Part shown: one piece after another, positions 1 through 64,000 of the stretch
Layout of the letters: each line of letters begins with the position of its first letter
Position numbering within the stretch: the first letter of the stretch is position 1
Virus record (IMG/VR): IMGVR_UViG_3300024999_000057
Span: 38,670 to 102,669 of that record
Source: a virus
Length of the DNA: 64,000 bases
Strand: one strand, 5' to 3'
Program-made: the position numbers and the translations under genes
Notes under the pieces: generated by a model
What the model saw: the letters and a program-made list of their open reading frames with translations, nothing else
What the model was told of the DNA's origin: nothing
Database searches by the model: none

Positions 1-127
1 AGCCGCAGGACAAACCCTTACAGATAACTATGATTTTCATATAGTAATGGTTGACAACACGCATATTCAGCTCGGGATGCGGGGGTCTGATGGTGTTATC
101 CGCTCTGTCACCCTAGCACTCGCATAA
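1..127 (+). CDS. C-terminal end of a structural protein (partial)
   Basis: The last 41 or so codons of a gene that begins before the window; the frame runs from base 2 to a TAA at 125-127. No motif is recognisable. It is followed 14 nt later by the next plus-strand gene with an AAAAGGAG ribosome-binding site, as in a late operon. A tail or baseplate role is inferred only from its position before the fibre genes. Confidence 0.6.
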   Translation, partial: AAGQTLTDNYDFHIVMVDNTHIQLGMRGSDGVIRSVTLALA

Positions 128-141
128 AAGGAGCCATAAAA

Positions 142-417
142 ATGGGCACACCCAACTATAACGAGAAGCCAGTTTCCGCTACCACTTGGGAACGCACATG
201 TGCAATCAGGATTGAGAACACCTACGGCCAGATGCCCTCCGTAATGACGGTTGAGGAAGTAATCACCGTAGATGCTGAAGGCGTGAAAGTTTCTGCCAAG
301 CCCAACGGGAACCTCTGCCTGACCTTCGACCCTGAGAATGAAGATGACATGTTCGTCTACAACCATCTGAACGCGAAGACAATCGCTGCTAGAGAAGCAC
401 GAGACCTCAACCAATAA
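142..417 (+). CDS. Hypothetical small late protein (91 aa)
   Basis: A soluble, mildly acidic 91-residue protein with no signal peptide or membrane segment. It starts at ATG after AAAGGAGCC and is followed 11 nt later by the next small gene. The composition suggests a compact beta-rich protein. No family is recognised; its place between the structural gene and the tail-associated genes suggests a virion or assembly role (inference). Confidence 0.7.
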   Translation: MGTPNYNEKPVSATTWERTCAIRIENTYGQMPSVMTVEEVITVDAEGVKVSAKPNGNLCLTFDPENEDDMFVYNHLNAKTIAAREARDLNQ

Positions 418-428
418 AAGGAAATAAA

Positions 429-584
429 ATGAACTTTCAGATCGAACTCGCAGAAAATGAAATCAACTACATTTTAGCTTCTCTCCAAGAAAAGCCCTTC
501 AAAGAAGTCGTTGGGCTGATCGACAAGATCATGAAGCAGGCGAATGCTCAGTTGGCTGAAAAGAAGGTTGAGGAGCAAGAATAA
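429..584 (+). CDS. Small helical tail-region protein (51 aa)
   Basis: A 51-residue all-helical protein starting MNFQIEL and ending in a Lys/Glu/Gln-rich tail. Short proteins of this look (MNFQ... followed by an amphipathic helix and a charged tail) are widespread in tail gene clusters of phages, with no known function. AAAAGGAAATAAA supplies the ribosome-binding site. The stop is 2 nt before the first ATTCA-N4-TGAAT palindrome. Confidence 0.7.
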   Translation: MNFQIELAENEINYILASLQEKPFKEVVGLIDKIMKQANAQLAEKKVEEQE

Positions 585-586
585 GA

Positions 587-600
587 ATTCAGATGTGAAT
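587..600 (+). promoter_or_regulatory. A-type palindrome ATTCA-GATG-TGAAT
   Basis: Perfect 5-bp inverted repeat with a 4-nt centre, filling the gap between a stop codon and the GGAGGAG ribosome-binding site of the next gene. One of at least 21 exact copies in the window and one of only three in the plus-strand late block. Confidence 0.6.
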
Positions 601-616
601 CCTTGGAGGAGCCAGA

Positions 617-949
617 ATGAACCACAACGACACAATTGAGCAGGGCGCCACTTTCTATCGAGAGGTGGTCCTCTACACGGACATAAGCAAAACCACACCG
701 ATCAACCTCACTGACAAGACTCCCAGAGCCTCCCTCATGACTCAGAATGGCCTGCACGTGGCAGATTTCGGGTGCGCTGTTTTGGCTGCGTTAGAAGGCA
801 AGATCGCTTGGACCATGCCTCGTGCTACCACAGCCTCACTAGAGCCTAGGCAGTACCTCTACAATTTGGATCTTGACGACGCTGACGATATCACCACCGA
901 CCGGGCTTTGTCTGGGCAGATCACGGTGAAGACCGGGCAGGTGCTTTAA
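617..949 (+). CDS. Conserved phage tail/baseplate-associated protein (110 aa)
   Basis: Begins with the pattern 'IEQGATFYREV', continues through 'INLTDKTPRASL' and ends in a short beta strand containing 'LSGQITV'. This layout (IEQGATF, L-T, G-I-W, T-L, G-x-I-x-V) is typical of a small beta-sandwich family found next to phage tail-fibre genes. Likely a tail tip or fibre-associated component (family resemblance, not proven). Its TAA overlaps the ATG of the following gene (TAATG). Confidence 0.65.
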   Translation: MNHNDTIEQGATFYREVVLYTDISKTTPINLTDKTPRASLMTQNGLHVADFGCAVLAALEGKIAWTMPRATTASLEPRQYLYNLDLDDADDITTDRALSGQITVKTGQVL

Positions 950-1176
950 TGATCGCCGTGGTCGCGGCTAGAGCCATCTTCGGGCTGATTTTAGCTGGGC
1001 TAATCCATGCGTCGGTGGTCTCGGAGGAAATCTATTGGGGTGTAAGAGCGCCTAGAGAAATTCATTCGCTGGTGCAAACTAGGCCTCCTGCCGTGACCGC
1101 TGAGGGAAACCTCTACGACGCAACAACCGGCGCGTTTCTATACGACGCAGTTACAGGAGCGCCTTTAATGGCTTAG
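949..1176 (+). CDS. Small protein with N-terminal hydrophobic segment (75 aa)
   Basis: Residues 1-24 are hydrophobic (signal-like or one membrane segment). The C-terminal part carries an internal duplication, 'NLYDATTGAFL' then 'FLYDAVTGAPL'. Translation is coupled to the upstream gene by TAATG. No family recognised; the duplicated YDA-TGA unit looks like a small surface or fibre-attachment element (inference). Confidence 0.6.
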   Translation: MIAVVAARAIFGLILAGLIHASVVSEEIYWGVRAPREIHSLVQTRPPAVTAEGNLYDATTGAFLYDAVTGAPLMA

Positions 1177-1186
1177 TGAGGTGGAA

Positions 1187-3142
1187 ATGTCGGTTCAACC
1201 AATTTCATTACAATCAGTTTTAGAAGGGGCTCCTATTGAAGAGAGCCCTGAAAGCGGGGATTACTTAGTCTCCGTGCGTAGTGGTGTCATCCACAAGATC
1301 GGCTATTCCTCCCTCACCTTGTCTCCCTCTGAACGTGCTGCCAACGGTGAAGTGACTCAGATCCTCGGCTACCTCGCTGAGTCAGGTGATTTTGATACCC
1401 CGACATTAGCTTTGATAGAAGAAAAACGCACTGCGGGTTGGCCTGACTATGCAATACACATTCGCATCATGGGTACATCTGTCGGGGGTCTTGGCACTTT
1501 TGTCGGGGTTTCTGCTGCAGCGAGTGTCGCTGAAATTTCTGGAGTAGGTGGATTAGCAGGACTAGGCTCTCTCGCGGGTATTTTTGTTTCGGCAGATGCT
1601 GCTGAAATTTCCGGCGTTGGTGTAGCAATTGGCCTTGGTTCTCTCACGGGTATCTCCGGGGCAATCAGTGTTGCTGAGATTTCAGGGGCAGGCATAGCAC
1701 TAGGCACCGGGAATCTTGCCGGTGTGCAAACCGCTTCGTCCATGAGTGATCTCGGAGGAATCGGCATTGCTGCTGGGGAGGGAATTGGGTCGGTTACCGG
1801 AGTCCTGGCTACATTGAGCGTGGCAGAACTTCTTGGCGCAGGAATCTCCTTAGGGATTGGGGCTTTGGCTGAAGTCGTTGTCGGAACCTCCGTAGAGGAA
1901 ATTAGTGGTTCTGGTGAAGTAGTCATTCTAGGAACGGGCGAACTAACAGATGTGAGTGCTGGAACCAGTGTTGCTGAAATATCCGGTACCGGTGTAGCAC
2001 TTGGGGCCGCTGATTTGACCAGTGTAACTGTATCCACAGTGGTCGCTGAAATATCTGGAGTAGGTGAGGTTGTGTCTATTCCCGGCATTGCCTCCCTGAC
2101 TGGAGTTACAACTTCATCGAGCAGTGGGACTGTGACTGGAGTTGGGGTTGTAGTTGGCATTGGGGCTGCTACTGGAGTGGCGGTTACATCATCTGTGGCT
2201 AGCGTCGGAGGGGTTGGTGCGGCATCCGCGCCCCTCGCACCTTCGGGCTTCTCCGTTTCTAACTCCCCCGCGCAGATTACGGCGGTATGGACAGACCTTA
2301 CAGGAGAAACGAGCTACGAACTGTTCTATTCAACCAACTCAGGACTCAATGAGGCGACAGACGGGCTATCCGGTTACGTCTCAACAGTTGCTTACCCTGC
2401 TACGCCGCAATCGGCTGTCTCAGGACATATTACAGGTATACCTGCGGGGTCTGTTCAGCACGTACTTAATGGGATGCTTACTCAGGGAACAACTTATTAT
2501 GTGAGAGTAGGTGGAAGAAACGGTACAGTGCTTGGCACTCTAGCCGCCGCGTCTAGTGCTGCTGCTGCTGCTATTCTGTATGATGCTTTTACAGGAGAGG
2601 GCGCGTTAGGTAGTAATTGGGGGGCTAACCCCTATACCGGTACCGCAACAAAAACAGGGGGTAAGTTAGTATCGAACGGTAATGCAATACAGCGATGGAC
2701 AGGCAGCTTCGGCTCAAATCAATTTTCACGCATTACTGTTGATACGCTAGCAATTTCAGATAGCAGTGCTTACGGGGTGACTGTCAGAGATAACGGGAGC
2801 AAAACGTATTATGCCCTACGCACATATTGGGAGTCTAGGGAGAGCGATGGCTATTGGTACGACACCTACGTATTTGACATCATAAAAATTGTAGGGGGTG
2901 CCTATATAGGTTCCTTGCTTAACATTGAAGGTGGGCCGGACGCAAACATCACTCTTAAATTGGAAATTTCAGGTTCATTGTTAACAGCATACTATTCAAC
3001 TAACAACGGGACGAATTGGACGTTAATTGACTCCGTTACAGATAGCGTGTCACCTATAGCAACAGGCAATCCTGGCTTCTATGTCTCGGCTACAGGCGCA
3101 ATACCTATAACATTAGATAATTGGTATGGTGGCACTCTATGA
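1187..3142 (+). CDS. Fibre-like protein: Gly/Val repeats, FN3-like and lectin-like domains (651 aa)
   Basis: ATG at 1187 is preferred over GTG at 1181 because GAGGTGG sits at the right distance as ribosome-binding site. Residues about 1-95 form an N-terminal head. Residues about 98-345 hold some nine degenerate repeats of about 25 residues with the pattern S-VAEISG-G-A-GLG-LTGV. Residues about 350-455 resemble a fibronectin type III fold ('YELFYSTNSG', 'TTYYVRVGGRNG'). Residues about 460-651 resemble a concanavalin/laminin-G-like carbohydrate-binding domain ('YDAFTGEGALGSNWG'). Together this fits a host-recognition fibre. The stop overlaps the next start (ATGA). The same repeats recur in the next gene. 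Confidence 0.7.
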   Translation: MSVQPISLQSVLEGAPIEESPESGDYLVSVRSGVIHKIGYSSLTLSPSERAANGEVTQILGYLAESGDFDTPTLALIEEKRTAGWPDYAIHIRIMGTSVGGLGTFVGVSAAASVAEISGVGGLAGLGSLAGIFVSADAAEISGVGVAIGLGSLTGISGAISVAEISGAGIALGTGNLAGVQTASSMSDLGGIGIAAGEGIGSVTGVLATLSVAELLGAGISLGIGALAEVVVGTSVEEISGSGEVVILGTGELTDVSAGTSVAEISGTGVALGAADLTSVTVSTVVAEISGVGEVVSIPGIASLTGVTTSSSSGTVTGVGVVVGIGAATGVAVTSSVASVGGVGAASAPLAPSGFSVSNSPAQITAVWTDLTGETSYELFYSTNSGLNEATDGLSGYVSTVAYPATPQSAVSGHITGIPAGSVQHVLNGMLTQGTTYYVRVGGRNGTVLGTLAAASSAAAAAILYDAFTGEGALGSNWGANPYTGTATKTGGKLVSNGNAIQRWTGSFGSNQFSRITVDTLAISDSSAYGVTVRDNGSKTYYALRTYWESRESDGYWYDTYVFDIIKIVGGAYIGSLLNIEGGPDANITLKLEISGSLLTAYYSTNNGTNWTLIDSVTDSVSPIATGNPGFYVSATGAIPITLDNWYGGTL

Positions 3143-4884
3143 CCCTTGAACTGTCAGAACCCGTAAGGGTTGGTGATTGGGAGCCTTTCTATTGCGGCAC
3201 AGGTTACGCTGCTGATGGCTATTTCTACGTTTTTGGTGGAAATGCGACAGAAGAAGAGGGTGGTGCAGACAATTCCCCCTACACTCGTGTTGTACGATCA
3301 CTAAACTTGTTGGATTGGGAAGACGTAGTTAGAGGTACGTCCATTGATTATCGCGCCCCAGATTGTGGCAAAATCCATCTACCTGATGGTAGGTCCGGTT
3401 ATTGGGGTTGGTATTGCTATAGAGACAACAATGCACAACTATACGCTGAAAATGCGTTGTATTACTATTTCCAGGAAACACACACACCATCAATAGACGA
3501 CACTCTTTTCAGAAGGGTTGCTCCTACGTTATCAAATGGCGGAAATTACTTCTTTGCCGCAGGTTTGGCCGCACTTCCAATCATAAGAGGTGACTATGTT
3601 TATTGGTTATCATGGTTGGACCCTACGCAAGCCATTCGTGAAGCTGCCATACCCAACGCGACTACCGGGAATAGGTTACGTATTTGGAGAGCACCCGTAT
3701 CAAGCATAGGTCAAAATGACTGCTTTACTACTTACGCCGACATAGGCCCAATCCCAAACTGTTACATGAGTGAACCGGACTGGGTAGAAACAAATTCTGG
3801 GGAAATAATCATAGTAGTGCGGGTTGAATCAAGCAACGCAACAGGGGGAAAGAAGGGAACATTTATTACACGTAGTTCGAACTTCCTTAATTGGTCAAGT
3901 CCTTCTTTTTTATGTAATGGGTTCCCACCGCAGATATTCAAAGATTTTGACGGGACTATCTATGTTGCTGCTGCTGAACGGGGTTCGGGATATGGGGGAA
4001 ACAGATGGGATAGCACCTCCGGCAGTCAACAGGAGTGTTACGCTCTCACGTCAACTGATAACGGTGCAACCTTTTCAGCACCACAGGTCGTAGCGAACTT
4101 AAATGATGCCACAGGGGGGTATTCGTATTTTGGTAGGTACAAAAATAAACTAATTCACGGATTTTACCAAGACCCCTCAGGCAGCGAAGGACAGTATGTA
4201 CAGACGCAAGCTGACGCGGGCTTAAACATTACAATTAACGTAGTTGATTCACTTACATTACAAGCTACGGCAAACGGTCATGATATAACCGCTGACGGTT
4301 TGTGGTATAGCAGTAACCCCACAAGTGTCAAAGTTTTCAATGGGGTACTGACGCCTTTGTCAGATGGCAGTGTCACGATAACCTTCGACTATGCAGGATA
4401 CCTAGCCACAACTGAATATGCACCGCCCGGAGTTGGTACCTGCGTAGGAGTTACAACCGGAACAAGCACAGGAGTGCTTACAGGGGCCGGTATCACAGTA
4501 GGAACTGGGTCACTCGCCAGCACTTCAGTCTCAGCTTCCGCAGCAACAATAATTGGTACAGGCGCAATCCTTGGGGCGGGTAACCTCTCCGGGACAGCAA
4601 CCAATGCAACCACAGAGGCAGCAACAGGAAGCGGAGTTGCAATAGGCTTAGGACAACTCACTGAAATTTCCACTACAGCAACCACAGCTTCAATAGAAGG
4701 GATAGGCCAAGCAATTATCGAGGGGGCAGGTACTGCTTCAGGAGTCACAGCAGAAACCAGCGTGGAATCCGTGACTGGCACTGGAGTGACTGCAAGTTCG
4801 ATCAATCAAATCCGCGCCCCCAATAATCAGATCATCGACCTTCGGGATGTCAACAATCAACCCATAACCATGCAGTATTTATAG
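3139..4884 (+). CDS. Fibre/tailspike-like protein with sialidase-like propeller and Gly/Val repeats (581 aa)
   Basis: Starts at ATG 3139, overlapping the previous stop. Residues about 1-370 are rich in Trp, Tyr and Gly with several 'S-D-G-F' and 'W-S-P' type turns ('STDNGATFSAPQVVANL', 'ITRSSNFLNWSSP'), as in BNR/sialidase-like beta-propellers (glycosidase or glycan binding). Residues about 372-430 form an Ig-like Big-2-type domain ('GLWYSSNPTSVKV'). Residues about 433-560 repeat the 'GVAIGLGQLTEIS' units of the preceding fibre. The last 20 residues (NNQIIDLRDVNNQ) look like a fibre tip or attachment segment. Catalytic activity cannot be judged from sequence alone. Confidence 0.65.
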   Translation: MTLELSEPVRVGDWEPFYCGTGYAADGYFYVFGGNATEEEGGADNSPYTRVVRSLNLLDWEDVVRGTSIDYRAPDCGKIHLPDGRSGYWGWYCYRDNNAQLYAENALYYYFQETHTPSIDDTLFRRVAPTLSNGGNYFFAAGLAALPIIRGDYVYWLSWLDPTQAIREAAIPNATTGNRLRIWRAPVSSIGQNDCFTTYADIGPIPNCYMSEPDWVETNSGEIIIVVRVESSNATGGKKGTFITRSSNFLNWSSPSFLCNGFPPQIFKDFDGTIYVAAAERGSGYGGNRWDSTSGSQQECYALTSTDNGATFSAPQVVANLNDATGGYSYFGRYKNKLIHGFYQDPSGSEGQYVQTQADAGLNITINVVDSLTLQATANGHDITADGLWYSSNPTSVKVFNGVLTPLSDGSVTITFDYAGYLATTEYAPPGVGTCVGVTTGTSTGVLTGAGITVGTGSLASTSVSASAATIIGTGAILGAGNLSGTATNATTEAATGSGVAIGLGQLTEISTTATTASIEGIGQAIIEGAGTASGVTAETSVESVTGTGVTASSINQIRAPNNQIIDLRDVNNQPITMQYL

Positions 4885-4895
4885 GAGTTTCAAAA

Positions 4896-5330
4896 ATGGC
4901 ATACAACGCCGGAGTAACCCGTTATCAGAAGAAGAAGTGGATGGACGAGCTTGTGACCAAAATCGGTGCAGGTTCCCTCAAGATGTCCATCCACAGCACC
5001 ACTACCACCTGGGATGCTACTACCGATCCCTCAACCCCGCAGGTTTATGGTACTACGGGCGAACTGACTTCGACTGGCACCGGCTACACCGCAGGCGGCT
5101 ACGTGCTCACTGCAGCCAACCTCACTGCGAGCGGCAACGCCTACCAGCTTGATTTCGCAGATGTAGTTACCAGCGCAGGAACCATCGCAACCGGCACCTA
5201 CTGCGGTTGTATCTACGACACTACGGACTCCAGCCGTGTTCTGGCGATCTGCACCATGACCGTCACTCAGGCATCCGCTGGTGGTGCAATGACCTTCACC
5301 ATCCCGGCTAACGCCATTGCGCTGACCTAA
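4896..5330 (+). CDS. Small Thr/Gly-rich virion protein (144 aa)
   Basis: After 'MAYNAGVTRYQKKKW' the protein is Thr/Ala/Gly-rich with beta-strand propensity ('STGTGYTAGGYVL', 'SAGTIATGTYCG'). Proteins with 'GTGYTAGG' followed by 'DFADVV' lie next to phage tail or head decoration genes, so a virion surface role is likely (family resemblance). Good RBS (TAGGAG). Followed by an A-type palindrome and a strong hairpin, so it probably ends a transcription unit. Confidence 0.65.
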   Translation: MAYNAGVTRYQKKKWMDELVTKIGAGSLKMSIHSTTTTWDATTDPSTPQVYGTTGELTSTGTGYTAGGYVLTAANLTASGNAYQLDFADVVTSAGTIATGTYCGCIYDTTDSSRVLAICTMTVTQASAGGAMTFTIPANAIALT

Positions 5331-5334
5331 TCAA

Positions 5335-5348
5335 ATTCAGATGTGAAT
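5335..5348 (+). promoter_or_regulatory. A-type palindrome ATTCA-GATG-TGAAT
   Basis: Exact copy 5 nt after the stop codon of the small virion protein and 2 nt before the terminator-like hairpin. Confidence 0.55.
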
Positions 5349-5350
5349 TT

Positions 5351-5383
5351 AGAGCCGCTCTTGAATTAGAGAGCGGCTCTTTC
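5351..5383 (+). terminator. Strong hairpin, probable terminator before the lysis genes
   Basis: Perfect 11-bp stem AGAGCCGCTCT / AGAGCGGCTCT with an 8-nt loop, followed by only a short TTTC. It separates the structural gene from the endolysin and could terminate partially. Confidence 0.6.
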
Positions 5384-5394
5384 AGGAGTAATAA

Positions 5395-5841
5395 ATGAAA
5401 CCCAAGTGGCTGGAAATTGCAGAAAAAGAAATTGGGGTGCAAGAAAAAAGGGGCGGCGAAAATCCAAGGATCATCAAGTACCACTCATCCACCTCGCTGA
5501 AAGCCAAGGAGGACGAAATTGCCTGGTGTAGTTCCTACGTAAATTGGTGTGTCACCCAAGCAGGTGTCAAAGGCACCAATTCGGCTGCTGCGATTTCGTG
5601 GTTGAACTGGGGTGTCCCAACAGAGCCCAAAGAAGGCGCCATCGTAATCATCAGACAGAAACAAAAGTCCAACGACAAAGCAACCGGAAGTTCTTCAGGG
5701 AATCATGTGGCTTTCTTCAAAGAGATAAAAGAAGGAAGGATTTTTCTTTTGGGCGGGAATCAGTCGGACCAGGTGAAAATTTCTAGTTTCGGTCTTGGGA
5801 GTTACGAGGTTCTTGGTTACAGGTGGCCTACTCAGGCTTAA
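5395..5841 (+). CDS. Endolysin-like peptidoglycan hydrolase, TIGR02594/CHAP-like (148 aa)
   Basis: Matches the single-domain TIGR02594 layout: 'WLEIAEKEIGVQE' at the start, a catalytic-type Cys45 in 'AWCSSYVNWC', His104 in 'GNHVAFF' and Asn122 in 'GGNQSDQV', which together form an NlpC/P60-like Cys-His-Asn triad. It probably cleaves peptidoglycan peptide bonds at lysis. No signal peptide, so it needs a holin; a two-membrane-segment candidate lies downstream. RBS CAGGAGTAATAA. First gene of the lysis region. Confidence 0.8.
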   Translation: MKPKWLEIAEKEIGVQEKRGGENPRIIKYHSSTSLKAKEDEIAWCSSYVNWCVTQAGVKGTNSAAAISWLNWGVPTEPKEGAIVIIRQKQKSNDKATGSSSGNHVAFFKEIKEGRIFLLGGNQSDQVKISSFGLGSYEVLGYRWPTQA

Positions 5842-5862
5842 TAAAATATTACGGAGATAAAA

Positions 5863-6220
5863 ATGAAAAAGATTATTTTGCTTCTGGCAGCACTTCTGGG
5901 TGCCCCCGCAGCCTTTGCCGCTTCACCGGGGGTTCCTCGAAAGGGACTTCAATAGTGCTGTCATCCAAGGAGGGGCGCCTAATGGTACTCTCTCGCAGAC
6001 CCTAACTATCAACTCCACGACCATTGATGGCACTAACTCGATCTGGTGGTCACTGTATCCGCCTACTGCTTGCAAGGTCCGGCTGATGCCTACTTCTGCG
6101 AAAGGATCTTACCCTCAATTCACGGCTCCTGTTGGGGTTAATCTCTCCAGATTTGTGAACAAGGCGACTCCTTTCATCAATTTCAGCGGATGTACTTCGG
6201 GAGAACTGCAGCGGAATTAG
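5863..6220 (+). pseudogene. Secreted protein gene with +1 frameshift (about 118 aa if restored)
   Basis: An ATG after ACGGAGATAA opens a textbook signal peptide (MKK, hydrophobic core, AFA-A cleavage site) that hits TAG after 30 codons. The continuation 'FLERDFNSAVIQGG' and about 90 more residues lies in the next frame and has no convincing start of its own. Removing one G from the five-G run at about 5929-5933 joins both into one protein of about 118 residues with two Cys residues. So this is a one-base insertion, a sequencing error in the homopolymer, or a slippage site. Product function unknown; periplasmic or surface location likely. Confidence 0.65.
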
Positions 6221-6233
6221 GAGCCTTGAATAT

Positions 6234-6404
6234 ATGAAATTATTTTTACTCCTTCCCCTTCTTACAGCCTGTTCCCTCAATTCAGTAGCGACTCCAAAAA
6301 CCATAGCCCTTGAAGCGGGAACCTCAGTCCGACACGACGTGGGCGATGTTCCCTCGAAGGTCAACACGATTTCCCTCAAGGCACTTTGGGAACTCAGAAA
6401 GTAG
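6234..6404 (+). CDS. Small lipoprotein, spanin-like candidate (56 aa)
   Basis: MKLF, a hydrophobic core and the lipobox LLTAC predict signal peptidase II processing and lipidation at Cys13, leaving a 44-residue periplasmic tail. A short outer-membrane lipoprotein in a lysis cassette fits an o-spanin (Rz1-like) role, but no overlapping i-spanin gene is seen, so the role is an inference. ATG preceded by AGGAG. Start found by reading the frame directly, since the gene is under 60 codons. Confidence 0.6.
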   Translation: MKLFLLLPLLTACSLNSVATPKTIALEAGTSVRHDVGDVPSKVNTISLKALWELRK

Positions 6405-6415
6405 GAGGTAAGAAA

Positions 6416-6613
6416 ATGAACTTAAAAATTTTAGTGCTGGCTTCCATCCTCCTGCTTCCTGGATGCGCTGCCCTAGAAACCACTGTAGAAATCCTCGACA
6501 TTCTCGTACCCGACCCCGTTCCTGTCTGTGATAGAGATTCGGTTGGAGTTGAGGTTGGTGGGGAGCAGTGCTTGAAGCTCTCGGATGGGAGTTATGTTTG
6601 GAGGTCTAGTTGA
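6416..6613 (+). CDS. Second small lipoprotein (65 aa)
   Basis: Start ATG 6416 has the RBS AGGAGGTAAG; an upstream in-frame codon would only add a non-signal leader. Hydrophobic core and lipobox LLPGC give lipidation at Cys16. The mature part is acidic and contains two Cys (CDRDS, EQCLKL) that could form a disulfide. It sits directly after another lipoprotein and overlaps the lipase gene by 4 nt. Lysis-related or envelope-modifying role is an inference. Confidence 0.65.
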   Translation: MNLKILVLASILLLPGCAALETTVEILDILVPDPVPVCDRDSVGVEVGGEQCLKLSDGSYVWRSS

Positions 6614-7185
6614 ATCCCGAACTTATAAAAACCTGTGCGGTCCTCTGCGACCAAAGCTATTCAGATGTGAATCCAAATTTCGTCACTGTGGACGATTTAA
6701 GGTACGGGGTTTTTGAAACAGAGCACGGAAAAATAATCTGCATCCGGGGAACGGACAATCTGGAGAATTGGGGCGTGAACGCGAATGTTTTGCCCGCGAA
6801 GTCTTGTGGTGGTTTTCTAGCCCACAAGGGGTTCATAAAAGCCTACCGAGAACTCTGCTCGGGTGGGATGCCTACGACCAAAAATCCTTCCGTCATAGCA
6901 ACTGGGCATTCTCTTGGAGGCGCCCTGGCAACTCTGCTAGCAGAGCACACAGGGTGCAAATTAATTACTTTTGGATCACCAAGAGTTTATTGGAGATTTG
7001 GAAAAGCGCCTAAATTGGATTACATCAGGATAGTAAGAGACGACGATCCGGTTCCAGAAGTTCCCAAGTTCCTCTACAGGCACACCCAGGAACCTCTTGT
7101 ATTGAAAGACGGTGACCACAGGCATTTGCAAGTCAAGGATCATTTTATGAAGTCGTACCTTGAGGCTTTAAAGGAGTTAAAATGA
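6610..7185 (+). CDS. Class 3 lipase-like alpha/beta hydrolase (191 aa)
   Basis: Shows the Lipase_3 signature: nucleophile elbow GHSLGGAL with Ser101, an acid in 'RDDDPVPEVP' (Asp144-146) and His178 in 'KDHFMKSY'. It should hydrolyse ester bonds of glycerolipids or phospholipids. The likely start is TTG 6610, with GGAGGTC upstream and a 4-nt overlap with the lipoprotein gene. No signal peptide, so it would act from the cytoplasmic face or after holin opening. A lipase inside a phage lysis cassette is uncommon and suggests help with membrane disruption (inference). Confidence 0.75.
   Translation: MNPELIKTCAVLCDQSYSDVNPNFVTVDDLRYGVFETEHGKIICIRGTDNLENWGVNANVLPAKSCGGFLAHKGFIKAYRELCSGGMPTTKNPSVIATGHSLGGALATLLAEHTGCKLITFGSPRVYWRFGKAPKLDYIRIVRDDDPVPEVPKFLYRHTQEPLVLKDGDHRHLQVKDHFMKSYLEALKELK
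6659..6672 (+). promoter_or_regulatory. A-type palindrome inside the lipase gene
   Basis: Exact ATTCA-GATG-TGAAT within codons for 'YSDVN'. It lies about 50 nt inside the coding region, so it could act on translation or transcription of the lipase or be fortuitous. Confidence 0.35.
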
Positions 7186-7367
7186 AAGCGGGATTGAAGA
7201 AGAGAATTGTTGGGCACAAGTTGTCCTCCATTTTGGGAGTGGTAGGCGGGGCTGCGTTGGCGGGTGCTTCTGGTTATTATCAGGCGTCGGGTGGTTCTAT
7301 GGCAGACTGGAAGCCGTATGCAGTTGCGGCTGGGGTTTCTGTGGTAGGGCTGCTGTACAAGAAATAA
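7182..7367 (+). CDS. Holin-like small membrane protein (61 aa)
   Basis: A 61-residue protein with a basic start (KAGLKKRIVGHK), two short hydrophobic segments (about 15-31 and 44-58) and a lysine-ended tail 'LYKK'. Two membrane segments, small size and the last position of the lysis cassette fit a class II holin that forms pores for the endolysin. No specific family recognised. RBS AAGGAG inside the lipase end; overlap of 4 nt (ATGA). Confidence 0.55.
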   Translation: MKAGLKKRIVGHKLSSILGVVGGAALAGASGYYQASGGSMADWKPYAVAAGVSVVGLLYKK

Positions 7368-7393
7368 AAAGTTCCTTCCTCCAAGGGGAACGA

Positions 7394-7429
7394 GAAAGGG
7401 CTCCTGGGTTGGTTACCAGGAGCCCTTTT
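7394..7429. terminator. Bidirectional intrinsic terminator between converging blocks
   Basis: Perfect 10-bp stem GGGCTCCTGG / CCAGGAGCCC with an 8-nt loop, TTTT on the plus side and AAA on the other, placed exactly between the plus-strand late genes and the minus-strand early genes. Confidence 0.9.
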
Positions 7430-7441
7430 GGTTTTAGCGTT

Positions 7442-7609
7442 CTACATCCTCTCGTTGATTGCTTGCTGGATATAATCCAGGGTCGCTGCAATTAGCAGTT
7501 CGTTTGTCTCGGCGTCTCTGAGATCCGCGTAGATGATCCCTTGCCTTGTATCTTTTCCTCTTCGGAGGTTGGTGATTATGAGTTGGCGATTTTGGAGGTC
7601 TTTTGTCAT
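7442..7609 (-). CDS. Hypothetical small protein (55 aa), last gene of the early block
   Basis: A 55-residue basic protein (MTKDLQNRQL...) ending 'INERM'. Its ATG touches the TGA of nrdG (TGAATG), so it is translationally coupled to it. The ribosome-binding site would lie in the end of nrdG. No family recognised. Confidence 0.55.
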   Translation of the reverse strand: MTKDLQNRQLIITNLRRGKDTRQGIIYADLRDAETNELLIAATLDYIQQAINERM

Positions 7610-8062
7610 TCAGAAGTCAACTCCCTTCTTGAAAATGTGTTGGTTGGTGGAAGCCAATTTAATCCCGTACTGTTCTTTCTCGCCCCTCAGGTTCTCCTCG
7701 TACCGACCGCACTTGAGGTAGGCCAAATATCGCTTAGCGAACTCTGGGACTTCCAAAGGCTTCAACCGGGTGAAGAGCCAGATATCCAAGCAGTGCCGGT
7801 CTAGGTACCACAGGAAGGTTTCGAGTTCTTCGTGGTCCTGATCGAAGGGTTCTCCTCCGAAGATCATGATGTTCTCGATGAGATCCGGGAATCTAGCAAC
7901 CTTGTCGTTGATTTGCAGCAAGGACTCCTTCCAGTCAACTCCCTGATTAAAATCCCAGCTTTCCGGATTGTGGCAGTTTTCACAATGAGGGCCTTTGCAC
8001 CCAGCCAAGTAAATATCTAGGCTTCTTGTTTCCAACGAGAACTGAGTTGTTAGGACGTTCAT
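7610..8062 (-). CDS. nrdG: Anaerobic ribonucleotide reductase activating enzyme
   Basis: Radical-SAM activase that installs the glycyl radical on NrdD. The [4Fe-4S] cysteines are Cys22, Cys27 and Cys30 in 'GCKGPHCENCHNP', a CX4CX2C spacing rather than the CX3CX2C of T4 NrdG; the following 'ESWDFN' and 'IMIFGGEPF' (SAM-binding GGE motif) are as in the family. 150 aa, normal for NrdG. It begins 1 nt after the stop of nrdD in the same operon, so the two are made together. Confidence 0.93.
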   Translation of the reverse strand: MNVLTTQFSLETRSLDIYLAGCKGPHCENCHNPESWDFNQGVDWKESLLQINDKVARFPDLIENIMIFGGEPFDQDHEELETFLWYLDRHCLDIWLFTRLKPLEVPEFAKRYLAYLKCGRYEENLRGEKEQYGIKLASTNQHIFKKGVDF

Positions 8063-8063
8063 T

Positions 8064-9962
8064 CTATATCCCTGAGTAAAATTGCCTGTGGGGGAAATCC
8101 TGCTCGCGCCTAACTTTGTGCCATGATTTAACCGAGGTCAGGAAACCCACAACGCGGGTCAGCTTGTCCACAATTTCTCCTCCGCATTCCGAGCAGGTCT
8201 CCGAGATCCCCACGGTCATGTGGCCGTTCTCGCATTTGTTCAGTAGGAAGTTGATCGCGAAGTAGATGACCCCAGCTTTAGCTGCAGCCTTAATCAAATC
8301 CACCACCAGCTTGGGATCTTCGATCTTCTGCTCCACGTTCAGGTGGCAGATGGAGCCCCCAGAGAAGTGCTTGTCGAAAAGCCCTTGGAGCATTATGCGA
8401 TCCAACAGGTCCGCCTCGACCGTAAGGGGGATAAACTGGTTGCTGTAGAGGTCGTAGCGACTATTGAACCCCAGCAACCGGTCCTTCTCCGCGAGCTTCA
8501 CCGAAACATTTTCTCCAGGGATCTGCTCGCAATTGTGGGGCGACTTGAGTTTCTTCTGCCACCTGTCGTTCTCGGAGTTGATCGTGTTCAGGATTGCCAG
8601 CACGAAATCCTGCCCGTCTCTGGTCATTATGTCATAGCCCATGATCTCACAGGCTTCGTTCAGGCCGTTAACCCCGCAGGTCGAGTATTGCTTGTTGAGG
8701 TCCATGAACCCATGAGAGTAAAGCGGGAGGTTCCCGTTCTCGATTCTCTTCTTGACGATGTGCCTTTTCGTGTTGTTGATTCGGGAGCACGTCCCAACTA
8801 ACCGCTCTACCTCGGAGAAGAATTTCTCGGGGTCCTTTTTATACCGGAAGGCCAGCTTCGGCATGTTGATGGTGACTACACCGAGCGAGCCGATTTTGCT
8901 GGAGCCAGAACCGAAGGAGTTGAAGTACTCGTTGTCGGTCTCGCTGCGGAGGCGGCAGCACGAACTGAGCGTTGACGATTTCCCGGTGTAGATGTTGATG
9001 AAGCCGAATTCGAGGTTCCTCTCCGCGACCTGGTTGAGGAAGGTCTCGTCGTGGATTTCTCCTGAATCATCTACTGCGAAGCACGCAGTCGTTACCGGGA
9101 ACGTAATGGCGGTTCTTCGCATTTCGGTGTTCATGACATCGAGGAAAAGCATCTGCAGCTTTTTCACGATCTCGATGTCTGGAGTGGTGCCGTCAGGGAA
9201 AACGTAGTTCGGACAGAGGCTCCCCAAGAATTCCTCGTCGTAAACCGAGACATTCGTGAAGGGGCTCTGGGATGCCCTGAGCGGCTGATTGACGGTGTAG
9301 ATGAAGGACACGAGATTCTCCTTCACATAACGCCAGCAATCCTCTTCGCTCGCGAAGCTGAAGTTAGCGTCCATCTTGGTTGCCAAGATGTTCTTGACGT
9401 AGTAGCTCATGACGATCAGGAGATCCGCAAGTCCTGCTGCTCCCAGCGTCGAATTGCTGGCGAGCACGACGAACTGCTCCAGTTGCGACTTGAAGCTGTA
9501 GAGGTACTTGGGAGGCACCGAGGTGATTTTGCTGATCATCGGGAGCCCGAGAAGCATCACGTCGTAGGTCGAGTAGTTGAAGCAGTAGGCTTGGGACGAT
9601 CCGATACCATGAACGTCATTCACGTAGATGTCCCCGCAGACCTGCATCTCGATAACCTCGTCAGATGTCTCCTTCCCGTAGAGCTTCTTGAAGTGCTTCC
9701 ACAGCATGTAGTAGGAATTCAGCTTAAGGAATGGCTTGGGCAACTCCGCGTTGTAGACGATGATGCTCATGTCGCCCAAGTTGGAGTTGGCGTCTATCGA
9801 GACATCAGCCGTAGTTTTAGCTGCGAAGAAATCCTTGGAGAACTTGGGGAGGTCGAGTTGCTTCCCGATCCCATCCATATCGAAAAGCTTTTGTGGATAC
9901 TTGGATTTGAGGAGATCCATCAATTCTTCGAACTGAGGGTCGTAACTGAAGAAGATATTCAT
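8064..9962 (-). CDS. nrdD: Anaerobic ribonucleoside-triphosphate reductase, large subunit
   Basis: Class III reductase that makes dNTPs without oxygen, using formate as reductant. The C-terminus holds the Zn site ('CENGH' and 'CSEC', about 577-593) and the glycyl-radical Gly606 in 'RVVGFL' (the usual form is RVCGYL). 632 aa, at the short end for the family because no N-terminal ATP-cone is visible, as in T4 NrdD. Starts at ATG after CAGGAGCACC. Implies a host growing anaerobically at least at times. Confidence 0.95.
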   Translation of the reverse strand: MNIFFSYDPQFEELMDLLKSKYPQKLFDMDGIGKQLDLPKFSKDFFAAKTTADVSIDANSNLGDMSIIVYNAELPKPFLKLNSYYMLWKHFKKLYGKETSDEVIEMQVCGDIYVNDVHGIGSSQAYCFNYSTYDVMLLGLPMISKITSVPPKYLYSFKSQLEQFVVLASNSTLGAAGLADLLIVMSYYVKNILATKMDANFSFASEEDCWRYVKENLVSFIYTVNQPLRASQSPFTNVSVYDEEFLGSLCPNYVFPDGTTPDIEIVKKLQMLFLDVMNTEMRRTAITFPVTTACFAVDDSGEIHDETFLNQVAERNLEFGFINIYTGKSSTLSSCCRLRSETDNEYFNSFGSGSSKIGSLGVVTINMPKLAFRYKKDPEKFFSEVERLVGTCSRINNTKRHIVKKRIENGNLPLYSHGFMDLNKQYSTCGVNGLNEACEIMGYDIMTRDGQDFVLAILNTINSENDRWQKKLKSPHNCEQIPGENVSVKLAEKDRLLGFNSRYDLYSNQFIPLTVEADLLDRIMLQGLFDKHFSGGSICHLNVEQKIEDPKLVVDLIKAAAKAGVIYFAINFLLNKCENGHMTVGISETCSECGGEIVDKLTRVVGFLTSVKSWHKVRREQDFPHRQFYSGI

Positions 9963-9994
9963 TTATGCTTGGTGCTCCTGTGGTGTTTGAAATG

Positions 9995-10022
9995 AAAGGC
10001 TGGCAGTTCTCCACCAGCCTTT
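9995..10022 (-). terminator. Hairpin between dUTPase and nrdD
   Basis: Nine-bp stem AAAGGCTGG / CCAGCCTTT with a 10-nt loop. The downstream U-tract is weak (CATTTC), so it may be a partial terminator or an mRNA stabiliser that sets different levels of dUTPase and NrdD. Confidence 0.5.
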
Positions 10023-10028
10023 CTAAAA

Positions 10029-10466
10029 TTAAATTCCCGAATGGCCGAAGCCGCCCTGCCCTCTTTCCGATTCGCTCAGTTCGTCCACCTCTTCCCACTG
10101 GATCGTCTCGAACTTGTTCAGCACGAGTTGGCAGATCCTGTCGCCGGGATTGAGGGTGAACGGCTCGGTGCCGTGGTTGATCAGGATGGCACCTACGGTT
10201 CCACGATACGATTCGTCGATGGTACCCGGAGAATTAAGCACCGAAATGCCATGCTTCAACGCCAATCCCGACCTCGGGCGTACCTGTATTTCATACCCTT
10301 CGGGGATTTCCACACTAATCCCGAGGCTGACCAATTTCCTGTCTCGGGGCCAGAGAGTAAGAGGCTTTTCGATAGCAGCCCTCCCGTCACAACCAGCATC
10401 CCCGATTCGGGCGTACACAGGTACTCCGAAATCTGCCAGATTTTTAACCTTAACGGTTACAGGCAT
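10029..10466 (-). CDS. dut: dUTP diphosphatase (trimeric dUTPase)
   Basis: Hydrolyses dUTP to dUMP and pyrophosphate, keeping uracil out of DNA and feeding ThyX. All five family motifs are visible: 'GDAGCDGRAA', 'RPRSGLALKHG', 'GTIDESYRGTVGAI', 'GDRICQLVLNKF' and the C-terminal P-loop-like 'RGQGGFGHSG'. 145 aa, typical. Directly abuts the next upstream gene. Confidence 0.96.
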   Translation of the reverse strand: MPVTVKVKNLADFGVPVYARIGDAGCDGRAAIEKPLTLWPRDRKLVSLGISVEIPEGYEIQVRPRSGLALKHGISVLNSPGTIDESYRGTVGAILINHGTEPFTLNPGDRICQLVLNKFETIQWEEVDELSESERGQGGFGHSGI

Positions 10467-10736
10467 CTACGCTGCCTCCCTGTCCCGATCTTGATACTCC
10501 CTGCACCATGTCTGGGTCAGTGCATCGACTTCGAGGTCAACCTCAACGAATTCGTCGGAGTTCTTCTGGTACTCCTTCCACTTCTTGTAGTCGGCCTTGA
10601 TCGACTTCACGCTCACGTCGTACTTCTTGGCGAATTCAGTGAGGGCGTCCTTGATGTACGCGCCAATGTCCTTCTTCCTGGCTTCCTGTGCTTCGATGTC
10701 CCTGTAGAAGGGGATGAGTTCTTCGTGCTTAATCAT
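10467..10736 (-). CDS. Small charged helical protein (89 aa)
   Basis: Very rich in Lys, Glu and Asp with predicted long helices ('DIGAYIKDALTEFAKKYDVSVKSIKADYKKW'-like segment at about 22-53). The pattern weakly resembles GapR/DUF2312-type DNA-associated coiled coils, but identity is low. Lies between dut and a zinc-ribbon protein; starts overlap 8 nt with the upstream gene. Function unknown. Confidence 0.6.
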   Translation of the reverse strand: MIKHEELIPFYRDIEAQEARKKDIGAYIKDALTEFAKKYDVSVKSIKADYKKWKEYQKNSDEFVEVDLEVDALTQTWCREYQDRDREAA

Positions 10737-11007
10737 TGAAAATCTCCAGTTTCTCTTTGATGTTCAGAAGTTGGTCCGCTGCGTTGTGAAGTTTCACAAG
10801 CTGCTTGTCGATGATGTGGGTCATGTAGCGAGCCTCGTCAGAAGTAAAGAGAGGCTCGCAGCCAGGGCAATCGCCTTCGGCCTCTTCATGGGAAATGAAA
10901 AGGACCGGCCCAGTGCAGATAGGGCAGACGTACATGAAGCCATCGGGAACTTCGAATTCAACTGGTTCTGCTATCGGGTACTCGCATTTGCTGCAGTAAT
11001 ACGTCAT
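10729..11007 (-). CDS. Zinc-ribbon protein (92 aa)
   Basis: N-terminal four-cysteine ribbon: 'YYCSKCEYP' and 'YVCPICTGP', plus two more Cys in 'GDCPGCEPLF'. The C-terminal half is helical. Probably binds one or two zinc ions and DNA, RNA or a protein partner. No closer family recognised. ATG preceded by AAGGAGC. Confidence 0.65.
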   Translation of the reverse strand: MTYYCSKCEYPIAEPVEFEVPDGFMYVCPICTGPVLFISHEEAEGDCPGCEPLFTSDEARYMTHIIDKQLVKLHNAADQLLNIKEKLEIFND

Positions 11008-11021
11008 TCTGACAAGCTCCT

Positions 11022-11642
11022 TTAGGCTACGCTGATTTCAGCGGGTTCGATGTTAAGCATGTGGACATCCGGGTTCGACGATGCCATGTCCGCGAGATGG
11101 ACGACGATTTCGTGGAGTGAGTACTCTTCAGGGAACGCTTTGACTGCGTGCGCCGGATTCTTCCTGATCGACCACCTACCCATGTGCCAGGCGATGCTTC
11201 CTGTGATGACAGAAAGCATCGGGACTTCCTCGCCCCTCTCTGCGTGGAACTCTCGCGCTGCTCTATGCACGAAGAGGGCAGAAGAAAAATCGTGATCCTT
11301 GGAGGTGTGCCTCTGCTTCACCTCGACGCCCTTCTCGTAGTCTGAGTATTTCAGGATGTCGTGGAGGAGGCACGCTGCGATCACCGCATCCATGTCGTCG
11401 TTCTCGAAGCCGTAGGCTCTCCCGAAACGAATCCCGAAGGAGACAGTGGATTTCAGGTGGTTGACCAAGCCGTAGGGCTCAAGCCTACTCTGTGGTGGGT
11501 GGTATTTACCGGTCGAACTGCTAGCTACCTGAGTCAGGTACGTAGGCGCCTTCATAAGTGTGAACGCCACGAAATCCTGGATCAGCGGATTTTTGATTTG
11601 CTTCAGTTCAGCTTCAACTAATTCGATAATTTCTTCGCTCAA
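11022..11642 (-). CDS. HD-domain phosphohydrolase-like protein (206 aa)
   Basis: HD-superfamily metal-dependent hydrolase: 'GLVNHLKST' (His), 'AACLLHDILKY' (HD dyad), 'HTSKDHDF' and 'VVHLADMASS' (C-terminal Asp) in the proper order. Substrates may be nucleotides or cyclic nucleotides; in phages such proteins can salvage dNMPs or counter signalling nucleotides (inference). Begins at TTG, overlapping the upstream TGA. Located among nucleotide metabolism genes. Confidence 0.75.
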   Translation of the reverse strand: MSEEIIELVEAELKQIKNPLIQDFVAFTLMKAPTYLTQVASSSTGKYHPPQSRLEPYGLVNHLKSTVSFGIRFGRAYGFENDDMDAVIAACLLHDILKYSDYEKGVEVKQRHTSKDHDFSSALFVHRAAREFHAERGEEVPMLSVITGSIAWHMGRWSIRKNPAHAVKAFPEEYSLHEIVVHLADMASSNPDVHMLNIEPAEISVA

Positions 11643-11857
11643 TTTGTCTCTTTCTCCCTCACCTCAGCGACTCCGCTGAGGAAATCAATGTTGATGCAGG
11701 TGGTTCGTCCTGATTCAGTTTCGAGAGTCAGCCAACCCGCTTCTACTTGTTTCAGGACTCCTTCGTGCGGGACCAAGGAGCCGTACTTGTCGATCAACTG
11801 GACCTTCTTATTCAGAAGGGATTCGATCCCAGATTCAGGTTTCTTCTTCGGTGGCAT
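11639..11857 (-). CDS. Small basic protein, Sm/KOW-like (72 aa)
   Basis: A lysine-rich start (MPPKKKPESG) is followed by a compact beta-rich core 'VQLIDKYGSLVPHEGVLKQ' and 'WLTLETESG', a pattern seen in short Sm-like or SH3-like barrels. RNA or DNA binding is possible but not shown. Overlaps both neighbours by a few to 23 nt. Confidence 0.55.
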   Translation of the reverse strand: MPPKKKPESGIESLLNKKVQLIDKYGSLVPHEGVLKQVEAGWLTLETESGRTTCINIDFLSGVAEVREKETN

Positions 11858-11984
11858 CCTCTTCCTCCTCTCCTTCCCAACACCAGGCGTCTTCAGGAAT
11901 CACCTGGTCCAAATTCAGTGTGCATTCGCCCCCGCCGTAATCGACGGGGGCCATTCTTGTGTACGGGCAATGCGAGTAGCACAT
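11835..11984 (-). CDS. Tiny acidic protein (49 aa)
   Basis: Starts ATG immediately after the stop of the upstream gene (TAGATG) and ends in a run of Glu/Asp (EGEEEEDATEEET). Three Cys near the start (CYSHCPY, GECTL). It overlaps the next gene by 23 nt. An acidic mini-protein of unknown role. Confidence 0.5.
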   Translation of the reverse strand: MCYSHCPYTRMAPVDYGGGECTLNLDQVIPEDAWCWEGEEEEDATEEET

Positions 11985-12272
11985 CTAGCGAACTGCCCTC
12001 CACTGGATTGTCGTGACTTCGACAGGCTCAACTTCAGTGACTTCGACTTCCTCACTCCAGTCCTCGCTGCAGTAATACCAGTCGGAGTGGTAACTCCCTG
12101 ACCTGGACTCGTAGAGGGAATAGTGTTTGTCCTCGAACTTGAAGATGATTTCCCTGCCTTGGTACTTGTAGTCCTGAATCCACTCACCCTCTTCGACGAT
12201 CTCGAATCCTTCTGGAACATCTTCTTTGGTGATGGCGAGCATCAGGTCTTTCGCGAATTTTCTAGTTTTCAT
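11985..12272 (-). CDS. Hypothetical protein, tandem paralogue A (95 aa)
   Basis: Shares a plan with its upstream neighbour: 'VPEGFEIVEEGEW', a central 'EIIFKFEDKHYSLY', an acidic stretch, and a final 'TIQWRAV'. The pair looks like a tandem duplication that has diverged. Overlaps the neighbour by 11 nt. Function unknown. Confidence 0.65.
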   Translation of the reverse strand: MKTRKFAKDLMLAITKEDVPEGFEIVEEGEWIQDYKYQGREIIFKFEDKHYSLYESRSGSYHSDWYYCSEDWSEEVEVTEVEPVEVTTIQWRAVR

Positions 12273-12546
12273 TTACTGCCTCCCACTGAAACGTTTCCTC
12301 GTTCAAGTAGACCTCGTAACCAGGAACGTCTCCTTCCCAATTCACGAGGAATCCTTTAGGCCTCTCGCCGCCATTCCAGCAGCCTACTTGGTAGAACTTC
12401 CCTTCGTGCCCGAAGACGATATAGGTGCCCTTGCCCTTGGGTTCTTCGGGGTCCCACGAAAACGTAAGCTCCCGAAGTTCATACCCTTCCGGAACGATCT
12501 GGCCTGCGAGGGCAATGATGTCGTCCTTGGGAAAATATTTGGTCAT
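12262..12546 (-). CDS. Hypothetical protein, tandem paralogue B (94 aa)
   Basis: Starts at ATG 12546 (4-nt overlap with the phosphoesterase stop and GGAGGTGGG upstream) rather than further inside that gene. 'VPEGYELRELTFSW', 'TYIVFGHEGKFYQV' and 'TFQWEAV' align with the next gene downstream. No domain recognised. Confidence 0.65.
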   Translation of the reverse strand: MTKYFPKDDIIALAGQIVPEGYELRELTFSWDPEEPKGKGTYIVFGHEGKFYQVGCWNGGERPKGFLVNWEGDVPGYEVYLNEETFQWEAVNEN

Positions 12547-13547
12547 TTGTCCCACCTCCACAATTTGGATTTGTTGTAGTCGAATTTGCCCTGTGTGAAC
12601 CCGATGGTCGCGAATCCGCGCACCCATTTCAGCCCGGTGGCTCTGTTGTTCAGGTAGTAAGGCTGGTCCATGCACGAGCAACCCGTTTCGATGTACGTTG
12701 CACCCATGCTGTCGTAGGAGCCAAGCTGGTGTGAGTGCCCGATCACAAAGGCGTTGAAGTCGATCCCCTGCTTAGATATGGCCCCTGCAGCACCAATTCC
12801 GGTCCTCATCGGGACTACCGTGAAGCGGGACGGGTGGGCGAAAATGGTGTCCTTAACCTTGAGCCACCAGTTGTGGGCGTAGTGTACGTTCTCAAAGTGC
12901 TCCGACACGTTAGCCAGCAGATCGGCCTTGATTAGGAACTTCATGCACTCGTATTGCAGGTTCCGCTGACAATAGCGCTCTACAACGTCATCGTGATTAC
13001 CTCGTACAAGAAGCACTTGCTCGAAGTTGCTGCTGAACCACTGGATCATTTTCACGAGTTGCCCGTACTCGATCTCAGGATCTACGTGGACATTTTTGGC
13101 GTGCTTGGAGAAGAAGTCGCCGTGCGTGATATCTCCGTTGAGTACCACAACCTTCACGCCGCGCTTCTGAGCCTCACGAACCGCAAACGTGATCATCTCG
13201 GTGTTGGCATAAGGGATCTCAATGTCAGAGAGCACCAGAATTTCAAACGTCTGGTACTTGCTGAGAATGTTGTCGATTTCCTCTTGGAACTGCTGGGCGC
13301 GGATGATGTTTCCGTACAACTTATCCTCGTTGAGGTAGTCGTCCGTCAGCACTAGCGCGTCTGCACTGTTAATTTTTGAAGCCTCGTACAAGCGCTTAGC
13401 TTCCTCCCAACTCCCGAAAACCCTCATGTATGGAGCTTCGGTCACGTTGAACTCGGACCGCATCTGCCTTCTGGTGGGAATTGCTCCGTGTCTGTCCTCG
13501 TACTGCTGGATCAGATCCAGAAGATACTCTTTCGTGTAACTACTCAA
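12543..13547 (-). CDS. Calcineurin-like phosphoesterase with N-terminal HNH-associated repeat (334 aa)
   Basis: Residues about 5-55 ('YLLDLIQQYEDRHGAIP', 'FGSWEEAKRLYE') match the short helical repeat that accompanies HNH homing endonucleases and probably binds DNA. Residues 102-290 carry the metallophosphatase motifs: 'LVLSDIEIP' (Asp, here DIE rather than DxH), 'LNGDITHGD', 'RGNHDD' (183-187) and 'GHSH' (270-273). It may be a DNA nuclease or phosphatase; the fusion suggests a DNA-targeted enzyme. Starts at TTG with TAGGAGCC, which is part of the A-type palindrome region. Confidence 0.75.
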   Translation of the reverse strand: MSSYTKEYLLDLIQQYEDRHGAIPTRRQMRSEFNVTEAPYMRVFGSWEEAKRLYEASKINSADALVLTDDYLNEDKLYGNIIRAQQFQEEIDNILSKYQTFEILVLSDIEIPYANTEMITFAVREAQKRGVKVVVLNGDITHGDFFSKHAKNVHVDPEIEYGQLVKMIQWFSSNFEQVLLVRGNHDDVVERYCQRNLQYECMKFLIKADLLANVSEHFENVHYAHNWWLKVKDTIFAHPSRFTVVPMRTGIGAAGAISKQGIDFNAFVIGHSHQLGSYDSMGATYIETGCSCMDQPYYLNNRATGLKWVRGFATIGFTQGKFDYNKSKLWRWDK

Positions 13548-13555
13548 TTTGGCTC

Positions 13556-13981
13556 CTATTCAGATGTGAATTCATCTGGGCGAAATTCAGAAATAATAAG
13601 TTCCGCCCTTGGGTTTTCCTTGTCGATTCCGCCGAACTTGTACTCGATCTCCGGGATGAACGTGTAGTTATCGTCCTCCAGGAGCTTCAGTTCAATCAGC
13701 GCGTCATCTGCGAATTTCTGTACCACCGCTCCGATGTTTGCCAGATCGAACAGTCGCTTCGTCGAGTAGAAAATCGTGTAGGTGAATTTGTACGGAGGCT
13801 TGCCTAGCTTGCCCTCAGCCTTCTCGACTGCCTTCGCTACGATTTCCTTGTACAAGATCTTCAGCGCGTTGCTCTCGTGGTGCTGCCAGTTGCGGTAATT
13901 ATTTAGTCCGAGCGAATACTTCTTCCCTGGCTTCGTCTTCCTTGGGATGGTCACCGTTAGTGGTAATATCAGTTGATACAT
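13556..13981 (-). CDS. RusA-like Holliday-junction resolvase (141 aa)
   Basis: RusA-family hallmarks: 'KPGKKYSLGLNNYRNW' near the start and the acidic core 'LFDLANIGAVVQKFADDAL' followed by 'LLEDDNYTFI', matching the D-x-DN, D-L and DD metal ligands. It would cut four-way junctions made in recombination-dependent replication. Length is normal. The first 83 nt overlap the C-terminus of the HNH gene in another frame, and its last codons contain an A-type palindrome. Confidence 0.78.
   Translation of the reverse strand: MYQLILPLTVTIPRKTKPGKKYSLGLNNYRNWQHHESNALKILYKEIVAKAVEKAEGKLGKPPYKFTYTIFYSTKRLFDLANIGAVVQKFADDALIELKLLEDDNYTFIPEIEYKFGGIDKENPRAELIISEFRPDEFTSE
13558..13571 (-). promoter_or_regulatory. 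A-type palindrome at end of rusA-like gene
   Basis: Minus-strand ATTCA-CATC-TGAAT overlapping the last codons (FTSE) of the resolvase and ending beside the TAGGAG that serves the phosphoesterase. Confidence 0.5.
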
Positions 13982-14477
13982 ACTTGTACGCCTTGCCCAG
14001 CTTGATTCTACTAATTGTGGTTTGGGTTACCCCAAATTGTTTAGCTAGATCCCTGCCGGTTCCGTTGATGGAGAAATCTGATTTTTTAATTATCAGCACT
14101 TGCTCCAAGGTTAGTTTGGTGTTGAAGTTTCTCTCGCCGGTAGCACTCCTATTTCTAGTAACTCTGTCGTTCACGTTGTCTTGAGTTGTCCCTATTAGAA
14201 GATGTTCGGGGTTAACACAAAGAGGGTTGTCGCACGTATGCCTAACAACTTTGCCCGTAGGATCTTCACCCTTCAGAAAAATAACGGATAGTCTGTGTGC
14301 AAGCCTGTATTTTCCCCAAAGTTTGTAGAATCCATACCCGTTACTATTAATTGTCCCTCTCCACCGCCAGCATTCATCCGGCCCTCTTTGCTCGATCAAC
14401 GTCTTGAATTTTTCTACAGTGTTACTTGGTCGCCCTACTTGCCCTCCAGGGTTCCTAATTCTCTTCGCTATCCTCAT
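13899..14477 (-). CDS. HNH homing endonuclease with HTH (192 aa)
   Basis: Zinc-free HNH_3-type fold: 'CWRWRGTINSNGYG', 'AHRLSVIFLKGE', 'VVRHTCDNPLCVNPEHLLIGT' split over the H-N-H motif, then 'NVNDR' and a C-terminal helix-turn-helix ('RDLAKQFGVTQTTISRIKLG'). Start ATG 14477 follows GGAGATGAGG; overlaps the ligase-like gene by 23 nt and the RusA-like gene by 83 nt. The wedged, overlapping position is typical for a recently inserted free-standing homing gene. Confidence 0.85.
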   Translation of the reverse strand: MRIAKRIRNPGGQVGRPSNTVEKFKTLIEQRGPDECWRWRGTINSNGYGFYKLWGKYRLAHRLSVIFLKGEDPTGKVVRHTCDNPLCVNPEHLLIGTTQDNVNDRVTRNRSATGERNFNTKLTLEQVLIIKKSDFSINGTGRDLAKQFGVTQTTISRIKLGKAYKYVSTDITTNGDHPKEDEAREEVFARTK

Positions 14478-15990
14478 CTCCTTTAATTTCCACTGGCAGA
14501 AATCGCCAGCATCCGTCTTCTCTCGCTTCGATCCGGTGCCCCTTGTATTTATAAGGCACCATCTCAAGCATTTCAGGTTCCCACGACGATTTCCGCCGTT
14601 TCTTGCTCATCACACCCTTGGCTACGATCCAGTTCCCAACTCCATTGTGCTCAAAATAATACTTCATGTTTTTGTCGCAGATCGCACAGATCCCGGCGCC
14701 ATGTGAAGGAGCATTTGTGCCCCCACAAAGGGTGCATTTTTCCAGCCGGGTGTGTTTTCCATGCAGCCTGTATCTTCGCCAAGGGGCCTTGTCCCAGAGG
14801 ATCTTCCTACCAACACCGATCTTGGTCCCGCCTACTTTCAAGTAGAGGAATTCCAAGAGCTTGCCTTTCGCCGGCTTGATGTTGTTCAGGAGAGCGTTGT
14901 CCCTTCCCGCGAAGCTGAAAGCTACTCGGAAGAGATCCCCGTTGAACCAAACTAAAAACCCTTTGGCGTTCCCGCCTACGTGCCAGAATCGTTCTACGAT
15001 TCCCACGGTCACCCTGACCTCAACCACATGAGATTCCCCGGTTCTGGCGGTATCCTGGTCGGTCAGCGTGAGGTACTCGCAATCCGAGTGCTCCATGACC
15101 TTGACGACTTCGCCCAAAACTTCCTCTTCCCGAAATGCGAGGCCCACATAATTGGGCGTGATCTGTGTCAAGAGGTTGTTGTCTTGAAACCTGCGCAGCT
15201 TCTCTACTCGCTCGGGAAACGGGGTCGTGGGCTTGCCATTGAGGGTCAAGGCAAACTCCTTCAGATTGTCGAAGTAATCGACTGGGTGAAACACGGTCCT
15301 TCCTGAATTCAACCGCCCCGCGTACCCCGTCAGGGTAAATCGTGGAGTTCCGATGTACTGCATATCCACGGGAAGTAATGGCTTAATTCCAACTAATTTT
15401 CCTGCTTCACACTCAAATGACCTAGTTGATCTGGGCTCCTTGGAAACCACCCCCAGCCTCATGTCGGGGGCCATAACAGCGGAGATGGCGACCGGGTAGT
15501 TCAACGCGGCGAAGCTTGTCTGGAGGGCCTCAGGTGCCTTATAAATTTCGAAGGTGTTAACCACACCAAGGTCGAGCGAGGTCTGAATCTCCATGACGGG
15601 CAATCCTTTGGTAAAACTTTTTGAAACTAGCGAGAGGTAAAACTCGCGGTCGATCCTGCTGGTCTTCGCTAGAAATCGAATTAACTCTGACTCCCTCGTG
15701 CGAGTCACAGTTTTCCGGTTGAAGAACCTGACGACTTCCAGAAATCCACCGAATGATGCCTCAGAAATTTCTAGTTCCGGGACTGAGTGGTACCTGGAGT
15801 CGTCGATGGCCTTGAACCGAAAATTCAACATGCAGAACCAGCAGGCGAAAGTGAGGAGCCATTCGGATTCCTCTGGAAGCTTCAGAACCCCCTCAGCGAA
15901 TTGCCTCCGTTTTTCCTTAGGTGACCTGAGTTCAACCAAGGAATTCCTGAAGTTCAAAACTTCTTCGATGTTGGAAAGTTCGATTTTCAT
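14455..15990 (-). CDS. DNA-ligase-like protein without catalytic lysine, zinc-ribbon C-terminus (511 aa)
   Basis: Aligns by eye along its length with the active ligase at 28551-29948. 'LIRFLAKTSRIDREFYLSLV' and 'TSLDLGVVNTFEIYKAPEAL' match the ligase N-terminal helical domain; 'LNYPVAISAVMAPDM' occupies the place of 'LKYPVLVEEKLDG', so the nucleotidyl-accepting Lys is Val172. Motif III 'LDGEIL' is 'LTGYAG'. The end of the OB fold ('GGTKIGVGRKILWDKAPWR') matches 'DGSLRFPVWQRLRDDK'. After this comes a zinc ribbon ('CTLCGG', 'CAICDK'). It cannot form ligase-AMP by the known route. Overlaps the SbcC-like stop by 4 nt. Possibly a nick-binding or scaffolding factor. Confidence 0.6.
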   Translation of the reverse strand: MKIELSNIEEVLNFRNSLVELRSPKEKRRQFAEGVLKLPEESEWLLTFACWFCMLNFRFKAIDDSRYHSVPELEISEASFGGFLEVVRFFNRKTVTRTRESELIRFLAKTSRIDREFYLSLVSKSFTKGLPVMEIQTSLDLGVVNTFEIYKAPEALQTSFAALNYPVAISAVMAPDMRLGVVSKEPRSTRSFECEAGKLVGIKPLLPVDMQYIGTPRFTLTGYAGRLNSGRTVFHPVDYFDNLKEFALTLNGKPTTPFPERVEKLRRFQDNNLLTQITPNYVGLAFREEEVLGEVVKVMEHSDCEYLTLTDQDTARTGESHVVEVRVTVGIVERFWHVGGNAKGFLVWFNGDLFRVAFSFAGRDNALLNNIKPAKGKLLEFLYLKVGGTKIGVGRKILWDKAPWRRYRLHGKHTRLEKCTLCGGTNAPSHGAGICAICDKNMKYYFEHNGVGNWIVAKGVMSKKRRKSSWEPEMLEMVPYKYKGHRIEAREDGCWRFLPVEIKGDEDSEEN

Positions 15991-18221
15991 TGCTGAATTG
16001 ATGTCGTTCCGTCCTCGTGTTTAGTAGCTCTGATTATGCTCGTGTAGGTCATCGGCAGCGCCAGTTCGGAGTGAGCGATAATGGCGATGCAGCGGCCCTG
16101 CTCCTTCAGGTAGCCCAGCACCTCAAAAAGTCCAGCCTTCCCCTCTTCATCCAACGACCCGAAGATTTCATCGAGGCAAAGCACGTTGAACGAAGAGGAG
16201 CCTGTGGCTTCCAAAATTTCCAACGTAGCGAAGAGGCAGGACATCTTGACCCTCGCCTTCTCACCCTCCGACCAGTTCGCCCACTTGACCGTCTTGTGGC
16301 TGTCGGTGACCGTGAATTGGACCTCACCATCTTCATCGAGATAGAAGACGCACGCGATTCTTCCCGAGGTGATCATCTCCGAATATTTCCGGATCAGGAT
16401 GTTGAAGCTCCTCAGGAACCTGTCGATTTTCCTGACTCGGTAACCCTTCGGCCCGAGGATTCCCAACCAATTCCTGATGTCCTCCAAGGTACTTTCTGCC
16501 TGAAACAACTCATTTCTGGAAGCGTCCAATCGGAGCAATAAATCCCGGTTGTTTTCCTCGACCTGACGATTAAGTTCTTTTCGGGCTCTCGATAAAGCGT
16601 TGTGGTCCTTGGCCTTGGTTACTTCAGTATCAATTTGGGAAACCTCGTTTTTTACTGAAATCAACTTAGAAACCAATTCGCCCAACTTCAAATCAATAGC
16701 CATCAAAACCAGAGGATCAACCTCAACCGCAGGACCAACTTCAGCTTTCAACCGGTTCAACTCGAACTGCCTCTGCTCGAACTGCAGGTGCTCCATCCCG
16801 ATTAATACCGCTTCCTGCAAGTTCAATTGAATCCGACGCTTGCGATCCTCGAAGCAACTCACATCAAGCTGAGCTTGATTCCCGTCGATCTTGGTATCCG
16901 GGTTGGCTTCGAGCTTTTCAAGCTCCTGAGTTTTCCTGGTGATTTCCTGCCAAGCCTTCTGGATGAGGCGGTACTTTGAGAGGGAGGACTCGCATTTTTC
17001 GATGAGAGCATTGTCGGCTTCGATCTGAGCAGAAAGCTCTTCGATCTGCCCTTCAAACTGCGTCGAGTCAACCGAATGTCCGCAGGTAGGGCAGGCACAG
17101 GACTTCGCGGAATTCTCAAGGCTCAGGCGCTCCGATCCCTTCTGACTTCGGGCAACCTGCGTCTTCGTCTTGAGGTTCTCGATCTTCCTCAGTTGCTCCT
17201 CAGCGAACTCTGCTTCAACTTCAGGAGTTTCCAATTTGGAAAGTTCTTCCCTCAATGGAAGCAGCCGCTCGATCTGAGGCTTGGCCTTTTCGTACCTAGC
17301 GAGAACCCCTTGAGCCTCTTGAAGCTTGGATTCGGTGAACCTGAGTTCTTCCTGAAGCTTAGTTGCTCTGCTTTGTGCGTCTTCCTTCGATAAAGAGGGG
17401 AGTTCGAAGGTTTTAATCTCGTCTTCTAACTCCTGAATCTTCTCTTGTGTCGCTTGGTTCGCCTCGGCTTTTTTCAATAGCTCTGTGAGATCGCTTCGAT
17501 CTCTGGAGAGTTCCAGTTGCTGAGCTTTCAAGTTATCAACTTCAACCCAAAGATTCTTCAGTCTGGATTCAAGCTCAGCAACCTCGACTTCCTCAAGTTC
17601 AGGCTGAGGATGAACCACGCCCTGCTCCATCAACTCGATCTGCTTCTGGAGCATCAGGATCTTGCCATGCTTTCCTGCGAGAGCCTTTTCCTTCTCCTTC
17701 ATCCGGTCGAATTCAGCGTCGAGTTCATCCAGGCGATTGACTCTGGAGATGAACTTTTTCCTCTCGCCATCGGAGGAGGATTCGAGGAGATTCAAGGAGC
17801 TTTTCGGGCTCTGGTAAACGAGATCCACGAAAGTTGAATAGTCGGTTTCGAGGACCTCTTCGAGGAACTTCAGGTTGTCCGGGATTCGCTTCAGGTGCCG
17901 CTTGTGCTTCGCTCCGTTGACCTCTTCGTAAATCTCGATCTCACCGGTCTTCTTCGAGTTCTTGACATACCACTCGGAAGCGCCCTTGGTGAACCAGATT
18001 TCGATCTCATAAGGCTGGCCTGTGATCTCGTTATTCACGTCGTCTACTTTGGTGCCCTTCGGGTTCTTGTTGAACAGGCCCTGGATCAGCGTCAGGAAAA
18101 GGCTCGTCTTGCTGGCGCCGTTGTTGCCGATGACCGAGTGAATTCCATTCTCGAACGTGAAGTCGAGGTACTTGTAGGCGAAGCAGTCTCGGGCCACTAC
18201 TCGGGTGAACTCGACTACCAC
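15987..18221 (-). CDS. SbcC/gp46-like recombination endonuclease ATPase subunit (744 aa)
   Basis: SMC-type ATPase partner of the SbcD-like nuclease encoded just upstream. Walker A 'IGNNGASKTS' (31-40; the usual G before K is S), long coiled coils (about 190-370 and 410-560), a zinc-hook 'CPTCGHS' near residue 373, the ABC signature 'WSEGEKARVKMS' and Walker B 'VLCLDEIFGSLDEE'. It processes DNA ends for recombination-dependent replication, as gp46/47 of T4 and D13/D12 of T5. Starts at GTG; the ribosome site AGGAGGAAGAGGAG encodes the end of the previous gene. Confidence 0.93.
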   Translation of the reverse strand: MVVEFTRVVARDCFAYKYLDFTFENGIHSVIGNNGASKTSLFLTLIQGLFNKNPKGTKVDDVNNEITGQPYEIEIWFTKGASEWYVKNSKKTGEIEIYEEVNGAKHKRHLKRIPDNLKFLEEVLETDYSTFVDLVYQSPKSSLNLLESSSDGERKKFISRVNRLDELDAEFDRMKEKEKALAGKHGKILMLQKQIELMEQGVVHPQPELEEVEVAELESRLKNLWVEVDNLKAQQLELSRDRSDLTELLKKAEANQATQEKIQELEDEIKTFELPSLSKEDAQSRATKLQEELRFTESKLQEAQGVLARYEKAKPQIERLLPLREELSKLETPEVEAEFAEEQLRKIENLKTKTQVARSQKGSERLSLENSAKSCACPTCGHSVDSTQFEGQIEELSAQIEADNALIEKCESSLSKYRLIQKAWQEITRKTQELEKLEANPDTKIDGNQAQLDVSCFEDRKRRIQLNLQEAVLIGMEHLQFEQRQFELNRLKAEVGPAVEVDPLVLMAIDLKLGELVSKLISVKNEVSQIDTEVTKAKDHNALSRARKELNRQVEENNRDLLLRLDASRNELFQAESTLEDIRNWLGILGPKGYRVRKIDRFLRSFNILIRKYSEMITSGRIACVFYLDEDGEVQFTVTDSHKTVKWANWSEGEKARVKMSCLFATLEILEATGSSSFNVLCLDEIFGSLDEEGKAGLFEVLGYLKEQGRCIAIIAHSELALPMTYTSIIRATKHEDGTTSIQQ

Positions 18222-18400
18222 TCCTCTTCCTCCTTTTTAAGCTTAATGGATTCAGTGCATTCAAATTGAGCGATGTCTTCAATTCCAAGCAAACACTCCG
18301 CGCACAATTTGTAAGTGGCACCAGGAGCTGATTGTCTCTGGATTTTAAAAATTATTTCTTCTGGCCCAGCACCACAATTATCACAGACCCCTAGTCCCAC
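18215..18400 (-). CDS. Small zinc-finger protein (61 aa)
   Basis: Two CxxC pairs: 'VCDNCGAGPEE' and 'KLCAECLLG'. The C-terminal KKEEEEW is dictated by the Shine-Dalgarno of the SbcC-like gene, with which it overlaps 7 nt. GTG start, itself preceded by a near-identical AGGAGGAAGAGGAG. Unknown function. Confidence 0.6.
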   Translation of the reverse strand: MGLGVCDNCGAGPEEIIFKIQRQSAPGATYKLCAECLLGIEDIAQFECTESIKLKKEEEEW

Positions 18401-18648
18401 TCCTCTTCCTCCTGAGGAATCGTGTAGGATTTCTCCTTAACGACCCTGCCCACGAAGAGGCCAAGGAAAAGGACTTGGAAGGCGAACCCCCTCAACGACG
18501 GAATGAAGAGGAAGGGGAAAATCATGTCGTCCAGGTAGCCCATCGCGGAAAACTCGAAGTCGATTCCGAAGAGCCTTAACCTGAGAGCTACGGTCCTGTT
18601 GGGCTCGTTCAGGGAACCTTCGATTTCAAATAAATCTGAGAATTTCAT
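18391..18648 (-). CDS. Small membrane-associated protein (85 aa)
   Basis: Residues 40-72 are strongly hydrophobic with Phe and Leu ('MIFPFLFIP', 'FQVLFLGLFVG'), suggesting one or two membrane passes. It ends PQEEEEWD because its last codons encode the next ribosome-binding site. Overlaps neighbours by 4 and 10 nt. Function unknown. Confidence 0.55.
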   Translation of the reverse strand: MKFSDLFEIEGSLNEPNRTVALRLRLFGIDFEFSAMGYLDDMIFPFLFIPSLRGFAFQVLFLGLFVGRVVKEKSYTIPQEEEEWD

Positions 18649-18926
18649 TTTAGTCCTCCGAACACAAACGACTCCCCGAAATCGGTAATCAAGATGTAAG
18701 TCCTACCAGGGCGCACGTAACACTTCTCCTCTAGCCACAGGCGCAGGAGCACGACAACTTCTTCCCAAGTTTCTGGTTCGTCAGTGTCGTAGTAAGAAGG
18801 CCACGGATTGAACCAATCAACCATCTGCATAACCACAGGCTTACTTCCGTCGAAGCAGAACCCCTCCGGGTATTCGAGGGGAAGTTCGAACACGCGGCAA
18901 AAATTTGTTTCTTCTGTGGGCCTCAC
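18645..18926 (-). CDS. Hypothetical protein (93 aa)
   Basis: Acidic, Trp-rich protein ('MVDWFNPWPSYYDTDEPETW') with a C-terminal 'YILITDFGESFVFGG' strand pair. GTG start overlapping the upstream TGA. No domain recognised; within the recombination operon. Confidence 0.6.
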   Translation of the reverse strand: MRPTEETNFCRVFELPLEYPEGFCFDGSKPVVMQMVDWFNPWPSYYDTDEPETWEEVVVLLRLWLEEKCYVRPGRTYILITDFGESFVFGGLK

Positions 18927-19297
18927 ACCACCTCCCCTGAGAAGAGCAACTTCTCAACTGAATCCCAGTCCACGAAAGGACGTTCGAATTCATCAAGCCC
19001 TTTGCAAAGGGGAACCCCTAAAGCCGCGTCGTCGATGTAGAGGTGTGCGTAGATTTTGGGGCTTTGGGTCCAGCGTTTCTGCCCCGGATTCTCGTTGATG
19101 CTCCAGAGTTCAATTTCGTTTTCCTTGAACCAAGCCACAGCGTCTTCCAATTCTTTGCCACTCCGCATCGTGTAGAGGATGAGTTGGTGGCCTTCGCCAG
19201 TGAGCTTTTTAAGAACGGGCTGCGCTCCGATTTCTCTCCCAATCTTCGGGTACTCGTGCGTTACGCAGGTACCGTCGAAATCAACTGCGATTATCAA
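18923..19297 (-). CDS. HAD-like hydrolase / nucleotidase-type phosphatase (124 aa)
   Basis: Haloacid-dehalogenase superfamily: motif I 'DFDGTCVTHEYP' (Asp nucleophile and acid), motif II Thr in 'ILYTMRSG', and a C-terminal acidic 'LYIDDAALG'. The short cap and the 'EYPKIG' insert are as in small phage HADs annotated as hydrolases. Substrate is unknown, perhaps a nucleotide. Sits between the SbcC and SbcD homologues with 4-nt overlaps on both sides. Confidence 0.8.
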   Translation of the reverse strand: MIIAVDFDGTCVTHEYPKIGREIGAQPVLKKLTGEGHQLILYTMRSGKELEDAVAWFKENEIELWSINENPGQKRWTQSPKIYAHLYIDDAALGVPLCKGLDEFERPFVDWDSVEKLLFSGEVV

Positions 19298-20292
19298 GCT
19301 GCCTCCTTGTAGACCATCATCATCCGGTCGATTTTATTTTCGTCGTACCCAAGTTCCTTCAGATAGGAAGCCAGTTCCTCGTCGAGCGAGGCGTTGATGA
19401 TTTCTTCTTGCTCTCCTGAATCCTGAACCAAAACCTGCAAAGCCTCAGGCACCTTCACCAACTTGACGTTGGATTGAGGCGCTGAAATGGTCTTCAACTC
19501 AGGCACGGTGCCGGTGACCTCGATCCGGTAGAAGTCGGTTTCGTTTAAAGCAGGAAATTCCTCATCCGCTCGAATTCGGATCTGAATTAGTGAGGGCAAA
19601 TTTGTGGCTATTCGCTCGTACTTCGCGGTGCCCTTGTCAAGGGTCAGGAGGACAACTCCGGTATCGACCGAGGTTTGAAACTCCTTGTTGACCGGGTGGT
19701 TCGTGTAGACGAGCTTGCCTACTGAGTAGGGGGCGTGAATATCTGAACAAATAGCCAAATCGAAAGGCTCCAGCAAATGATCGACATCAATTTCCTCCTT
19801 GACGAACTGGTTGTAGTTGCATCGGAAGTGAGAGATCAAAATGTTCAGCTTGGTGCCAGTCACTGTGGGTCCAGAATAGGTGCCCAAGGAACAATGATTT
19901 ACAAAGTGCAGCGTGCAATTTTCGTCAGGCAGGTGATGAACCCAAGGCTTCGCTTGGTAATTCAGCTTGATCGTCTTGTCCTTGCCCATGTCCAGGTACT
20001 GGAAAGTGTCCTTGCCTGGCCCGATCTGTTCGTGATTTCCAGAGATCAAGTAGACTTCGATACCGGCCTCACGACACATCCTGAAGAAGATAAAAGCAAG
20101 CTCTTGCTCCTCAAGCTCGGGCTCACATTTCTCCCAAAGATCCCCTGCTATGATCAACTCCGCGTGGTTGTGCAGGCAGGCCTCGATCAGGAACTCGAAG
20201 AGTTGCATGTAGCGGTCGATCTGCCAAGCGAAGGGAGCCTCTTTGCGAAGCCAAATGTGCCAATCCCCGCTGCAAAGAAATTTTCTAGCCAC
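19294..20292 (-). CDS. SbcD/gp47-like recombination nuclease subunit (332 aa)
   Basis: Calcineurin-like nuclease: 'CSGDWHIWL' (DxH), 'IIAGDLWEKCE' (GD), 'ISGNHEQIG' (GNHE), and 'AICSDIHAP' for the late metal ligands. Together with the SbcC-like ATPase it trims DNA ends. GTG 20292 with GGAGGTCG is chosen over ATG further upstream, because that would run deep into the preceding gene. The two subunits are separated by four small genes, an unusual spacing for this pair. Confidence 0.88.
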   Translation of the reverse strand: MARKFLCSGDWHIWLRKEAPFAWQIDRYMQLFEFLIEACLHNHAELIIAGDLWEKCEPELEEQELAFIFFRMCREAGIEVYLISGNHEQIGPGKDTFQYLDMGKDKTIKLNYQAKPWVHHLPDENCTLHFVNHCSLGTYSGPTVTGTKLNILISHFRCNYNQFVKEEIDVDHLLEPFDLAICSDIHAPYSVGKLVYTNHPVNKEFQTSVDTGVVLLTLDKGTAKYERIATNLPSLIQIRIRADEEFPALNETDFYRIEVTGTVPELKTISAPQSNVKLVKVPEALQVLVQDSGEQEEIINASLDEELASYLKELGYDENKIDRMMMVYKEAA

Positions 20293-20695
20293 CCGACCTC
20301 CCCACTCCCATCGCACATTTTTTGAACTCCATTTCCTGCAACGGCTTCAACGTGGGATCACAAGGAAGGCTGGTAAGCCCGAAGCAGTTCAGCCTCACGT
20401 CGGTTTCGACCCAGACTTCATCTACGAGGCCTCCACGCATAACCTGATAACCAGGAACCACAAATCCTTCCGCCTTCTCCAAAAGCCCAACAAGAAGCTC
20501 GCCTTCGATGATCAGCTTGTTGTCCAAGACCTTCGCTGAGTCCACGAAGCCAACCTTGACGTGCTGGTTGAAACCATCAAGAATCGGAATCTCCTTCCCT
20601 TGTACGGCCTCAGCCATCTGGTAGAGAGCTTCAGGCGCAAACCTGTCTCCTTTGAGATCTACTGCGGTTGATGCTGCTTCTGCGATGAATCTCAT
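20285..20695 (-). CDS. Hypothetical protein (136 aa)
   Basis: Beta-rich protein with 'GKEIPILDGFNQHVKVGFV' and 'KLIIEGELLVGLLEKAEGF'. The pattern of alternating strands and 'VPGYQV' is seen in phage proteins of unknown function next to SbcD homologues. A faint resemblance to the beta region of prohead proteases exists, but no catalytic residues stand out. Overlaps the SbcD-like gene. Confidence 0.6.
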   Translation of the reverse strand: MRFIAEAASTAVDLKGDRFAPEALYQMAEAVQGKEIPILDGFNQHVKVGFVDSAKVLDNKLIIEGELLVGLLEKAEGFVVPGYQVMRGGLVDEVWVETDVRLNCFGLTSLPCDPTLKPLQEMEFKKCAMGVGRSGG

Positions 20696-20932
20696 TTAAG
20701 CCACCTCGTCTTCCGGCAGATCCTTGTCACAGCCGAACAAGGTGTCCATCCCGTACTCCTCATTGGCTTCGCAGGCAATGTCGCCCAGGATCGAATCAAT
20801 CTCTTCGAGAGCATCGGTGTCGATCTCGTCGAAATTGCGAAGGCCACATAGCCGGTCGAGGACGTAGGCCCGAGCCTCTTTGAGCCGCTCCGGGTCGATT
20901 GCGAGATGATAAATTTTGAATTCTTCGTTCAT
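20696..20932 (-). CDS. Hypothetical acidic protein (78 aa)
   Basis: Starts at ATG 20932 with AAGGAGATCC upstream. Acidic helical protein ('DTDALEEIDSILGDIACEANEEYGMD'-type segment, about 41-66). It is the first cistron after a 316-base non-coding stretch, so that leader likely controls it and the SbcD operon behind it. Function unknown. Confidence 0.65.
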   Translation of the reverse strand: MNEEFKIYHLAIDPERLKEARAYVLDRLCGLRNFDEIDTDALEEIDSILGDIACEANEEYGMDTLFGCDKDLPEDEVA

Positions 20933-20954
20933 TTTGGATCTCCTTAAATTAGGC

Positions 20955-21155
20955 GGCAGACTTCCACGCGGTCTGCCAGCGCTGCCTGAATAACTACCGT
21001 AGAGTACAGGCTCCTCCCCTTTCACACGCTCAGGTCACTCATGTTAGGCTTGGGTACAACTACCGTAGAGCACAGGTTTGAGCTTCAAGCTCTCAGCAGC
21101 TGAGAACCTCAGAGGCTTGCGCTCCAAATCCGGTTGTACCAGCTACCAGCCTTAG
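20955..21155 (-). other. Repeat-rich non-coding leader or origin candidate
   Basis: No convincing gene from 20933 to 21248. It holds a 7-bp hairpin GGCAGAC/GTCTGCC at 20955-20977, two copies of AACTACCGTAGAG-y-ACAGG at 20992-21010 and 21058-21076 (one mismatch), and a long-range inverted repeat AGGCT..GGTACAAC (21046-21060) with GTTGTACC..AGCCT (21133-21152). Several small palindromes (GAGCTTCAAGCTC, CTCAGCAGCTGAG) lie inside it. Could be a structured 5' leader, small RNA or replication origin. Confidence 0.5.
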
Positions 21156-21248
21156 CCAAATTAGGCCATGCCCTCAATGACGTGCTACTTGTCCGCGCTG
21201 CTTGCACCTCATGTTCCGAGGGAGAGGATCGGCGGGGTGATCTCGTTC

Positions 21249-21458
21249 CTACAGAAAGGCCTGCTTCATTTTCTCAGCGAGCCTGGTTGCTTCCAGACTT
21301 TCACCAAGGTGCTTCTCGCGATCATTCATCAGATCTGAAATCTTGGTTTCGATACCATCTGCGATAGCGTCGTGCTTCGAGGAATGAAGTTCGAGTTCCT
21401 TGACAGCCTTCTGGAAGGTACCCATAATTTCGTCGATGGTTTTACTTTTGAGGAACAA
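21249..21458 (-). CDS. Small coiled-coil protein (69 aa)
   Basis: Almost entirely helical, with heptad-like spacing of Leu, Ile and Met ('IDEIMGTFQKAVKELELHSS', 'ISDLMNDREKHLG'). No membrane segment. Starts at ATG with AAGGAGAATAAA. Its function is not recognisable. Confidence 0.6.
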   Translation of the reverse strand: MFLKSKTIDEIMGTFQKAVKELELHSSKHDAIADGIETKISDLMNDREKHLGESLEATRLAEKMKQAFL

Positions 21459-21476
21459 TTTATTCTCCTTTCCTGG

Positions 21477-21584
21477 TTATTTTTTAATCCATCTCCAAGC
21501 TACAACTACTCCGCAAGCGAAGCCACCTGAGCCAATAATCAAACACCCGATCACGAATGTGCTTACATCCACCAGCACACTCAT
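21477..21584 (-). CDS. Single-pass membrane mini-protein (35 aa)
   Basis: 35 residues: a short N-terminus, a hydrophobic segment (about 8-30, VIGCLIIGSGG...) and a basic end WRWIKK. ATGA overlap with the lipoprotein gene indicates coupling. Similar one-helix proteins recur in this genome. Confidence 0.5.
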   Translation of the reverse strand: MSVLVDVSTFVIGCLIIGSGGFACGVVVAWRWIKK

Positions 21585-21964
21585 TTCACGGTGTCCTCAT
21601 CGGAGCAGCCCACGAGTTCCGGCTTGTATCCACAGAAAACCTTGACTTCCCTGAAGCCACCATTCTGCTGCGGGACCATGCCTACGGAGGTGACGAGGCC
21701 ATTGAAGTTGCTGTCGGAGGGCCTCACGTTGACGAGGGCGCCACGCTCTTTCGTCAGCACGATGTTGCCATCCGCTTCCTTGCGCTGAACAGGCCATTCC
21801 TTCTCGAAGTACCTCTTGGCGTTGATTTCAGCCAGCGTGCGCTCCTCTGCGGTCAGTGCATGGACGTTGGCTACGGTCGCTGCGACTTTTTCATCAGCGG
21901 ACTTTTTGCAGCCTGCGGAAAATGCAGCTACCACGATCAGCGCGAAAATTACGAGTTTGTTCAT
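21581..21964 (-). CDS. Lipoprotein (127 aa)
   Basis: MNKLVIFALIVVAAF and lipobox FSAGC predict lipidation at Cys19. The mature 109-residue domain starts KKSADEKVAAT and contains 'GMVPQQNGGFREVKVFCGY' and 'LVGCSDEDTVK' with two further Cys. Exported lipoproteins in early regions may block superinfection (T5 Llp type), but no sequence similarity to those is evident. ATG with AGGAGACC. Confidence 0.65.
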   Translation of the reverse strand: MNKLVIFALIVVAAFSAGCKKSADEKVAATVANVHALTAEERTLAEINAKRYFEKEWPVQRKEADGNIVLTKERGALVNVRPSDSNFNGLVTSVGMVPQQNGGFREVKVFCGYKPELVGCSDEDTVK

Positions 21965-21992
21965 TTTTTGGTCTCCTTTTTAATTTTTGGTT

Positions 21993-22157
21993 TTAGTTCC
22001 TGGTGCTCAGTATGTGCATCATGAGCATGTTGAAAGTTGCTTGAGAGTAATCCCCTTGGATCAGCGCCACAAGTCCTGCGATCCCAGACATGATTGCCAC
22101 AACCTGCGTAACCACTACCCAACCCGCTACGAGTAAATCTTTGGTTTCTTGTTTCAA
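21993..22157 (-). CDS. Small membrane protein (54 aa)
   Basis: TTG start behind AGAGG; MKQETKDLL then a hydrophobic stretch of about 25 residues ('AGWVVVTQVVAIMSGIAGLV') with one or two passes. It follows the 16-bp hairpin after the SSB-like gene. Function unknown. Confidence 0.45.
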   Translation of the reverse strand: MKQETKDLLVAGWVVVTQVVAIMSGIAGLVALIQGDYSQATFNMLMMHILSTRN

Positions 22158-22174
22158 AATTTTTACCTCTCCCA

Positions 22175-22221
22175 GAACAACTCCGCAGGCTCAGAGGAGG
22201 GAAAGGCCTGCGGAGTTGTTC
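22175..22221. terminator. Long perfect hairpin after the SSB-like gene
   Basis: 16-bp perfect stem GAACAACTCCGCAGGC / GCCTGCGGAGTTGTTC with a 15-nt loop, 6 nt after the SSB-like stop. The U-tract (ACTTTTT) lies on the plus-strand side, so as an intrinsic terminator it would stop plus-strand transcripts; on the gene strand it may protect the mRNA 3' end. Confidence 0.6.
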
Positions 22222-22226
22222 ACTTT

Positions 22227-23156
22227 TTAGAAAACGATGTTGTCGAATTCGGCGTCTTGTGCTCCTGCACCCAAGCCACCAGAATTGCCAGCCCCTTTGC
22301 CCTCGATACTCATTCCGGCAGGCAGAGCTTTCTGCGCTTCTTCCTTGCGGGTAGCCGAGATCAGCTTGCGCTGAGTCTCGAAGCCCCTCACGGACTCGTC
22401 AACCGCCTTAACGGTCTCGGTCAGCAGCTTGCGCTCTTCGAGGGGATACGGGCGATCCTTCTGGAGGATTGGGGTTATGATCCAGTAGACGTTCGTGCCG
22501 TTGACCTGCTGCTCGGTGGTCAGGAGGGTCGGGAAGAAGTACAGCGGGAACTTCCCAGCCGAATCCAGGTACTGTTTGAAGGGCAGGAAGCTGGTGCCCT
22601 TGAAGTACATGATCGCGCCTTTTGTTTCCTCACCGATCTTCACCTCGACGAAGACCTGATACTGGCAAGTGCATTTTTCCGCCTTGTCAACGTCCTTCGC
22701 ACGGCGTGGGCATTTCCCGGACATGCACTCGAAGCCGAGATTGTCGCCTGCGGCTTTCTCGCCGGGATCGAGCACGAGCTGGCTCTGACAAATATGCTTC
22801 TTCACGTCCTTGACTTTGGTGCCATCCGGGAAGAAAGAAAACTTGGTCCCGAATTTGACCACGGTGATCTCCGGGTTAGCCCCGCAGTCGATGCCGATGT
22901 CTTCAACAATCGTGTTTTTCCCGTCCTGCTTGGTGATCTGGTTGTACACGAAGTTCCCCATCGGAACGGTGTTGCCTTTGGCGTCTTTAATCGGGAACTT
23001 GTTGATCTTGAGCGTCGGGGTCTTATCGAACGAAGCGTTGGTGGCCTGTCCGGTCGCACCAAGTATTTCCCGGATTTCGTCAGGAGTCATTCCTTCAAAA
23101 AGGTCTGCCAGATTTACAGATGCTGCTGCGTTAGTTTTTTCAGTTGCTTTTGCCAT
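22227..23156 (-). CDS. Probable single-stranded DNA-binding protein (309 aa)
   Basis: Its features fit phage SSBs rather than any enzyme: a central Cys-rich zinc-like patch ('HICQSQ', 'FECMSGKCPRR', 'KCTCQYQV', about 137-190), a beta-rich OB-like region with Phe/Tyr residues ('AIMYFKGTSFLPFKQYL', 'FPLYFFPTLL'), and a flexible Gly-rich end finishing in the acidic-hydrophobic tail DAEFDNIVF, like the DDIPF tip of SSBs that recruits partners. Flanked by its own terminators, which fits a highly expressed gene. Not proven by a domain match. Confidence 0.6.
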   Translation of the reverse strand: MAKATEKTNAAASVNLADLFEGMTPDEIREILGATGQATNASFDKTPTLKINKFPIKDAKGNTVPMGNFVYNQITKQDGKNTIVEDIGIDCGANPEITVVKFGTKFSFFPDGTKVKDVKKHICQSQLVLDPGEKAAGDNLGFECMSGKCPRRAKDVDKAEKCTCQYQVFVEVKIGEETKGAIMYFKGTSFLPFKQYLDSAGKFPLYFFPTLLTTEQQVNGTNVYWIITPILQKDRPYPLEERKLLTETVKAVDESVRGFETQRKLISATRKEEAQKALPAGMSIEGKGAGNSGGLGAGAQDAEFDNIVF

Positions 23157-23212
23157 TTTGAGATTTTCCTTAAATAATTTGAGATAGTTGGGTTCCCTCC
23201 CTGATTTTTGAA

Positions 23213-23226
23213 ATTCATTTGTGAAT
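23213..23226 (-). promoter_or_regulatory. A-type palindrome ATTCA-TTTG-TGAAT
   Basis: Exact copy in the leader of the SSB-like gene, just after the upstream terminator. No clear -35/-10 pair could be assigned beside it. Confidence 0.5.
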
Positions 23227-23234
23227 TGTTGGTG

Positions 23235-23263
23235 GAAAAGAGGAGCCCTCCGAAGAGGGCTCC
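23235..23263 (-). terminator. Intrinsic terminator with UUCG loop
   Basis: On the minus strand a 9-bp stem GGAGCCCTC / GAGGGCTCC capped by TTCG and followed by TCTTTTCC. It ends the operon of the two genes upstream, before the SSB-like gene. Confidence 0.9.
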
Positions 23264-23271
23264 AATCAAAA

Positions 23272-23661
23272 CTACAGCGCGTCTACCATCGCCCTAAGCT
23301 GCTCAAGGGATGCACCCAGGAGCTTCTCGTCTTCCTTCTGGGCGATGATCGACATGAGTTTCTGCTTCTTCTCCTTGGACTCCTTGATCCTCTCAGCAGC
23401 CTCGGCCTCGTTCAGCCTGACTTCGATGACCCGCTTGATGACCTCGAACTTGAGTTGGAGTACGGCGTCGAGATTCTTGCTCTTGACGACGAAGCTCTCG
23501 GTGTCGCTGTCCTTCAGCTTGCGGTGTAGGTCCTTGGCAATATTGTCTAGGCAGGCGCCGTTGTTGACTGCGGTGAGTGGGAGATCCCATAGGTCCTCGG
23601 TGCTGAGGTTGCCCTTGGGAGACTCGAAGCGAATTTTCATCCTGCTGGCTTTTTCGAACAT
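23272..23661 (-). CDS. Helical hypothetical protein (129 aa)
   Basis: Starts MFEKASRMKIRFESPKG with AGGAGGAAG upstream. The middle and C-terminal parts form one long charged helix ('LNEAEAAERIKESKEKKQK'). Organised between the DUF2135-type protein and SSB, and co-terminated with the former. Unknown function; the coiled coil suggests an assembly partner. Confidence 0.65.
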   Translation of the reverse strand: MFEKASRMKIRFESPKGNLSTEDLWDLPLTAVNNGACLDNIAKDLHRKLKDSDTESFVVKSKNLDAVLQLKFEVIKRVIEVRLNEAEAAERIKESKEKKQKLMSIIAQKEDEKLLGASLEQLRAMVDAL

Positions 23662-23672
23662 TTTTCTTCCTC

Positions 23673-25682
23673 CTAGAAGTTGATTTTGAGGGTGCGAGTG
23701 AAGCTACCCTTGACTCTGCAAAGTACGCTGCTGCGCTGCGTTGAGGAGAACCCGATGCCACTGAGTTGGTTCTCGGATTCCTCGACCTTCATCTTGGAAC
23801 CGACGACCTCGAAGACCTTCCGGTGCGCGTTCAATTCCTCGTTCAGGAACTCGTTGTAGAAGCCCCTGGCCTTGCCCTCGTTCACACACTGGTCGAGCAT
23901 GAAGAAGAAGTGCTTGTTGCCTACGCCGTGCCCGTCCCAGTGGTTCGGGGAGTGCATCAGGACGTTGACCTTGTGAAAGGTCTGTGTCGGGAGGCCCCAG
24001 ACGACTTTCGAGGTCTGCGAAGAAGGCAACGACTTGATGATCTCGAAGCCGTCCTTGTGGCTGTACTTGATCTGGGCGACCTCAACGTATTCGCCTGAGC
24101 GCATCGCCTTGGGGTAGACGAAGTTGTGGGTGGTTCCGCCGAACTCGATCTCCACCTCGAACCCAACGTCGCTGCTATTTCTCGACTGGTACTGGTTGAC
24201 CTGCAGCGTGTAACCGCCCTCGCGCATCCGGCGCTTGTCGGCGTAGTAGATGTTCTCAGCAGGATCGGTCCTCATCCCGTCTGCACCGTTTGCGTCCAGG
24301 TCGAGGCGCCCACCGTTCGGAGATAGCTTGCGACGATTCGAGTAGTAGATTCTCTGCCCGTTGGGCTCAACCATGTGGAAATCGAGGTCGTCGGTGTTGT
24401 TCCACGCCAGCCTGCAGCAGAGAGCCCCATCGACCTTCCCACCAGCCTTCTTGACGCGCTCCTTGATCGAGTCCGCCACATCCCCTGTGTACGACCACGA
24501 GAAGTTGTTCGGCCACTTGAACATGCCCTTGGCATCTGCTTCGATGGGTGCGATCAGGCTGACCATGTTCCCGGCGTGCTTGTTCTCAAGCAGGATCTCC
24601 AGTGACTCCACCTTCGGTAGAACATTGGAGATGAATTCTGTGATCCCGATTTCTTCAACTCGGTCGAAACTTTTCATGTTCTCGGGAACCGCACTAGCCA
24701 GTTCCTCGAAGACGTTCATCCGCTGCTTGGATTCACGGTTCGCGAACAGGATGTTGTTCACGGTGATGTCCTCGGTGACCGCGTACCTGCGTTGGAGGGC
24801 AGAGGTTAACCCGAGTTCCTCGATTGTCCTCTGTGCCTTCTCGATCATGCCTTTGGTGATCAGAGCAGTTGGGCGCTTGTAGTTGCTGGGCGCCACCTTT
24901 GCCTCGAACGAACCCACAGACGGCTCCAAGTCCTTGCCTTCGGAGAGGTCCACCAGCAAAGTCCCGATGACCGTGCCACGAATCTTGGAGACGGACTGCG
25001 GAACGCTCTTCAGCTTTGACCAGCAGAAGATGTCGTGCTGCGAAGACGGAAGCTTGGAGAATTCCTTCTTCAGCTTCAAGAAGCTCTCCACAGCGAACTT
25101 GTGCTCCTCGCCACGGTACAGCGAATTCTGAGCGATCAACTCCAGTACCGTGTCGATGGAATCCATCGATATTTCCTTGAGGCTCCTCAGGAAAACGTCC
25201 TTGGTGCTCCTGGACTCGGACAGTCTGGAGCCGATGTCGAGCCCTTTGACCACTCGGTCGGTCGGGACCTTGATGTAGAAGTGTTCCCAGGTAAGCATTT
25301 CTCCCGAATCTGCCTGCTGGAAATTTTTGTCAACCCCAGCTACGGACTCGGGGTGGAGGAAGATGTTGCTGATTTCACTGGACTTGACCAGATTGGACAG
25401 CGCATCCGCCACGACCTGATAGAAGCCACCCGGCTGCGCGTCCCAGATGCTGACCACTTTCCCGTCGATGATGGCAACTACGTCGCCAACCGCTCTGATA
25501 AAGGATCTACAGCAGGTGCAATCGTGCTCCGTGCGTTCTTTGTAGATCGGGTTAGTGCCCTCCGGGAAGCTGCTGAGGTAGGTCTCCCAGAGAAGATCCT
25601 TGGAAACCTCGGCGCGAAAAAGCTCGTGCTGCTTCATCAAATCGAACTGCTTTTGAACCGCTACCTTGAAATCGTTGAACAT
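23673..25682 (-). CDS. Large early protein with YfaP/DUF2135-like beta domain (669 aa)
   Basis: Residues about 1-380 are helical with a Cys cluster 'HDCTCCRSF' (about 54-62). Residues about 425-530 match the YfaP-type (DUF2135) beta-sandwich: 'LAWNNTDDLDFHMVEPNG', 'GRLDLDANG', 'AENIYY', 'GGYTLQVNQYQ'. The C-terminal 120 residues are soluble ('HWDGHGVGNKHFFF'). It has its own consensus promoter (TTGACA-17-TAGAAT), bounded by terminators. YfaP-like domains often appear with von Willebrand or TROVE-type proteins, but no function is known here. Confidence 0.7.
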   Translation of the reverse strand: MFNDFKVAVQKQFDLMKQHELFRAEVSKDLLWETYLSSFPEGTNPIYKERTEHDCTCCRSFIRAVGDVVAIIDGKVVSIWDAQPGGFYQVVADALSNLVKSSEISNIFLHPESVAGVDKNFQQADSGEMLTWEHFYIKVPTDRVVKGLDIGSRLSESRSTKDVFLRSLKEISMDSIDTVLELIAQNSLYRGEEHKFAVESFLKLKKEFSKLPSSQHDIFCWSKLKSVPQSVSKIRGTVIGTLLVDLSEGKDLEPSVGSFEAKVAPSNYKRPTALITKGMIEKAQRTIEELGLTSALQRRYAVTEDITVNNILFANRESKQRMNVFEELASAVPENMKSFDRVEEIGITEFISNVLPKVESLEILLENKHAGNMVSLIAPIEADAKGMFKWPNNFSWSYTGDVADSIKERVKKAGGKVDGALCCRLAWNNTDDLDFHMVEPNGQRIYYSNRRKLSPNGGRLDLDANGADGMRTDPAENIYYADKRRMREGGYTLQVNQYQSRNSSDVGFEVEIEFGGTTHNFVYPKAMRSGEYVEVAQIKYSHKDGFEIIKSLPSSQTSKVVWGLPTQTFHKVNVLMHSPNHWDGHGVGNKHFFFMLDQCVNEGKARGFYNEFLNEELNAHRKVFEVVGSKMKVEESENQLSGIGFSSTQRSSVLCRVKGSFTRTLKINF

Positions 25683-25719
25683 CTGAACCTCCTTTGTTTT
25701 GTCTTCAATCCATATTTGA

Positions 25720-25748
25720 ATTCTAATTCATTTCTGACTTTTTGTCAA
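25720..25748 (-). promoter_or_regulatory. Sigma70-type promoter of the 669-aa gene
   Basis: TTGACA, 17-nt spacer, TAGAAT on the minus strand. The spacer holds a degenerate A-type site (GTCAGAAATGAAT) and an exact one lies 7 nt upstream of the -35. Transcription would start about 30 nt before the ATG. Confidence 0.85.
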
Positions 25749-25755
25749 GATAAAA

Positions 25756-25769
25756 ATTCACTTGTGAAT
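25756..25769 (-). promoter_or_regulatory. A-type palindrome upstream of the promoter
   Basis: Exact ATTCA-CAAG-TGAAT (minus strand) separated from TTGACA by TTTTATC, a spacing repeated at two other promoters. Confidence 0.6.
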
Positions 25770-25780
25770 ACTTTCTGGTG

Positions 25781-25810
25781 AAAAGAGGAGCCTCCCGAAG
25801 AAGGCCCCTC
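25781..25810 (-). terminator. Intrinsic terminator after the Dda-like helicase operon
   Basis: Nine-bp stem GAGGGGCCT / AGGCTCCTC (one G-U) with an 8-nt loop containing CTTCGG, then TTTT. Sequence relative of the terminator at 23235. Confidence 0.88.
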
Positions 25811-25823
25811 AACCACAGTTCTG

Positions 25824-25852
25824 ACAATAATCTACTTCGGCCTAAATGTCAA
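25824..25852 (-). promoter_or_regulatory. Candidate promoter just upstream of a terminator
   Basis: TTGACA, 17 nt, TATTGT on the minus strand, again preceded by an A-type palindrome with a TTTTTTATC spacer. A transcript from here would run into the terminator after about 30 nt. Confidence 0.5.
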
Positions 25853-25860
25853 GATAAAAA

Positions 25861-25874
25861 ATTCACATCTGAAT
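25861..25874 (-). promoter_or_regulatory. A-type palindrome after the helicase stop codon
   Basis: Exact ATTCA-GATG-TGAAT on the minus strand, starting 2 nt after the TAA and lying upstream of the candidate -35. Confidence 0.55.
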
Positions 25875-25876
25875 AT

Positions 25877-26971
25877 TTATTTGACGATCATCAGTTTTTC
25901 TGAAGCACGGGTATAGGCCGTATAGCGCCAGCGCCTGTGCATCTCCTCATCGTTCCCGAAAAGTTCCTCGAAGACCATAATCTTCGGCGCCTCTGAGCCC
26001 TGAAATTTGTGGCACGTTAAAGCGTAGCCGAAGTCGAATTGCTCAATGCCTCGCTGGTAATAAACCTGCCCACCCAAGAAAACCTGATCGTCGATGTCCA
26101 GGCACTCGTAGTGAATTCCATCGTCGTTCGTGAAGTCCAGATATTTTCCAATCGAGTCGTAGGACCCGCATGTCCCGAGCATCCCATTCACGAGTCCCAT
26201 CTCGTTATTATTTTTCAGGCAGATGAGCTTGTCGCCGGGTGCAGGGAGATCACCTTTAAATCCGAGTAATCCCCTGATTTCCTCGTTTAATTTCCTCCTA
26301 GTATTGTTGAACCCGCAGATCACTTGGTCAGCACTAAGCAAAAATTCATCAGCAACGCGGAACCACGGGATTACGAAGCACGTATCACCATGCCTCCCGT
26401 ACCCGATGTCCTCCCCAATCCGGATCGAATGAGCCAGGCGAATAATCGGGTTGTCCATCGCCTGGCGGTGGATCGTCTCTAGGCGATAATCCGGGTTGAG
26501 CATCAGGTTCGCCTGATCCTTGGACACAGGGGGAAGCTGAAAATGATCCCCGATGTAAAGTACCGGAATCCCGTAGCTTTCCAGATCCAACTTGATCGTG
26601 CCGCTCACCATTGAGGATTCGTCGCAGATGATCAGCTTGACCTTTTCAAGTTCCACGAAAGCCCTTCTGCAAAACGTGACCTTCCCTTGGTCATCAATTC
26701 GGGGCCGGTAGATCAACCCGTGGATCGTCGTAGCTGGGAGCCCCTTCTTCCTGAGGACCATCGCCGCTTTGCCTGTGTAGGCGACATATTTTATGTCCTG
26801 CTCTTCTAATTTCAGATCATCGACGATGAAATTCACGATGGTCGTCTTGCCGGTGCCTGCGTAGCCACCTAAAACGAAGGTGGTTTTGATTGTCGAGTCG
26901 ATTGAGTTGAACCAATCTTTAATCGCTTTGACAGCGCCAGCTTGCTCGTCGGTTAGGGTTATTTGTGCCAA
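25877..26971 (-). CDS. Dda/RecD2-like DNA helicase (364 aa)
   Basis: SF1B 5'-3' helicase: Walker A 'LGGYAGTGKTTIVNF' (about 31-45), motif Ia, 'LIICDESSMV' (II), 'YIGDHFQLPPV' (III), and the UvrD_C_2-type end 'YALTCHKFQGSEAP' (V) and 'YTAYTRASEKLMIVK' (VI). In T4, Dda acts in origin melting and removing proteins from DNA. Shorter than Dda (439 aa), as in many phages. TTG start behind GGGAGGTTC; follows the exonuclease stop directly. Confidence 0.9.
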   Translation of the reverse strand: MAQITLTDEQAGAVKAIKDWFNSIDSTIKTTFVLGGYAGTGKTTIVNFIVDDLKLEEQDIKYVAYTGKAAMVLRKKGLPATTIHGLIYRPRIDDQGKVTFCRRAFVELEKVKLIICDESSMVSGTIKLDLESYGIPVLYIGDHFQLPPVSKDQANLMLNPDYRLETIHRQAMDNPIIRLAHSIRIGEDIGYGRHGDTCFVIPWFRVADEFLLSADQVICGFNNTRRKLNEEIRGLLGFKGDLPAPGDKLICLKNNNEMGLVNGMLGTCGSYDSIGKYLDFTNDDGIHYECLDIDDQVFLGGQVYYQRGIEQFDFGYALTCHKFQGSEAPKIMVFEELFGNDEEMHRRWRYTAYTRASEKLMIVK

Positions 26972-27955
26972 CTAGAACCTCCCTGCGAAGGGCTGGAGCC
27001 AAAACGAAGCTTTTTCTGCGACTGCTACCTTGCCACATTCGAGGAGCCATTCTTTGACTTCGTGAACATCTGGAGAATTCGGATTCCCGAAGTTCTCCAG
27101 ATTCTCCTTCAGGTACGAGATCCCATCGACTCCGAAAATCTCCAGTTCAACTTCGGGCGTGTGGTGAAGGTCAGCCAGCTTCAGGTTCCTGTAGGCCGTC
27201 TCAAAATTCTCCCTGAGCCCAACCCGGACCTTCTCAGGCATCCTCGAAATTTGAAGCGAGTCCAATTGCTTCTCGACTTCCTGCATGGTCCCACATTGGC
27301 GGATCATCTTCAGGGCGAAGGTTTCACCGAGGCCTTTCACGGTCCAGTAGCCATCCGAGGTATCACCGCAGAGCCCCTTGACGTGGGCGAACTGCCAAGG
27401 CTCGATCTCGTACTGCTCCTGGAACGCCTTCAGGTTCAGCCAGAGTTTGGGCGGGATCTTCTCGCCTTGGCTCAAGGGCATAATCATGGGCTTTGCATAG
27501 CCCGCTTGTGCCACTCCGGGACGGAGGAGTTGTAGCATGTCGGCGTCGGTGGACAGCACCATCACGTCGAATTCTTCGAGATCAACATGGCGAACCACGA
27601 AGCTGATCACATCGTCGGCCTCGACCCCTTTGACCGAGAGGCAGGGAATCCCAACTTTTCTCGCGAGGTCAACGCAGTCAGGCATCTCCTCATTTCTGAA
27701 TCGTGCGTAGCGTGCGAGTTCAGCAGCGTCCCATTTCTTCCTGGTTTCCTCTCGGTTCGCCTTGTAGCCTTCGTAGATGCCAAGGCGGTACTTGGATTTC
27801 CCGCCCTCGCACGCGAACACAACTTTGTGGACCTTGAACTGCTCGACGATCTTTTTGATGTCGCTGAGGAATTTCCATGCTTTGTCAGGCTCTTTGAAAT
27901 GATACTGGCTGAAGAAAGAGTTGGCGAAGTCCACTAGGAGGATTCGTTTTTTCAA
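26972..27955 (-). CDS. 5'-3' exonuclease / flap endonuclease (RNase H-like, 327 aa)
   Basis: PIN/FEN family: 'LLVDFANSFF' (first Asp), 'VFACEGGKSKYR', 'GVEADDVISFVV', 'VLSTDADMLQLL', and the helix-hairpin-helix with metal site 'LCGDTSDGYWTVKGLGE'. It removes RNA primers and flaps on the lagging strand, ahead of the phage DNA ligase encoded three genes upstream. TTG start overlapping the upstream TGA. Confidence 0.92.
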   Translation of the reverse strand: MKKRILLVDFANSFFSQYHFKEPDKAWKFLSDIKKIVEQFKVHKVVFACEGGKSKYRLGIYEGYKANREETRKKWDAAELARYARFRNEEMPDCVDLARKVGIPCLSVKGVEADDVISFVVRHVDLEEFDVMVLSTDADMLQLLRPGVAQAGYAKPMIMPLSQGEKIPPKLWLNLKAFQEQYEIEPWQFAHVKGLCGDTSDGYWTVKGLGETFALKMIRQCGTMQEVEKQLDSLQISRMPEKVRVGLRENFETAYRNLKLADLHHTPEVELEIFGVDGISYLKENLENFGNPNSPDVHEVKEWLLECGKVAVAEKASFWLQPFAGRF

Positions 27956-28197
27956 GCGGACTCCTCCCTGACTACCCTGATTTTGCCTGAGTACAGGTAG
28001 CTAAAATCTTCAGAGGTCAGCCCTCGACTGAACATATCCTCCAGCACCTTTTCTACAGCCATCTCAGCAGCCACCGTGATCATGACGATCAACTCTGAAA
28101 AATCGAAGGTATCTTTGGTTCCTCCGATAAGTTCCAGCAAAAGCTCAGGAGATTCTTCATAAAGTTTTCGCCGCCTCATTATTTCTTCTGTAGTCAT
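27952..28197 (-). CDS. Hypothetical small protein (81 aa)
   Basis: Helical, amphipathic, starting MTTEEIMRRRKL; no Cys or membrane segment. ATG overlaps the upstream stop (ATGA) and its own TGA overlaps the exonuclease TTG start. No family seen. Confidence 0.6.
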   Translation of the reverse strand: MTTEEIMRRRKLYEESPELLLELIGGTKDTFDFSELIVMITVAAEMAVEKVLEDMFSRGLTSEDFSYLYSGKIRVVREESA

Positions 28198-28547
28198 TTC
28201 GACCTCCCCAGCATCTCCTCAGCCTTCTTCCTTCTACTCAACTCAGCCTCCTTCTCCAGTACCAAGTCGTGGACCTTGCTGATCACCTTTGCCTCCGAGT
28301 AATTCTTGTGGACCTTCCCGCAGCGGAGGCAGACTTTAGAGATAGGATTAACTGGGATTTGATAGTCGAGGTCACCGCACCAGGCATATTCGGGGATTGA
28401 AAGTTCACCTCGAAGCCATAAATCTCCAATAAGCCCAGTCTCAGTAGTGAACCCCAAGCTTGTCAAAAATTCCTTGACCTTTTCCCAGAGCAGAACTCTG
28501 TCACTCACCTCCTCCCAATCGTGGATTCCAATTCTGCAGAGATTCAT
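28194..28547 (-). CDS. Small CxxC protein (117 aa)
   Basis: Starts 'MNLCRIGIHDW', a beginning typical of small phage zinc proteins, and has 'VCLRCGKVHK' in its second half, then a charged helix ending 'EEMLGRSK'. Four potential zinc ligands (Cys4, His9, CxxC). Unknown role; located in the ligase/exonuclease operon. Confidence 0.65.
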   Translation of the reverse strand: MNLCRIGIHDWEEVSDRVLLWEKVKEFLTSLGFTTETGLIGDLWLRGELSIPEYAWCGDLDYQIPVNPISKVCLRCGKVHKNYSEAKVISKVHDLVLEKEAELSRRKKAEEMLGRSK

Positions 28548-28550
28548 TTC

Positions 28551-29948
28551 CTAGCCCTCCACGTTGGTACAAGTCTTGTCATCCCGCAGCCGCTGCCACA
28601 CAGGGAATCTTAAAGAGCCGTCAGCCGTGACTTCCTGGCCTGAGACCTCACCGATGAGCCCGACGAGCCTCCCACACAAATGCTCCACCCACATTTCATA
28701 GCGTTGAGCATCATCAAATCCAGTCCCGCAGTCGGTCTTGATGGTCCCGCAGTCCGACGCCATCTCCACCCCGCCGAGCATTCCTTGGTACTTACCCTCA
28801 CCTTCATAGGCACCTACTATTCTGAGGTCCATAGTAAAAAACTCTTTTACTTTTAAGAGCTTGCTGCTCCTCTTGAACTCGTACTCGGAGTCAAGGAGCT
28901 TGACCATGACACCTTCGCCTGGATTTAACCGATACTCCACCTCCTTCCCCTTCGAATTCAGAACTGAATACTTCTCCCCACCTTTCGTCCTGACGCGGTG
29001 AAAAAGCTCCTTCACTTCTGCTTCGTTGTTCGCTAAGGCGTTCGGCAGCAGGATCAGGTTATTGAAGGACTTCTCCTGACGCTCGAAGAGAGCTGCGAGT
29101 TCGAGCTTTCTGTCGGACAACGGGGCTGATTTCTTCTGCTCGAAGAAAGTTTCGATGGGCAACAAATCCCAGCAGTAATAACCGAGGTACTCCCTCACTT
29201 CGTCCGAAGTAGTTGATTCTGCTCGGATTAGGGCCTTGCCTCCTTCATAAACCCAGTTCCCATCCTTGCACTTCAAGAAAGTTTTGTTGTCCGGGTTGAA
29301 TCTTTTAGCGAGAATTTCCCCGTCGAGAACAAAATCCGTTTCTGGTCTCAACTTCAGGATCTCCGCAGCGATCACTCCGCGCTCATCGAATTCATGCCCC
29401 TCTCTCGAAAAGAATGTCACCTTGCCATCTTTGCAGACCGCGATGCACCGGAGCCCATCGAGCTTCTCCTCCACTAAAACGGGATATTTCAAAGTGGGCC
29501 AGAGATTCTTCGGCGTCTTGCCCCCTTTGTAGATCGGCTGGGCGAGCATCACGTCGAACGTCGGAATCAGTTTGGGAAACGCGGCGTTAATCGTGGACTC
29601 GTCGATTCCGGCTTTCAGATCGCGAGTAACTATTTTTGCGACCCAGGACGCTCCCTCTTCGGTACATCTTTTCATCAGATTTCTGACCATGTTTTTCGCA
29701 GCGGTCGAGCCGGTTTCGTGCTTCGCAAGCAGAAGGAGCAGCTCTTCCAAGTCCTGTGTGATGTCGGGCTGGACCTCGTTGTAAGTTGAGGGGAACTCGA
29801 TCTGCTTGATCCGGTACGTGATAAACTTATTGTAGGTCAAGCTCAAGAGCTTCCTGAGATTCGGAGAATCGTTCCTTTTTAAAATCTCGATCTTCTCGTT
29901 TCTTGAAGCAGTTTCTTGGATTTGTTGAAAAACTTCAAACTCTTTCAA
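28551..29948 (-). CDS. ATP-dependent DNA ligase (465 aa)
   Basis: Seals nicks after lagging-strand processing. Motif I 'EEKLDGLR' with the AMP-accepting Lys (residue 162 from this start), 'FSREGHEFDERG' (Ia), motif III 'VLDGEIL', motif IV 'GEGVMVKL', motif V 'SKLLKVKEF' and OB-fold end 'DGSLRFPVWQRLRDDK'. Start TTG 29948 is chosen because GGAGG lies 4 nt upstream and it overlaps the previous stop as in the rest of the operon; the longer frame would add 21 residues. A lysine-less paralogue lies at 14455-15990. Confidence 0.95.
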   Translation of the reverse strand: MKEFEVFQQIQETASRNEKIEILKRNDSPNLRKLLSLTYNKFITYRIKQIEFPSTYNEVQPDITQDLEELLLLLAKHETGSTAAKNMVRNLMKRCTEEGASWVAKIVTRDLKAGIDESTINAAFPKLIPTFDVMLAQPIYKGGKTPKNLWPTLKYPVLVEEKLDGLRCIAVCKDGKVTFFSREGHEFDERGVIAAEILKLRPETDFVLDGEILAKRFNPDNKTFLKCKDGNWVYEGGKALIRAESTTSDEVREYLGYYCWDLLPIETFFEQKKSAPLSDRKLELAALFERQEKSFNNLILLPNALANNEAEVKELFHRVRTKGGEKYSVLNSKGKEVEYRLNPGEGVMVKLLDSEYEFKRSSKLLKVKEFFTMDLRIVGAYEGEGKYQGMLGGVEMASDCGTIKTDCGTGFDDAQRYEMWVEHLCGRLVGLIGEVSGQEVTADGSLRFPVWQRLRDDKTCTNVEG

Positions 29949-30130
29949 TTGGCCTCCAAAAGTACGCACATAGCCCCTACCATACTGAACGCTGCGGTTA
30001 TTCCGGCCCATACTTGCAAGCCACGCTGAACTGACTCACCGGTAACTGTGTCAGCACCCAGACTAAACCCGAAACTGACCAAGGCCCCTGCTCCCAGGAT
30101 GCAGGCCATCAACCCAATTTTCTTAATCAT
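29945..30130 (-). CDS. Two-pass membrane mini-protein (61 aa)
   Basis: Two hydrophobic stretches (about 4-24 and 40-58) separated by a polar loop ('GADTVTGESVQRG'). TGATG coupling with the upstream small gene and TTGA coupling with the ligase. Function unknown. Confidence 0.55.
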   Translation of the reverse strand: MIKKIGLMACILGAGALVSFGFSLGADTVTGESVQRGLQVWAGITAAFSMVGAMCVLLEAN

Positions 30131-30288
30131 CAGTAGTTCTCCTCAAGAATCTGCCTCAGTTCAGCCACCGCCATCTCAAAGGTCAGCCGATTGAGCTTGT
30201 CGTTGCTGTCCCACATGATGAAAGAAATCTTATCCCCGAACGGGTTCTTCCAAATCTCGTAGTAATCCGCTTCTTTAATTTGATTCAT
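30130..30288 (-). CDS. Hypothetical mini-protein (52 aa)
   Basis: 52 residues beginning MNQIKEADYYEIWKNP and ending 'LEENY'. Found by reading the gap; ATG is preceded by AAGGAGAAAGGG. Soluble, acidic, no known motif. Confidence 0.6.
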   Translation of the reverse strand: MNQIKEADYYEIWKNPFGDKISFIMWDSNDKLNRLTFEMAVAELRQILEENY

Positions 30289-30301
30289 TTCCCTTTCTCC
30301 T

Positions 30302-30445
30302 TTAGCATTCCCCGCCCTCTTCCATAATCCTCTCCCAGAACACCGCTTGTCCGGTGTAGGGGCAACAGATTGGAAGTTCGGGATTGTCGTCGTCTACGTC
30401 CAGGACGCACATTGCGTCGCAGCAATCACAGATGAACTCGGTCAT
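30302..30445 (-). CDS. Cys-rich mini-protein (47 aa)
   Basis: Contains 'FICDCCDAMC' and 'PICCPYTG', eight Cys in 47 residues, so probably a zinc-binding micro-domain. Start ATG after GAGGAAGCA; an A-type palindrome lies between this gene and the HNH gene upstream. Confidence 0.6.
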   Translation of the reverse strand: MTEFICDCCDAMCVLDVDDDNPELPICCPYTGQAVFWERIMEEGGEC

Positions 30446-30458
30446 GCTGCTTCCTCAA

Positions 30459-30472
30459 ATTCACTTCTGAAT
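30459..30472 (-). promoter_or_regulatory. A-type palindrome in the leader of the Cys-rich mini-gene
   Basis: Exact ATTCA-GAAG-TGAAT (minus strand), 4 nt after the stop codon of the AP2/HNH gene and abutting the ribosome-binding site. Confidence 0.55.
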
Positions 30473-30476
30473 TCTT

Positions 30477-31022
30477 TCAGGCGCACGCTGCCTCCTGAGC
30501 CTCGGGTGAATAAGGCATGAATTTAACCTTCGCCTTTCTCACCGCCTCAGCCGCTTCTTCCACTGTGTCGAAGAGCCCGAGGTGCTTCTGCTTGTAGTCA
30601 AGCATGATGTAGGCTCGCCACTTCTTACTCTGAGTGTGTCGCGCTACTCCCTTGGCCCCACTGGTGTTGTTACGGTTGCGCCGGGTGCGGTTGTGGTTAT
30701 TCTGGGTGTGGTCGGCAATTCGCAGGTTCTCGCGGCGGTTATCCAAAGTATTTCCATTGATGCGGTCCACCAGTTCGCCTTCCTTAGCGTGCGCGAGCAG
30801 GCGGTGCATTGACAGATTTTGCTGCGGGTAATTACGAGGGGCTCTGCAGTAAGCGTAATAACCGCCTCTCCGCTTAGTCTTGTCATCTATGCACCATGAA
30901 ATATCCGAGATATTCACCGCTACAAAATCTTCCTCAGAAACAAGCGCCTCAAATTTCTGCCCGTTGAGTCGGTGGATGTGGATTGTGACCACTCCATTCT
31001 TTATTTCGTATTTATTCTTCAT
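30477..31022 (-). CDS. HNH endonuclease with AP2 DNA-binding domain (181 aa)
   Basis: HNH_3-type nuclease core 'MHRLLAHAKEGELVDRINGN' and 'LDNRRENLRIADHTQNNHNR', followed by an AP2-like domain ('SGAKGVARHTQSKKWRAYI', 'LGLFDTVEEAAEAV'). This is the classic free-standing phage homing endonuclease. It lies just after the DNA polymerase gene with a 4-nt overlap; homing genes often sit beside polymerase genes, where they target the homologous site in related phages. Confidence 0.9.
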   Translation of the reverse strand: MKNKYEIKNGVVTIHIHRLNGQKFEALVSEEDFVAVNISDISWCIDDKTKRRGGYYAYCRAPRNYPQQNLSMHRLLAHAKEGELVDRINGNTLDNRRENLRIADHTQNNHNRTRRNRNNTSGAKGVARHTQSKKWRAYIMLDYKQKHLGLFDTVEEAAEAVRKAKVKFMPYSPEAQEAACA

Positions 31023-33826
31023 GCCGCTTCCAACTCCTCCATGTCCTCGTCTTCTTCCTCGTCAAGTTCCTCTTCATCTACCAAGGCAGTTCCGAAGTCC
31101 TCACTAAATTCAGCCCAGTTCTTGCCCCACTCTGCTTCAGCAGCCATAGGAATTGGACAGTTTTCCATTGGGGGCTGGGTCATGTGGTAAAGTAGACGGT
31201 CCCTAGCCTCTACCAGCCCGTCTCGGGACACTTCCGAGTAATTCGCGTCGTGACAACTCCCAATAAGAAGTACGTCACTTCCAGACTCATCAATCTCCTC
31301 CTGCAGGTTACAGATCGAAAGCAGCAGACTGACCGAAGCCGGATTCTGGATCGTGGCATTTATGGCCTGGCGTACTGCCTGGGCCTTGATGCCTTCGTCA
31401 TCCGAGTTAATCGCCGGGACCCGCCGCTTGTACCCGTAGTATGAGAGGGCATAGCCTTTTTCCAGAGTCGAAATCGTCATATCCTTGATGTACTGGTCCA
31501 CGCCCTTGTACTTGGCGAAGTACTCATCGAGGATCTGCTGCGCCATGTCCTTCGTGTACTCCTGGAGATCAAGGGTTTCCCCCTTGGACTTCGCAAGTTC
31601 TTGTCGCTCGATGATGGACTCGTTGACCTTCTTGGCGAGGGCATCAGGACCTCCACCGTAAATGGAGAGAAATTGTACGGTTTTGGAAACACTGTTTCTT
31701 TCGAACTCGTACTGCTTCTTCACATCGTTAGGTGGGCAGGTGATGTAATCGAACAACTCTTTCGCGATTGCGCCGTGGATGTCGATGCCCTGTTTGAAAA
31801 TCTCGATCAGCTTCTCGTCGCCCGAGACAATCGCAGCCCACCGCATTTCGATTGCAGAGAGGTCGGCACCCAGAAGAACTCTGCCTTCCGGAGCTTCGAA
31901 CATCTTCTTAATCGCTTTGACCAACTTCATCTTCCGCTCATCGCCGCGAGCCGGGAGGTTTTGGAGGTTCGGGTCGCGTGAACTGGATCTTCCGGTTTTG
32001 GCCCCGCAAGCGTTGTACGTCCCGTGGACCCTCCCATTCACCGTCTTGCTTAAAACCCCGATCACGTAAGTGCTCAAGAACTTGCACATTTCCGAGTAGT
32101 GCTGGATCTTCTGCAGGAACTCCTTGTGCCTGGGTTCGCTTCGCATCCAGATCGACATCGCTTCTTTGTCCGTCGCAGGAGCACCCTTCTTGGTGCGCTT
32201 CACGACATCCATCTTCATCACGTCGAAGAAGAGGACCTGCTTCTGAGGAACCGAGCCTAGTTTGAACACGATGGGCTGCTTCAGTTCGGTGATCCGCACC
32301 GTGCTGTCGGCAGTGGCCTTGTCGATTTTTTTCTGGAGGGAGACACGCTCCTTCTCCATCTGCTTGAGGAACTTCGGGTCGATCCCTTCATAGGGCTTTT
32401 CAAGCATCGCGAACTCACCGCGAAGCTCTTTCAGCTTCTCCAGGGCCTTCTTATTTTTGGTCTCGGTTTCCTTCTTCAGCTTGTTCTGAGTCAGGACCTC
32501 AACTGCCTTAGTTATGTTGGGCGCGGCCAGCAACTCCACTTCCATCTCAGCGATTTCTTTTTCAAACTTCTTCTGAAGTTCCCTGCCGTATTCCACGTTG
32601 ATCGGCCAGCCATTCAGTTCGAACCGAGTCAGCAGCCAGTTGATCCTCATGACCAACTCGAAGGTTTTCTCCTGCTCCTCCTTTTTCAACTCCTCCTTGA
32701 AGTGGAGGTAAAGACGGAAGGTAGCGTCCGAATCGCAGAGGGCGTATTGCGCCAGCGTCTCGAACGGAATCATCCCGTAGGAGAAAACCGGCTTGCCGGG
32801 GTTCTTCGTCGAGGGCTTTTTCAGGATCTTGTGCTTCTTGCAATACTCGTCCTTGAAGCGCTCCAGTTCCAACTCGTAGTCGCCCATGTCGGTGAGTTGG
32901 CAGGTAAGGTCTTTCAGGCCGTTCGGCGTATTCTCGTCGCACAAGAAACTGGCTATCATCGTGTCGAAGGAGCGCCCCTTCTGAAGTGGGACTCCCCAGT
33001 GATGGTTGATGAATTTGTCATCGAACTTCTTGTTGTGTCCGATAATCAGCTTGTTCGGGTCCGTGAAAATCAGGGTGATCTGGGCCTTGATCCAAGCCCA
33101 CTCTTCCTCACTCCACAGGTTCAGTACAGCGGGACATTCAGGCCCGTTGCAGGGAATCAGGTAGCTGTACCCCGGCTTATGCGAGAACTGGATCGTCGTG
33201 ATGCTGTCGATGTTGAAGTAGAGCCCGGTCGTCTCGGTGTCATAAGCGACCTCCCGGACCAGTGGAGAGGTGTAATGCTGGAAGAATCCTTGAAGCTTGG
33301 GGATTGAATCCAGGATCGTGTAGTGCGTCTCCAACTTGTCCGCTTCCCTGATCTCCGGGAACTCCTTCTCGACCACTGCTTGCTTGACGACCGAAGCAAT
33401 CACGTTCATAATTCCGGGGTCATGCTTCGCTTGCGCTGGGTTCGGGCAGGGGAGAACTTTCAGACCCGCGTACTTCTCCGAGATCAACGTCTTACCGAAA
33501 TACTTGGCAGCGCCCTTCCTTCCTGTGATCTTCTCGAAGGCGCCAGCTCCTACCGGGATGCAGACGTTGAAGCCGTAGGTCTCGATTAACTCATCAACGT
33601 AGGGCGCCTTGTATTTGTACTCAGTAGCCTTCGGCTTCGAGTCCTGCGTGTCCGCCAGGCACAAAGCCGAGACCTCTGAAAAGTCGAGCCCCGCGTCAAT
33701 AAATTTCTTGAGGAGGGGCTCGATGCCTTTTTGTGAAACCTTCCCGTCTTTGATCCAGTCCTTGTGTTGGGCGTTGTCGAAGACGATCAGGACCTTCTTG
33801 CTTTCACCTATTCTTGCGTAGATCAA
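31019..33826 (-). CDS. Family A DNA polymerase (replicative, 935 aa)
   Basis: Replicates the phage genome. Residues about 1-150 resemble a uracil-DNA-glycosylase fold ('LIVFDNAQHKDW', 'VLPCPNPAQAKHDPG') and are probably non-catalytic. 3'-5' exonuclease motifs: 'AYDTETTGLYF' (Exo I), 'GHNKKFDDKFINHH' (II), 'YALCDSDATF' (III). Polymerase motif A 'GADLSAIEMRWAA', motif B 'RNSVSKTVQFLSIYGGG' (Arg is five rather than four residues before Lys), motif C 'GSCHDANYSE' (Glu after HD is Ala). The last 25 residues are a Glu/Asp tail. TTG start with AGAGG. Confidence 0.94.
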   Translation of the reverse strand: MIYARIGESKKVLIVFDNAQHKDWIKDGKVSQKGIEPLLKKFIDAGLDFSEVSALCLADTQDSKPKATEYKYKAPYVDELIETYGFNVCIPVGAGAFEKITGRKGAAKYFGKTLISEKYAGLKVLPCPNPAQAKHDPGIMNVIASVVKQAVVEKEFPEIREADKLETHYTILDSIPKLQGFFQHYTSPLVREVAYDTETTGLYFNIDSITTIQFSHKPGYSYLIPCNGPECPAVLNLWSEEEWAWIKAQITLIFTDPNKLIIGHNKKFDDKFINHHWGVPLQKGRSFDTMIASFLCDENTPNGLKDLTCQLTDMGDYELELERFKDEYCKKHKILKKPSTKNPGKPVFSYGMIPFETLAQYALCDSDATFRLYLHFKEELKKEEQEKTFELVMRINWLLTRFELNGWPINVEYGRELQKKFEKEIAEMEVELLAAPNITKAVEVLTQNKLKKETETKNKKALEKLKELRGEFAMLEKPYEGIDPKFLKQMEKERVSLQKKIDKATADSTVRITELKQPIVFKLGSVPQKQVLFFDVMKMDVVKRTKKGAPATDKEAMSIWMRSEPRHKEFLQKIQHYSEMCKFLSTYVIGVLSKTVNGRVHGTYNACGAKTGRSSSRDPNLQNLPARGDERKMKLVKAIKKMFEAPEGRVLLGADLSAIEMRWAAIVSGDEKLIEIFKQGIDIHGAIAKELFDYITCPPNDVKKQYEFERNSVSKTVQFLSIYGGGPDALAKKVNESIIERQELAKSKGETLDLQEYTKDMAQQILDEYFAKYKGVDQYIKDMTISTLEKGYALSYYGYKRRVPAINSDDEGIKAQAVRQAINATIQNPASVSLLLSICNLQEEIDESGSDVLLIGSCHDANYSEVSRDGLVEARDRLLYHMTQPPMENCPIPMAAEAEWGKNWAEFSEDFGTALVDEEELDEEEDEDMEELEAA

Positions 33827-34038
33827 ACCTCTTCATCCTCCCAGCAACTTGCGTGAACCAACTGTCTCTTCGACCCGACCCGAAATCTCACCACCACTTT
33901 CCCTGAAATAACTTCCCCACACTTACTCCGATTCGAGTGCCCACCTGTGACGACCACAAGCGCCCTCACAATTGCTTTGTCCTGCTCCTTGAACGGCTGG
34001 TTGCAAACCGCGCAGACGTTAGAAAATCCTCCTGCCAT
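33823..34038 (-). CDS. Small zinc-binding protein (71 aa)
   Basis: 'CAVCNQPF' near the N-terminus plus a later 'SKCGEV' and 'ASCWEDEEV' give four Cys for one zinc. Overlaps the polymerase start by 4 nt, so its translation feeds the polymerase. Its leader is one of three nearly identical ones (A palindrome + GGGAGGTAGAAATG). Confidence 0.65.
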   Translation of the reverse strand: MAGGFSNVCAVCNQPFKEQDKAIVRALVVVTGGHSNRSKCGEVISGKVVVRFRVGSKRQLVHASCWEDEEV

Positions 34039-34049
34039 TTCTACCTCCC

Positions 34050-34063
34050 ATTCAGATGTGAAT
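34050..34063 (-). promoter_or_regulatory. A-type palindrome, leader 1 of 3
   Basis: Minus-strand ATTCA-CATC-TGAAT placed between the upstream stop codon (3 nt away) and GGGAGGTAG. Whole intergenic gap is only 28 nt. Confidence 0.6.
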
Positions 34064-34066
34064 TTG

Positions 34067-34549
34067 TTAGAGAGCCGTTACCACAACACCTAGCCCACTG
34101 GCTCTCAGGACATCGAGATTGTTTTCTCCGTAAGCGACCAAGCAGATTGGTGCTCCAGAATTAAACGGAGCCCTCTTACCGTCTACGTAGTGGAAATGCG
34201 GGCGCCCCTTGATGAACAGCACACCTGTCGCTTTGCCCCAAATTGTCTCGTAAAACATCGCTGTCTCAGTTCTAGCAGGAATTAAAGCGATGCCGTTGTT
34301 GTGCTGGGCCATCTTTCTGAGCCACTTCACTGCTTCCCTACCGAACGGTGGATTCAGCCATATTCGGCCCTGCCACTCTTGATTCAGCCCCTCTTGCTCG
34401 ACTGTATAATGTCGCGAAGCGGTAGGCCACGGTCTAACAATCGGAGCACAAGGGTCCAGGTCAAAGGTACCTAGTGGGGCCAGTATTTCGGGTGGAGTAA
34501 GCCACTCGTCGTTTTTCATTTTGGCGCTTTGGTGCGCAGATAATCCCAT
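34067..34549 (-). CDS. Phage DNA N-6-adenine methyltransferase (160 aa)
   Basis: Matches the small Dam-like family of PF05869: 'DEWLTPPEILAPLGTFDLDPCA', written as two parts, then the catalytic 'IWLNPPFGREAVKWL' (NPPF) and 'IALIPARTETAMF'. It methylates adenine in phage DNA, probably to resist host restriction. Target site not predictable from sequence. Lies in the DNA polymerase operon. Confidence 0.85.
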   Translation of the reverse strand: MGLSAHQSAKMKNDEWLTPPEILAPLGTFDLDPCAPIVRPWPTASRHYTVEQEGLNQEWQGRIWLNPPFGREAVKWLRKMAQHNNGIALIPARTETAMFYETIWGKATGVLFIKGRPHFHYVDGKRAPFNSGAPICLVAYGENNLDVLRASGLGVVVTAL

Positions 34550-34560
34550 TTCTACCTCCC

Positions 34561-34574
34561 ATTCAGCTGTGAAT
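34561..34574 (-). promoter_or_regulatory. A-type palindrome, leader 2 of 3
   Basis: Minus-strand ATTCA-CAGC-TGAAT directly before GGGAGGTAGAAATG of the methyltransferase. Confidence 0.6.
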
Positions 34575-34583
34575 TTGATTAGG

Positions 34584-34877
34584 CTAAATTTCTAACTCCC
34601 CAGACCTACGGGCCTCATCCAAGCGCGCCTGACCTTCTTCCTTCGTCTGCAAGCGAGGCCACCACAGCCCGTCTGGTACCTTGATCCCGGTCATCATCCC
34701 GACCGGGATAGGCACTATGAAAAGGTAATTCTCGGTGCAATGCTCGACGGCCTCTTCCTCGGTCTCGAAGAGCCCTTCCAGCATCCAGCCGTTTACCTGC
34801 CCATCGTCAGCGATACCATTTACGTGTTGCCCAACCGCGTACATTTTCCTGATCTCAGGATTTTCCCACCATTTCAT
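34584..34877 (-). CDS. Hypothetical protein (97 aa)
   Basis: Start ATG 34877 chosen because of its GGGAGGTAG ribosome site. Begins MKWWENPEIRKMYAVG; 'LEGLFETEEEAVEHC' resembles the short segments that follow HNH/AP2-type domains, but no such domain is present. Unknown function. Confidence 0.65.
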   Translation of the reverse strand: MKWWENPEIRKMYAVGQHVNGIADDGQVNGWMLEGLFETEEEAVEHCTENYLFIVPIPVGMMTGIKVPDGLWWPRLQTKEEGQARLDEARRSGELEI

Positions 34878-34888
34878 TTCTACCTCCC

Positions 34889-34902
34889 ATTCAGATGTGA
34901 AT
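34889..34902 (-). promoter_or_regulatory. A-type palindrome, leader 3 of 3
   Basis: Minus-strand ATTCA-CATC-TGAAT before the third identical GGGAGGTAGAAATG. Confidence 0.6.
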
Positions 34903-34923
34903 TTGATTAGTCGCGGGTCAGCC

Positions 34924-35223
34924 CTACGCGAACAGGCGAACGAGCCACCCAAGGCCAAGCGCAACCGCAGGCTTCACCACCCCTTTGCAAGCAACGTGCA
35001 TCAGTGCTTCTTCTGGGCTTCTGTCGTTCTTTTTGTTGTCATAGGGTTGCGTCATGTAGGAGACGAGCAGCGACAGTCCTATTGCTGAGTTGATGGTCAA
35101 CTGTGACAGTCCGAACGTACCCACCACAAACCAGCCCCAGAGTATGCTCAGCGCGTACCCAGACCAGAGGCAGGACAGCCCGATAATCAAAACACTCAAA
35201 ACCAAATATCCAATTGCTTTCAT
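34924..35223 (-). CDS. Conserved phage membrane protein (99 aa)
   Basis: Begins 'MKAIGYLVLSVLIIGLSCLW' and has three hydrophobic segments (about 3-20, 24-45, 46-56) before a soluble tail. The N-terminal wording (GYLVLSVLIIGLSCLWSGYAL, in parts) is shared by a common phage inner-membrane protein family of unknown function. RBS GGAGAAAAAT. Confidence 0.75.
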   Translation of the reverse strand: MKAIGYLVLSVLIIGLSCLWSGYALSILWGWFVVGTFGLSQLTINSAIGLSLLVSYMTQPYDNKKNDRSPEEALMHVACKGVVKPAVALGLGWLVRLFA

Positions 35224-35245
35224 ATTTTTCTCCTTTTGTTTGGTC

Positions 35246-35539
35246 CTAAAAATCCCACTCCCGCTCTTCGATCTTGGCGCCTTTCTTCCTCAGGAAAGGA
35301 ATCAGCACATCCTTGAAGCACTTCGGGCAGATGTCCACCGTCAACTCGGTGCCCCAACCTCCCTCCGGGTAACTGGAGCCATCCTTCTGGCGAGCCGTCA
35401 CCTCGACCTCGACTTCATTCACCTCCCAGGAAGAAGAATCCCAATTACCGCGCTTGGCTACAGCACCGCAAAGGTCGCAGGTGGTTTCTTCCAAGTAGGT
35501 CTCGACGCCGGTTCTAGGCCGCGTTTCGTATTTTCTCAT
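35246..35539 (-). CDS. Zinc-finger-like protein (97 aa)
   Basis: Two CxxC pairs, 'TCDLCGAVAKRG' and 'DICPKCFKDVLI', flank a beta-rich centre ('EVNEVEVEVTARQ'). Likely one zinc site formed by four Cys, as in a family of small phage proteins. RBS AAGGAGAC. Confidence 0.7.
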   Translation of the reverse strand: MRKYETRPRTGVETYLEETTCDLCGAVAKRGNWDSSSWEVNEVEVEVTARQKDGSSYPEGGWGTELTVDICPKCFKDVLIPFLRKKGAKIEEREWDF

Positions 35540-35549
35540 TTTGTCTCCT

Positions 35550-35909
35550 TTAGCCCAGATCAGTCAGCTTGAAGTCGTCGTTGGTGCGAGCGAATTGTCC
35601 TCGCATCCCACACCAAGTCTGGTAAGATTCAAGCCCGCCGAAAAATGTGGCCTCCTGACTCATCACGTCCTTAATCTCCGCGCAAGTCAGGTTCCGGTCC
35701 TCCCACTCGTCGCAACCAGAGCAGGAGCCGTACCAGTACCTGTAGGAGAAGACCCTGCCGTCAGCCAGCAGCACGTCGATGTCTACGTGCCCTTGGTAGT
35801 CGGACTCATAATCGAGGCGCAGAATCTCGATCCCCTTTAATTCTTCGATGACCTCTTGGAGGATCGAGGAGTACCTCGCGTCCTCCGTTGCTTCTACGAT
35901 GTTGAGCAT
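35550..35909 (-). CDS. Hypothetical protein (119 aa)
   Basis: Alpha/beta protein with 'YQGHVDIDVLLADGRVFSY' and a 'WYGSCSGCDEWEDR' segment that may bind metal. No family recognised. RBS GGGAGGAAC in the neighbour's gap. Confidence 0.6.
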   Translation of the reverse strand: MLNIVEATEDARYSSILQEVIEELKGIEILRLDYESDYQGHVDIDVLLADGRVFSYRYWYGSCSGCDEWEDRNLTCAEIKDVMSQEATFFGGLESYQTWCGMRGQFARTNDDFKLTDLG

Positions 35910-35910
35910 T

Positions 35911-36327
35911 TTAGTTCCTCCCGAGGAAGATGAAAGTCTGGTCCGCGTCTTTGCAGAGGGATGCGTAGAAATCCCTCACCCGCTCATTCTTAAACACAAG
36001 CCGGGGTTCGTCTACGTAAATTCGGCTGTAGCGTTCCACACACCTCCTTGACTGGAACTCAGTAACCGTCTCAGCAACGTCCGAGTAGAAGCAGATCAGT
36101 GTGGGATCATGTACCACAATCAGGTCACCCGCCTGCGCTCTGGATTTGATGTACTCGGTTTTACCTGCTCGCCGGTTAGGGTTCGCAGTTACCGTAGCTA
36201 GTTCCATCGCATAACCCACAGGCCCTAGCGCACTGAACCACTTGTCATCCTTAAACCGCTCCCTGAATTGCTCATTTGCCTCAACCAGTAAATCGACCGC
36301 GCAACAAAATTTTTCGTAATGATCCAA
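35911..36327 (-). CDS. Hypothetical protein (138 aa)
   Basis: TTG start behind GGAGGGAG. Features include 'FSALGPVGYAMELATVTANP' and 'YIKSRAQAGDLIVVHDPTL', suggesting an alpha/beta globular fold; 'AGKTEYIKS' resembles but is not a P-loop. It adjoins the primase gene. Function unknown. Confidence 0.6.
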   Translation of the reverse strand: MDHYEKFCCAVDLLVEANEQFRERFKDDKWFSALGPVGYAMELATVTANPNRRAGKTEYIKSRAQAGDLIVVHDPTLICFYSDVAETVTEFQSRRCVERYSRIYVDEPRLVFKNERVRDFYASLCKDADQTFIFLGRN

Positions 36328-36330
36328 AAT

Positions 36331-37368
36331 TTACTCCCTCCTAATTTCCGGTTCGTACAACTCGTTCCCGCATTTCCCCTTCGCGTTGAAAGGGCATTTC
36401 CATTTTTTGCACTCGGCACCAAACTCGATTTTAAACTCCCAATTTTCGAGGAGACAGGTGGGGAGCTTGATGGAGCCTCTTCGCTCAACAGCCAGGTCCA
36501 TCTCCTCCTGAGTCAGATCGCCCATATCCTTCCCGGTTCCGTAGTAGATCGAAGCGTCGGCGCAGGTGACCTTGAACCAGGGCATCAGCGAAGCACAAAT
36601 TCGCTGAGTCGCTTGGTATCCAGGTTTGTCACAATCTGGGAAGAAGCAGACTTCCGTTGCCCCCATCGACAGCAAGAGCATGACCTTGTTTTTTGACCAA
36701 TTATTTACTCCGAAGGCACAAGTGGCTGCGTAGCCTTTGTCGATCCCGTTGATCGCATGAAAGTGGCCTTCCCCTAGTAAAATTAAGTCAGGCTTCATCG
36801 CCTTGATAATGTCGTGACACGCAATCCATTTTGATTTTACGAGCAGCCCTTTATTACGAATCCACTTGGGTTGCTCATCACCAAGAGCCCTAGCATCCAC
36901 TCCGATTAATTCCCCATTCAAATAAACGGGGAAGACGATTCTTCCAGCATAACGACCTCGACTACAACGTATCGCCCCAACCCGCCTGTAGGTCTCCAAG
37001 CTGATGCCTCGGTATCCGTCCTCGTCCCAAATTTCCCCACTCGGAAAAAATACCGACTGCTCCTCCTCGACAACTGGGAGGGATTCGGTCTTGCTCATTC
37101 TGGACAGAATCCCTCTTAGCCCAAGCCCAAGCTCCTGCATTTCATCTAGTTCTTCACCGAGGAGCCACCGGTGGAGTCCTGCTTCGTTCAAAGAGAACCC
37201 ACATGCGAAGCAATGGGCCACCCTTTTTTCGACGTTAATTCCTAGGCTGGGCTTATTATCCACGCCACCAGAATGCAGGTGCTGATGGGGGCAAACTACG
37301 GCCACTTCATCCCCGCCCTTGTGCTCGTAGTCGATGCCCTTGCTTTCTAGGAGTTCAAGGATTTCCAT
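36331..37368 (-). CDS. DNA primase (CHC2 zinc finger + TOPRIM, 345 aa)
   Basis: Makes RNA primers with the DnaB helicase. N-terminal zinc finger 'VCPHQHLHSGG' and 'HCFACGFSLNEAG'; TOPRIM parts 'LLGEGHFHAI' (Glu) and 'CFFPDCDKPG' (DxD). A second Cys cluster ends the protein ('CKKWKCPF', 'GKCGN'). Shorter than DnaG (581 aa) and without the helicase-interacting domain, as in T5-like primases. ATG overlaps the upstream TGA (TGATG). Confidence 0.92.
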   Translation of the reverse strand: MEILELLESKGIDYEHKGGDEVAVVCPHQHLHSGGVDNKPSLGINVEKRVAHCFACGFSLNEAGLHRWLLGEELDEMQELGLGLRGILSRMSKTESLPVVEEEQSVFFPSGEIWDEDGYRGISLETYRRVGAIRCSRGRYAGRIVFPVYLNGELIGVDARALGDEQPKWIRNKGLLVKSKWIACHDIIKAMKPDLILLGEGHFHAINGIDKGYAATCAFGVNNWSKNKVMLLLSMGATEVCFFPDCDKPGYQATQRICASLMPWFKVTCADASIYYGTGKDMGDLTQEEMDLAVERRGSIKLPTCLLENWEFKIEFGAECKKWKCPFNAKGKCGNELYEPEIRRE

Positions 37369-37862
37369 CACGCAGCCTCAGCCAAGGTCCAGCCCTTAAC
37401 GATCCCCGCGTACCACTCGGTCTTGCCGTCTTTGTCGGTTGCGCCCGTGATCGCGCTAATCCGAAGGGGGCCGTTCAGGTACCGGGCGAAGTAATCGAGC
37501 CTGCTTTTAGCGCGGCTGCTTAATCCGGAGTATTGGACCGCGAAGTAATTTTGGCAGGCCTTCGCCCTACCCACAGGGCGGTAAATTTCTCCGTGCCACC
37601 TGCGCGACAGGACGTACTTCACCCACTCAAGCCCCTGCCAAACAGCACGCGGAACGTCCTTGTTGGCGCCGTAGTCGTAGACCACACACTCGTGTCCTAG
37701 CACAGCGGACATCAGGAAGTCGTCGGAGAGAGTCATCAAAATGTCTTCCCAGCGCTTCTGCTCGCAGGCCGTAGACTGGATTCGGATGAACCTAACGTCC
37801 TCCAAGCCGTAGTCCTGAATGGCTTGGATTCCGTTGGTCAGGTTGAGGAAATGGTGCTTCAT
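37368..37862 (-). CDS. Hypothetical protein (164 aa)
   Basis: Soluble alpha/beta protein with 'HECVVYDYGANKDVPRAVWQ' and 'WYAGIVKGWTLAEAA'. 'YDYGANK-V-R-VWQG' is a turn of phrase seen in phage proteins next to primases, but no function is known. Coupled to the primase. Confidence 0.65.
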   Translation of the reverse strand: MKHHFLNLTNGIQAIQDYGLEDVRFIRIQSTACEQKRWEDILMTLSDDFLMSAVLGHECVVYDYGANKDVPRAVWQGLEWVKYVLSRRWHGEIYRPVGRAKACQNYFAVQYSGLSSRAKSRLDYFARYLNGPLRISAITGATDKDGKTEWYAGIVKGWTLAEAA

Positions 37863-37866
37863 CCGG

Positions 37867-38067
37867 CTAAACCTCCCTTTTATACAAATCCACTAATTCC
37901 TCGGTACTCAGTTTCCCAAGGGCTTCCTTGTTCCAAGCCCAAGACTCGTTGTGCTGGTTCCCGGAGAACTTAGCGAATCCTTTGTTCTCCATTTGGCTTG
38001 CGTCAGCACAGTTTAGAAATGCCCTACCCATCACCGCGTGGATCATGAGTTGCTTTATTGGGTTCAT
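37867..38067 (-). CDS. Hypothetical protein (66 aa)
   Basis: Starts MNPIKQLMIHAVMGRAFLN; ends with 'LSTEELVDLYKREV'. All-helical with no Cys pairs. 4-nt overlap with the RNA ligase gene suggests coupling. Confidence 0.6.
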   Translation of the reverse strand: MNPIKQLMIHAVMGRAFLNCADASQMENKGFAKFSGNQHNESWAWNKEALGKLSTEELVDLYKREV

Positions 38068-39467
38068 GTGGCCTCCGCTTCTACTTCCTCTGTATCAACC
38101 ACTCCGGTGTCCTTTACGATGCCCTCTAAAATCTTGAAATCTAGCGTCTTGTTCTTGAAGATTTTCATGGAGCCGGTTTCGAGATTATCGACTCGGACGC
38201 ACACGCCTTCTCTGATATGGCTCTGGTCGATAGGATCTGCGATGTCCACTTTGTCAGTCAAAATTTCCACCCAATCCTTCAAGGCAACCACGTTATCCTC
38301 AGTTCGGACCAGTCGGGTTCGACACCAATCCGCCGCTTTTACCTCAGGCACATGTTTCACCCCAGCTTTCCTGCAGCGCTCCTTCACAACTCCCCAAGGC
38401 ATCTCCAGCATCCCGCCGTCTTCACCCATCAGGGCGATCCGGTAGACGTAGATCTCGCACTCGGCAGGCAAGCAGCCGTACTTGTAGGTCATGGTCTTAC
38501 CAAAGCGCTTCACGAAATCCTTACCCATCTTCAAGCAATCGACGGTGCTCATGATCGGCCTGCCTGATTCCTCGAAGCCTACGATCTCGTAGTACCAGAC
38601 CTCATTCTGCTTGAGGTGAGGCGCAAGCCGTTGGTGGCACTTCTCGCGGAAGTCCTTATCGACCTCATTGACTTCGCCTCGGACCTCGCCCTTGATCACC
38701 CTCCGCGTGCCGTAGACCGACTTCCAGATTTCGTAGGAAGGCCTTTCACGAAGTTGCTCCTTCTTCAGGTCCGACAGGAAGAAGTTGAAGAGGTGCTTCT
38801 CGGGACCGAAGAATGCGTCAGCGAATGCGAAGTAAAGTTCCTCACGCCATTTCAGCGGGCGCTCTTCTTTGACCCTCAGCTTCGAACTTCTGCCCGAGGT
38901 GCCGTGTAATTTAGCCGTCAGCGTCACCAGGCCCATCAACTCGTCAGGCCTTGCGTGCCTGAGTTGGTCGGTTTCGAGGTGCTCAGGGAACATCCTCTTC
39001 AATGACTCGTTCAGCTTGGGTGTTTTCGGCTTGTTTGCTGCGGCTGCTCTCTTGGTAGCCTCGGTCACGAACTTGTTGCAGATCGAGATTCCACCCAGTT
39101 CTACGAACTTGGTCCCGACTTCCAGCTTCTTCAGGTCGTAACCCGTGAAGGCCAGTGAGTGCAGCCCGATCACGAAAGCCTCCGACTTCTCGCCACGAAA
39201 CTTCTGAGCACGGACCCTGCGACTCGCATCGAAGTAGCCGCCTTTCCTCTCTCCGGTCTCTGGGTCCGTGTAGCCAACCAAATCGTTGGCCTTAGCGAAC
39301 ACCTCGGAGATCTGCCCGTCATCCGGGAACAGCACCACGACTTCGCCTTCCTTGGCCTCAAGGCCTACGATCACCTGGTAGCCGAGGCACGTAGCCACGT
39401 TCAGGCGATCAGCGTTCGAGTGCTTCCTCACATTTTCCAACTTCGAAATTACTGCGGTATAAGCCAT
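38064..39467 (-). CDS. RNA ligase, Rnl5-like (467 aa)
   Basis: An N-terminal OB fold ('CLGYQVIVGLEAKEGEVVVLF', in parts) precedes a nucleotidyltransferase domain with motif I 'LTAKLHGTSGRSS' (Lys as AMP acceptor), 'YEIVGFEESG' (III), and 'EGVCVRVDNLETG' plus 'FKNKTLDFKILEG' (IV-V). The N-terminal OB plus KLHGTS is the plan of Deinococcus-type Rnl5 ligases that seal 3'-OH/5'-PO4 nicks in RNA. It could restore tRNAs cut by host nucleases. Confidence 0.85.
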   Translation of the reverse strand: MAYTAVISKLENVRKHSNADRLNVATCLGYQVIVGLEAKEGEVVVLFPDDGQISEVFAKANDLVGYTDPETGERKGGYFDASRRVRAQKFRGEKSEAFVIGLHSLAFTGYDLKKLEVGTKFVELGGISICNKFVTEATKRAAAANKPKTPKLNESLKRMFPEHLETDQLRHARPDELMGLVTLTAKLHGTSGRSSKLRVKEERPLKWREELYFAFADAFFGPEKHLFNFFLSDLKKEQLRERPSYEIWKSVYGTRRVIKGEVRGEVNEVDKDFREKCHQRLAPHLKQNEVWYYEIVGFEESGRPIMSTVDCLKMGKDFVKRFGKTMTYKYGCLPAECEIYVYRIALMGEDGGMLEMPWGVVKERCRKAGVKHVPEVKAADWCRTRLVRTEDNVVALKDWVEILTDKVDIADPIDQSHIREGVCVRVDNLETGSMKIFKNKTLDFKILEGIVKDTGVVDTEEVEAEAT

Positions 39468-39477
39468 TTCCCCTCCT

Positions 39478-39491
39478 ATTCATATCTGAAT
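39478..39491 (-). promoter_or_regulatory. A-type palindrome before the RNA ligase gene
   Basis: Exact ATTCA-GATA-TGAAT (minus strand) directly followed by AGGAGGGGAAATG, 11 nt before the start. Confidence 0.6.
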
Positions 39492-39505
39492 TTGTTCGAC
39501 CAAAA

Positions 39506-39748
39506 CTACCTCACCGGAGCCGCGATGTCGCAGCCAGGGGTCTCGCTGTTGTCGAGCAGGATCACCGAGTTGCCTACTGTGTCGAGGCGCTGATCGTCGA
39601 ACCAGCGGCCTTCCTTGAAATCCCCAGCCTCGCTGACAGCAGGTGCAAGCAGTGTTTGGTTGCAGCCGCTGATGTACTCGCAATGCCCAGTAGCAATGCC
39701 GGTGAACCCGGTAATCTTGTCCTTGTACTTCATTCCCAAAATCATCAT
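39506..39748 (-). CDS. Conserved phage protein (80 aa)
   Basis: ATG 39748 has AGGAGAAG at the right distance; an earlier ATG lies in that same leader. The centre 'GMKYKDKITGFTGIATGHCEY' (split over residues 5-24) and 'NQTLLAPAV' match a small phage family described only as conserved; 'D-ITGF-G-A' is its hallmark. Probably a beta-barrel of unknown role. Confidence 0.75.
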   Translation of the reverse strand: MMILGMKYKDKITGFTGIATGHCEYISGCNQTLLAPAVSEAGDFKEGRWFDDQRLDTVGNSVILLDNSETPGCDIAAPVR

Positions 39749-39760
39749 TTTACTTCTCCT

Positions 39761-39774
39761 ATTCACTTCTGAAT
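39761..39774 (-). promoter_or_regulatory. A-type palindrome before the 80-aa gene
   Basis: Exact ATTCA-GAAG-TGAAT (minus strand) followed immediately by AGGAGAAG. Confidence 0.6.
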
Positions 39775-39778
39775 TTGT

Positions 39779-39798
39779 TTAGGCGCAAAAGCGCCTAA
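39779..39798 (-). terminator. Short hairpin at the stop codon of the DnaC-like gene
   Basis: Eight-bp stem TTAGGCGC / GCGCCTAA with a 4-nt loop that includes the TAG stop. No U-tract follows in the gene direction, so termination is doubtful. Confidence 0.35.
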
Positions 39799-40562
39799 GA
39801 CTTCAAATACTTAACCAACTCATCGACCGTCACTACCATCCCAGGGTCTTCCCATTTCATAGCAACCCCTGTCAGTTCGAAGTACCTCTTTTTGAACTCC
39901 ACAGGGTCCAAATGTGAACAAACTAACGTTGGCTTGCCTTCCGTCCTGCGGTGCTGGATCAGCATTCGCAGTACCGACTGACTAAACTCGGTGGTGTACT
40001 CCGTGCCAACCATGTACAGACAAAGGATTTCAGCTTTATCGGCTGAGGTCGCCACGTAATTATTCTGGTCCCACTTTTTGACTTCCTCCATGAGCTTCCC
40101 AAAACTAGTCATCTTGGCATCGACTCCGGATTTTATCGCTGCCTTAATCACGTTCGACGCGGCCTGAAGAGCAGCGGACTCAAACCCCGAGTGGAAGTAG
40201 AGGACCAACGGCTTTCCAAGGATTTTATTTATGTCACCCAGAATCAAATCGTAGGCGTTCACGGTCTTGACTCCCGCGACCGGCGTTTCATTATTCCGGA
40301 TGTACGGGACCGGGACTCCGGAGGCTTTCAGCTTCTTCTCGAAAAACTCTAATTCTTGCATGGTGCTCCAAAGGTGCTGGTCGATTTTCTCGATCAAACC
40401 AGGCAATAAAATTGGGACCTCAGTGAGGTCCCGGTAATTTTTTACCACTACCTTGAGATAAGGCAGCGGGATTCTGAGGTGGTGCTTGAAGGTTGAATGT
40501 TGTTTCCAGCCTAGGTAACCCAGCGGCTCGATTGGGGATTTGTTGTAACTAGCCTCTGCCAA
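39795..40562 (-). CDS. DnaC/IstB-like helicase-loader homologue with degenerate P-loop (255 aa)
   Basis: Order of elements resembles DnaC AAA+ loaders: a linker-like N-terminus (1-115), then 'KPLVLYFHSGFESAALQAA' where the P-loop would be (HSGFESAA instead of GxxGxGKT), 'SFGKLMEEVKKW' as in the 'l..l.' helix, 'LCLYMVGTEYT' in the place of Walker B 'LLIDDLG', and 'MLIQHRRTEGKPTLVCSHLDP' as in 'L..R....KP.I..SN'. Neither Walker Lys nor the DD pair is present, so ATPase activity is unlikely. It is 1.5 kb from dnaB, on the same operon. TTG start; alternatives cannot be excluded. Confidence 0.55.
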   Translation of the reverse strand: MAEASYNKSPIEPLGYLGWKQHSTFKHHLRIPLPYLKVVVKNYRDLTEVPILLPGLIEKIDQHLWSTMQELEFFEKKLKASGVPVPYIRNNETPVAGVKTVNAYDLILGDINKILGKPLVLYFHSGFESAALQAASNVIKAAIKSGVDAKMTSFGKLMEEVKKWDQNNYVATSADKAEILCLYMVGTEYTTEFSQSVLRMLIQHRRTEGKPTLVCSHLDPVEFKKRYFELTGVAMKWEDPGMVVTVDELVKYLKS

Positions 40563-40830
40563 AGTAGTTCGCCACAGCGTCCTCTCGGGAGATGTCTAGC
40601 ATCTTGAGGCAGTGCTTCAGGAGAGTGTCGTTGTCCACGTCTTCCCCTCGGCAGAACTTGCAGGAGGATTCCTCGTCGGAATCTTCGTCTACTACATCGG
40701 GACACACGAAACCGTCCTTCTCGGCGCACTCATCGGAGCACCACTTCATGCAGCAGGCGCAACGGACGTAATCCCCACAATCCGGAAATGTCTCGCCACA
40801 CCTTTCACACGCATACCAATCAACGCTCAT
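40549..40830 (-). CDS. Cys-rich zinc-finger protein (93 aa)
   Basis: Three CxxC groups: 'YACERCGETF', 'VRCACCMKWCSDEC' and 'SSCKFCRGED', with a C-terminal helix. The 'C-CC-C-C' spacing is like MYND or RING-type binuclear zinc folds. ATG 40830 with GAGGTTAAAG. Overlaps the DnaC-like gene by 14 nt. Confidence 0.7.
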   Translation of the reverse strand: MSVDWYACERCGETFPDCGDYVRCACCMKWCSDECAEKDGFVCPDVVDEDSDEESSCKFCRGEDVDNDTLLKHCLKMLDISREDAVANYFGRG

Positions 40831-40832
40831 CT

Positions 40833-40985
40833 TTAACCTCCAAAATTTACTCGCACCGAAGCGCGGAAGTAATCCAGCCCAAGAGCGCCTAGCCCGAGGC
40901 AAAGCCCTGCGATTCCATAGAGGATGCAGGCTGCTATCAGCGAGACTACGAGTTCGCTAACGAATTTCTCGATCTTACCCAACAT
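40833..40985 (-). CDS. Small membrane protein (50 aa)
   Basis: ATG 40985 is inside the end of the upstream gene; SD GAGGGGCTATG. Hydrophobic residues from about 9-35 ('LVVSLIAACILYGIAGLCLG') indicate one pass; ends in a basic tail. No known function. Confidence 0.55.
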   Translation of the reverse strand: MLGKIEKFVSELVVSLIAACILYGIAGLCLGLGALGLDYFRASVRVNFGG

Positions 40986-41202
40986 AGCCCCTCCGCGCTT
41001 CCAGAATGTGTGCCAAGCCAGGACGAGCGACCGTCCCGGAATCACCTACGGGAACCAGGATGCACTTCGGGATGACCCGCTTGAATCCCTGCAGGTCCTT
41101 GATTACTCTGGCCTTGTGCATCTGCTTGGCGAATTTTATTTCAGCTTTGTCGTTGGAGAGGATGGAGAATCCACAATGCCTGCAGAAAAAATTATATTTC
41201 AT
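40975..41202 (-). CDS. Small zinc-ribbon/basic protein (75 aa)
   Basis: ATG 41202 is preferred; begins 'MKYNFFCRHCGFSIL' with a CxxC and continues basic ('KQMHKARVIKDLQGFKRVI'). DNA- or RNA-binding is plausible. Confidence 0.6.
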   Translation of the reverse strand: MKYNFFCRHCGFSILSNDKAEIKFAKQMHKARVIKDLQGFKRVIPKCILVPVGDSGTVARPGLAHILEARRGYVG

Positions 41203-41467
41203 TCGAGATAACCTCCTCGACCATCCAGGAGGAGAAAGTATAGCCACCGCCCTCTTGCTCGAACCAAGTATAGGTTTGCTCATCTTCCTCTTCGTGGTCC
41301 CAGGTATTAGCCACGATCAGGTCTTTCCCACAAAACTCCTGCATCTCCTCAACAAACGCGGGTCCGCGATCAATTTCCACGTAGGCCTCTGCATAGAATT
41401 CTGCGTTCTCCTCAAGCAGCTTCTCCCAACTCTTGATCCTAACTTTGTCTCCAGCTTTAATTTCCAT
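41192..41467 (-). CDS. SH3-like small protein (91 aa)
   Basis: Starts 'MEIKAGDKVRIKSWEKL', a pattern for KOW/SH3-like barrels ('GD-VRI-S'). Ends 'TFSSWMVEEVISNEI', again a barrel strand. 44427-44624 has the same opening. Possible nucleic-acid binder. Confidence 0.6.
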   Translation of the reverse strand: MEIKAGDKVRIKSWEKLLEENAEFYAEAYVEIDRGPAFVEEMQEFCGKDLIVANTWDHEEEDEQTYTWFEQEGGGYTFSSWMVEEVISNEI

Positions 41468-41744
41468 CTCCTGCCTCCTTAAATGGCCTGAATCCTGTCA
41501 GACTCAGGGTTTGCTTGTAGATCCTTCCGGTCGAGTTGCATTCGTCGCAGGGCTCTAACCAGCGGTTGTACTCGCGGTGATGGTAGTCAGCCAACTCCTC
41601 GCGCTGGATTTCTCCCGTGCCTCCACACCTAGCGCACAGTGCGATCTCCTCCTTGATAAAAGGTCGCAGGTCGCCTCCTCGATTTACTGACTTGTGCAAG
41701 TCTGCTGTGGGCTTATCCTCAGCAGCCAATCCCAACCTAAACAC
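41457..41744 (-). CDS. DnaJ-type zinc-finger protein (95 aa)
   Basis: 'LCARCGGTGEIQ' and 'EPCDECNSTGRIY' are CxxCxGxG repeats as in the DnaJ Cys-rich domain, but only two repeats are present (DnaJ has four). GTG start. Could bind unfolded proteins or one zinc as a small chaperone-like module. Confidence 0.65.
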   Translation of the reverse strand: MFRLGLAAEDKPTADLHKSVNRGGDLRPFIKEEIALCARCGGTGEIQREELADYHHREYNRWLEPCDECNSTGRIYKQTLSLTGFRPFKEAGDGN

Positions 41745-41958
41745 GCTTCCTCCTCTTTTTCCTCAGCGATAGTGGCAGCACCAATTCAGGTGCCCCATAC
41801 TTCTCCGTAATTTTTTCCTCAGGCTGAAATTTTAGAAGTTCCTGGTACTTCCTTGAATATTCAGGGCACTTCGATTTCGTGCCCGTCTTGCACATGTAGA
41901 CGCAGACGGTCGCATCCTTGGTCCCTCCACATTTCAGGAGAGGGCATCTCATTTGCAT
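41737..41958 (-). CDS. Cys-rich basic protein (73 aa)
   Basis: 'MRCPLLKCGG', 'VCVYMCKTG' and 'KCPEYSRKY' give six Cys; C-terminus is strongly basic (SLRKKRRKRV). Zinc and nucleic-acid binding are likely. Overlaps the upstream gene by 10 nt. Confidence 0.6.
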   Translation of the reverse strand: MQMRCPLLKCGGTKDATVCVYMCKTGTKSKCPEYSRKYQELLKFQPEEKITEKYGAPELVLPLSLRKKRRKRV

Positions 41959-42113
41959 TGGGTCTCCTCCGAGTTGGGGAGGGGGCAGTGCCAGGAGATC
42001 TCATTCGTGTTGTGAATGTCCTTCCCGCTATTAGAGCAGTAATCCGCGCCGTAACCTTTTTGCCGATTAGGGCAGTTGTAGCAGCACCAGACGTGCTCGG
42101 TGTAGACTTTCAA
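41949..42113 (-). CDS. Cys-rich mini-protein, TTG start (54 aa)
   Basis: TTG 42113 follows AAGGAGG at 4 nt. 'WCCYNCPNR', 'DYCSNSG' and 'WHCPLPN' give seven Cys in 54 residues. Similar zinc micro-proteins surround it. It abuts dnaB by 9 nt. Confidence 0.55.
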   Translation of the reverse strand: MKVYTEHVWCCYNCPNRQKGYGADYCSNSGKDIHNTNEISWHCPLPNSEETQCK

Positions 42114-42122
42114 GATTCCTCC

Positions 42123-43466
42123 TTAAAAACTTATGTCTAAAAATTTCGCCCGATCAAAAGCCCGTAGCTGCTTGAAGTTGGACAAGGGCTCTCCTGGGAT
42201 CGTCCGGTAATTCCTAAATTTAGCGAACTTGTTGGTAACGGTCCCGAGTTCAAGGTCCTCTTTGTCTTGGCTCATGAACAGCGCCAAGTCCGCGTCGTTG
42301 ATAATGTTTTGGGAAAAGCGGATCTTGCCTTCTTTGGAGTCGAACTGCAGGGGCGTGATGACGATGCAGTTTCCCCTCCTGGCGAAGGTCTTAAGGGCCT
42401 TTGACATTTCAAGATAGCGCTCCCAGCTTTGAAGTCCTCGGTGCCCTGCACCTGCCGGGATGATAGTTATGTAGTCACAAATATAAATCCGGACGCCCTT
42501 CGTGCTCCTCAGCAGTTCCATCTCCACCAGTAGGTCATCGAAGTTCGGAGCGTGGTCGTAAATATAAAATCCTTCCGGTTTCCGCTCGAATCGCAGAGCC
42601 GCTTCCCGGATGAATTCTTCCTCTGATAAACCAGACTCAAGGCTCTCCTCCACAAAATTCACATCTGAATTGATGAAGAGGAATTTCAACTTCGCAACCC
42701 TAAGCTTCCCCCGCTCTTCCCTCGTCAATTCGTCAGAAATAATGTTGCCGAGATCCACATCAGATTCGTGCGACCAGATCCTCGCCATGATCTCTTTCTT
42801 GCCCTGCTCCCAACTCCAGTAGGCAACGCCCTCGCGGTACTTGTTGTACTGGTGGATGCCGATGGAATGGGCTCGGGTCGATTTCCCCGTCCCGGTGTCG
42901 CCACAAATCAGAACCAACGAACCAAGAGAAATCCCATTCCTGCGGTCGATATCCGGAACTCCGGTTGTGCGCCACTCGAAGCTAACGTCTGCGCCCGCAA
43001 GGGCGAGCATGTCGGAATTCAAAATCTCGTTATCGCCCGTCAGAAGGATCTGCTCCTGCAACCCGCTAAAAAGCGCGAAGGCCTTCTCTGTGTCCCTTGC
43101 TTCAGCGGCGTGGGCGATATCTTGGAGACCCAGAAGCAAATGTCGCATCTTAACTTGGTCCGTCAACTCGGCCATGAGCATATCGTCGGTCAAGCCAGCG
43201 ATGTCCCTTTCTTGGATCTGATCTAGGAGAGCCATCAGGTACCGCTGCTTGTCCGCTGTCGAGCACTTGGAGGCTACATTGCTCCTGAGAACATCCCAGC
43301 CGATGAACTGGCCCGTGTCTACGAAGAATCTCTTAACTAGAGAGAAAAGCTTGGCAAGCTCCTCGTTGCCGAAGTGCCTCGGGGAAAGCCTGACCAGCAA
43401 TTCCGGATTTTTGTCTTGGAGCACCTTCTTGAGCGCGTTGAGTTCCAGTTGAACCGAGGCGCTCAT
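42123..43466 (-). CDS. dnaB: Replicative DNA helicase (DnaB-like, 447 aa)
   Basis: Hexameric 5'-3' helicase. N-terminal helical domain (1-150), then the RecA core: Walker A 'LVLICGDTGTGKSTRAH' near 185, 'YWSWEQGKKEIMAR' (DnaB 'fSLEM'-like), 'FYIYDHAPN', Walker B 'IYICDYITIIPAG', and 'NCIVITPLQFD' (motif H3). ATG start with good SD. Primase is encoded in the same operon; a P-loop-less DnaC-like protein lies between. Confidence 0.93.
   Translation of the reverse strand: MSASVQLELNALKKVLQDKNPELLVRLSPRHFGNEELAKLFSLVKRFFVDTGQFIGWDVLRSNVASKCSTADKQRYLMALLDQIQERDIAGLTDDMLMAELTDQVKMRHLLLGLQDIAHAAEARDTEKAFALFSGLQEQILLTGDNEILNSDMLALAGADVSFEWRTTGVPDIDRRNGISLGSLVLICGDTGTGKSTRAHSIGIHQYNKYREGVAYWSWEQGKKEIMARIWSHESDVDLGNIISDELTREERGKLRVAKLKFLFINSDVNFVEESLESGLSEEEFIREAALRFERKPEGFYIYDHAPNFDDLLVEMELLRSTKGVRIYICDYITIIPAGAGHRGLQSWERYLEMSKALKTFARRGNCIVITPLQFDSKEGKIRFSQNIINDADLALFMSQDKEDLELGTVTNKFAKFRNYRTIPGEPLSNFKQLRAFDRAKFLDISF
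42657..42670 (-). promoter_or_regulatory. A-type palindrome inside dnaB
   Basis: Exact ATTCA-GATG-TGAAT on the minus strand, encoding NSDVNF. In-coding like the lipase copy; biological role uncertain. Confidence 0.3.
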
Positions 43467-44426
43467 TTAGTAAGCCCTGAAAGTTCTGGCGCCAGTGTTG
43501 AAACAGCCCTTTACCTGAGCGACTTCTTCGTCCTTCACCTCCGGAGTGTCGTAGGCGTCTTCGAGAGTTTTGATCGACTGCTTGATGCAGGCTTCCGCAG
43601 GTTTCACCCGTCCGCCTGAAAAGTTCCAAGTGACTCCATACTCTGCCGGGTCCAATTTAGAGTCGTCCTGAATTTCAGCCTTATCCTCCACAGGTTTCAA
43701 GCGGTTTGTTGCACCGAGGTCCAGGTTCGATTCAGCGAGGTTGAGCCCTTCGTAGTTGCCTAGCGCGTAACTCCCGAAGTCGGCGATATCCTTGATAATT
43801 TTGGACACGTCCGCGTGGTAGTAGGCGCCAGGTTCCTCAGCCTCTTGAATCCGGCTGTTGAGGGTTTTAATTAATTCCTTTATGTCCCACACCCCAGCCT
43901 TTTCCTTCTCCTCCTGCTCCAAGTTCCTGATCTCACGATCCAGATTATCCTCAGGATCTTGCGTAGTAAGTACGGAGGAGTCGGACTTACTAGGATCATT
44001 CCTGGTGGAATCGGAGCAGTAGGCGATTCCACCAAGCTCAGTTCCTAGTCTCATTCCGCCACCTCTGGGGATTGTCCCTACGTGACCTCCAGTGCCTGTT
44101 AGAACTTGATCGGGTGAAGGAGTCCATCCCCCTTTTGTTGCATCACGGGTAATCCAATCCAAAAGTGATTCCTGTGAAAAGTTCACCTGCTTCTCAACCC
44201 CCTCCTCTTCCTCGATCATCCCCAGCCAGCGCTCCAGCGTCATGATAACTTCGCGGATGTCCTGCTTGAGTGGCTTGACTGATTCACCAGCCCGAAGCAG
44301 CTTCTTGAAGGCGTGCTGGTGGGCCGGGTGGGTGATCTTGTTGTAGACCTGCATGATGCGGTAGGGGTCTAGCCTGATCCCCTTGAACTCGTAATCGTAG
44401 TGCGCGTCCAGCGCTTTTTCTTCCAT
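43467..44426 (-). CDS. Hypothetical protein with acidic centre (319 aa)
   Basis: N-terminal region (1-95) is helical: 'KGIRLDPYRIMQVYNKITHP' (partly), 'HAFKKLLRAGESVKPLKQDI'. The middle is disordered, with Gly-rich 'GGHVGTIPRGGGMRLGTEL'. The C-terminal 150 residues are again soluble. The N-terminus is reminiscent of a dATP/nucleotide kinase-type or phage DUF3310-like helical domain, with 'D-YRI-QVY-I--P' as its only clear motif. Function unknown. Confidence 0.6.
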   Translation of the reverse strand: MEEKALDAHYDYEFKGIRLDPYRIMQVYNKITHPAHQHAFKKLLRAGESVKPLKQDIREVIMTLERWLGMIEEEEGVEKQVNFSQESLLDWITRDATKGGWTPSPDQVLTGTGGHVGTIPRGGGMRLGTELGGIAYCSDSTRNDPSKSDSSVLTTQDPEDNLDREIRNLEQEEKEKAGVWDIKELIKTLNSRIQEAEEPGAYYHADVSKIIKDIADFGSYALGNYEGLNLAESNLDLGATNRLKPVEDKAEIQDDSKLDPAEYGVTWNFSGGRVKPAEACIKQSIKTLEDAYDTPEVKDEEVAQVKGCFNTGARTFRAY

Positions 44427-44624
44427 CTAGTCCTCCGTAGCAAATTCGATTTCGTATTCGGTTACGCTCTCGCTGTAAACCTTACTGTTGCACAAGTTCA
44501 GAAGTTCGTAGGGGAACTCGTGGCTGTCTTCAGCGTCAAACACCTCGCAGATGGTACCCACAGGAATCCCATGTTCTTCAGAGCCCTTAACGATAACTAC
44601 CCGATCTCCAACCTTAAATTTCAT
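44427..44624 (-). CDS. SH3/KOW-like small protein (65 aa)
   Basis: 'MKFKVGDRVVIVKGSEEHG' and 'VGTICEVFDAE' show the KOW/SH3-barrel pattern for nucleic-acid or ribosome binding. First gene after a promoter, with GGAGGCAGG upstream. Confidence 0.7.
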   Translation of the reverse strand: MKFKVGDRVVIVKGSEEHGIPVGTICEVFDAEDSHEFPYELLNLCNSKVYSESVTEYEIEFATED

Positions 44625-44653
44625 CCTGCCTCCAATTCACTTCATCATTTTTA

Positions 44654-44667
44654 ATTCACACCTGAAT
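44654..44667 (-). promoter_or_regulatory. A-type palindrome at the transcription start
   Basis: Exact ATTCA-GGTG-TGAAT (minus strand) starting 3 nt after the -10 hexamer, so it would cover the start site of this promoter. Confidence 0.6.
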
Positions 44668-44669
44668 TC

Positions 44670-44698
44670 AACTTAGCACGAGCCAAACGGCGTGTCAA
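44670..44698 (-). promoter_or_regulatory. Sigma70-type promoter of the dnaB operon
   Basis: TTGACA, 17-nt spacer, TAAGTT on the minus strand, overlapping the end of the UvsW-like gene. Drives the KOW-like gene and probably 43467-44426, dnaB and downstream genes. Confidence 0.75.
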
Positions 44699-46022
44699 GA
44701 GAAAAATCAGGGTTGCCAATAATTTTGTATCCAAGTCCTCGGTACCGCCTCAGCCGATTGCCTGCGAACCTCCAGGATAAACTGCCTCGGTCGTAGAGAT
44801 CGTAGACAATTGGGGTTGGTTTGCCTTCCAGCGGTCTAACTATGCGGCCAACCAACTGGGTGACAGCCGCTTCATTGTTGACTGGCTTTGCTAAAATAAG
44901 AACGTTAAGTGCAGGTAAATCAACACCTTTTTCTATCTTCTTATCTGCGAAGATGACCTGGGTGACTCCCGAAGCCAGCCCTTCCCTCAACGCAAGATCC
45001 TGCTTCTGCGTAGTCGAGCCTACGTACAAGACGGCTGAGCAGAACTCGCTGGCTTTGCTGTGGAGGTACGCCAGAGACTCGGTTCGCGCCCCAACGAAAA
45101 GGACCTTCCTTCCCAAACTAACCTGCTCCCGGATCAGGTTGATAATCCGCTCGTTCCGCTTGTCGTTCTGAGAAAGCTCCGTCAAGATCTTGGAGAAGTC
45201 GTCGGGGTTATTCGAGCACCAGCCAACATCAGTCGGGATGAACCGGATCTCCGGGATCAACGCCTTCTGGTCCACCATCTCCACCGAGACATCCGCTACG
45301 AGGTCCGTCAGCACCTCCTCAGAAAACCCCTTTCGCATCAAGGTAGCTGTGGTCCCGATGCGGTAGAAGTTATTCAGTCCGAAGAGGATCATGCGGTATG
45401 TCTTGGCTGCGTCTCCGTGGAACTCGTCGAGTAGGCAGGTGCCAAAGGCGTCCTTGATTTTCGGGAGCCAGTCCTTGTGCTTATTTAAAAGCTGGAAGGT
45501 GCAAATCAGCACGTCTGCGCCGAGATCTTCCTCCTTCCTGAGGATCGTCGCCTCCCTACCCCAGACCAACTCGAAGGCCTCCTTCCACTGATCCGCTAGA
45601 TTGCCTTGGTCCACCAGGACCAGAACCCTTTTCCCTAGACGCCCGGAAACCCACGTCATTACTACTGTTTTTCCGGTCGAGCAGGCAGCTCTCAAAAGCG
45701 AGTACTGGTTCTTCTGAGTGAAGGACAGAAGTTTGGGCGCTGCCTCAACCTGGTGCTCGCGGAATTTGAACGCAGGATTCAAACAAAAAGGTTCCTTCAG
45801 CCCGCCCCCTTTACTTCGCTCATCCACCAGTTCCTGCCCAGTCAATACCGACACAAGCCCAAGCTTGGTAGCATTCAACGGGAGGTAAGCAACTCCATCC
45901 CGATAAATATAATTTTGGATCACCTCCCCGTTTCGATTTTCATGACTGTACATTTTCAGGACTTCTAGCTTGTGAAAATCCTGAAGTTCAACTCGGGCCA
46001 AATTTCTTATCAGGATGGGCAT
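44673..46022 (-). CDS. UvsW-like DNA/RNA helicase (449 aa)
   Basis: SF2 helicase for branch migration and R-loop unwinding. Walker A 'RAACSTGKTVVMTWVSG' near 112, 'ALEE'-type DExH 'CLLDEFHGDAAKTY', 'TATLMRKGF' (III), 'VIFADKKIEKGVDLP' (V) and 'VTQLVGRIVRP' (VI). A short N-terminal domain (1-100) precedes the core. ATG start coupled to the upstream gene by a 1-nt overlap. Confidence 0.9.
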   Translation of the reverse strand: MPILIRNLARVELQDFHKLEVLKMYSHENRNGEVIQNYIYRDGVAYLPLNATKLGLVSVLTGQELVDERSKGGGLKEPFCLNPAFKFREHQVEAAPKLLSFTQKNQYSLLRAACSTGKTVVMTWVSGRLGKRVLVLVDQGNLADQWKEAFELVWGREATILRKEEDLGADVLICTFQLLNKHKDWLPKIKDAFGTCLLDEFHGDAAKTYRMILFGLNNFYRIGTTATLMRKGFSEEVLTDLVADVSVEMVDQKALIPEIRFIPTDVGWCSNNPDDFSKILTELSQNDKRNERIINLIREQVSLGRKVLFVGARTESLAYLHSKASEFCSAVLYVGSTTQKQDLALREGLASGVTQVIFADKKIEKGVDLPALNVLILAKPVNNEAAVTQLVGRIVRPLEGKPTPIVYDLYDRGSLSWRFAGNRLRRYRGLGYKIIGNPDFSLDTPFGSC

Positions 46023-46624
46023 TAGTAGGTGGTCACTTTGGAGATTTTTTCGGCCTTTGCTACTTCACGTGCCACGACCCTGCCTGTACCGCATCCGCTT
46101 CTAGCGGAGCATACAGACGCCGCAGAATTGTATGCGACTCGATTGGGGTGGTTGCTCGCAACTTCGCCCTGGATATCCACTCCGTAGAAAACAGGAGCCC
46201 CTCCAATAGTGAACCCCACAAACGCAAGGTCAGGTTTTCCATCTGCAGGTATCCAACTCCCTTCCGCGTAGCGAAGAACGCCGTAGTATGTGTGACCATC
46301 CTGGCCGTACCCCGATCCAACACAATCTACTGGGCAGTCAAACAACAAGACGTGTGGCTCCTCCCTTTCCTTGTAAGCAGCGACCGAGACCTCAAGCGGC
46401 ATCGACGTGGTGATCATCTGAGGAGAAAACGGGCGCCCGAAAGTAAGCTGCCCAACCCAGATCTTCCGGTGCTTGATCATGTCCGCAAGATCAGCGTCGT
46501 CCAATTCCCAGCACGACCAAGTTGTTCCTGCTTCATCGTCGCACCTGAGCGCAGGCAGATCCAGGTACTCGGGCTGATCCTTGCCTAAAATTATGTTCTG
46601 TCCTTTAAAACTTGTAGGTTTCAT
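46022..46624 (-). CDS. Conserved phage protein (200 aa)
   Basis: The first 90 residues ('MKPTSFKGQNIILGKDQPEY', 'DADLADMIKHRKIWVGQLTF', 'FSPQMITTSMP') match a short phage family that begins MKPT-F and contains 'I-L-V-G--PP--ST' elements, without known function. The C-terminal half has two Cys clusters ('DCPVDCVG', 'CSARSGCGTG') and seems to be a second domain. Start ATG with AAGGGGAAG. Confidence 0.65.
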   Translation of the reverse strand: MKPTSFKGQNIILGKDQPEYLDLPALRCDDEAGTTWSCWELDDADLADMIKHRKIWVGQLTFGRPFSPQMITTSMPLEVSVAAYKEREEPHVLLFDCPVDCVGSGYGQDGHTYYGVLRYAEGSWIPADGKPDLAFVGFTIGGAPVFYGVDIQGEVASNHPNRVAYNSAASVCSARSGCGTGRVVAREVAKAEKISKVTTY

Positions 46625-46626
46625 TT

Positions 46627-46722
46627 CTACTTCCCCTTAAACCTAAATTTTCCAACCTGATATCCGGCGAAGCCACCAATCAGGAGCCCCAGGGCCAATA
46701 TACAAGCGACCACGCTTTCCAT
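46627..46722 (-). CDS. Single-pass membrane mini-protein (31 aa)
   Basis: Begins MESVVACILALGLLIGG and ends 'GYQVGKFRFKGK'. ATG 46722 lies 4 nt after the TAA of the TPR gene; SD is weak. A short one-helix protein with a basic tail. Confidence 0.45.
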   Translation of the reverse strand: MESVVACILALGLLIGGFAGYQVGKFRFKGK

Positions 46723-46726
46723 ATGT

Positions 46727-47539
46727 CTAATCCCACGACGAGCTGCTGGAGCCAGAGTCAGAAGGGGAGCTGGAAACCGAAGGAGCGCTGTCTTCCCACG
46801 AAGATTTAGCCGCAGAAGATTTATCCTCCCAAGAAGAGACCTCCGGTTCACGCTCAACGACCCTCTCTTGAACGATGTGCTTCTCTTCGACCACCTTGTG
46901 AGCGTGGTCATGGGAGTTGGACAGCATCGAGCCGAGCACCACTCCAGTCAAAAGATCGTGACTACCGCCGTTGTTCACTACGGTGGTGTGGCTAGGAGCT
47001 ACGTAACCCGCGACAGGGGCAGGAGTAGAAACAGAAGGGACGTAAGCAGCCCTCGGTTGGTACGCCGGTCGATACTCGCGGGCCACAGGAGCGGCAAGAG
47101 GGCGCTGCACTGACGCTTTCTTCCTCCTGAAGTAGAAGAACGCTCCGACACCTCCACCAGCAATAAGCAGGAAGATCAGGAAGTTCCTGAGGAAGTGGCC
47201 CTCGATTGCCTCGATCTTCTTGGTTTGGGGCAGGAGGGCCTCTTGGAGGTTCTCGACGTTGCCTGATGACGCGAAGCTGAGGCTCGGATCGAGGCCCTTC
47301 GCCATATCCAGTGCGAGACTTGCCTTGTCCTGATTCCCGGCGCCTGCCTGCGCCTGAGCCATCGCGTAGTAGGCCTTAGCCGACTTCGGATGGTTCTGGA
47401 TGATGACAGTCAGACCTTGGACTGCAGCGGCGTAGTCTTGTTTCTTGATGAGCCCTTGGATCTGGTCGAAGGTGGCTTCAGCGTAAGCCGACGTGCTGAA
47501 GATCAGAAGTGCTGCGACTGCGAAAAACAATTTTCTCAT
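46727..47539 (-). CDS. Secreted/membrane TPR protein (270 aa)
   Basis: Signal peptide (MRKLFFAVAALLIFSTSAYA, cleavage after AYA), TPR-like helices (about 25-95: 'QGLIKKQDYAAAVQGL', 'HPKSAKAYYAMAQAQAGAG'), a membrane segment (about 120-138), then a Pro/Ala/Tyr linker, a Gly/Asn patch ('VVNNGG') and a Ser/Trp/Asp-rich end ('SSWED', 'SSSSSWD'). This architecture is bacterial in style and rare in phages; an envelope-modifying role (superinfection exclusion, membrane stress) is possible. RBS GGAGAGTAAA. Confidence 0.65.
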   Translation of the reverse strand: MRKLFFAVAALLIFSTSAYAEATFDQIQGLIKKQDYAAAVQGLTVIIQNHPKSAKAYYAMAQAQAGAGNQDKASLALDMAKGLDPSLSFASSGNVENLQEALLPQTKKIEAIEGHFLRNFLIFLLIAGGGVGAFFYFRRKKASVQRPLAAPVAREYRPAYQPRAAYVPSVSTPAPVAGYVAPSHTTVVNNGGSHDLLTGVVLGSMLSNSHDHAHKVVEEKHIVQERVVEREPEVSSWEDKSSAAKSSWEDSAPSVSSSPSDSGSSSSSWD

Positions 47540-47577
47540 TTTACTCTCCTTTGATTTAGCCCTGGTAGGGCTTTGGT

Positions 47578-47970
47578 TTACCTCATTGATTGAACCAAGT
47601 TGTGGCTGCAGTAGCCTTTCCGGGCCACGCTTCTAGCTTCGTTCCCACTGATGAAATGCCCACCCAAATCCCATTCTTGGATCAGGTCTCGCAAATAACC
47701 GTAACTGATTCCTAAAATATGAGCAGCGTCCCTTCTAGTGAATTTCTCAGAAGCCACCTGAATAACATCCTCTTTGGAAACACACCTTGGGCGGGGTCTG
47801 ACATCTGGGTACCAGTGCCCCATACCTAACATATTGATTACCCTACGAAAATGGTCCTCGGCAATCCCTAGTTTCCTAGCCGCTTCCCTCTGGTTCACCC
47901 CAGCCACACTCACACAGTCGGCGTAGGTGATCCCACAGAGAGGGAAGATGGTTCTGCTTGTTTTGGTCAC
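47578..47970 (-). CDS. HTH DNA-binding protein (130 aa)
   Basis: Two HTH-like motifs: 'NQREAARKLGIAEDHFRRVI' and 'TRRDAAHILGISYGYLRDLI' (about 25-45 and 78-98), like tandem MerR/excisionase-type helices. GTG 47970 with AAGGGG is preferred; TTG 47988 would add six residues. Possible transcription factor or homing-related DNA binder. Confidence 0.65.
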   Translation of the reverse strand: MTKTSRTIFPLCGITYADCVSVAGVNQREAARKLGIAEDHFRRVINMLGMGHWYPDVRPRPRCVSKEDVIQVASEKFTRRDAAHILGISYGYLRDLIQEWDLGGHFISGNEARSVARKGYCSHNLVQSMR

Positions 47971-47972
47971 AA

Positions 47973-48224
47973 TCAGATCCCCTTCCAAAAATAAAGCGGG
48001 ATTCCTACGATGAAACCCAGGAGCGCAAAGTTTGAGATGATGCCCTCAAGAGCCAGAAGCAGCCATAGAAAAACATTTTTCTTCCCGACTAGGACCATCG
48101 CCTCCTTGCCTTCTTGCACCCAGTTAAACCCGCGCCCGAGTGTCTTTTCCGCTGCATAGCGGAGCAGCAGCCCGACCGGAATCATCCCGATGATTATTAG
48201 CAAGCAAATTAAATAAACCGGCAT
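47973..48224 (-). CDS. Membrane protein (83 aa)
   Basis: Two hydrophobic segments at about 4-23 and 52-78 with a polar loop between ('GFNWVQEGKEAMVLVGKK'). Starts ATG after GGAGGTTTGA. Function unknown. Confidence 0.6.
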   Translation of the reverse strand: MPVYLICLLIIIGMIPVGLLLRYAAEKTLGRGFNWVQEGKEAMVLVGKKNVFLWLLLALEGIISNFALLGFIVGIPLYFWKGI

Positions 48225-48240
48225 TCAAACCTCCATTTCT

Positions 48241-48254
48241 ATTCAGATGTGAAT
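48241..48254 (-). promoter_or_regulatory. A-type palindrome in a small-gene leader
   Basis: Exact ATTCA-CATC-TGAAT (minus strand), 3 nt after the stop of the 47-aa gene, just before AGAAATGGAGG. Confidence 0.55.
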
Positions 48255-48257
48255 TTG

Positions 48258-48401
48258 TTAAAGTAAAAGGTCTTCCCTGAAGTCGTCCTTGAGGATGTCC
48301 TTTTTGAGTTCTAGGTAACGCCAGAACTCGCCTGAGTTCATTGCCATCAACAAATCTGCTCGGTTAAAAGCTTCAACTATTTTGGTGTTCAACAGAAACA
48401 T
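48258..48401 (-). CDS. Hypothetical mini-protein (47 aa)
   Basis: 47 residues from MFLLNTKIVEAFN to 'DDFREDLLL'; helical. ATG overlaps the preceding gene's stop region (TAGGCGATG). Function unknown; too short for a domain match. Confidence 0.5.
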   Translation of the reverse strand: MFLLNTKIVEAFNRADLLMAMNSGEFWRYLELKKDILKDDFREDLLL

Positions 48402-48404
48402 CGC

Positions 48405-48713
48405 CTACTCCCATTCCAACTTGATGTCTTGAGTCCCGCAGCCAGAGTGCTCCAGTAGGAAGTCCGTCATTCCTGGAAACCCACCCCACCAGCCTCCTCC
48501 TGCGTTCCTCCCAAGCTTAATCCTTTCACCACATCTGGTGCAGCGGAGGTAGACGTACTCCTGATCGCGGAGCAGCGGGACATCCCCACATTCCTCGCAG
48601 AGGTATTCCTGCTTCACCTGGCCTGTAACCACCGGGCAATCCTTGTCACCGTACTTGCAGCCATGGCGGGTGCAGCAGTGAGTTGTGTGGACTCCAATTT
48701 TATCTGGTTTCAT
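48405..48713 (-). CDS. Zinc-ribbon protein (102 aa)
   Basis: Several Cys pairs: 'HCCTRHGC', 'YLCEECGDV' and 'LRCTRCGERI', plus 'SGCGTQD'. ATG 48713 with GGAGGAATAAAA is preferred over an upstream start. 'LRCTRCGERIKLG' is a typical ribbon knuckle. Possibly binds two zincs. Confidence 0.7.
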   Translation of the reverse strand: MKPDKIGVHTTHCCTRHGCKYGDKDCPVVTGQVKQEYLCEECGDVPLLRDQEYVYLRCTRCGERIKLGRNAGGGWWGGFPGMTDFLLEHSGCGTQDIKLEWE

Positions 48714-48715
48714 TT

Positions 48716-48780
48716 TTATTCCTCCCTTCGAATCTCGTATTTCACCATCCAGGTTGGATCTTTTCAAATTTAATTGCCAT
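48716..48780 (-). pseudogene. Frameshifted remnant of a short phage protein
   Basis: AAGGAGCCAACAATG opens MAIKFEKIQPGW and stops; a one-base shift continues 'MVKYEIRREE' to a TAA next to the following SD. 'MAIKFEKI-PGM' is the standard opening of a widespread phage protein of about 55-60 residues, so this is probably a truncated, frame-broken copy or a one-base sequence error. Confidence 0.4.
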
Positions 48781-48790
48781 TGTTGGCTCC

Positions 48791-49084
48791 TTATTTGTAC
48801 CTCACGACTGGTTCTGCAGCATCCTCTTGACACTTCATCGGTATTAAAGATTGTCCCTCTCGCATCACCTGAATCCCGGTCACGTTGTCCTCGAAGCCGT
48901 AATTACCGTTATCGACTCTACTAGTGACCGCCAGAAATTGTAAGCCGAATTTGCAGAACGGCCTAACGAAAATTGTAGCTTGTGTGCCTCCTCTTTCGTC
49001 ACCTACTCGACGAACCTCAGTCCCTGCCTGAGCAACTCCAGTGCCGAGGCACCAGATTATAAAAGCTGCTGCGAAAATTCTCAT
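48791..49084 (-). CDS. Secreted protein (97 aa)
   Basis: Signal peptide MRIFAAAFIIWCLGTGVAQA (cut after AQA). The mature 77 residues contain 'ATIFVRPFCKFGLQFLA' and two Cys (42, 84 region) that could form a disulfide in the periplasm. RBS GGAGGAGAAG. Unknown function; could modify the envelope after infection. Confidence 0.65.
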   Translation of the reverse strand: MRIFAAAFIIWCLGTGVAQAGTEVRRVGDERGGTQATIFVRPFCKFGLQFLAVTSRVDNGNYGFEDNVTGIQVMREGQSLIPMKCQEDAAEPVVRYK

Positions 49085-49094
49085 CTTCTCCTCC

Positions 49095-51107
49095 TTATTC
49101 CGCCGCTTTAATATTCAGCAGCGGCCTGATGTGGTCGATCACACTCACGGTGACTCCCTCCTGCTTTGCCAGCACGTAATTGATGTCCTTGTAGGCGGCG
49201 GGCGCCTCATCCAGGATTGAGCGGTTGGTGGAGCAGATGATGCCTTGCATCCCGTCCTTGAACTCCTGATAATCCAGCGTCTTCTTCGCTTGGTTCCTTC
49301 CCATGACCCTACCGCAGCCGTGAGATGCCGAGGAGAGATAATAGGACTCGCCCAAGCCTTCCGTGATGTACACGCCATCTCGCATGTTGGCTGGGATCAC
49401 ACCAAGCTGCCCCAGGTCCGCAGGAGTCGCTCCTTTGCGGTGCAGGACGCCCTCAGGAGTTACGACGGCGTGATTGTGGTTCTCGTTGATGACGCGGTTC
49501 GCTAACTGGTTAGGGTGCAGCCCTAGGCATTGTAGCACTTGGGTCATCATCCGCAGCCGATTCTCCAGTGCCCACTCCAGAGCGAAATTCATGTCCTGAA
49601 GATAAGCCTGTCCAAGCTCAGACTCCAGAGGGAACAACCGGCCCTTCTTCATGTACCAACCGCCGATTGTATGGCCTACGTTCCTGGACCCCGAGTGAAT
49701 CGTGACGCAGAGGTTGCCCTTCTGGTTCTCGCCAAGCTCTATGAAATGATTTCCGCCACCTAGCGTTCCGAGTTGGGTGCCAACTTTAGCCTGGACTCGC
49801 TGGTGCGTGTTAACATCCATCACGTCTGAAAACAGCACCCAATCGTAGCCTTGGTCCTTTGTATGTGAGGAGAACCCCGTAGGAATCACCTTCAGGATGT
49901 CGTTGTAGATGCCTCGGAGGGTAGTCACGCTCGCAGCCTTGATGCCTGTGTCTAACGAGCACATTCCACAGTTTCCAGTGATAAAAATCTTGTTGTTGCG
50001 CCTAGCTACGAAATATCCCGAAGGAACCGTGAAGCAATATTCTTTACCGTCTTGAGACGACACGAAGTTAATCGCCTCGTTTTTGGTTAGTCCCACATAC
50101 TCGTTTTTGGTTTTGTAAACCCACCAAGTTGAGTTCCAATCTTTCCCCTCGTAAGAGTGGCAGTGTATGCCAGTTCTGGCCCCCGCCACCGTAAAGGCAT
50201 ACTGAATTAAATCCGCATTTTGCTTGCAAGTAGCGGAAAAAGCTTCGTGCTCACCCACTGTACCATCCCAATGCAAACATTCTTCTGCAATAATTCTGAG
50301 TTGCGCTTCGCTACTTGCCCAGAAAATAGACAGGTCCTTAGTGACTCGATAGTCCCTGAAGTATATGTAGGTGCTGCCATCCACACCTACGGTTAACTCG
50401 TAATTTATTCCCGCCTGGTTAAGCAGTTCCTGGGCTCTAATTATTTTCCTCTCTTTTCTGAAGTGTAGTTCAGTGGTGCCTTGCTTTCTTATGTGCCCAT
50501 CCGCACTCACCATGACAATTACCCTGAGGATAGCATCAGTCATATCCAAATCAGGATTACTTAATTTGAACGTGGTTTTTATTCCGCCTTGTAGTCCTTT
50601 ACCTAGAGACCTGTGCTTTTCCACTAGTTCTTTAGTTGCATACACTTTGGGCTTATACCCCCGCGACTTGTATCCATGCCAGAACAGCACCTTGTGACCC
50701 GAAGACAGCATTTGATCCATGCCATCCTTGTGCCACAGATGGTAGAAGCCCTCTGATGGTTGCACCACATAACGCTGGGGTACTACAAACGATGCTTCAT
50801 CGGTAGTCGGGTTGTACTGAAGTACCTCGCCACCCCCGTATTCTGAAATTTTAACCCAACCACTAGGAGACAAAAACTCAGTGTCCTTATCAAGGCACCC
50901 GATATCGTATCCGACGAAAGAAGGAGAGATCATCCCCTCTAAAAGAGCGACTCCTCCAATCGGCAGGTCGTAACCTGCATGGACATCCGGCATGATCGCC
51001 AGCTTCTTCAGGCAATCCAATTCCAGTACATCAAAAATCTGCTGCTGAGCAGACTGCTCAATTTCCTCCAGTGGAACCGTCGAGAACAACCTGTTGAGCT
51101 TGCTCAT
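49095..51107 (-). CDS. rtcB: RtcB-type RNA ligase precursor interrupted by an intein (670 aa)
   Basis: GTP- and Mn-dependent ligase for 3'-phosphate and 5'-OH RNA ends (repair of cleaved tRNA). Residues 1-70 and 380-670 form a 361-residue mature protein: 'AIMPDVHAGYDLPIGGVAL', 'FVGYDIG', then after the intein 'CGMCSLDTG', 'LGTLGGGNHFIELG', 'TIHSGSRNVGH', 'HNHAVVTPEGVLHRKGATPA', and 'SHGCGRVMGRNQAKKT' with His and guanylylated-His regions. Joining 'VGYDIG' to 'CGMCS' restores the family hallmark. The intein must splice for activity. Somewhat shorter than bacterial RtcB (about 400). Confidence 0.93.
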   Translation of the reverse strand: MSKLNRLFSTVPLEEIEQSAQQQIFDVLELDCLKKLAIMPDVHAGYDLPIGGVALLEGMISPSFVGYDIGCLDKDTEFLSPSGWVKISEYGGGEVLQYNPTTDEASFVVPQRYVVQPSEGFYHLWHKDGMDQMLSSGHKVLFWHGYKSRGYKPKVYATKELVEKHRSLGKGLQGGIKTTFKLSNPDLDMTDAILRVIVMVSADGHIRKQGTTELHFRKERKIIRAQELLNQAGINYELTVGVDGSTYIYFRDYRVTKDLSIFWASSEAQLRIIAEECLHWDGTVGEHEAFSATCKQNADLIQYAFTVAGARTGIHCHSYEGKDWNSTWWVYKTKNEYVGLTKNEAINFVSSQDGKEYCFTVPSGYFVARRNNKIFITGNCGMCSLDTGIKAASVTTLRGIYNDILKVIPTGFSSHTKDQGYDWVLFSDVMDVNTHQRVQAKVGTQLGTLGGGNHFIELGENQKGNLCVTIHSGSRNVGHTIGGWYMKKGRLFPLESELGQAYLQDMNFALEWALENRLRMMTQVLQCLGLHPNQLANRVINENHNHAVVTPEGVLHRKGATPADLGQLGVIPANMRDGVYITEGLGESYYLSSASHGCGRVMGRNQAKKTLDYQEFKDGMQGIICSTNRSILDEAPAAYKDINYVLAKQEGVTVSVIDHIRPLLNIKAAE
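49971..50897 (-). mobile_element. Intein (309 aa) in RtcB with LAGLIDADG-like endonuclease
   Basis: Residues 71-379. Block A starts 'CLDKDTEFLSPSGWVK'; block B 'MLSSGHKVLFW' supplies the conserved His; the end 'FFVARRNNKIFITGN' before Cys380 is block F/G, with the usual penultimate His replaced by Gly. The centre has 'VIVMVSADGHI' and 'LRIIAEECLHWDGTV', spaced as the two motifs of a LAGLIDADG homing endonuclease but degenerate. The +1 Cys is the metal-binding Cys of RtcB, the typical intein insertion point. Confidence 0.9.
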
Positions 51108-51123
51108 TTTCTCCTCCTTTAAA

Positions 51124-51137
51124 ATTCACTTCTGAAT
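51124..51137 (-). promoter_or_regulatory. A-type palindrome before rtcB
   Basis: Exact ATTCA-GAAG-TGAAT (minus strand) 6 nt upstream of the AAAGGAGG of rtcB, and just after the terminator of the regulator gene. Confidence 0.6.
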
Positions 51138-51146
51138 TCCTACTCC

Positions 51147-51181
51147 AAAAGGAAGCGGCCCACAAAGAACCGCTCCCTTCC
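51147..51181 (-). terminator. Intrinsic terminator after the first MarR-like gene
   Basis: Minus-strand stem GGAAGGGAGCGG / CCGCTTCC with a two-base bulge and 11-nt loop, followed by TTTTGG. Confidence 0.75.
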
Positions 51182-51183
51182 AA

Positions 51184-51540
51184 TCAACCCTCAATAATGT
51201 CCGAGATCTCCTTCAGAACCTTCTTACCTTTAGGAGTCAGGTAAACCGCGTTCGCCTTCCGGTCGAAGGTATCGGGGCGCTGTTCGACCAACTCGTAACC
51301 CGCTTTCCTCTTAGCTCCCGTCTCGGATTCCACCAGGTAGACCGAAAGTTTTTTCACGTTTCGAGAAACGGTGCCTTGCGGCCACCCAAGTTTATCCGCT
51401 ATTTTCGGCTGGGTGATCCCATCCTCCTCAGCTATCGCTAAGAGCAGCATGACGTGCTGCAGCGGAAGTTCAGCGAAAATTTGCTCCAGCACATGCTGCG
51501 ACTTCTTGAATTTCATGAGACCCTTAGTTAAGCCAGCCAT
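51184..51540 (-). CDS. MarR-like winged-HTH regulator A (118 aa)
   Basis: Helices then 'PLQHVMLLLAIAEEDGITQP', 'KIADKLGWPQGTVSRNVKKL' (recognition helix), and wing 'AKRKAGYELVEQ...AVYLTPKGKKVLKEI', the canonical end 'LTPKG'. Transcription regulator, probably dimeric and binding palindromic DNA. Paralogue of the next gene upstream (116 aa). A-type-like palindromes lie between the two genes. RBS AGGAGGTAAACG. Confidence 0.8.
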   Translation of the reverse strand: MAGLTKGLMKFKKSQHVLEQIFAELPLQHVMLLLAIAEEDGITQPKIADKLGWPQGTVSRNVKKLSVYLVESETGAKRKAGYELVEQRPDTFDRKANAVYLTPKGKKVLKEISDIIEG

Positions 51541-51581
51541 TTCGTTTACCTCCTTGTTTATTTGGTATTTTTAAGTTAGCA

Positions 51582-51613
51582 ATTCAAATTAGAATTTGCA
51601 TTCGATTGTGAAT
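51582..51613 (-). promoter_or_regulatory. Pair of near-A-type palindromes between two regulator genes
   Basis: ATTCA-AATT-AGAAT (51582-51595) and ATTCG-ATTG-TGAAT (51600-51613), each one base off consensus, 4 nt apart. Placement upstream of regulator A is what an autoregulatory operator would show. Confidence 0.5.
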
Positions 51614-51631
51614 TGCCTAGCTTAAAAATTT

Positions 51632-51982
51632 TTAGGCTGAGGTTTTAGCCATCAGCTCCTTGAAAATCTTTTTACCCTTGACGGATAGAACCACTACGCG
51701 CTCCCGTCGATTCCCCAAACTGACCTGCAGGCGAATCAACCCAAATCCCATTTTTATGGCCTTTCCTGCCCCGTTGTGGCCTACATAAGCAGGACCCAAT
51801 AACCGCAGCATCTTGGTCAGGGTACATCTGCCAATTCGAGAAAGGTCCTTAAGTTCCGAGATCGTAATGCCCTCGTTTTCAGCCACTAGCAGAAATAAGG
51901 CCGCAAATGCTGGCGAAATGCCCTTGATTCTCTCCTTGACCAACTCCTGGAACTGCTCCGCATGATCAGGGTCGAGAGTCAT
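51632..51982 (-). CDS. MarR-like winged-HTH regulator B (116 aa)
   Basis: ATG 51982 with GGAGGCGAA is preferred, giving 116 aa, nearly equal to regulator A. 'AFAALFLLVAENEGITISEL', 'DLSRIGRCTLTKMLRLLGPA' (HTH) and 'VLSVKGKKIFKELMAK' (the LTPKG-like end) align with it. Likely paralogue by tandem duplication. Probably regulates phage operons. Confidence 0.75.
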   Translation of the reverse strand: MTLDPDHAEQFQELVKERIKGISPAFAALFLLVAENEGITISELKDLSRIGRCTLTKMLRLLGPAYVGHNGAGKAIKMGFGLIRLQVSLGNRRERVVVLSVKGKKIFKELMAKTSA

Positions 51983-52091
51983 TTCGCCTCCGCTTTTGGT
52001 ATCCATCCATTTGTGATTAAGAATACACATCTGCTTCGGAGGTGTCAAGTGGTTTCATTCAGATTTTCAAAACAAGGAGGTTCGAAATGTC

Positions 52092-52793
52092 CTACGCTTG
52101 CTTGGGAGGGCGCAGCCCGCACGAATTCTTCTCGGGGCAAAACCCAAGCGCCAGACATTTGGGACCAGCACCCTTGAATAAAACTGGGTGCACCTCCAGG
52201 CAAATCTGAAGCATCTGATTTGCTACCTCTCGAATCTCCCACTGAGCTTTAGAGCAGCAGCGCTCTCCGAAGAAGTGAAGCAACTGTCTTGCATTCATCG
52301 TCACCAGCAGTTGGGTCGCTGTAGCTTGTGGTAGGATGTAGCGGGCGTCTTCGGGAGGAACTCCTTGGTCCAGTAGGTCGAGGTAGGCGCGGTGGGCGTA
52401 GTCCAGAATCTTCTCTACGCTTATCGGAAATGGTATCCTGATATTCACCCGCCGCCCCTTGATCTTCTCAGGAACCACCACCTTGAAATTCTCTCCGACC
52501 TTCGTGTACCTCCCGGATTTGACTGAATATGAAGTTCCAACTTTGTGCCTCACCATCTGAGTCTCAGTCACGCGGCTGATCCCAGAAACTCCGAAGGTCA
52601 CCGAGAAGTGCTCCGCGATTGACTGGTGCCCGTAGCCCATGACCTGATCCATAATCGCCTCGTCGCCATCAAAGGGCTCTAAGATTTCAGCCACAGTTTT
52701 GGTCGAGGTGCAGAGTCTAGCGGCTTTAGCAGGAACCATCCGGTCCTCGGTGCAGGTCACCAGGACCACCTCAGGTTTTACTTGCTCGATCAT
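52092..52793 (-). CDS. thyX: FAD-dependent thymidylate synthase (ThyX, 233 aa)
   Basis: Converts dUMP to dTMP with FAD, NADPH and methylene-tetrahydrofolate. Signature RHRX7S appears as 'VRHKVGTSYSVKSGRY' (third Arg is Lys). Other family parts: 'LVTCTEDRMVPAKAARLC', 'GHQSIAEHFSVTFGVSG', 'DARYILPQATATQLLVTMNA', 'HFFGERCCSKAQWEIRE'. ATG 52793 overlaps the upstream stop. Works with dUTPase and NrdD; shows the phage carries its own TMP route. Confidence 0.93.
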   Translation of the reverse strand: MIEQVKPEVVLVTCTEDRMVPAKAARLCTSTKTVAEILEPFDGDEAIMDQVMGYGHQSIAEHFSVTFGVSGISRVTETQMVRHKVGTSYSVKSGRYTKVGENFKVVVPEKIKGRRVNIRIPFPISVEKILDYAHRAYLDLLDQGVPPEDARYILPQATATQLLVTMNARQLLHFFGERCCSKAQWEIREVANQMLQICLEVHPVLFKGAGPKCLALGFCPEKNSCGLRPPKQA

Positions 52794-53074
52794 GCAGCCA
52801 TCTCCTCTACCACAACTCCCGTCGAACTCCACTCACGATCATCCGAGCCGATTTCGTAGTTCATGTCAATCCACTTCTTGAATCGTGCTGCGAGGATTTC
52901 TCCGAAGTGGTGCATCAAAATCCGCTGGCCTATTTGTACCGGGTGCTGGGTGTTGAATGGCTTCTTCGCCTGTTCCACCAGCGAAGGCCCATACAATCTG
53001 ATTTCCCAGTGGGTGTCTTCGTACTTGATCAACTTTTTTATCTCGTCTGCAAATCTCCACACTTCGATGTGCAT
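52790..53074 (-). CDS. Hypothetical protein (94 aa)
   Basis: Soluble protein with 'RLYGPSLVEQAKKPFNTQHP' and 'HHFGEILAARFKKWIDMNY'. Four-nt ATGA overlap with thyX. RBS GGAGGAAGTAA. No domain recognised. Confidence 0.6.
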   Translation of the reverse strand: MHIEVWRFADEIKKLIKYEDTHWEIRLYGPSLVEQAKKPFNTQHPVQIGQRILMHHFGEILAARFKKWIDMNYEIGSDDREWSSTGVVVEEMAA

Positions 53075-53088
53075 TTACTTCCTCCTAG

Positions 53089-53102
53089 ATTCAGATGTGA
53101 AT
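53089..53102 (-). promoter_or_regulatory. A-type palindrome before the 94-aa/thyX pair
   Basis: Exact ATTCA-CATC-TGAAT (minus strand), then CTAGGAGGAAG. Confidence 0.6.
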
Positions 53103-53107
53103 TCCAT

Positions 53108-53713
53108 TTAAAAATGTCGATATTCCCTAGCCAATTTCAACACTTTTCGTGAATACTTCGGGTTCCGCCTGCCCCTCTCAAATGACCCAGTGCCTAAGTT
53201 GTAGACCTGCAGGCCGTTCCGGACCCCGTACTTCATCGTGTACTCTTTTAAAAGTACAGCAGAGCACCTGATGTTAACCTCGGGATCATACTTTTCAGAC
53301 TCCTTCGTAATTAGGGGGAACCTATCGGCATGAGCTTTGAAATCTACTTGCCCCGAGCCTTTAGCGCCGGTCCTGCTTCTTGCAAATGGGTACCCCTCAG
53401 ATTCGGCAGTGATTGTCCCGACTAATAAACTCAGGTCAAGATGCTGCTCTCTTGCGGCTTTGATCGTAGCTGCTGCCTGGTACTCAGCAAGCTCGGACCA
53501 AAGCCTTTCGTTCTTCTCCATGTACCAAAGCTTCAGCCTTTGAGTCGTAGCATCAACTTCATGCTTCCTCCCTTCAAGCAAAACTTGGGCTTTTTGATCC
53601 ACCTTCCTAACATCCAAGAGCGCCTTGGTTGCGACCGCCGTTGCTGCTGCAGTTAAAATCACCAGCAGAACTCCGATCTGGGCCAGGTGAGCCACCCGGA
53701 TTTTAAGCCTCAT
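53108..53713 (-). CDS. Membrane-anchored lytic-transglycosylase-like protein (201 aa)
   Basis: One N-terminal membrane segment (about 10-32), a helical stalk (33-95), then an SLT-like domain: 'HLDLSLLVGTITAESEGYP' with the Glu, 'RSRTGAKGSGQVDF' (GSGQ-like turn), 'NIRCSAVLLKEYTMKYG' and 'LQVYNLGTGSFERG' (YN-G--). It would cleave peptidoglycan glycan strands at the inner-membrane face. A membrane-anchored muramidase in an early operon is unlike the endolysin and may aid DNA entry or host wall remodelling. Confidence 0.7.
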   Translation of the reverse strand: MRLKIRVAHLAQIGVLLVILTAAATAVATKALLDVRKVDQKAQVLLEGRKHEVDATTQRLKLWYMEKNERLWSELAEYQAAATIKAAREQHLDLSLLVGTITAESEGYPFARSRTGAKGSGQVDFKAHADRFPLITKESEKYDPEVNIRCSAVLLKEYTMKYGVRNGLQVYNLGTGSFERGRRNPKYSRKVLKLAREYRHF

Positions 53714-53858
53714 TCAAAACTCCTTTTCTCAAAACGTACTCCTTGTCAATCAACTCTCTGAGGATCAGGGATTTGTTGGATTTCCCTGTGCCTAGCCTAA
53801 CGAGTTCATCCAGTTTTTTCGTAGTGTCCTCGTCGAGAGCGATGCAATGCTTGACCAT
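53703..53858 (-). CDS. Ribbon-helix-helix-like mini-protein (51 aa)
   Basis: ATG 53858 (SD GGAGGTGAT) gives 51 residues: a beta strand 'MVKHCIALDEDTTKKLDELV' and two helices, as in Arc/MetJ-type RHH proteins ('KSNKSLILRELIDKEY'). Probably binds DNA as a dimer and regulates transcription. Overlaps the transglycosylase-like gene by 11 nt. Confidence 0.65.
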   Translation of the reverse strand: MVKHCIALDEDTTKKLDELVRLGTGKSNKSLILRELIDKEYVLRKGVLNEA

Positions 53859-53882
53859 CACTTTTAAATCACCTCCTTTTAA

Positions 53883-53896
53883 ATTCAGATATGAAT
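53883..53896 (-). promoter_or_regulatory. A-type palindrome before the RHH gene
   Basis: Exact ATTCA-TATC-TGAAT (minus strand), 3 nt after the upstream stop, before AAAAGGAGG. Confidence 0.55.
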
Positions 53897-53899
53897 TTG

Positions 53900-54082
53900 T
53901 TAGACGAAGAACCACGCGAAAGCGGACTTGATGATGCTCAGCGTGACTTCGTGGAAGATCAGCCATTTGATCCAGACGATACCCCAGAACAAGAAATCCA
54001 TGATTGTGAAGAAGACGCTCTGGTGGATGTGGTAGCCAATGATCGCTGTGATTGCTCCGATAAGGGTGTAGCTTACCGACAT
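53900..54082 (-). CDS. Membrane protein (60 aa)
   Basis: Mostly hydrophobic, two segments (about 5-22 and 27-58) rich in Ile, Phe and Trp. First gene behind the promoter at 54123. Ribosome site CGGGAGC. Confidence 0.55.
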   Translation of the reverse strand: MSVSYTLIGAITAIIGYHIHQSVFFTIMDFLFWGIVWIKWLIFHEVTLSIIKSAFAWFFV

Positions 54083-54122
54083 AATTTTGCTCCCGTTTAA
54101 AATGATTTTTAATTCAGATGTG

Positions 54123-54151
54123 AGTATATACCATCTCTAACAATAAGTCAA
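54123..54151 (-). promoter_or_regulatory. Sigma70-type promoter flanked by A-type sites
   Basis: TTGACT, 17-nt spacer, TATACT on the minus strand. A near-A-site (54159-54172, one mismatch) lies before the -35, with a TTTTATC spacer, and another (54112-54125, one mismatch) touches the -10. Confidence 0.85.
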
Positions 54152-54188
54152 GATAAAAATGCACTTGTGAATTTATCTCAGAATAGCA

Positions 54189-54212
54189 AGGGCCTCGATT
54201 AAGAGGCCCTTC
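54189..54212 (-). terminator. Nine-bp hairpin with weak tail
   Basis: AAGGGCCTC / GAGGCCCTT with a 6-nt loop between the 52-aa gene and the promoter; no clean U-tract, so it may be a partial terminator. Confidence 0.5.
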
Positions 54213-54256
54213 AGGAAGATTGGATATTCAATTGTGGTCCTGCTCAAACAAAAATG

Positions 54257-54415
54257 CTACACGCTCCAGGGGTTGTTAGGGCAAGAGCCATCTTCGTGAT
54301 CATCGCACAAAGTCTCTTGCAGCGAGTCCTTGTGATCGTCCGTGAGCATTTCTGCTACGGCTTGGAGTTGGTTGAGGTGGCGAGGACAATTTTCACAGGT
54401 AGGCAAGTGGGGCAT
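54257..54415 (-). CDS. Small Cys/His-rich protein (52 aa)
   Basis: ATG 54415 with AGGAGAG upstream is preferred. 'MPHLPTCENCPRHLNQL' and the end 'LCDDHEDGSCPNNPW' give possible zinc ligands (CxxC-xx-H and Cys pairs). No function known. Confidence 0.55.
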   Translation of the reverse strand: MPHLPTCENCPRHLNQLQAVAEMLTDDHKDSLQETLCDDHEDGSCPNNPWSV

Positions 54416-54714
54416 TAAAATCTCTCCTAGTGCATTGAATTTGTGGTCGTTATACCACAACGCAAAATTATCAAAAATCAATGAAAGGTCAAACGGTTCT
54501 GCTTGCTCAGTACCTATTCAGAAGCGTATTACTTTTCAGGTAAAAAGGCAAGAGAAATCTTAGTTTCGTGTCAATTTTCTTAGTTTAAACTTAAAGAACC
54601 AATAATTTCTTGGGCTTACCCCTGAGCCAAGTTAATTACTACTAAAATGGTGATCAATATTAAATTTTAAATACTATTTAATTACCGAAGTATACCTAAA
54701 AAATCTAATTAATC
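54416..54714. promoter_or_regulatory. AT-rich non-coding region
   Basis: About 300 nt without a convincing gene, clearly AT-richer than its surroundings (54540-54714 above all). On the minus strand there are TTGACC and a TG-extended TATAAC (complement at about 54454-54459) that could drive the 52-aa gene. AT-richness would also fit an origin or a binding site. Confidence 0.45.
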
Positions 54715-55392
54715 CTACCCAATCCTCACCAGCAGATTCTTGACGCCCTGTGAAGTCCAGACCTTTTTCTTCCTGGGAGTCTGGATTCCTGCTTCAGTCA
54801 ATTGCTGAGCCAAGGCGGTTAAAGAGGTGATTCCTTGGTTCTGGAATTTGATTATTTCAGGTTTCAATTTCTCGGCGCGAAGATCCGCTTTGGTCCGGTT
54901 CTTGAGAGAGCCTTGGATTCTGCCATCTCCAAATTTGGCTTCATCTCTGTTCAAGTGGCACGCCTTGCCCAGTTGAACTCCCTTGGCCTTAGCCGCCTTC
55001 AGGCCGTTCTTGGTCCGCTCCCTGATCCTCTCCAACTCGTACTCAGCTACGCAGCCGAGCACGTTCAGTACGAACCTGCTTGTGTTGGGGAAGTCGCAGA
55101 TGATGATCTCGACTCCGGAATCCAGGATCACGGTGAGGAACGAGAGGCTCCTCGAAAGTCTGTCAAGTCTTGCTGTGATCAGCCTGCAGCCGGTCAACTC
55201 GCAGTAGTTCAGGGCCTCCTTGAGAACCGGTCTTTCCTTGTTGGAGCCAGATTCTACCTCGGTGTACTCCTTGATGACTTCGAGATTGTGACGGGTTGCG
55301 TAATCAGCAACTATGGCTCGCTGAGCGTCGAGTCCGTGTCGCTCTGACTGTCCTTTGGTTGAGACACGGCTGTAGAAAATGCACCGTTCCAT
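54715..55392 (-). CDS. Serine recombinase, resolvase/invertase type (225 aa)
   Basis: N-terminal catalytic domain: 'IFYSRVSTKGQSERHGLDAQ' (nucleophile Ser11 in the RVS motif), 'GCRLITARLDRLSRSL' (Arg pair), 'VAEYELERIRERTKNGL' (E-helix). The C-terminal 60 residues hold an HTH-like DNA-binding part ('TALAQQLTEAGIQTPRKKK'). Too short for a large serine integrase, so it more likely resolves multimers or inverts a segment. A 30-bp palindrome lies 316 nt upstream. Confidence 0.9.
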   Translation of the reverse strand: MERCIFYSRVSTKGQSERHGLDAQRAIVADYATRHNLEVIKEYTEVESGSNKERPVLKEALNYCELTGCRLITARLDRLSRSLSFLTVILDSGVEIIICDFPNTSRFVLNVLGCVAEYELERIRERTKNGLKAAKAKGVQLGKACHLNRDEAKFGDGRIQGSLKNRTKADLRAEKLKPEIIKFQNQGITSLTALAQQLTEAGIQTPRKKKVWTSQGVKNLLVRIG

Positions 55393-55402
55393 TTTAGACC
55401 TC

Positions 55403-55597
55403 CTAACTTATATTCCCATCTCGATAAAGTATTCTGGAGGAGCACGCAGGGCACTCAATGGTGGGCACCCAGTCATCTCCATCCCAAGCAGCAACTCCTG
55501 ACTTGACGCTGCCGTCTTCTTCGTCCCAGATATCTGGCTCAGGTATCCTGTCTCGGTCTAGAACTATGCCGCAATTACCGCAGGAAGTTAGGTTCAC
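55403..55597 (-). CDS. Zinc-ribbon protein (64 aa)
   Basis: GTG 55597 (GTGA overlap with the upstream gene, GGAGG upstream). Two Cys pairs, 'SCGNCGIVLDRD' and 'IECPACSSRILYR', as in rubredoxin-like or zinc-ribbon proteins. Likely structural zinc. Confidence 0.65.
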   Translation of the reverse strand: MNLTSCGNCGIVLDRDRIPEPDIWDEEDGSVKSGVAAWDGDDWVPTIECPACSSRILYRDGNIS

Positions 55598-55962
55598 TTT
55601 TGGGCCTCCTTCTGTTGATTCTCCCACCAATCATCAAAGCCCTGCTCCGTGTTGCTTCCAGGCTGGTTGTACCACCAGCGGAAGAAGTCGCAGGCGATTT
55701 GTTTGTGGATCAATTTGTCGGCGCCGACAAATTGATCGGGGTTGGTTATGGCTTGGCGGCTGAGCCTAGCCCAAGCAGAGCCCTCACAGCCCACCTCGAA
55801 GTCATCGGCACAAAGTGCTGCAGCCCGCTCCAGCCCTCTTGCCTCGCCTATAGCAAGGGCGGCGTTGAAAGCTTTCAGTGTCTCGGGGTGCCTCTCCACA
55901 TACTTACTGGCCCCCAATTCCGACATCTCAGCGTGGACAGCAAACCACTGGTTAAAGTCCAT
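55594..55962 (-). CDS. Hypothetical protein containing a 30-bp palindrome (122 aa)
   Basis: Helical protein ('ETLKAFNAALAIGEARGLER', 'LIHKQIACDFFRWWYNQPGS'). The palindrome codes for 'DQFVGADKLI' with no frame disruption. Similar helical proteins with 'GLERAAALCAD' exist in many phages, of unknown function. Confidence 0.7.
   Translation of the reverse strand: MDFNQWFAVHAEMSELGASKYVERHPETLKAFNAALAIGEARGLERAAALCADDFEVGCEGSAWARLSRQAITNPDQFVGADKLIHKQIACDFFRWWYNQPGSNTEQGFDDWWENQQKEAQK
55708..55737. repeat. 30-bp perfect palindrome within coding sequence
   Basis: GATCAATTTGTCGGC followed directly by its exact reverse complement, centred on GC at 55722-55723. The largest perfect inverted repeat I saw in a coding region. 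Candidate recombination or protein-binding site near a serine recombinase gene. Confidence 0.8.
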
Positions 55963-55965
55963 TTT

Positions 55966-56136
55966 TTATTTCTCCCTCCCACATTTCAGGCATTCGTATT
56001 CAGGTTCTCTCAGATCAACTCCTTCCCGAATAACGGCAAACGAGATCAGAGAAGCGGCTAATTGAGTGAAGAATCCGGTCTTGGGTAATTTTCTGTGAAG
56101 CGTGCCGGTTCTACAGTTAGGGCAGTAGTGGGTCAT
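55966..56136 (-). CDS. Zinc-ribbon mini-protein (56 aa)
   Basis: Found by reading the gap: MTHYCPNCRTGTLHRKL ... 'YECLKCGREK', two CxxC pairs at both ends with a hydrophobic middle. ATGA overlap with the upstream gene; ends 3 nt before the next gene's start. Confidence 0.65.
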   Translation of the reverse strand: MTHYCPNCRTGTLHRKLPKTGFFTQLAASLISFAVIREGVDLREPEYECLKCGREK

Positions 56137-56717
56137 TTGGTGACCCTCTCCGCAGCGAGTACCGCATGAATCCTTCGCGCTAACTCGATGTTCAAGTTGT
56201 CTCCGTCACAGTCTATTTTGAGACAAAACTGCTTGGATTCTTCAAGAAGCTCTTGCAGCACCTTCTCGCGCTGCTCGGCGGCTTCGGCGCGGGTTTTGAA
56301 CCTTTCATAGCTGCCTAGGATACTATTCTTAGCCATCTCGGAAGCTAAAAGCTCCTCCCTTGCTTGCTTGAGGTCAGCTTCTACCTCAACCACCGCCTGC
56401 TCATACCTCGCCAATAATAAACAGAGGTTGCTCCTGTTTTCATCCAGTAGTGCAGGCATGATAGCGAGGGTTATGTTCTGGCGCTCTTCGGCGGTCAAGG
56501 CATCCGTTCGAGTAACGTCGAACATCGTGATCGCTTTTCTGGCTGAAGCGAGTTTGGACTCGGCGGCTTCTGCGCGGCACTCTGGACAGCCCTTTTCCTC
56601 ATTTATATTTTGATACCCATGATGCCCACACCAGCCAACTTTGTAGGCGACCCCAGAGTAGCAAGTCTCGTCAATGATGAATCCCTGAGCCTTCATTTCC
56701 TCTTCCTCTGTTTTCAT
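56133..56717 (-). CDS. Coiled-coil protein with N-terminal Cys motif (194 aa)
   Basis: N-terminus has 'GWCGHHGYQ' and 'GCPECRAEAA' (possible zinc site), followed by about 140 residues of Ala/Glu-rich coiled coil ('QAVVEVEADLKQAREELLAS', 'AEAAEQREKVLQELLEES'). Short phage proteins with such layouts are common and poorly understood. RBS GGAGG. Confidence 0.7.
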   Translation of the reverse strand: MKTEEEEMKAQGFIIDETCYSGVAYKVGWCGHHGYQNINEEKGCPECRAEAAESKLASARKAITMFDVTRTDALTAEERQNITLAIMPALLDENRSNLCLLLARYEQAVVEVEADLKQAREELLASEMAKNSILGSYERFKTRAEAAEQREKVLQELLEESKQFCLKIDCDGDNLNIELARRIHAVLAAERVTK

Positions 56718-56749
56718 TTTATAAACCCTCCTTGCGACAGATTAAGTCG

Positions 56750-57448
56750 CTACTTAATTCCCCTAGTCAAAACTCCGTGAACAAATCCTTTAAAATAGTC
56801 GCCTGAGATCCCATTATGGGGCGATGACATCTCCTTGAATTTGAACAAAATTTCTTCCAAGGTCAGCCCAGCCATCTCCTCTGGGCTTACCTCTTTCTCC
56901 ACTCCAGTAGCAGATTTAGGTTCTTCTGGTAGCAGATCCGTTGCAGTCACAGGTTCTCCCAAATCCTTTACTCCGATGACTCCCATCTCCTGCATTTTGG
57001 TCTGAATCACCTCCAGGAATTCCATTGTGGCACTTTCGATAACAAATCTAGGGAACAACGACTGGAAGATCCGCCAATGAGCAGAGCGAGCGCCTCCTCG
57101 CTCCTTGAAGGGGTCTTTGCCTTTCTTGTAGGCCACGAGTACACCCTTCGAATAAATGTCCTCTGTAGACCCATTCAGGGCTTCAGAATCGGCTAATGAG
57201 AAGATGTAATGGTTGCCTAGAGGATCTCTAACTTTAGCCAGGATCAATTCACTGATTGGCTTCGCTTCCAAGTCGTACTCCTTCGGGTGGCCGATGTGGT
57301 AACTCCCACAGATTTCACATTTGTAGGGCTCGATCTTCTCCCCAGATTTTGTTGAGGATTGCTCTGCTTTCTTCTGGGCGGTTGAAAGCAGAGCGTATTT
57401 AATTTTGGGCTTACACATTCGGAGTGCACGTTCTTGGAGTTCGGTCAT
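56750..57448 (-). CDS. Hypothetical protein with one zinc-like finger (232 aa)
   Basis: Near the N-terminus 'EPYKCEICGSYHIGHPKEY' looks like a CxxC-H-H zinc finger. The rest is alpha/beta with 'FKERGGARSAHWRIFQSLFP'. No catalytic motif found. RBS GGAGGCCC. Confidence 0.65.
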   Translation of the reverse strand: MTELQERALRMCKPKIKYALLSTAQKKAEQSSTKSGEKIEPYKCEICGSYHIGHPKEYDLEAKPISELILAKVRDPLGNHYIFSLADSEALNGSTEDIYSKGVLVAYKKGKDPFKERGGARSAHWRIFQSLFPRFVIESATMEFLEVIQTKMQEMGVIGVKDLGEPVTATDLLPEEPKSATGVEKEVSPEEMAGLTLEEILFKFKEMSSPHNGISGDYFKGFVHGVLTRGIK

Positions 57449-57461
57449 TTTAGGGCCTCCT

Positions 57462-57650
57462 TTATAGGCTGTGCAGCGGGATCACTAGCATGAACAGAAG
57501 AATCGCGAAGGGAATCCCGAACAGGCCATATTCGCTGTACCCGGAAAACGGGTAGTACTCGGGATTAGGAGGCGACCATTCCTTCTTCGGCTCCTCTTCG
57601 ATGCTGTGGTAGATGGCATTGGCTTTTTCGGTCAGCTTAGGGTTGGGCAT
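57462..57650 (-). CDS. Single-pass membrane protein (62 aa)
   Basis: Soluble N-terminus 'MPNPKLTEKANAIYHSIEEE' and a C-terminal hydrophobic segment ('GIPFAILLFMLVIPLHSL'). Tail-anchored topology. RBS AAGGAGACCC. Function unknown. Confidence 0.6.
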   Translation of the reverse strand: MPNPKLTEKANAIYHSIEEEPKKEWSPPNPEYYPFSGYSEYGLFGIPFAILLFMLVIPLHSL

Positions 57651-57663
57651 TTTAGGGTCTCCT

Positions 57664-57777
57664 TTAGTATCGGATTTTGAAGTCGCAGTTAGGGCACTCG
57701 TAAAAACCTGCGTTCTCGTTATAAACCAGCAGCGTTTTGCAGTGCTGGCAACGGGGCGGCTTGAATGGCTCGAACAT
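57664..57777 (-). CDS. Zinc-ribbon mini-protein (37 aa)
   Basis: ATG 57777 with AGGAGG gives 37 residues, 'RCQHCKTLLVY' and 'YECPNCDFKIRY', a minimal four-Cys ribbon. Confidence 0.65.
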   Translation of the reverse strand: MFEPFKPPRCQHCKTLLVYNENAGFYECPNCDFKIRY

Positions 57778-57787
57778 TTTATTCCTC

Positions 57788-58066
57788 CTATTTGTCGGTA
57801 GTAGGGCCTGTAAGAAGGGCCGCCATAATCCTGTAGGTACCAGTGAGATCCAGGTAGACCATCCCAGCAGCCATAGCTTCGTAAGGGTTGTCCCTCTCCA
57901 ACATTTCAGCCATCCCATTCACGCACTCCCAAGACTCAGGACTATCGCAGCCCATCTCCCGGCAATGCTCGTAGGCTACTTGTCTGCGCACCATAGGGAC
58001 AGGTCTGCCTATATTTGCAAACGAATCAAGGGGCTGGGTTCTCTTCTGGTTCATGAATTCGGCCAT
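57788..58066 (-). CDS. Hypothetical protein (92 aa)
   Basis: First gene after a consensus promoter. Contains 'YEHCREMGCDSPESWECVNG' and 'MVYLDLTGTYRIMAALLTGP'. Three Cys. No family recognised. Ribosome site GGAGGCCC. Confidence 0.65.
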   Translation of the reverse strand: MAEFMNQKRTQPLDSFANIGRPVPMVRRQVAYEHCREMGCDSPESWECVNGMAEMLERDNPYEAMAAGMVYLDLTGTYRIMAALLTGPTTDK

Positions 58067-58098
58067 TTTTTGGGCCTCCTTTTCTTAGATTAACGTGG

Positions 58099-58127
58099 AT
58101 TTTAATTCACTTCTGAATTTTTGTCAA
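58099..58127 (-). promoter_or_regulatory. Promoter with A-type palindrome filling the spacer
   Basis: TTGACA, 17 nt, TAAAAT on the minus strand; the exact palindrome ATTCA-GAAG-TGAAT (58105-58118) lies entirely between -35 and -10, so a bound protein would block RNA polymerase. Confidence 0.85.
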
Positions 58128-58128
58128 G

Positions 58129-58302
58129 CTAAAAATCCCAGTTCCTCCCAGCATCTTCGTTCAGAACGAAGAGGATTTCCAGCTCCTCCCCACACTCCGG
58201 GCAGTCCTGATCCGCCGAAATGAAGGAGCAATCTGAGGCAAGGACCAGGTTTTTATTAATGGAGTACCAAGAAATCTCGTTGCCGCAGTTAGAGCACTTC
58301 AT
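58129..58302 (-). CDS. Zinc-ribbon mini-protein (57 aa)
   Basis: Found by reading the gap: 'MKCSNCGNEISW' and 'DCPECGEELE' make a four-Cys ribbon. ATG behind GGGGGTTGT. Its stop overlaps the promoter of the next operon. Confidence 0.65.
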   Translation of the reverse strand: MKCSNCGNEISWYSINKNLVLASDCSFISADQDCPECGEELEILFVLNEDAGRNWDF

Positions 58303-58331
58303 ACAACCCCCTGTTTTGTTTAGGTTCTAGT

Positions 58332-58343
58332 GTGAGAATTCAC
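58332..58343 (-). promoter_or_regulatory. B-type palindrome GTGA-GAAT-TCAC
   Basis: 12-bp palindrome 30 nt upstream of the zinc-ribbon start and 37 nt from the outward -35 of the non-coding element. Confidence 0.5.
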
Positions 58344-58379
58344 ATTTCAGAACATTAAAGAATTATAATAAAAAAAGAC

Positions 58380-58530
58380 TTGACAAACTATTAGAAACCG
58401 TGGTATTTTATAAACCGGCGCTAGCCGATGAAGTTATAGGTTTATACCCCTAGTAACTGGGTAGGGATTAGCGAGCCTTTTACCAGAATAGTACTTGACT
58501 AATTCGATAAAGAATTAATCCCTCGCTACC
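58380..58530 (+). ncRNA. Outward-facing non-coding element, copy 1 (candidate RNA)
   Basis: On the strand opposite all nearby genes: TTGACA (58380), 18-nt spacer, TG-extended TATTTT (58404). Then hairpin CGGC-GCTA-GCCG (58416-58427), the conserved core 58431-58475, and a stem AGGGATTA / TAATCCCT (58463-58470 with 58516-58523). The core is 32 of 36 identical to copy 2 at 59455-59490. The far arm overlaps the stop of the gene 58515-58859. No clear terminator, so the end is approximate. Confidence 0.5.
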
Positions 58531-58859
58531 GAGTAGCAAACCGATTCCCAGTTGAAGGTTAATTCGAGTTCCATCGCTCCATTCTCCCAGGTCCAGAACT
58601 TGAGTTGGAATCCTCCGATTCCTAGCCGGTTGTACACCAGATGATTTGGAGCCTGGAGGATCTCCTTCAGCCTGGAGAACATCGAGCAGCAAGAGGAGCG
58701 CATCGCGCCGGTCGTAGGAACCTGAGATTCTCCGTTGGGTCCCTGATTCACCCAGGTCCACCTAGTAATCAGCATTAGGGCTCTCACCTTTTCGAAGTCG
58801 AATTTTTCCATGATTTCGGTGAAGGTATTTTCTATGTTTTGGATTTGAGTTGCGTTCAT
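58515..58859 (-). CDS. Hypothetical protein (114 aa)
   Basis: Soluble alpha/beta protein from 'MNATQIQNIENTFTEIMEKF'; 'GAMELELTFNWESVCYSVARD' at the end. Its last codons are complementary to the core of the non-coding element. No family recognised. Confidence 0.6.
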   Translation of the reverse strand: MNATQIQNIENTFTEIMEKFDFEKVRALMLITRWTWVNQGPNGESQVPTTGAMRSSCCSMFSRLKEILQAPNHLVYNRLGIGGFQLKFWTWENGAMELELTFNWESVCYSVARD

Positions 58860-58871
58860 TATTTTAATCGG

Positions 58872-59057
58872 TTATCGTCCAGGAACCGCAGGAAGCGGTA
58901 TCCAATGTGTAGGTGTCTCGTCGTAGAAAACGCTACCGTGGACCTCGAAGCACTGATCCGGGATGTTCCAGATCATCACGAAAGGCCTCTTCAGGTGAGG
59001 ATCATAGCCGAGGATGTGGCAGTCCTTCGGAGCCGTCTCGATTGGTTGCCAGTTCAT
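58872..59057 (-). CDS. DUF551-like small protein (61 aa)
   Basis: Opens 'MNWQPIETAPKD' and ends 'THWIPLPAVPGR', the DUF551 pattern (W-P--T-P-D ... THW-PLP) common in phages. One or two related genes occur (59887-60132). Function unknown. Confidence 0.85.
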   Translation of the reverse strand: MNWQPIETAPKDCHILGYDPHLKRPFVMIWNIPDQCFEVHGSVFYDETPTHWIPLPAVPGR

Positions 59058-59059
59058 TT

Positions 59060-59353
59060 TTATGCCTCCTCAGCTTTTTTGATAGCCTGCTCGGCGATAA
59101 CCAGCAGGTCCGAAATATCGTTGGTGCTCATCGGGCCGAAAGCCTCCATCCCCAAAAGCCTGGCGTGAAGATCCTTCAGAGCATCCAAGAGAGCAGGAGC
59201 CTGGGAGATTAGGAGGGCGTTGGCCTCGGTTTCTCCAAGGACAAGGTAGGACAAGTTGCGCACCACCGCCACTCCCCGCCCTGCTCCCCATATCGTAGCG
59301 TATTGATTTCCATGCCCTGTTATCTCCCAAGGCCTCTTCGTGTGCTTGCTCAT
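59060..59353 (-). CDS. Conserved phage protein (97 aa)
   Basis: Contains 'ETEANALLISQAPALLDAL', the ANA-LI--AP-LL-AL signature of a widespread phage family of unknown function; N-terminal 'RPWEITGHGNQYATIWG' also typical. ATG after GGAGGTAGG. Preceded by non-coding element copy 2. Confidence 0.8.
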   Translation of the reverse strand: MSKHTKRPWEITGHGNQYATIWGAGRGVAVVRNLSYLVLGETEANALLISQAPALLDALKDLHARLLGMEAFGPMSTNDISDLLVIAEQAIKKAEEA

Positions 59354-59396
59354 TTCCTACCTCCAATTATTAGAGAAAAATAATTTAATTTGCCAC

Positions 59397-59520
59397 TTGA
59401 CAAATCCCAAAAGTGTGGTACACTTAAAATCGCCGAAGGCAAAAGAAGATTATAGTTTATACCCCTAGTAGTTGAGTAGGGTTTAGCGAGGATTTGCTCT
59501 CTACTAAACCCTACTGATTT
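59397..59520 (+). ncRNA. Outward-facing non-coding element, copy 2 (candidate RNA)
   Basis: Plus strand: TTGACA (59397), 16-nt spacer, TG-extended TACACT (59419). Then hairpin GCC-GAA-GGC (59432-59440), the core 59446-59490, and a perfect 11-bp stem GTAGGGTTTAG / CTAAACCCTAC (59476-59486 with 59504-59514). Relative to copy 1 the stem has A-T exchanged for T-A and hairpin 1 is also changed but still pairs. The minus strand has TATAAT (complement at 59448-59453), so the other direction is also possible. Confidence 0.55.
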
Positions 59521-59543
59521 GGTGTACAATTATTTCCCTGGAT

Positions 59544-59738
59544 TTATCCCGTCACATTTAGGCCGATGAAATCCGGCCTGGATAACTCCTTCAACTTGTC
59601 AGCCACTTCCTTCGTCCCGAACTCATGGGTCCAGACGGGCCGACCGAAAAGCTCCTCGGCGTAAGCGTGCATGGCTGCGAAGCTACCGAGTAGGAATCCG
59701 GTGTAGGCTGAAACGATTGCTGCTTCTCTTTTGGTCAT
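59544..59738 (-). CDS. Conserved phage protein (64 aa)
   Basis: 'MTKREAAIVSAYTGFLLGSF' and 'EELFGRPVWTHEFG' match a small phage family ('TKREAAIVSAYTG-L-G----H-YAEE--GRPV-THE') of unknown function. ATG after GGAGATTTG. 3' neighbour of element copy 2. Confidence 0.85.
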   Translation of the reverse strand: MTKREAAIVSAYTGFLLGSFAAMHAYAEELFGRPVWTHEFGTKEVADKLKELSRPDFIGLNVTG

Positions 59739-59741
59739 CTT

Positions 59742-59813
59742 TCAAATCTCCTTTTCCGCATTCTCTGTGGATACATCCAGAAAAGTGAATACACCTTTAG
59801 GTAAATTTTTCAT
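59742..59813 (-). CDS. Possible micro-protein (23 aa)
   Basis: ATG after GGAGACC opens MKNLPKGVFTFLDV, ending 'AEKEI' next to the following SD. Short, but well placed between coupled genes. Confidence 0.3.
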   Translation of the reverse strand: MKNLPKGVFTFLDVSTENAEKEI

Positions 59814-59824
59814 TTTTAGGTCTC

Positions 59825-59890
59825 CTAGTTGAGCAGGCAAGCCTGCAAGAGTTCAACCAAAATTCTGAGTTGTTCGGGATCGAGGTTCAT
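59825..59890 (-). CDS. Possible micro-protein (21 aa)
   Basis: ATG overlaps the stop of the DUF551-like gene (ATGA) and encodes MNLDPEQLRILVELLQ, an amphipathic helix. May be real or a coupling leader. Confidence 0.3.
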   Translation of the reverse strand: MNLDPEQLRILVELLQACLLN

Positions 59891-60132
59891 TCGGAGACCT
59901 CCTTCGGCGGATCAGGAAGGGGCATCCAGTGAGTGACCTCGTTGGTGATGCACCAACCTTCGGAGTCGGTGATGGTCCACGCTGATTCGCAGCCAGGCCA
60001 CACTTCGCAGTATGCCACGCAGATGCTTCCCGACTTTCTGTAGACAAGCACAGGGTAGCTTCGTAATGGCCCATCCCATTCCTGACGTAGTTCAGGCGGT
60101 TCATTAACGGGTTTCCAGTTTGTCTGACTCAT
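59887..60132 (-). CDS. DUF551-like protein (81 aa)
   Basis: 'NWKPVNEPPE', 'YPVLVYRKSGSICVAYCEVW' (with beta strands) and 'VTHWMPLPDPPKE' match DUF551 more fully than the other copy. RBS AGGAG. Function unknown. Confidence 0.85.
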   Translation of the reverse strand: MSQTNWKPVNEPPELRQEWDGPLRSYPVLVYRKSGSICVAYCEVWPGCESAWTITDSEGWCITNEVTHWMPLPDPPKEVSE

Positions 60133-60136
60133 TTTA

Positions 60137-60328
60137 TTACTCCTTTCGTGCGTAAACCTCGCCGTCGATCACGACTTGATAGTTTTCGAGCCAGTCAGCC
60201 TCAGCCAGCCCTATCATGGAGGACTTGATTTGCGAGATGCTCGCAATGTGAAACTCCCCTTTGAATGGGAACTGGTTGTACTTACCGGGATCTCCGAGTA
60301 TTTCTACGTAAGCATAATGGTCGGTCAT
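60137..60328 (-). CDS. Hypothetical protein (63 aa)
   Basis: Soluble protein starting MTDHYAYVEILGDPGKYNQF, ending 'VVIDGEVYARKE' in a strand. RBS GGAGAGGA. A TG-extended TATAAG (minus strand, complement near 60383-60388) could be its promoter. Confidence 0.6.
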   Translation of the reverse strand: MTDHYAYVEILGDPGKYNQFPFKGEFHIASISQIKSSMIGLAEADWLENYQVVIDGEVYARKE

Positions 60329-60417
60329 CTCGTCCTCTCCTTTTACCTGAATTTCGAGCGCTACACCACTTTAAATGGCACTTATAGCACAAGTGAATGG
60401 GAATGTATACGTGAATT

Positions 60418-60690
60418 TTAGTTTGGCCTTTGTAGGGCATCCTCGTTCGTTTCTTCCTCCCAAATCCTCTGCAGGTCGTCATCCTTGTGCCTGATGTACT
60501 CGACACCATGTGTGTTCAAGAGGAGGTTCAAATTATTCATGAGTGCCCTAACGTGTGCTTCCCGGCCTCCTGAGTTGTCGCGGAACCACTCCAGTTCCTT
60601 CCTGATCTGCTTCGCCAGCACATCCGGATCACCTACCTTATTGAGCCAGGTCAGCCGGGTTTTGATCGTTTTGATTGATGGGATGTTCAT
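60418..60690 (-). CDS. Hypothetical helical protein (90 aa)
   Basis: Starts MNIPSIKTIKTRLTWLN. Contains 'KQIRKELEWFRDNSGGREAH' and ends 'EETNEDALQRPN'. Helical, no metal site. RBS AAGGAGAAATAA, preceded by the B palindrome. Confidence 0.6.
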   Translation of the reverse strand: MNIPSIKTIKTRLTWLNKVGDPDVLAKQIRKELEWFRDNSGGREAHVRALMNNLNLLLNTHGVEYIRHKDDDLQRIWEEETNEDALQRPN

Positions 60691-60710
60691 TTTATTTCTC
60701 CTTCAAAAAT

Positions 60711-60722
60711 GTGAGATTTCAC
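60711..60722 (-). promoter_or_regulatory. B-type palindrome GTGA-GATT-TCAC
   Basis: Touches the stop codon of the 210-aa gene and precedes AAGGAG of the 90-aa gene. Confidence 0.55.
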
Positions 60723-61355
60723 TTAAACCCGCTCGCCGTTTTCGTAGAACTCGTACTCGTTGGCCCTGATTGCATCGTCAAGCTGCTCGTCGGAGTTCAG
60801 GTAGTCGTTCTCGGTGCTGAGTTGTTTATAAATCCAGTCCATGAAATCCCGGAGGCAAGATGCCACCTCCTCTTCAGCGGACTCAGACACGTCTTTGTAA
60901 TCGAGGCGGCTTACCTCGATGGTCGTGCTGCGTGAATGGCTGTAGTGGCCTGTGTGTTTCACCGTAGCGTGAAGTTGGTAAAAGTTAGCCTTCTGGACTT
61001 CCTGCAGTCGGGCCACGATCCGATGTAGATTCTCGTCCACAGGAGCGTAGGCTTTCAGCTCCTTCAACGCTCCTTTCTTGTAGTTGTAGTAGCCTTCGAA
61101 GCAAGCGCCATCTCCCTGCGAGTAGAATCCGGACCACCAGATGTTAGGCTCCTGCCTGGTGCCTCCTCCGTAGAGTTGCACGGAGTGGGTGGAAAACTCG
61201 ATGCCGAGGATCTCCCCTACACGAACCGCGTCTTCGATTACGTAGTCATAATCGTTCTGGTCGATTAGTTCCCTCCACCAATCCCGTGCCTTCTCCTTTG
61301 CTGATTCGGAAAGCTCGTCGAACTGGTAGGCCAATTTTGTTATTTCTCTGGGCAT
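60723..61355 (-). CDS. Conserved phage early protein (210 aa)
   Basis: N-terminus 'YQFDELSESAKEKARDWWRE' and 'RQEPNIWWSGFYSQGDGACF' are hallmarks of a phage family sometimes labelled 'antitoxin of toxin-antitoxin stability system', without experimental proof. Central and C-terminal parts are alpha/beta. No TA partner is seen next to it. Function unknown. Confidence 0.75.
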   Translation of the reverse strand: MPREITKLAYQFDELSESAKEKARDWWRELIDQNDYDYVIEDAVRVGEILGIEFSTHSVQLYGGGTRQEPNIWWSGFYSQGDGACFEGYYNYKKGALKELKAYAPVDENLHRIVARLQEVQKANFYQLHATVKHTGHYSHSRSTTIEVSRLDYKDVSESAEEEVASCLRDFMDWIYKQLSTENDYLNSDEQLDDAIRANEYEFYENGERV

Positions 61356-61374
61356 TTCGTGCCTCCCTTAAAAT

Positions 61375-61394
61375 GTGAATATTCACTTCTGAAT
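61375..61394 (-). promoter_or_regulatory. Overlapping B-type and A-type palindromes
   Basis: GTGA-ATAT-TCAC (61375-61386) and ATTCA-CTTC-TGAAT (61381-61394) share 6 bp. They lie directly before the GGGAGGC of the 210-aa gene. Only such composite in the window. Confidence 0.6.
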
Positions 61395-61574
61395 TCATAC
61401 CTTCCAAACTTGGATGGTAAATTGCTTGTCCTCCGGGAACCTCTGCTTCATTTTTTGAACTGCCTCTTCCTCTGAAGCAGCGTCGATGTAGTAGCCTTGT
61501 CTTGCTGAGGGATCTTTGTGTCCGGGGCATCCGGGATCGTAGCAATCGGGACGTGTTAGGCGGAATTGAGTCAT
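61395..61574 (-). CDS. Small hypothetical protein (59 aa)
   Basis: ATG 61574 with AAAGGAGGAAATAA is preferred. 'LTRPDCYDPGCPGHKDPSAR' contains a Cys/His motif, and 'EEEAVQKMKQRFPEDKQFTI' looks like a small double-psi or RHH-type fold; 'IDAASEEEAVQKM--RFP' is common in phage proteins. Confidence 0.65.
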   Translation of the reverse strand: MTQFRLTRPDCYDPGCPGHKDPSARQGYYIDAASEEEAVQKMKQRFPEDKQFTIQVWKV

Positions 61575-61588
61575 TTTATTTCCTCCTT

Positions 61589-62023
61589 TTAAATGTCGAG
61601 AAATCCAGGGCCATTCCCTTCTTCGTCCTGGAGTATCCATGCGGTGGTGCCGTCGTCGAACACGAGGGCGTAGAAAACATCCCCTCCAAAGTCATCAGCT
61701 CCGTCGTCCTTAACAATCCGGACAACCCGCTTGCCCATGAGTTGACCGTAGTGTCTCATGTAAGGGTCCGAGGCCAACAAAGCAGCCTCCATCGGGTCTC
61801 CTACTTCAGGGAAGGATTGATTAACGCGGCCAATAAATTCCTTCATTGCCTCGGCCTCTTCATCGGTGAAAATCCGCTCGCCGGTCTTGATGTCCACTAC
61901 ATCGAACGGATCGTCCTCGAAGTGGTACATCTTGCCCAAGTCCTGCAACTCTTCGCAGAAGCTGTAGAAGGTCTTTTTGATGAGCGGGTTGCAGCGGTTG
62001 ATTGCTTCGATTACTTTGGACAT
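61589..62023 (-). CDS. Hypothetical protein (144 aa)
   Basis: Acidic alpha/beta protein, 'MSKVIEAINRCNPLIKKTFY' to 'YALVFDDGTTAWILQDEEGN'. No motif recognised. RBS AAGGAGGAAATAA, preceded by the B palindrome. Confidence 0.6.
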   Translation of the reverse strand: MSKVIEAINRCNPLIKKTFYSFCEELQDLGKMYHFEDDPFDVVDIKTGERIFTDEEAEAMKEFIGRVNQSFPEVGDPMEAALLASDPYMRHYGQLMGKRVVRIVKDDGADDFGGDVFYALVFDDGTTAWILQDEEGNGPGFLDI

Positions 62024-62041
62024 TTTATTTCCTCCTTAAAT

Positions 62042-62053
62042 GTGAGATTTCAC
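62042..62053 (-). promoter_or_regulatory. B-type palindrome GTGA-GATT-TCAC
   Basis: Overlaps the TGA of the 127-aa gene and precedes ATTTAAGGAGG of the 144-aa gene. Confidence 0.55.
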
Positions 62054-62433
62054 TTTTTGGTTCGCTCAGTCAATTCATCGACCACCAGAATATTTGCGAA
62101 GTAATCCCCTTCATTCCCTGCGGATGAATACTTTTCCTCCACGAAATCGTCCTCTTCAAATCCCTGCTCCAGAGCGTCCCTCCTGAGTTCCTCGATGTAC
62201 TCCGGATCTGCGAAGTAGCCTTTGTAGCCCTTGTCTTTGCAGTAGTCGGCTATGGCGTCATGACAGGCGCTGAGATCTGAGCTCCCGTGAATCAGGAATC
62301 CAGCCGAGACATAGCAGCCGGTATCAAGCCAGATGATGTAGGTATTGGGCCAGAAATGCTTGTCCTCGGGATTTACGTAGTCGATGGCTCTACGGTAGTC
62401 TTTTAATCTGGTGGCGAAGTCTTTGCGGTTCAT
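62050..62433 (-). CDS. Hypothetical protein (127 aa)
   Basis: Has 'RLKDYRRAIDYVNPEDKHFW' and 'EQGFEEDDFVEEKYSSAGNE'. The repeated acidic Asp/Glu runs suggest DNA mimicry or a protein binder, but nothing is established. RBS AGGGGAGGC. Confidence 0.6.
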   Translation of the reverse strand: MNRKDFATRLKDYRRAIDYVNPEDKHFWPNTYIIWLDTGCYVSAGFLIHGSSDLSACHDAIADYCKDKGYKGYFADPEYIEELRRDALEQGFEEDDFVEEKYSSAGNEGDYFANILVVDELTERTKK

Positions 62434-62453
62434 AATGCCTCCCCTTAAAAAAT

Positions 62454-62465
62454 GTGAAATCTCAC
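62454..62465 (-). promoter_or_regulatory. B-type palindrome GTGA-AATC-TCAC
   Basis: In the short gap between the 46-aa and 127-aa genes, followed by AAGGGGAGG. Confidence 0.55.
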
Positions 62466-62470
62466 TTTTC

Positions 62471-62611
62471 CTACCTAAACATCCAGCTACACAAAACCAA
62501 CCCGCTAATCACAACCATCAAAACCAGGATCTGTCCAATGATAGTTTCTTCGTCTCTTTTGGCTGCGAGTTCGGCACGTTGTTTTAAAACGGTGTGAGAA
62601 ACGTAGTTCAC
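62471..62611 (-). CDS. Membrane mini-protein (46 aa)
   Basis: GTG start after GGAGGTGG; a charged N-terminus (MNYVSHTVLKQRAELAAKRD) and a C-terminal hydrophobic helix ('ILVLMVVISGLVLCSW'). Four-nt GTGA overlap with the upstream gene. Confidence 0.55.
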   Translation of the reverse strand: MNYVSHTVLKQRAELAAKRDEETIIGQILVLMVVISGLVLCSWMFR

Positions 62612-62748
62612 GAAACCACCTCCACTCTCTCGCTACGAAGATCGACCCAAGCCAATCCATCGTTAAACTGCACCAAAACCATATCCGCCAATTCTTCAAG
62701 GCAGGTTCCACATCCGGTTCCTGCGACGAAAACTTGTTTATTTTTCAT
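62608..62748 (-). CDS. Cys-containing mini-protein (46 aa)
   Basis: 'VAGTGCGTCLEEL' (GTGCGTC, reminiscent of a redox or metal loop) and an acidic end 'WVDLRSERVEVVS'. RBS AAAGGAGAAC. Function unknown. Confidence 0.55.
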   Translation of the reverse strand: MKNKQVFVAGTGCGTCLEELADMVLVQFNDGLAWVDLRSERVEVVS

Positions 62749-62767
62749 TTTTAGTTCTCCTTTAAAT

Positions 62768-62779
62768 GTGAGAATTCAC
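62768..62779 (-). promoter_or_regulatory. B-type palindrome GTGA-GAAT-TCAC
   Basis: Overlaps the TGA of the Ala/Tyr-repeat gene and precedes ATTTAAAGGAG of the mini-gene. Confidence 0.55.
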
Positions 62780-63456
62780 TTTCTTCCCATTACCATCTTC
62801 ACGGCTTCATCCGCCAGTTTCCCGAAGTCAATCTCAGGAGCATACGCCGCCGCATACGCCGCCGCCCTCGCCGCATACGCCGCCCTCGCCGCATACGCCG
62901 CATACGCCGCATACGCCGCCGCCCTCGCCGCATACGCCGCCGCCCTCGCCGCATACGCCGCCGCATACGCCGCCGCCCTCGCCGCATACGCCGCCCTCGC
63001 CGCATACGCCACCGAAGGATTCTTCAGATACTCCTTCGCAGCTTCGACAGCTTTCCGAGGCCTGTCGTCTCCAGGCATGACATCCTCGAAGTGGTGCAAA
63101 ACCACCTCAGCACATAGGATAGCGAAGGCGACCCGAACCAGCTGTTCCTTCTCCGATCCTACCCACTTAGGCAACTTCAACTCCTTCACGACTTCCTGGG
63201 TCAAGCTACCTACTTTCCCGAAGTCGTGACAAACTACGGCGCCTTTAATCTCCCAAAGTTTTGGGTTGCTAATATCCGCATGAATCGGGTTAAGGAGGAA
63301 CACCAGGTTCTTGTTCCTGTACGCATGGAGCACGTCGGAGGAACAGAGTCGCGGATTATCCTTTTTAGGCTTGGTGTGGATCTTTTCGACTTCGCCGTAG
63401 GGGTAGCCGTTGTAGGTGGTTCCGTCTTGATTAGTGAGTTTGAATAATTTCTGCAT
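62776..63456 (-). CDS. Protein with long Ala/Tyr/Arg repeat (226 aa)
   Basis: Residues 1-148 form a globular domain with 'RVAFAILCAEVVLHHFEDVM' and 'DISNPKLWEIKGAVV'. Residues about 149-208 are a run of 'AYAARAAYAARAA' units, ending 'DFGKLADEAVKMVMGRK'. The DNA repeat is built of GCRTAYGCCGCC and GCCCTC blocks, so it can expand or contract. The repeat would be a straight alanine-rich helix with periodic Tyr and Arg. Function unknown. Confidence 0.65.
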   Translation of the reverse strand: MQKLFKLTNQDGTTYNGYPYGEVEKIHTKPKKDNPRLCSSDVLHAYRNKNLVFLLNPIHADISNPKLWEIKGAVVCHDFGKVGSLTQEVVKELKLPKWVGSEKEQLVRVAFAILCAEVVLHHFEDVMPGDDRPRKAVEAAKEYLKNPSVAYAARAAYAARAAAYAAAYAARAAAYAARAAAYAAYAAYAARAAYAARAAAYAAAYAPEIDFGKLADEAVKMVMGRK

Positions 63457-63479
63457 TTTGATCTCCTTTAGGTTAAAAT

Positions 63480-63491
63480 GTGAGAATTCAC
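63480..63491 (-). promoter_or_regulatory. B-type palindrome GTGA-GAAT-TCAC
   Basis: Precedes the AAAGGAG of the Ala/Tyr gene. A one-mismatch A-type site (CCACTTCTGAAT, 63504-63517) is 13 nt farther away. Confidence 0.55.
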
Positions 63492-63520
63492 TTTTGCCTT
63501 CAAATCCACTTCTGAATTTA

Positions 63521-63637
63521 TCAGGGCATGAAAATAGCCACGGTGTAGTGATAGCCGTAGTTCATGTACCAATCCCAGGTCGTTTTGATTCGTTTGGTTT
63601 TGCCTGATTTTAGTTTGACTTCGCAGATGATGGACAT
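63521..63637 (-). CDS. Hypothetical mini-protein (38 aa)
   Basis: Begins MSIICEVKLKSGKTKRIKT and ends 'YGYHYTVAIFMP'. ATG behind AGGGAGGACT. Beta-rich, basic start; found by reading the gap. Confidence 0.55.
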   Translation of the reverse strand: MSIICEVKLKSGKTKRIKTTWDWYMNYGYHYTVAIFMP

Positions 63638-63656
63638 TTTTAGTCCTCCCTAAAAT

Positions 63657-63668
63657 GTGAGATTTCAT
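63657..63668 (-). promoter_or_regulatory. B-type palindrome (one mismatch) GTGA-GATT-TCAT
   Basis: Overlaps the TGA of the last gene and precedes TTTTAGGGAGG of the 38-aa gene. Confidence 0.45.
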
Positions 63669-64000
63669 ATTTCCTGACTAGGCACCCACTCGTAAATAAC
63701 TTCAGCTTTTTCCCCGGCGTGAAGCCTCCAAGTCTTGCCGTCGAAACTTGGTACCACTCCCATCTCCCACAATTTCTGGCAAGGCTCCCAAGGGTTAGGT
63801 CCTAAGTTTTCCACGTATTTCCATTCGGTTATTTCAGGAAAGAACGAGGCAGTATAGGCCCACACCGAGTCCCGCACCGAGTCCCGCACCGAGGCCCCCA
63901 CCGAGTCCCACACCGAGTCCCACACCGAGTCCCACACCGAGTTCCGCACCGAGTCCCACACCGAGTCCCCCACCGAGGCCCACTTTTGGAGTAATTCAAT
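63665..64000 (-). CDS. Protein with Trp-Asp-Ser-Val repeats (partial, at least 111 aa)
   Basis: The frame is open to the window edge, so the true start is outside. From the edge there are about ten four-residue units of the type [W/R/G]-[D/N/A]-S-V, followed by a globular end 'SFFPEITEWKYVENLGPNPW' and 'CQKLWEMGVVPSFDGKTWRL'. The DNA repeat is a 12-nt unit (GACTCGGTGTGG). The repeat may form a beta-helix or extended fibre. Function unknown. Confidence 0.65.
   Translation of the reverse strand: MELLQKWASVGDSVWDSVRNSVWDSVWDSVWDSVGASVRDSVRDSVWAYTASFFPEITEWKYVENLGPNPWEPCQKLWEMGVVPSFDGKTWRLHAGEKAEVIYEWVPSQEI

Follow-up and report, generated by a model that had tools for sequence, protein, structure and literature searches.

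Paralogous promoter-bearing elements opposite the leftward genes of an uncultured phage: a candidate pair of antisense small-RNA genes

Opposite the genes that surround them, the + strand of a viral genome carries two elements at a distance of 1,015 bp, each opening with a near-consensus sigma-70 promoter and containing a closely similar 36-nt core. With about even confidence, these elements are read here as paralogous small-RNA genes with promoters of their own, the non-coding products of which would pair with the leftward mRNA much as OOP and sar RNAs do. The promoters, their strand, the duplication and the retention of both copies by another phage are all evident in the nucleotide sequence, as is the lack of any conserved ORF. 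At the level of families, the best reading of the comparisons described below is that the elements form a new sequence family whose functional kind is already known.

Genome context and comparison set

The window (the whole stretch of DNA analysed, 64,000 nucleotides) covers positions 38,670-102,669 of IMG/VR virus record IMGVR_UViG_3300024999_000057, which totals 102,669 bp and is labelled G000 in its entirety. Given that a tyrosine integrase, a terminase, a portal, a major head protein and a DNA polymerase are encoded, G000 is probably a temperate tailed phage. In a phage collection, the terminase and polymerase of G000 had matches at <60% identity, many of the top ones being T5-like phages, and a megablast search of INPHARED returned no match. 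All clear genes in the right half of the window are on the - strand.

An independent relative, IMGVR_UViG_3300025013_000002 (G002, also L018), was found by protein search with the gene at 58515-58859; its DNA is about 80% identical to that of G000 (~75-84% per main aligned piece). The contig IMGVR_UViG_3300025000_000076 is 100% identical to the window over the compared stretch and was thus not counted as independent, and searches with the DNA polymerase, TerL and neighbouring proteins yielded no further genome spanning the element region. The comparison accordingly comprises two independent genomes and four element copies, two in G000 and two in G002.

The elements are set among small leftward genes. 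On its promoter side, copy 1 adjoins a 57 aa gene (58129-58302, - strand) that is weakly zinc-ribbon-like and has an orthologue in G002, while the 3' end of a 114 aa gene with no family assignment (58515-58859, - strand) faces the element from the other side. Copy 2 is similarly placed between a 97 aa gene matching phrog_1273, of unknown function (59060-59353, - strand), on its promoter side, and a 64 aa gene matching DUF7736 (59544-59738, - strand), the 3' end of which faces the element. A further small gene of 61 aa (58872-59057, - strand) lies between the copies in G000 and was not found between them in G002. The original prediction had pictured a three-gene cassette between direct repeats; the direct repeats are real, but the gene content between the copies is not fixed and differs in G002.

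A duplicated unit of promoter and core

The cores occupy 58440-58475 (copy 1) and 59455-59490 (copy 2), both on the + strand. They share 32 of 36 positions, as had been proposed from the first inspection, and a 34-nt pattern of the core, which gave 0 matches in 100 shuffles of the sequence, occurs just twice in the whole G000 genome. The elements had also been described as outward-facing, but both point one way and are direct repeats.

Similarity between the copies sets in 2 nt ahead of the -35 box and stops where the core stops, which is the pattern expected for a unit made up of a promoter and its RNA. Both elements are present in G002, in the same order and the same places and with both promoters retained. 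As orthologous elements are 85% identical between G000 and G002 while copy-to-copy identity is 65-70%, the duplication preceded the divergence of the two phages. The copy 1 core is 71% identical to its G002 orthologue, with identity falling to 56% after the core, and all four copies share the string ACCCC unchanged. Since the identity of the elements between the two phages (86-90%) is ordinary for their intergenic DNA (mean, 86%), conservation of the elements alone is not exceptional evidence. A sequence model built from the four copies recovered those four, together with the promoter part of one rightward structural promoter.

Two other identities for the repeated unit were considered and rejected. 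Recombination repeats (a serine recombinase is encoded at 54715-55392) are contradicted by the greater likeness of orthologous than of neighbouring copies, which implies that no homogenisation has occurred between the copies; that the duplicated block begins at a -35 box further disfavours them. A small peptide encoded on the + strand was discarded because no small ORF is conserved in the elements.

Promoters of the two elements

The strongest indication of transcription comes from the promoters, which had been noticed from the outset as TTGACA boxes with TG-extended -10 boxes on the strand opposite the genes, and which were ranked with a simple sigma-70 score across the full G000 and G002 genomes. 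Promoter 1 (58380-58409, + strand) consists of TTGACA, an 18-nt spacer and a TG-extended TATTTT, and ranks 3 in the 102.7-kb genome; promoter 2 (59397-59424, + strand) consists of TTGACA, a 16-nt spacer and a TG-extended TACACT, and ranks 5. Their G002 counterparts, TTGACA-18-TGGTATCCT for promoter 1 and a sequence 96% identical to that of G000 for promoter 2, rank 5th and 6th in that genome. A stricter filter retained 6 sites in G000 and 7 in G002, with both element promoters included each time. Each promoter is preceded by an A+T-rich, UP-element-like stretch on the + strand, at 58351-58379 for promoter 1 (where the 20 nt scored are 90% A+T) and at 59371-59396 for promoter 2 (TTATTAGAGAAAAATAATTTAATTT), and these stretches are 93% and 96% identical, respectively, in G002.

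Rightward structural genes in both phages are preceded by promoters of the same class, TTGAC(A/T)-16-TGTG(G/A)TA(T/C)AAT, which argues that the phage makes use of such promoters. As both element promoters are top-ranked and retained in G002, + strand transcripts are to be expected, short of proof, and transcription of both elements from this strand is considered likely.

A separate site in the relative, G002:49095 (L029 9095-9175, + strand), holds the highest-scoring promoter of G002, TTGACA-18-TGGTATAAT. It reads rightward into another leftward intergenic gap and is followed by the hairpin CTTTTCC-GAAA-GGAAAA, with no core; the string TTRTTAGAGAAAAATAAT occurs upstream of both this promoter and copy 2.

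Folding of the predicted RNAs

The predicted copy 1 RNA extends from ~58416 to at least 58475, and the predicted copy 2 RNA covers ~59431-59520. Each would begin at or next to a small hairpin, HP1, which is kept in all four copies. In copy 1 (58416-58427, + strand), HP1 reads CGGC-GCTA-GCCG and is identical in G002; in copy 2 (59432-59440, + strand), it reads GCC-GAA-GGC, with GCC-GCGA-GGC in G002. The change of sequence with retention of pairing that had been claimed for this hairpin is therefore verified. One pair is compensatory: the two copies 1 have G-C where copy 2 of G002 has C-G. HP1 of copy 2 in G000 is re-formed with a 3-nt loop in a shifted register. A second, A+U-rich hairpin with an ACCC-containing loop (HP2) is possible in each copy: at 58433-58457 (+ strand; GUUA.UAG ... 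CUA.G.UAAC), where it is the minimum free energy structure in two copy 1 folds, and at 59449-59472 (+ strand), where it appears weakly in the minimum free energy fold.

Copy 2 would end in HP3 (59475-59515, + strand), a 12-bp 3' hairpin formed by AGTAGGGTTTAG ... CTAAACCCTACT. HP3 is present in both copies 2 with its arms unchanged in G002, and directly after it the identity between the two phages falls from 0.88 to 0.44. In G002 the hairpin is followed by TTTTT in the manner of a terminator, which is not clearly so in G000, and HP3 was not listed by the terminator scan. No conserved 3' hairpin or terminator was found for copy 1 in the comparison of G000 with G002. The copy 2 fold, made up of HP1, the weak A+U-rich hairpin and HP3, has z scores of -2.4 in G000 and -3.8 in G002; for copy 1 the scores (-0.3 to -0.5) show no advantage over shuffled sequence. 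Among the four sequences, covariation amounts to one compensatory pair each in HP1 and HP2, counts not above those in shuffles. The structural support that holds up is that for HP1 (one compensatory pair) and for HP3 of copy 2.

This differs from the original prediction, which placed its main argument in a stem that exchanges an A-T for a T-A pair between the copies. The strings in question, GGGATTA:TAATCCC in copy 1 and GGGTTTA:TAAACCC in copy 2, are real, but the 3' arm in copy 1 (TAATCCCTCGC) is the C-terminal coding end of the gene at 58515-58859. In G002, the coding end of the orthologous gene stands beside a different, inserted gene, away from copy 1, and the stem is absent there; the apparent covariation is therefore accidental, the main stem of copy 1 was rejected, and the expectation that pairing would persist in further homologues failed in G002 copy 1. 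Adjoining coding sequence can thus mimic covariation between two copies. Transcription of a structured, or at any rate non-coding, RNA from the + strand is still the best reading. It keeps the support of the promoters, the duplicated unit and the conserved three-hairpin fold of copy 2; that of main-stem covariation and of the folding of copy 1 falls away.

Family searches

A search of Rfam (including C4, 6S and JUMPstart) gave no match to the elements at the gathering threshold and only noise at E up to 10, in keeping with the earlier impression that no known RNA family is involved. Three core patterns searched against IMG/VR retrieved, beyond the same virus and G002, only chance matches, which included ordinary short hairpins. 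The core pattern was also searched against 84,980 bacterial and archaeal genomes, where it gave three unrelated single matches at chance level.

Proposed mode of action and competing explanations

Both transcription and mode of action are inferred from the arrangement described above. Each near-consensus, extended -10 promoter would give rise to a short non-coding RNA, of ~85-90 nt and ending at the 12-bp HP3 for copy 2 and of at least ~60 nt for copy 1. Both RNAs would start in a gap between two leftward genes and run rightward as far as the upstream gene's 3' end; since a + strand transcript of this kind spans the gap, it would be perfectly complementary to the intercistronic leftward mRNA. 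Pairing would then lead to cutting or silencing of that mRNA at the gene junction, most likely as with OOP or sar. OOP- and sar-type RNAs are marked by a promoter of their own opposite the target transcript, an arrangement found here in the predicted promoters and gene strands. It counts against an OOP- or sar-like reading that the predicted RNAs leave the leftward gene downstream uncovered in its start region. Given the near-identical cores, either RNA could also pair at the other junction. An extension of this idea, that the twins are a coupled antisense pair by which two junctions of one leftward operon are silenced or processed together, is advanced only as a speculative and rather improbable addition.

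Among the competing explanations, the one that fares best, while still judged unlikely, is action in trans, with the C-rich ACCC(C), possibly displayed in the HP2 loop, pairing to G-rich ribosome-binding sites on mRNAs of the phage or its host. The invariance of ACCCC would suit such a role, and in several of the folds, of copy 1 and copy 2 alike, a loop contains or borders this string; two copies of a diffusible RNA are, moreover, common among trans regulators. Nevertheless, no gene start stood out among the 76 orthologous phage gene starts scored as targets: the best interaction reached -25.5 kcal/mol, whereas shuffled elements reached -27.1 kcal/mol, and 2 of 30 shuffles did better than the real element.

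Somewhat less probable is that the conserved block works mainly as DNA, with CTAAACCCTAC serving as the activator or -35 site of a leftward promoter (- strand -10, TATAAY/TATACT) that forms a mutually exclusive switch with the rightward promoter. The - strand does carry TATAAT, TATAAC, TATAAT and TATACT, one per copy, 21-22 nt beyond CCCTAC, and leftward genes begin ~100-140 nt beyond these -10 boxes; yet a TTGACA-like -35 is missing at the appropriate distance, the mere two occurrences of the motif per genome are unlike a phage-wide promoter class, and the onset of copy similarity at the + strand -35 box is left unexplained.

Less probable again is that the promoters alone matter, rightward transcription colliding with leftward transcription so that the sequence of the RNA is incidental. 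Such transcriptional interference would accommodate the absence of a conserved 3' end in both copies 1, as well as the strong rightward promoter at G002:49095, which likewise lies in a leftward gap and is followed by an unrelated short hairpin instead of a core; it does not accommodate the conservation of the core and HP1 between diverged copies or the intact HP3 in both copies 2. Lastly, a solitary CRISPR-repeat mimic (an RNA anti-CRISPR), suggested by the length of ~36 nt, the short hairpin and the dedicated promoter, is very improbable, as the core pattern was never found in an array in the bacterial and archaeal genomes searched and occurs in unrelated viruses only at chance level.

Comparison with known phage RNAs

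The antisense reading can be set beside three established phage RNAs, namely lambda OOP (77 nt), which acts in cis and promotes RNase III cutting of cII mRNA (PMC12197685; PMC5869508), P22 sar (68/69 nt), which inhibits synthesis of the ant antirepressor (PMC12197685), and c4 of P1/P7, a short structured regulatory RNA whose loops base-pair with mRNA (PMC12197685). The elements would resemble OOP in specifying a short RNA with its own promoter that lies in an intergenic gap, opposes an operon and reaches the 3' end of the upstream gene. They differ from it in showing no sequence relation (no Rfam match), in being two copies rather than one, in missing a clear terminator except in copy 2 of G002, and in having no evident target gene with a known regulatory function. 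With sar, the predicted RNAs would have in common that they are small, antisense and encoded between cistrons of a temperate phage, but they run away from the downstream leftward gene's start and leave its ribosome-binding site uncovered. With c4 the elements would share the character of a short structured phage regulatory RNA, from which they depart in giving no Rfam match and in not lying on the same strand as a target operon.

Other features of the two genomes

Several further features were recorded. An imperfect palindrome, AAATTCA(CATC/CTTC)TGAATTT, occurs in some 40 places across G000 and G002 (in the window at 58103-58120, 51122-51139 and 34048-34065, for example), mostly just upstream of Shine-Dalgarno sequences and start codons or in promoter spacers, and looks like a phage-wide, 'stoperator'-like network of repressor operators. 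A second palindrome family, AAATGTGAGATTTCACTT, is found in 7 places in G000 and about a dozen in G002, where it precedes leftward genes towards the right end (window 60707-63653). A tRNA-Gln-like 5' half, GGGGTGTCGCCAAGCGGTAAGGCAACGGACTCTGACTC on the - strand, adjoins the integrase gene (L026 ~255-295; G000 ~8500-8540) and is a candidate attP. Strongly repetitive genes, with AAYAAR-type and 12-nt tandem repeats, lie at 62776-63456 and 63665-63999 of the window, and their repeat length differs in the otherwise identical IMGVR_UViG_3300025000_000076. At 49095-51107, an RtcB-like protein is, judging by its translation, interrupted by an apparent intein with a homing-endonuclease-like region.

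Implications

In several temperate phages the life-style is determined or tuned by small antisense RNAs, but to our knowledge few such RNAs have been described from phages other than the models. A duplicated pair with conserved promoters in an uncultured phage lineage would lengthen this list and offers a concrete, testable locus. If the twins were indeed coupled, they would add control at the RNA level to a temperate phage lineage that has no close cultured relative.
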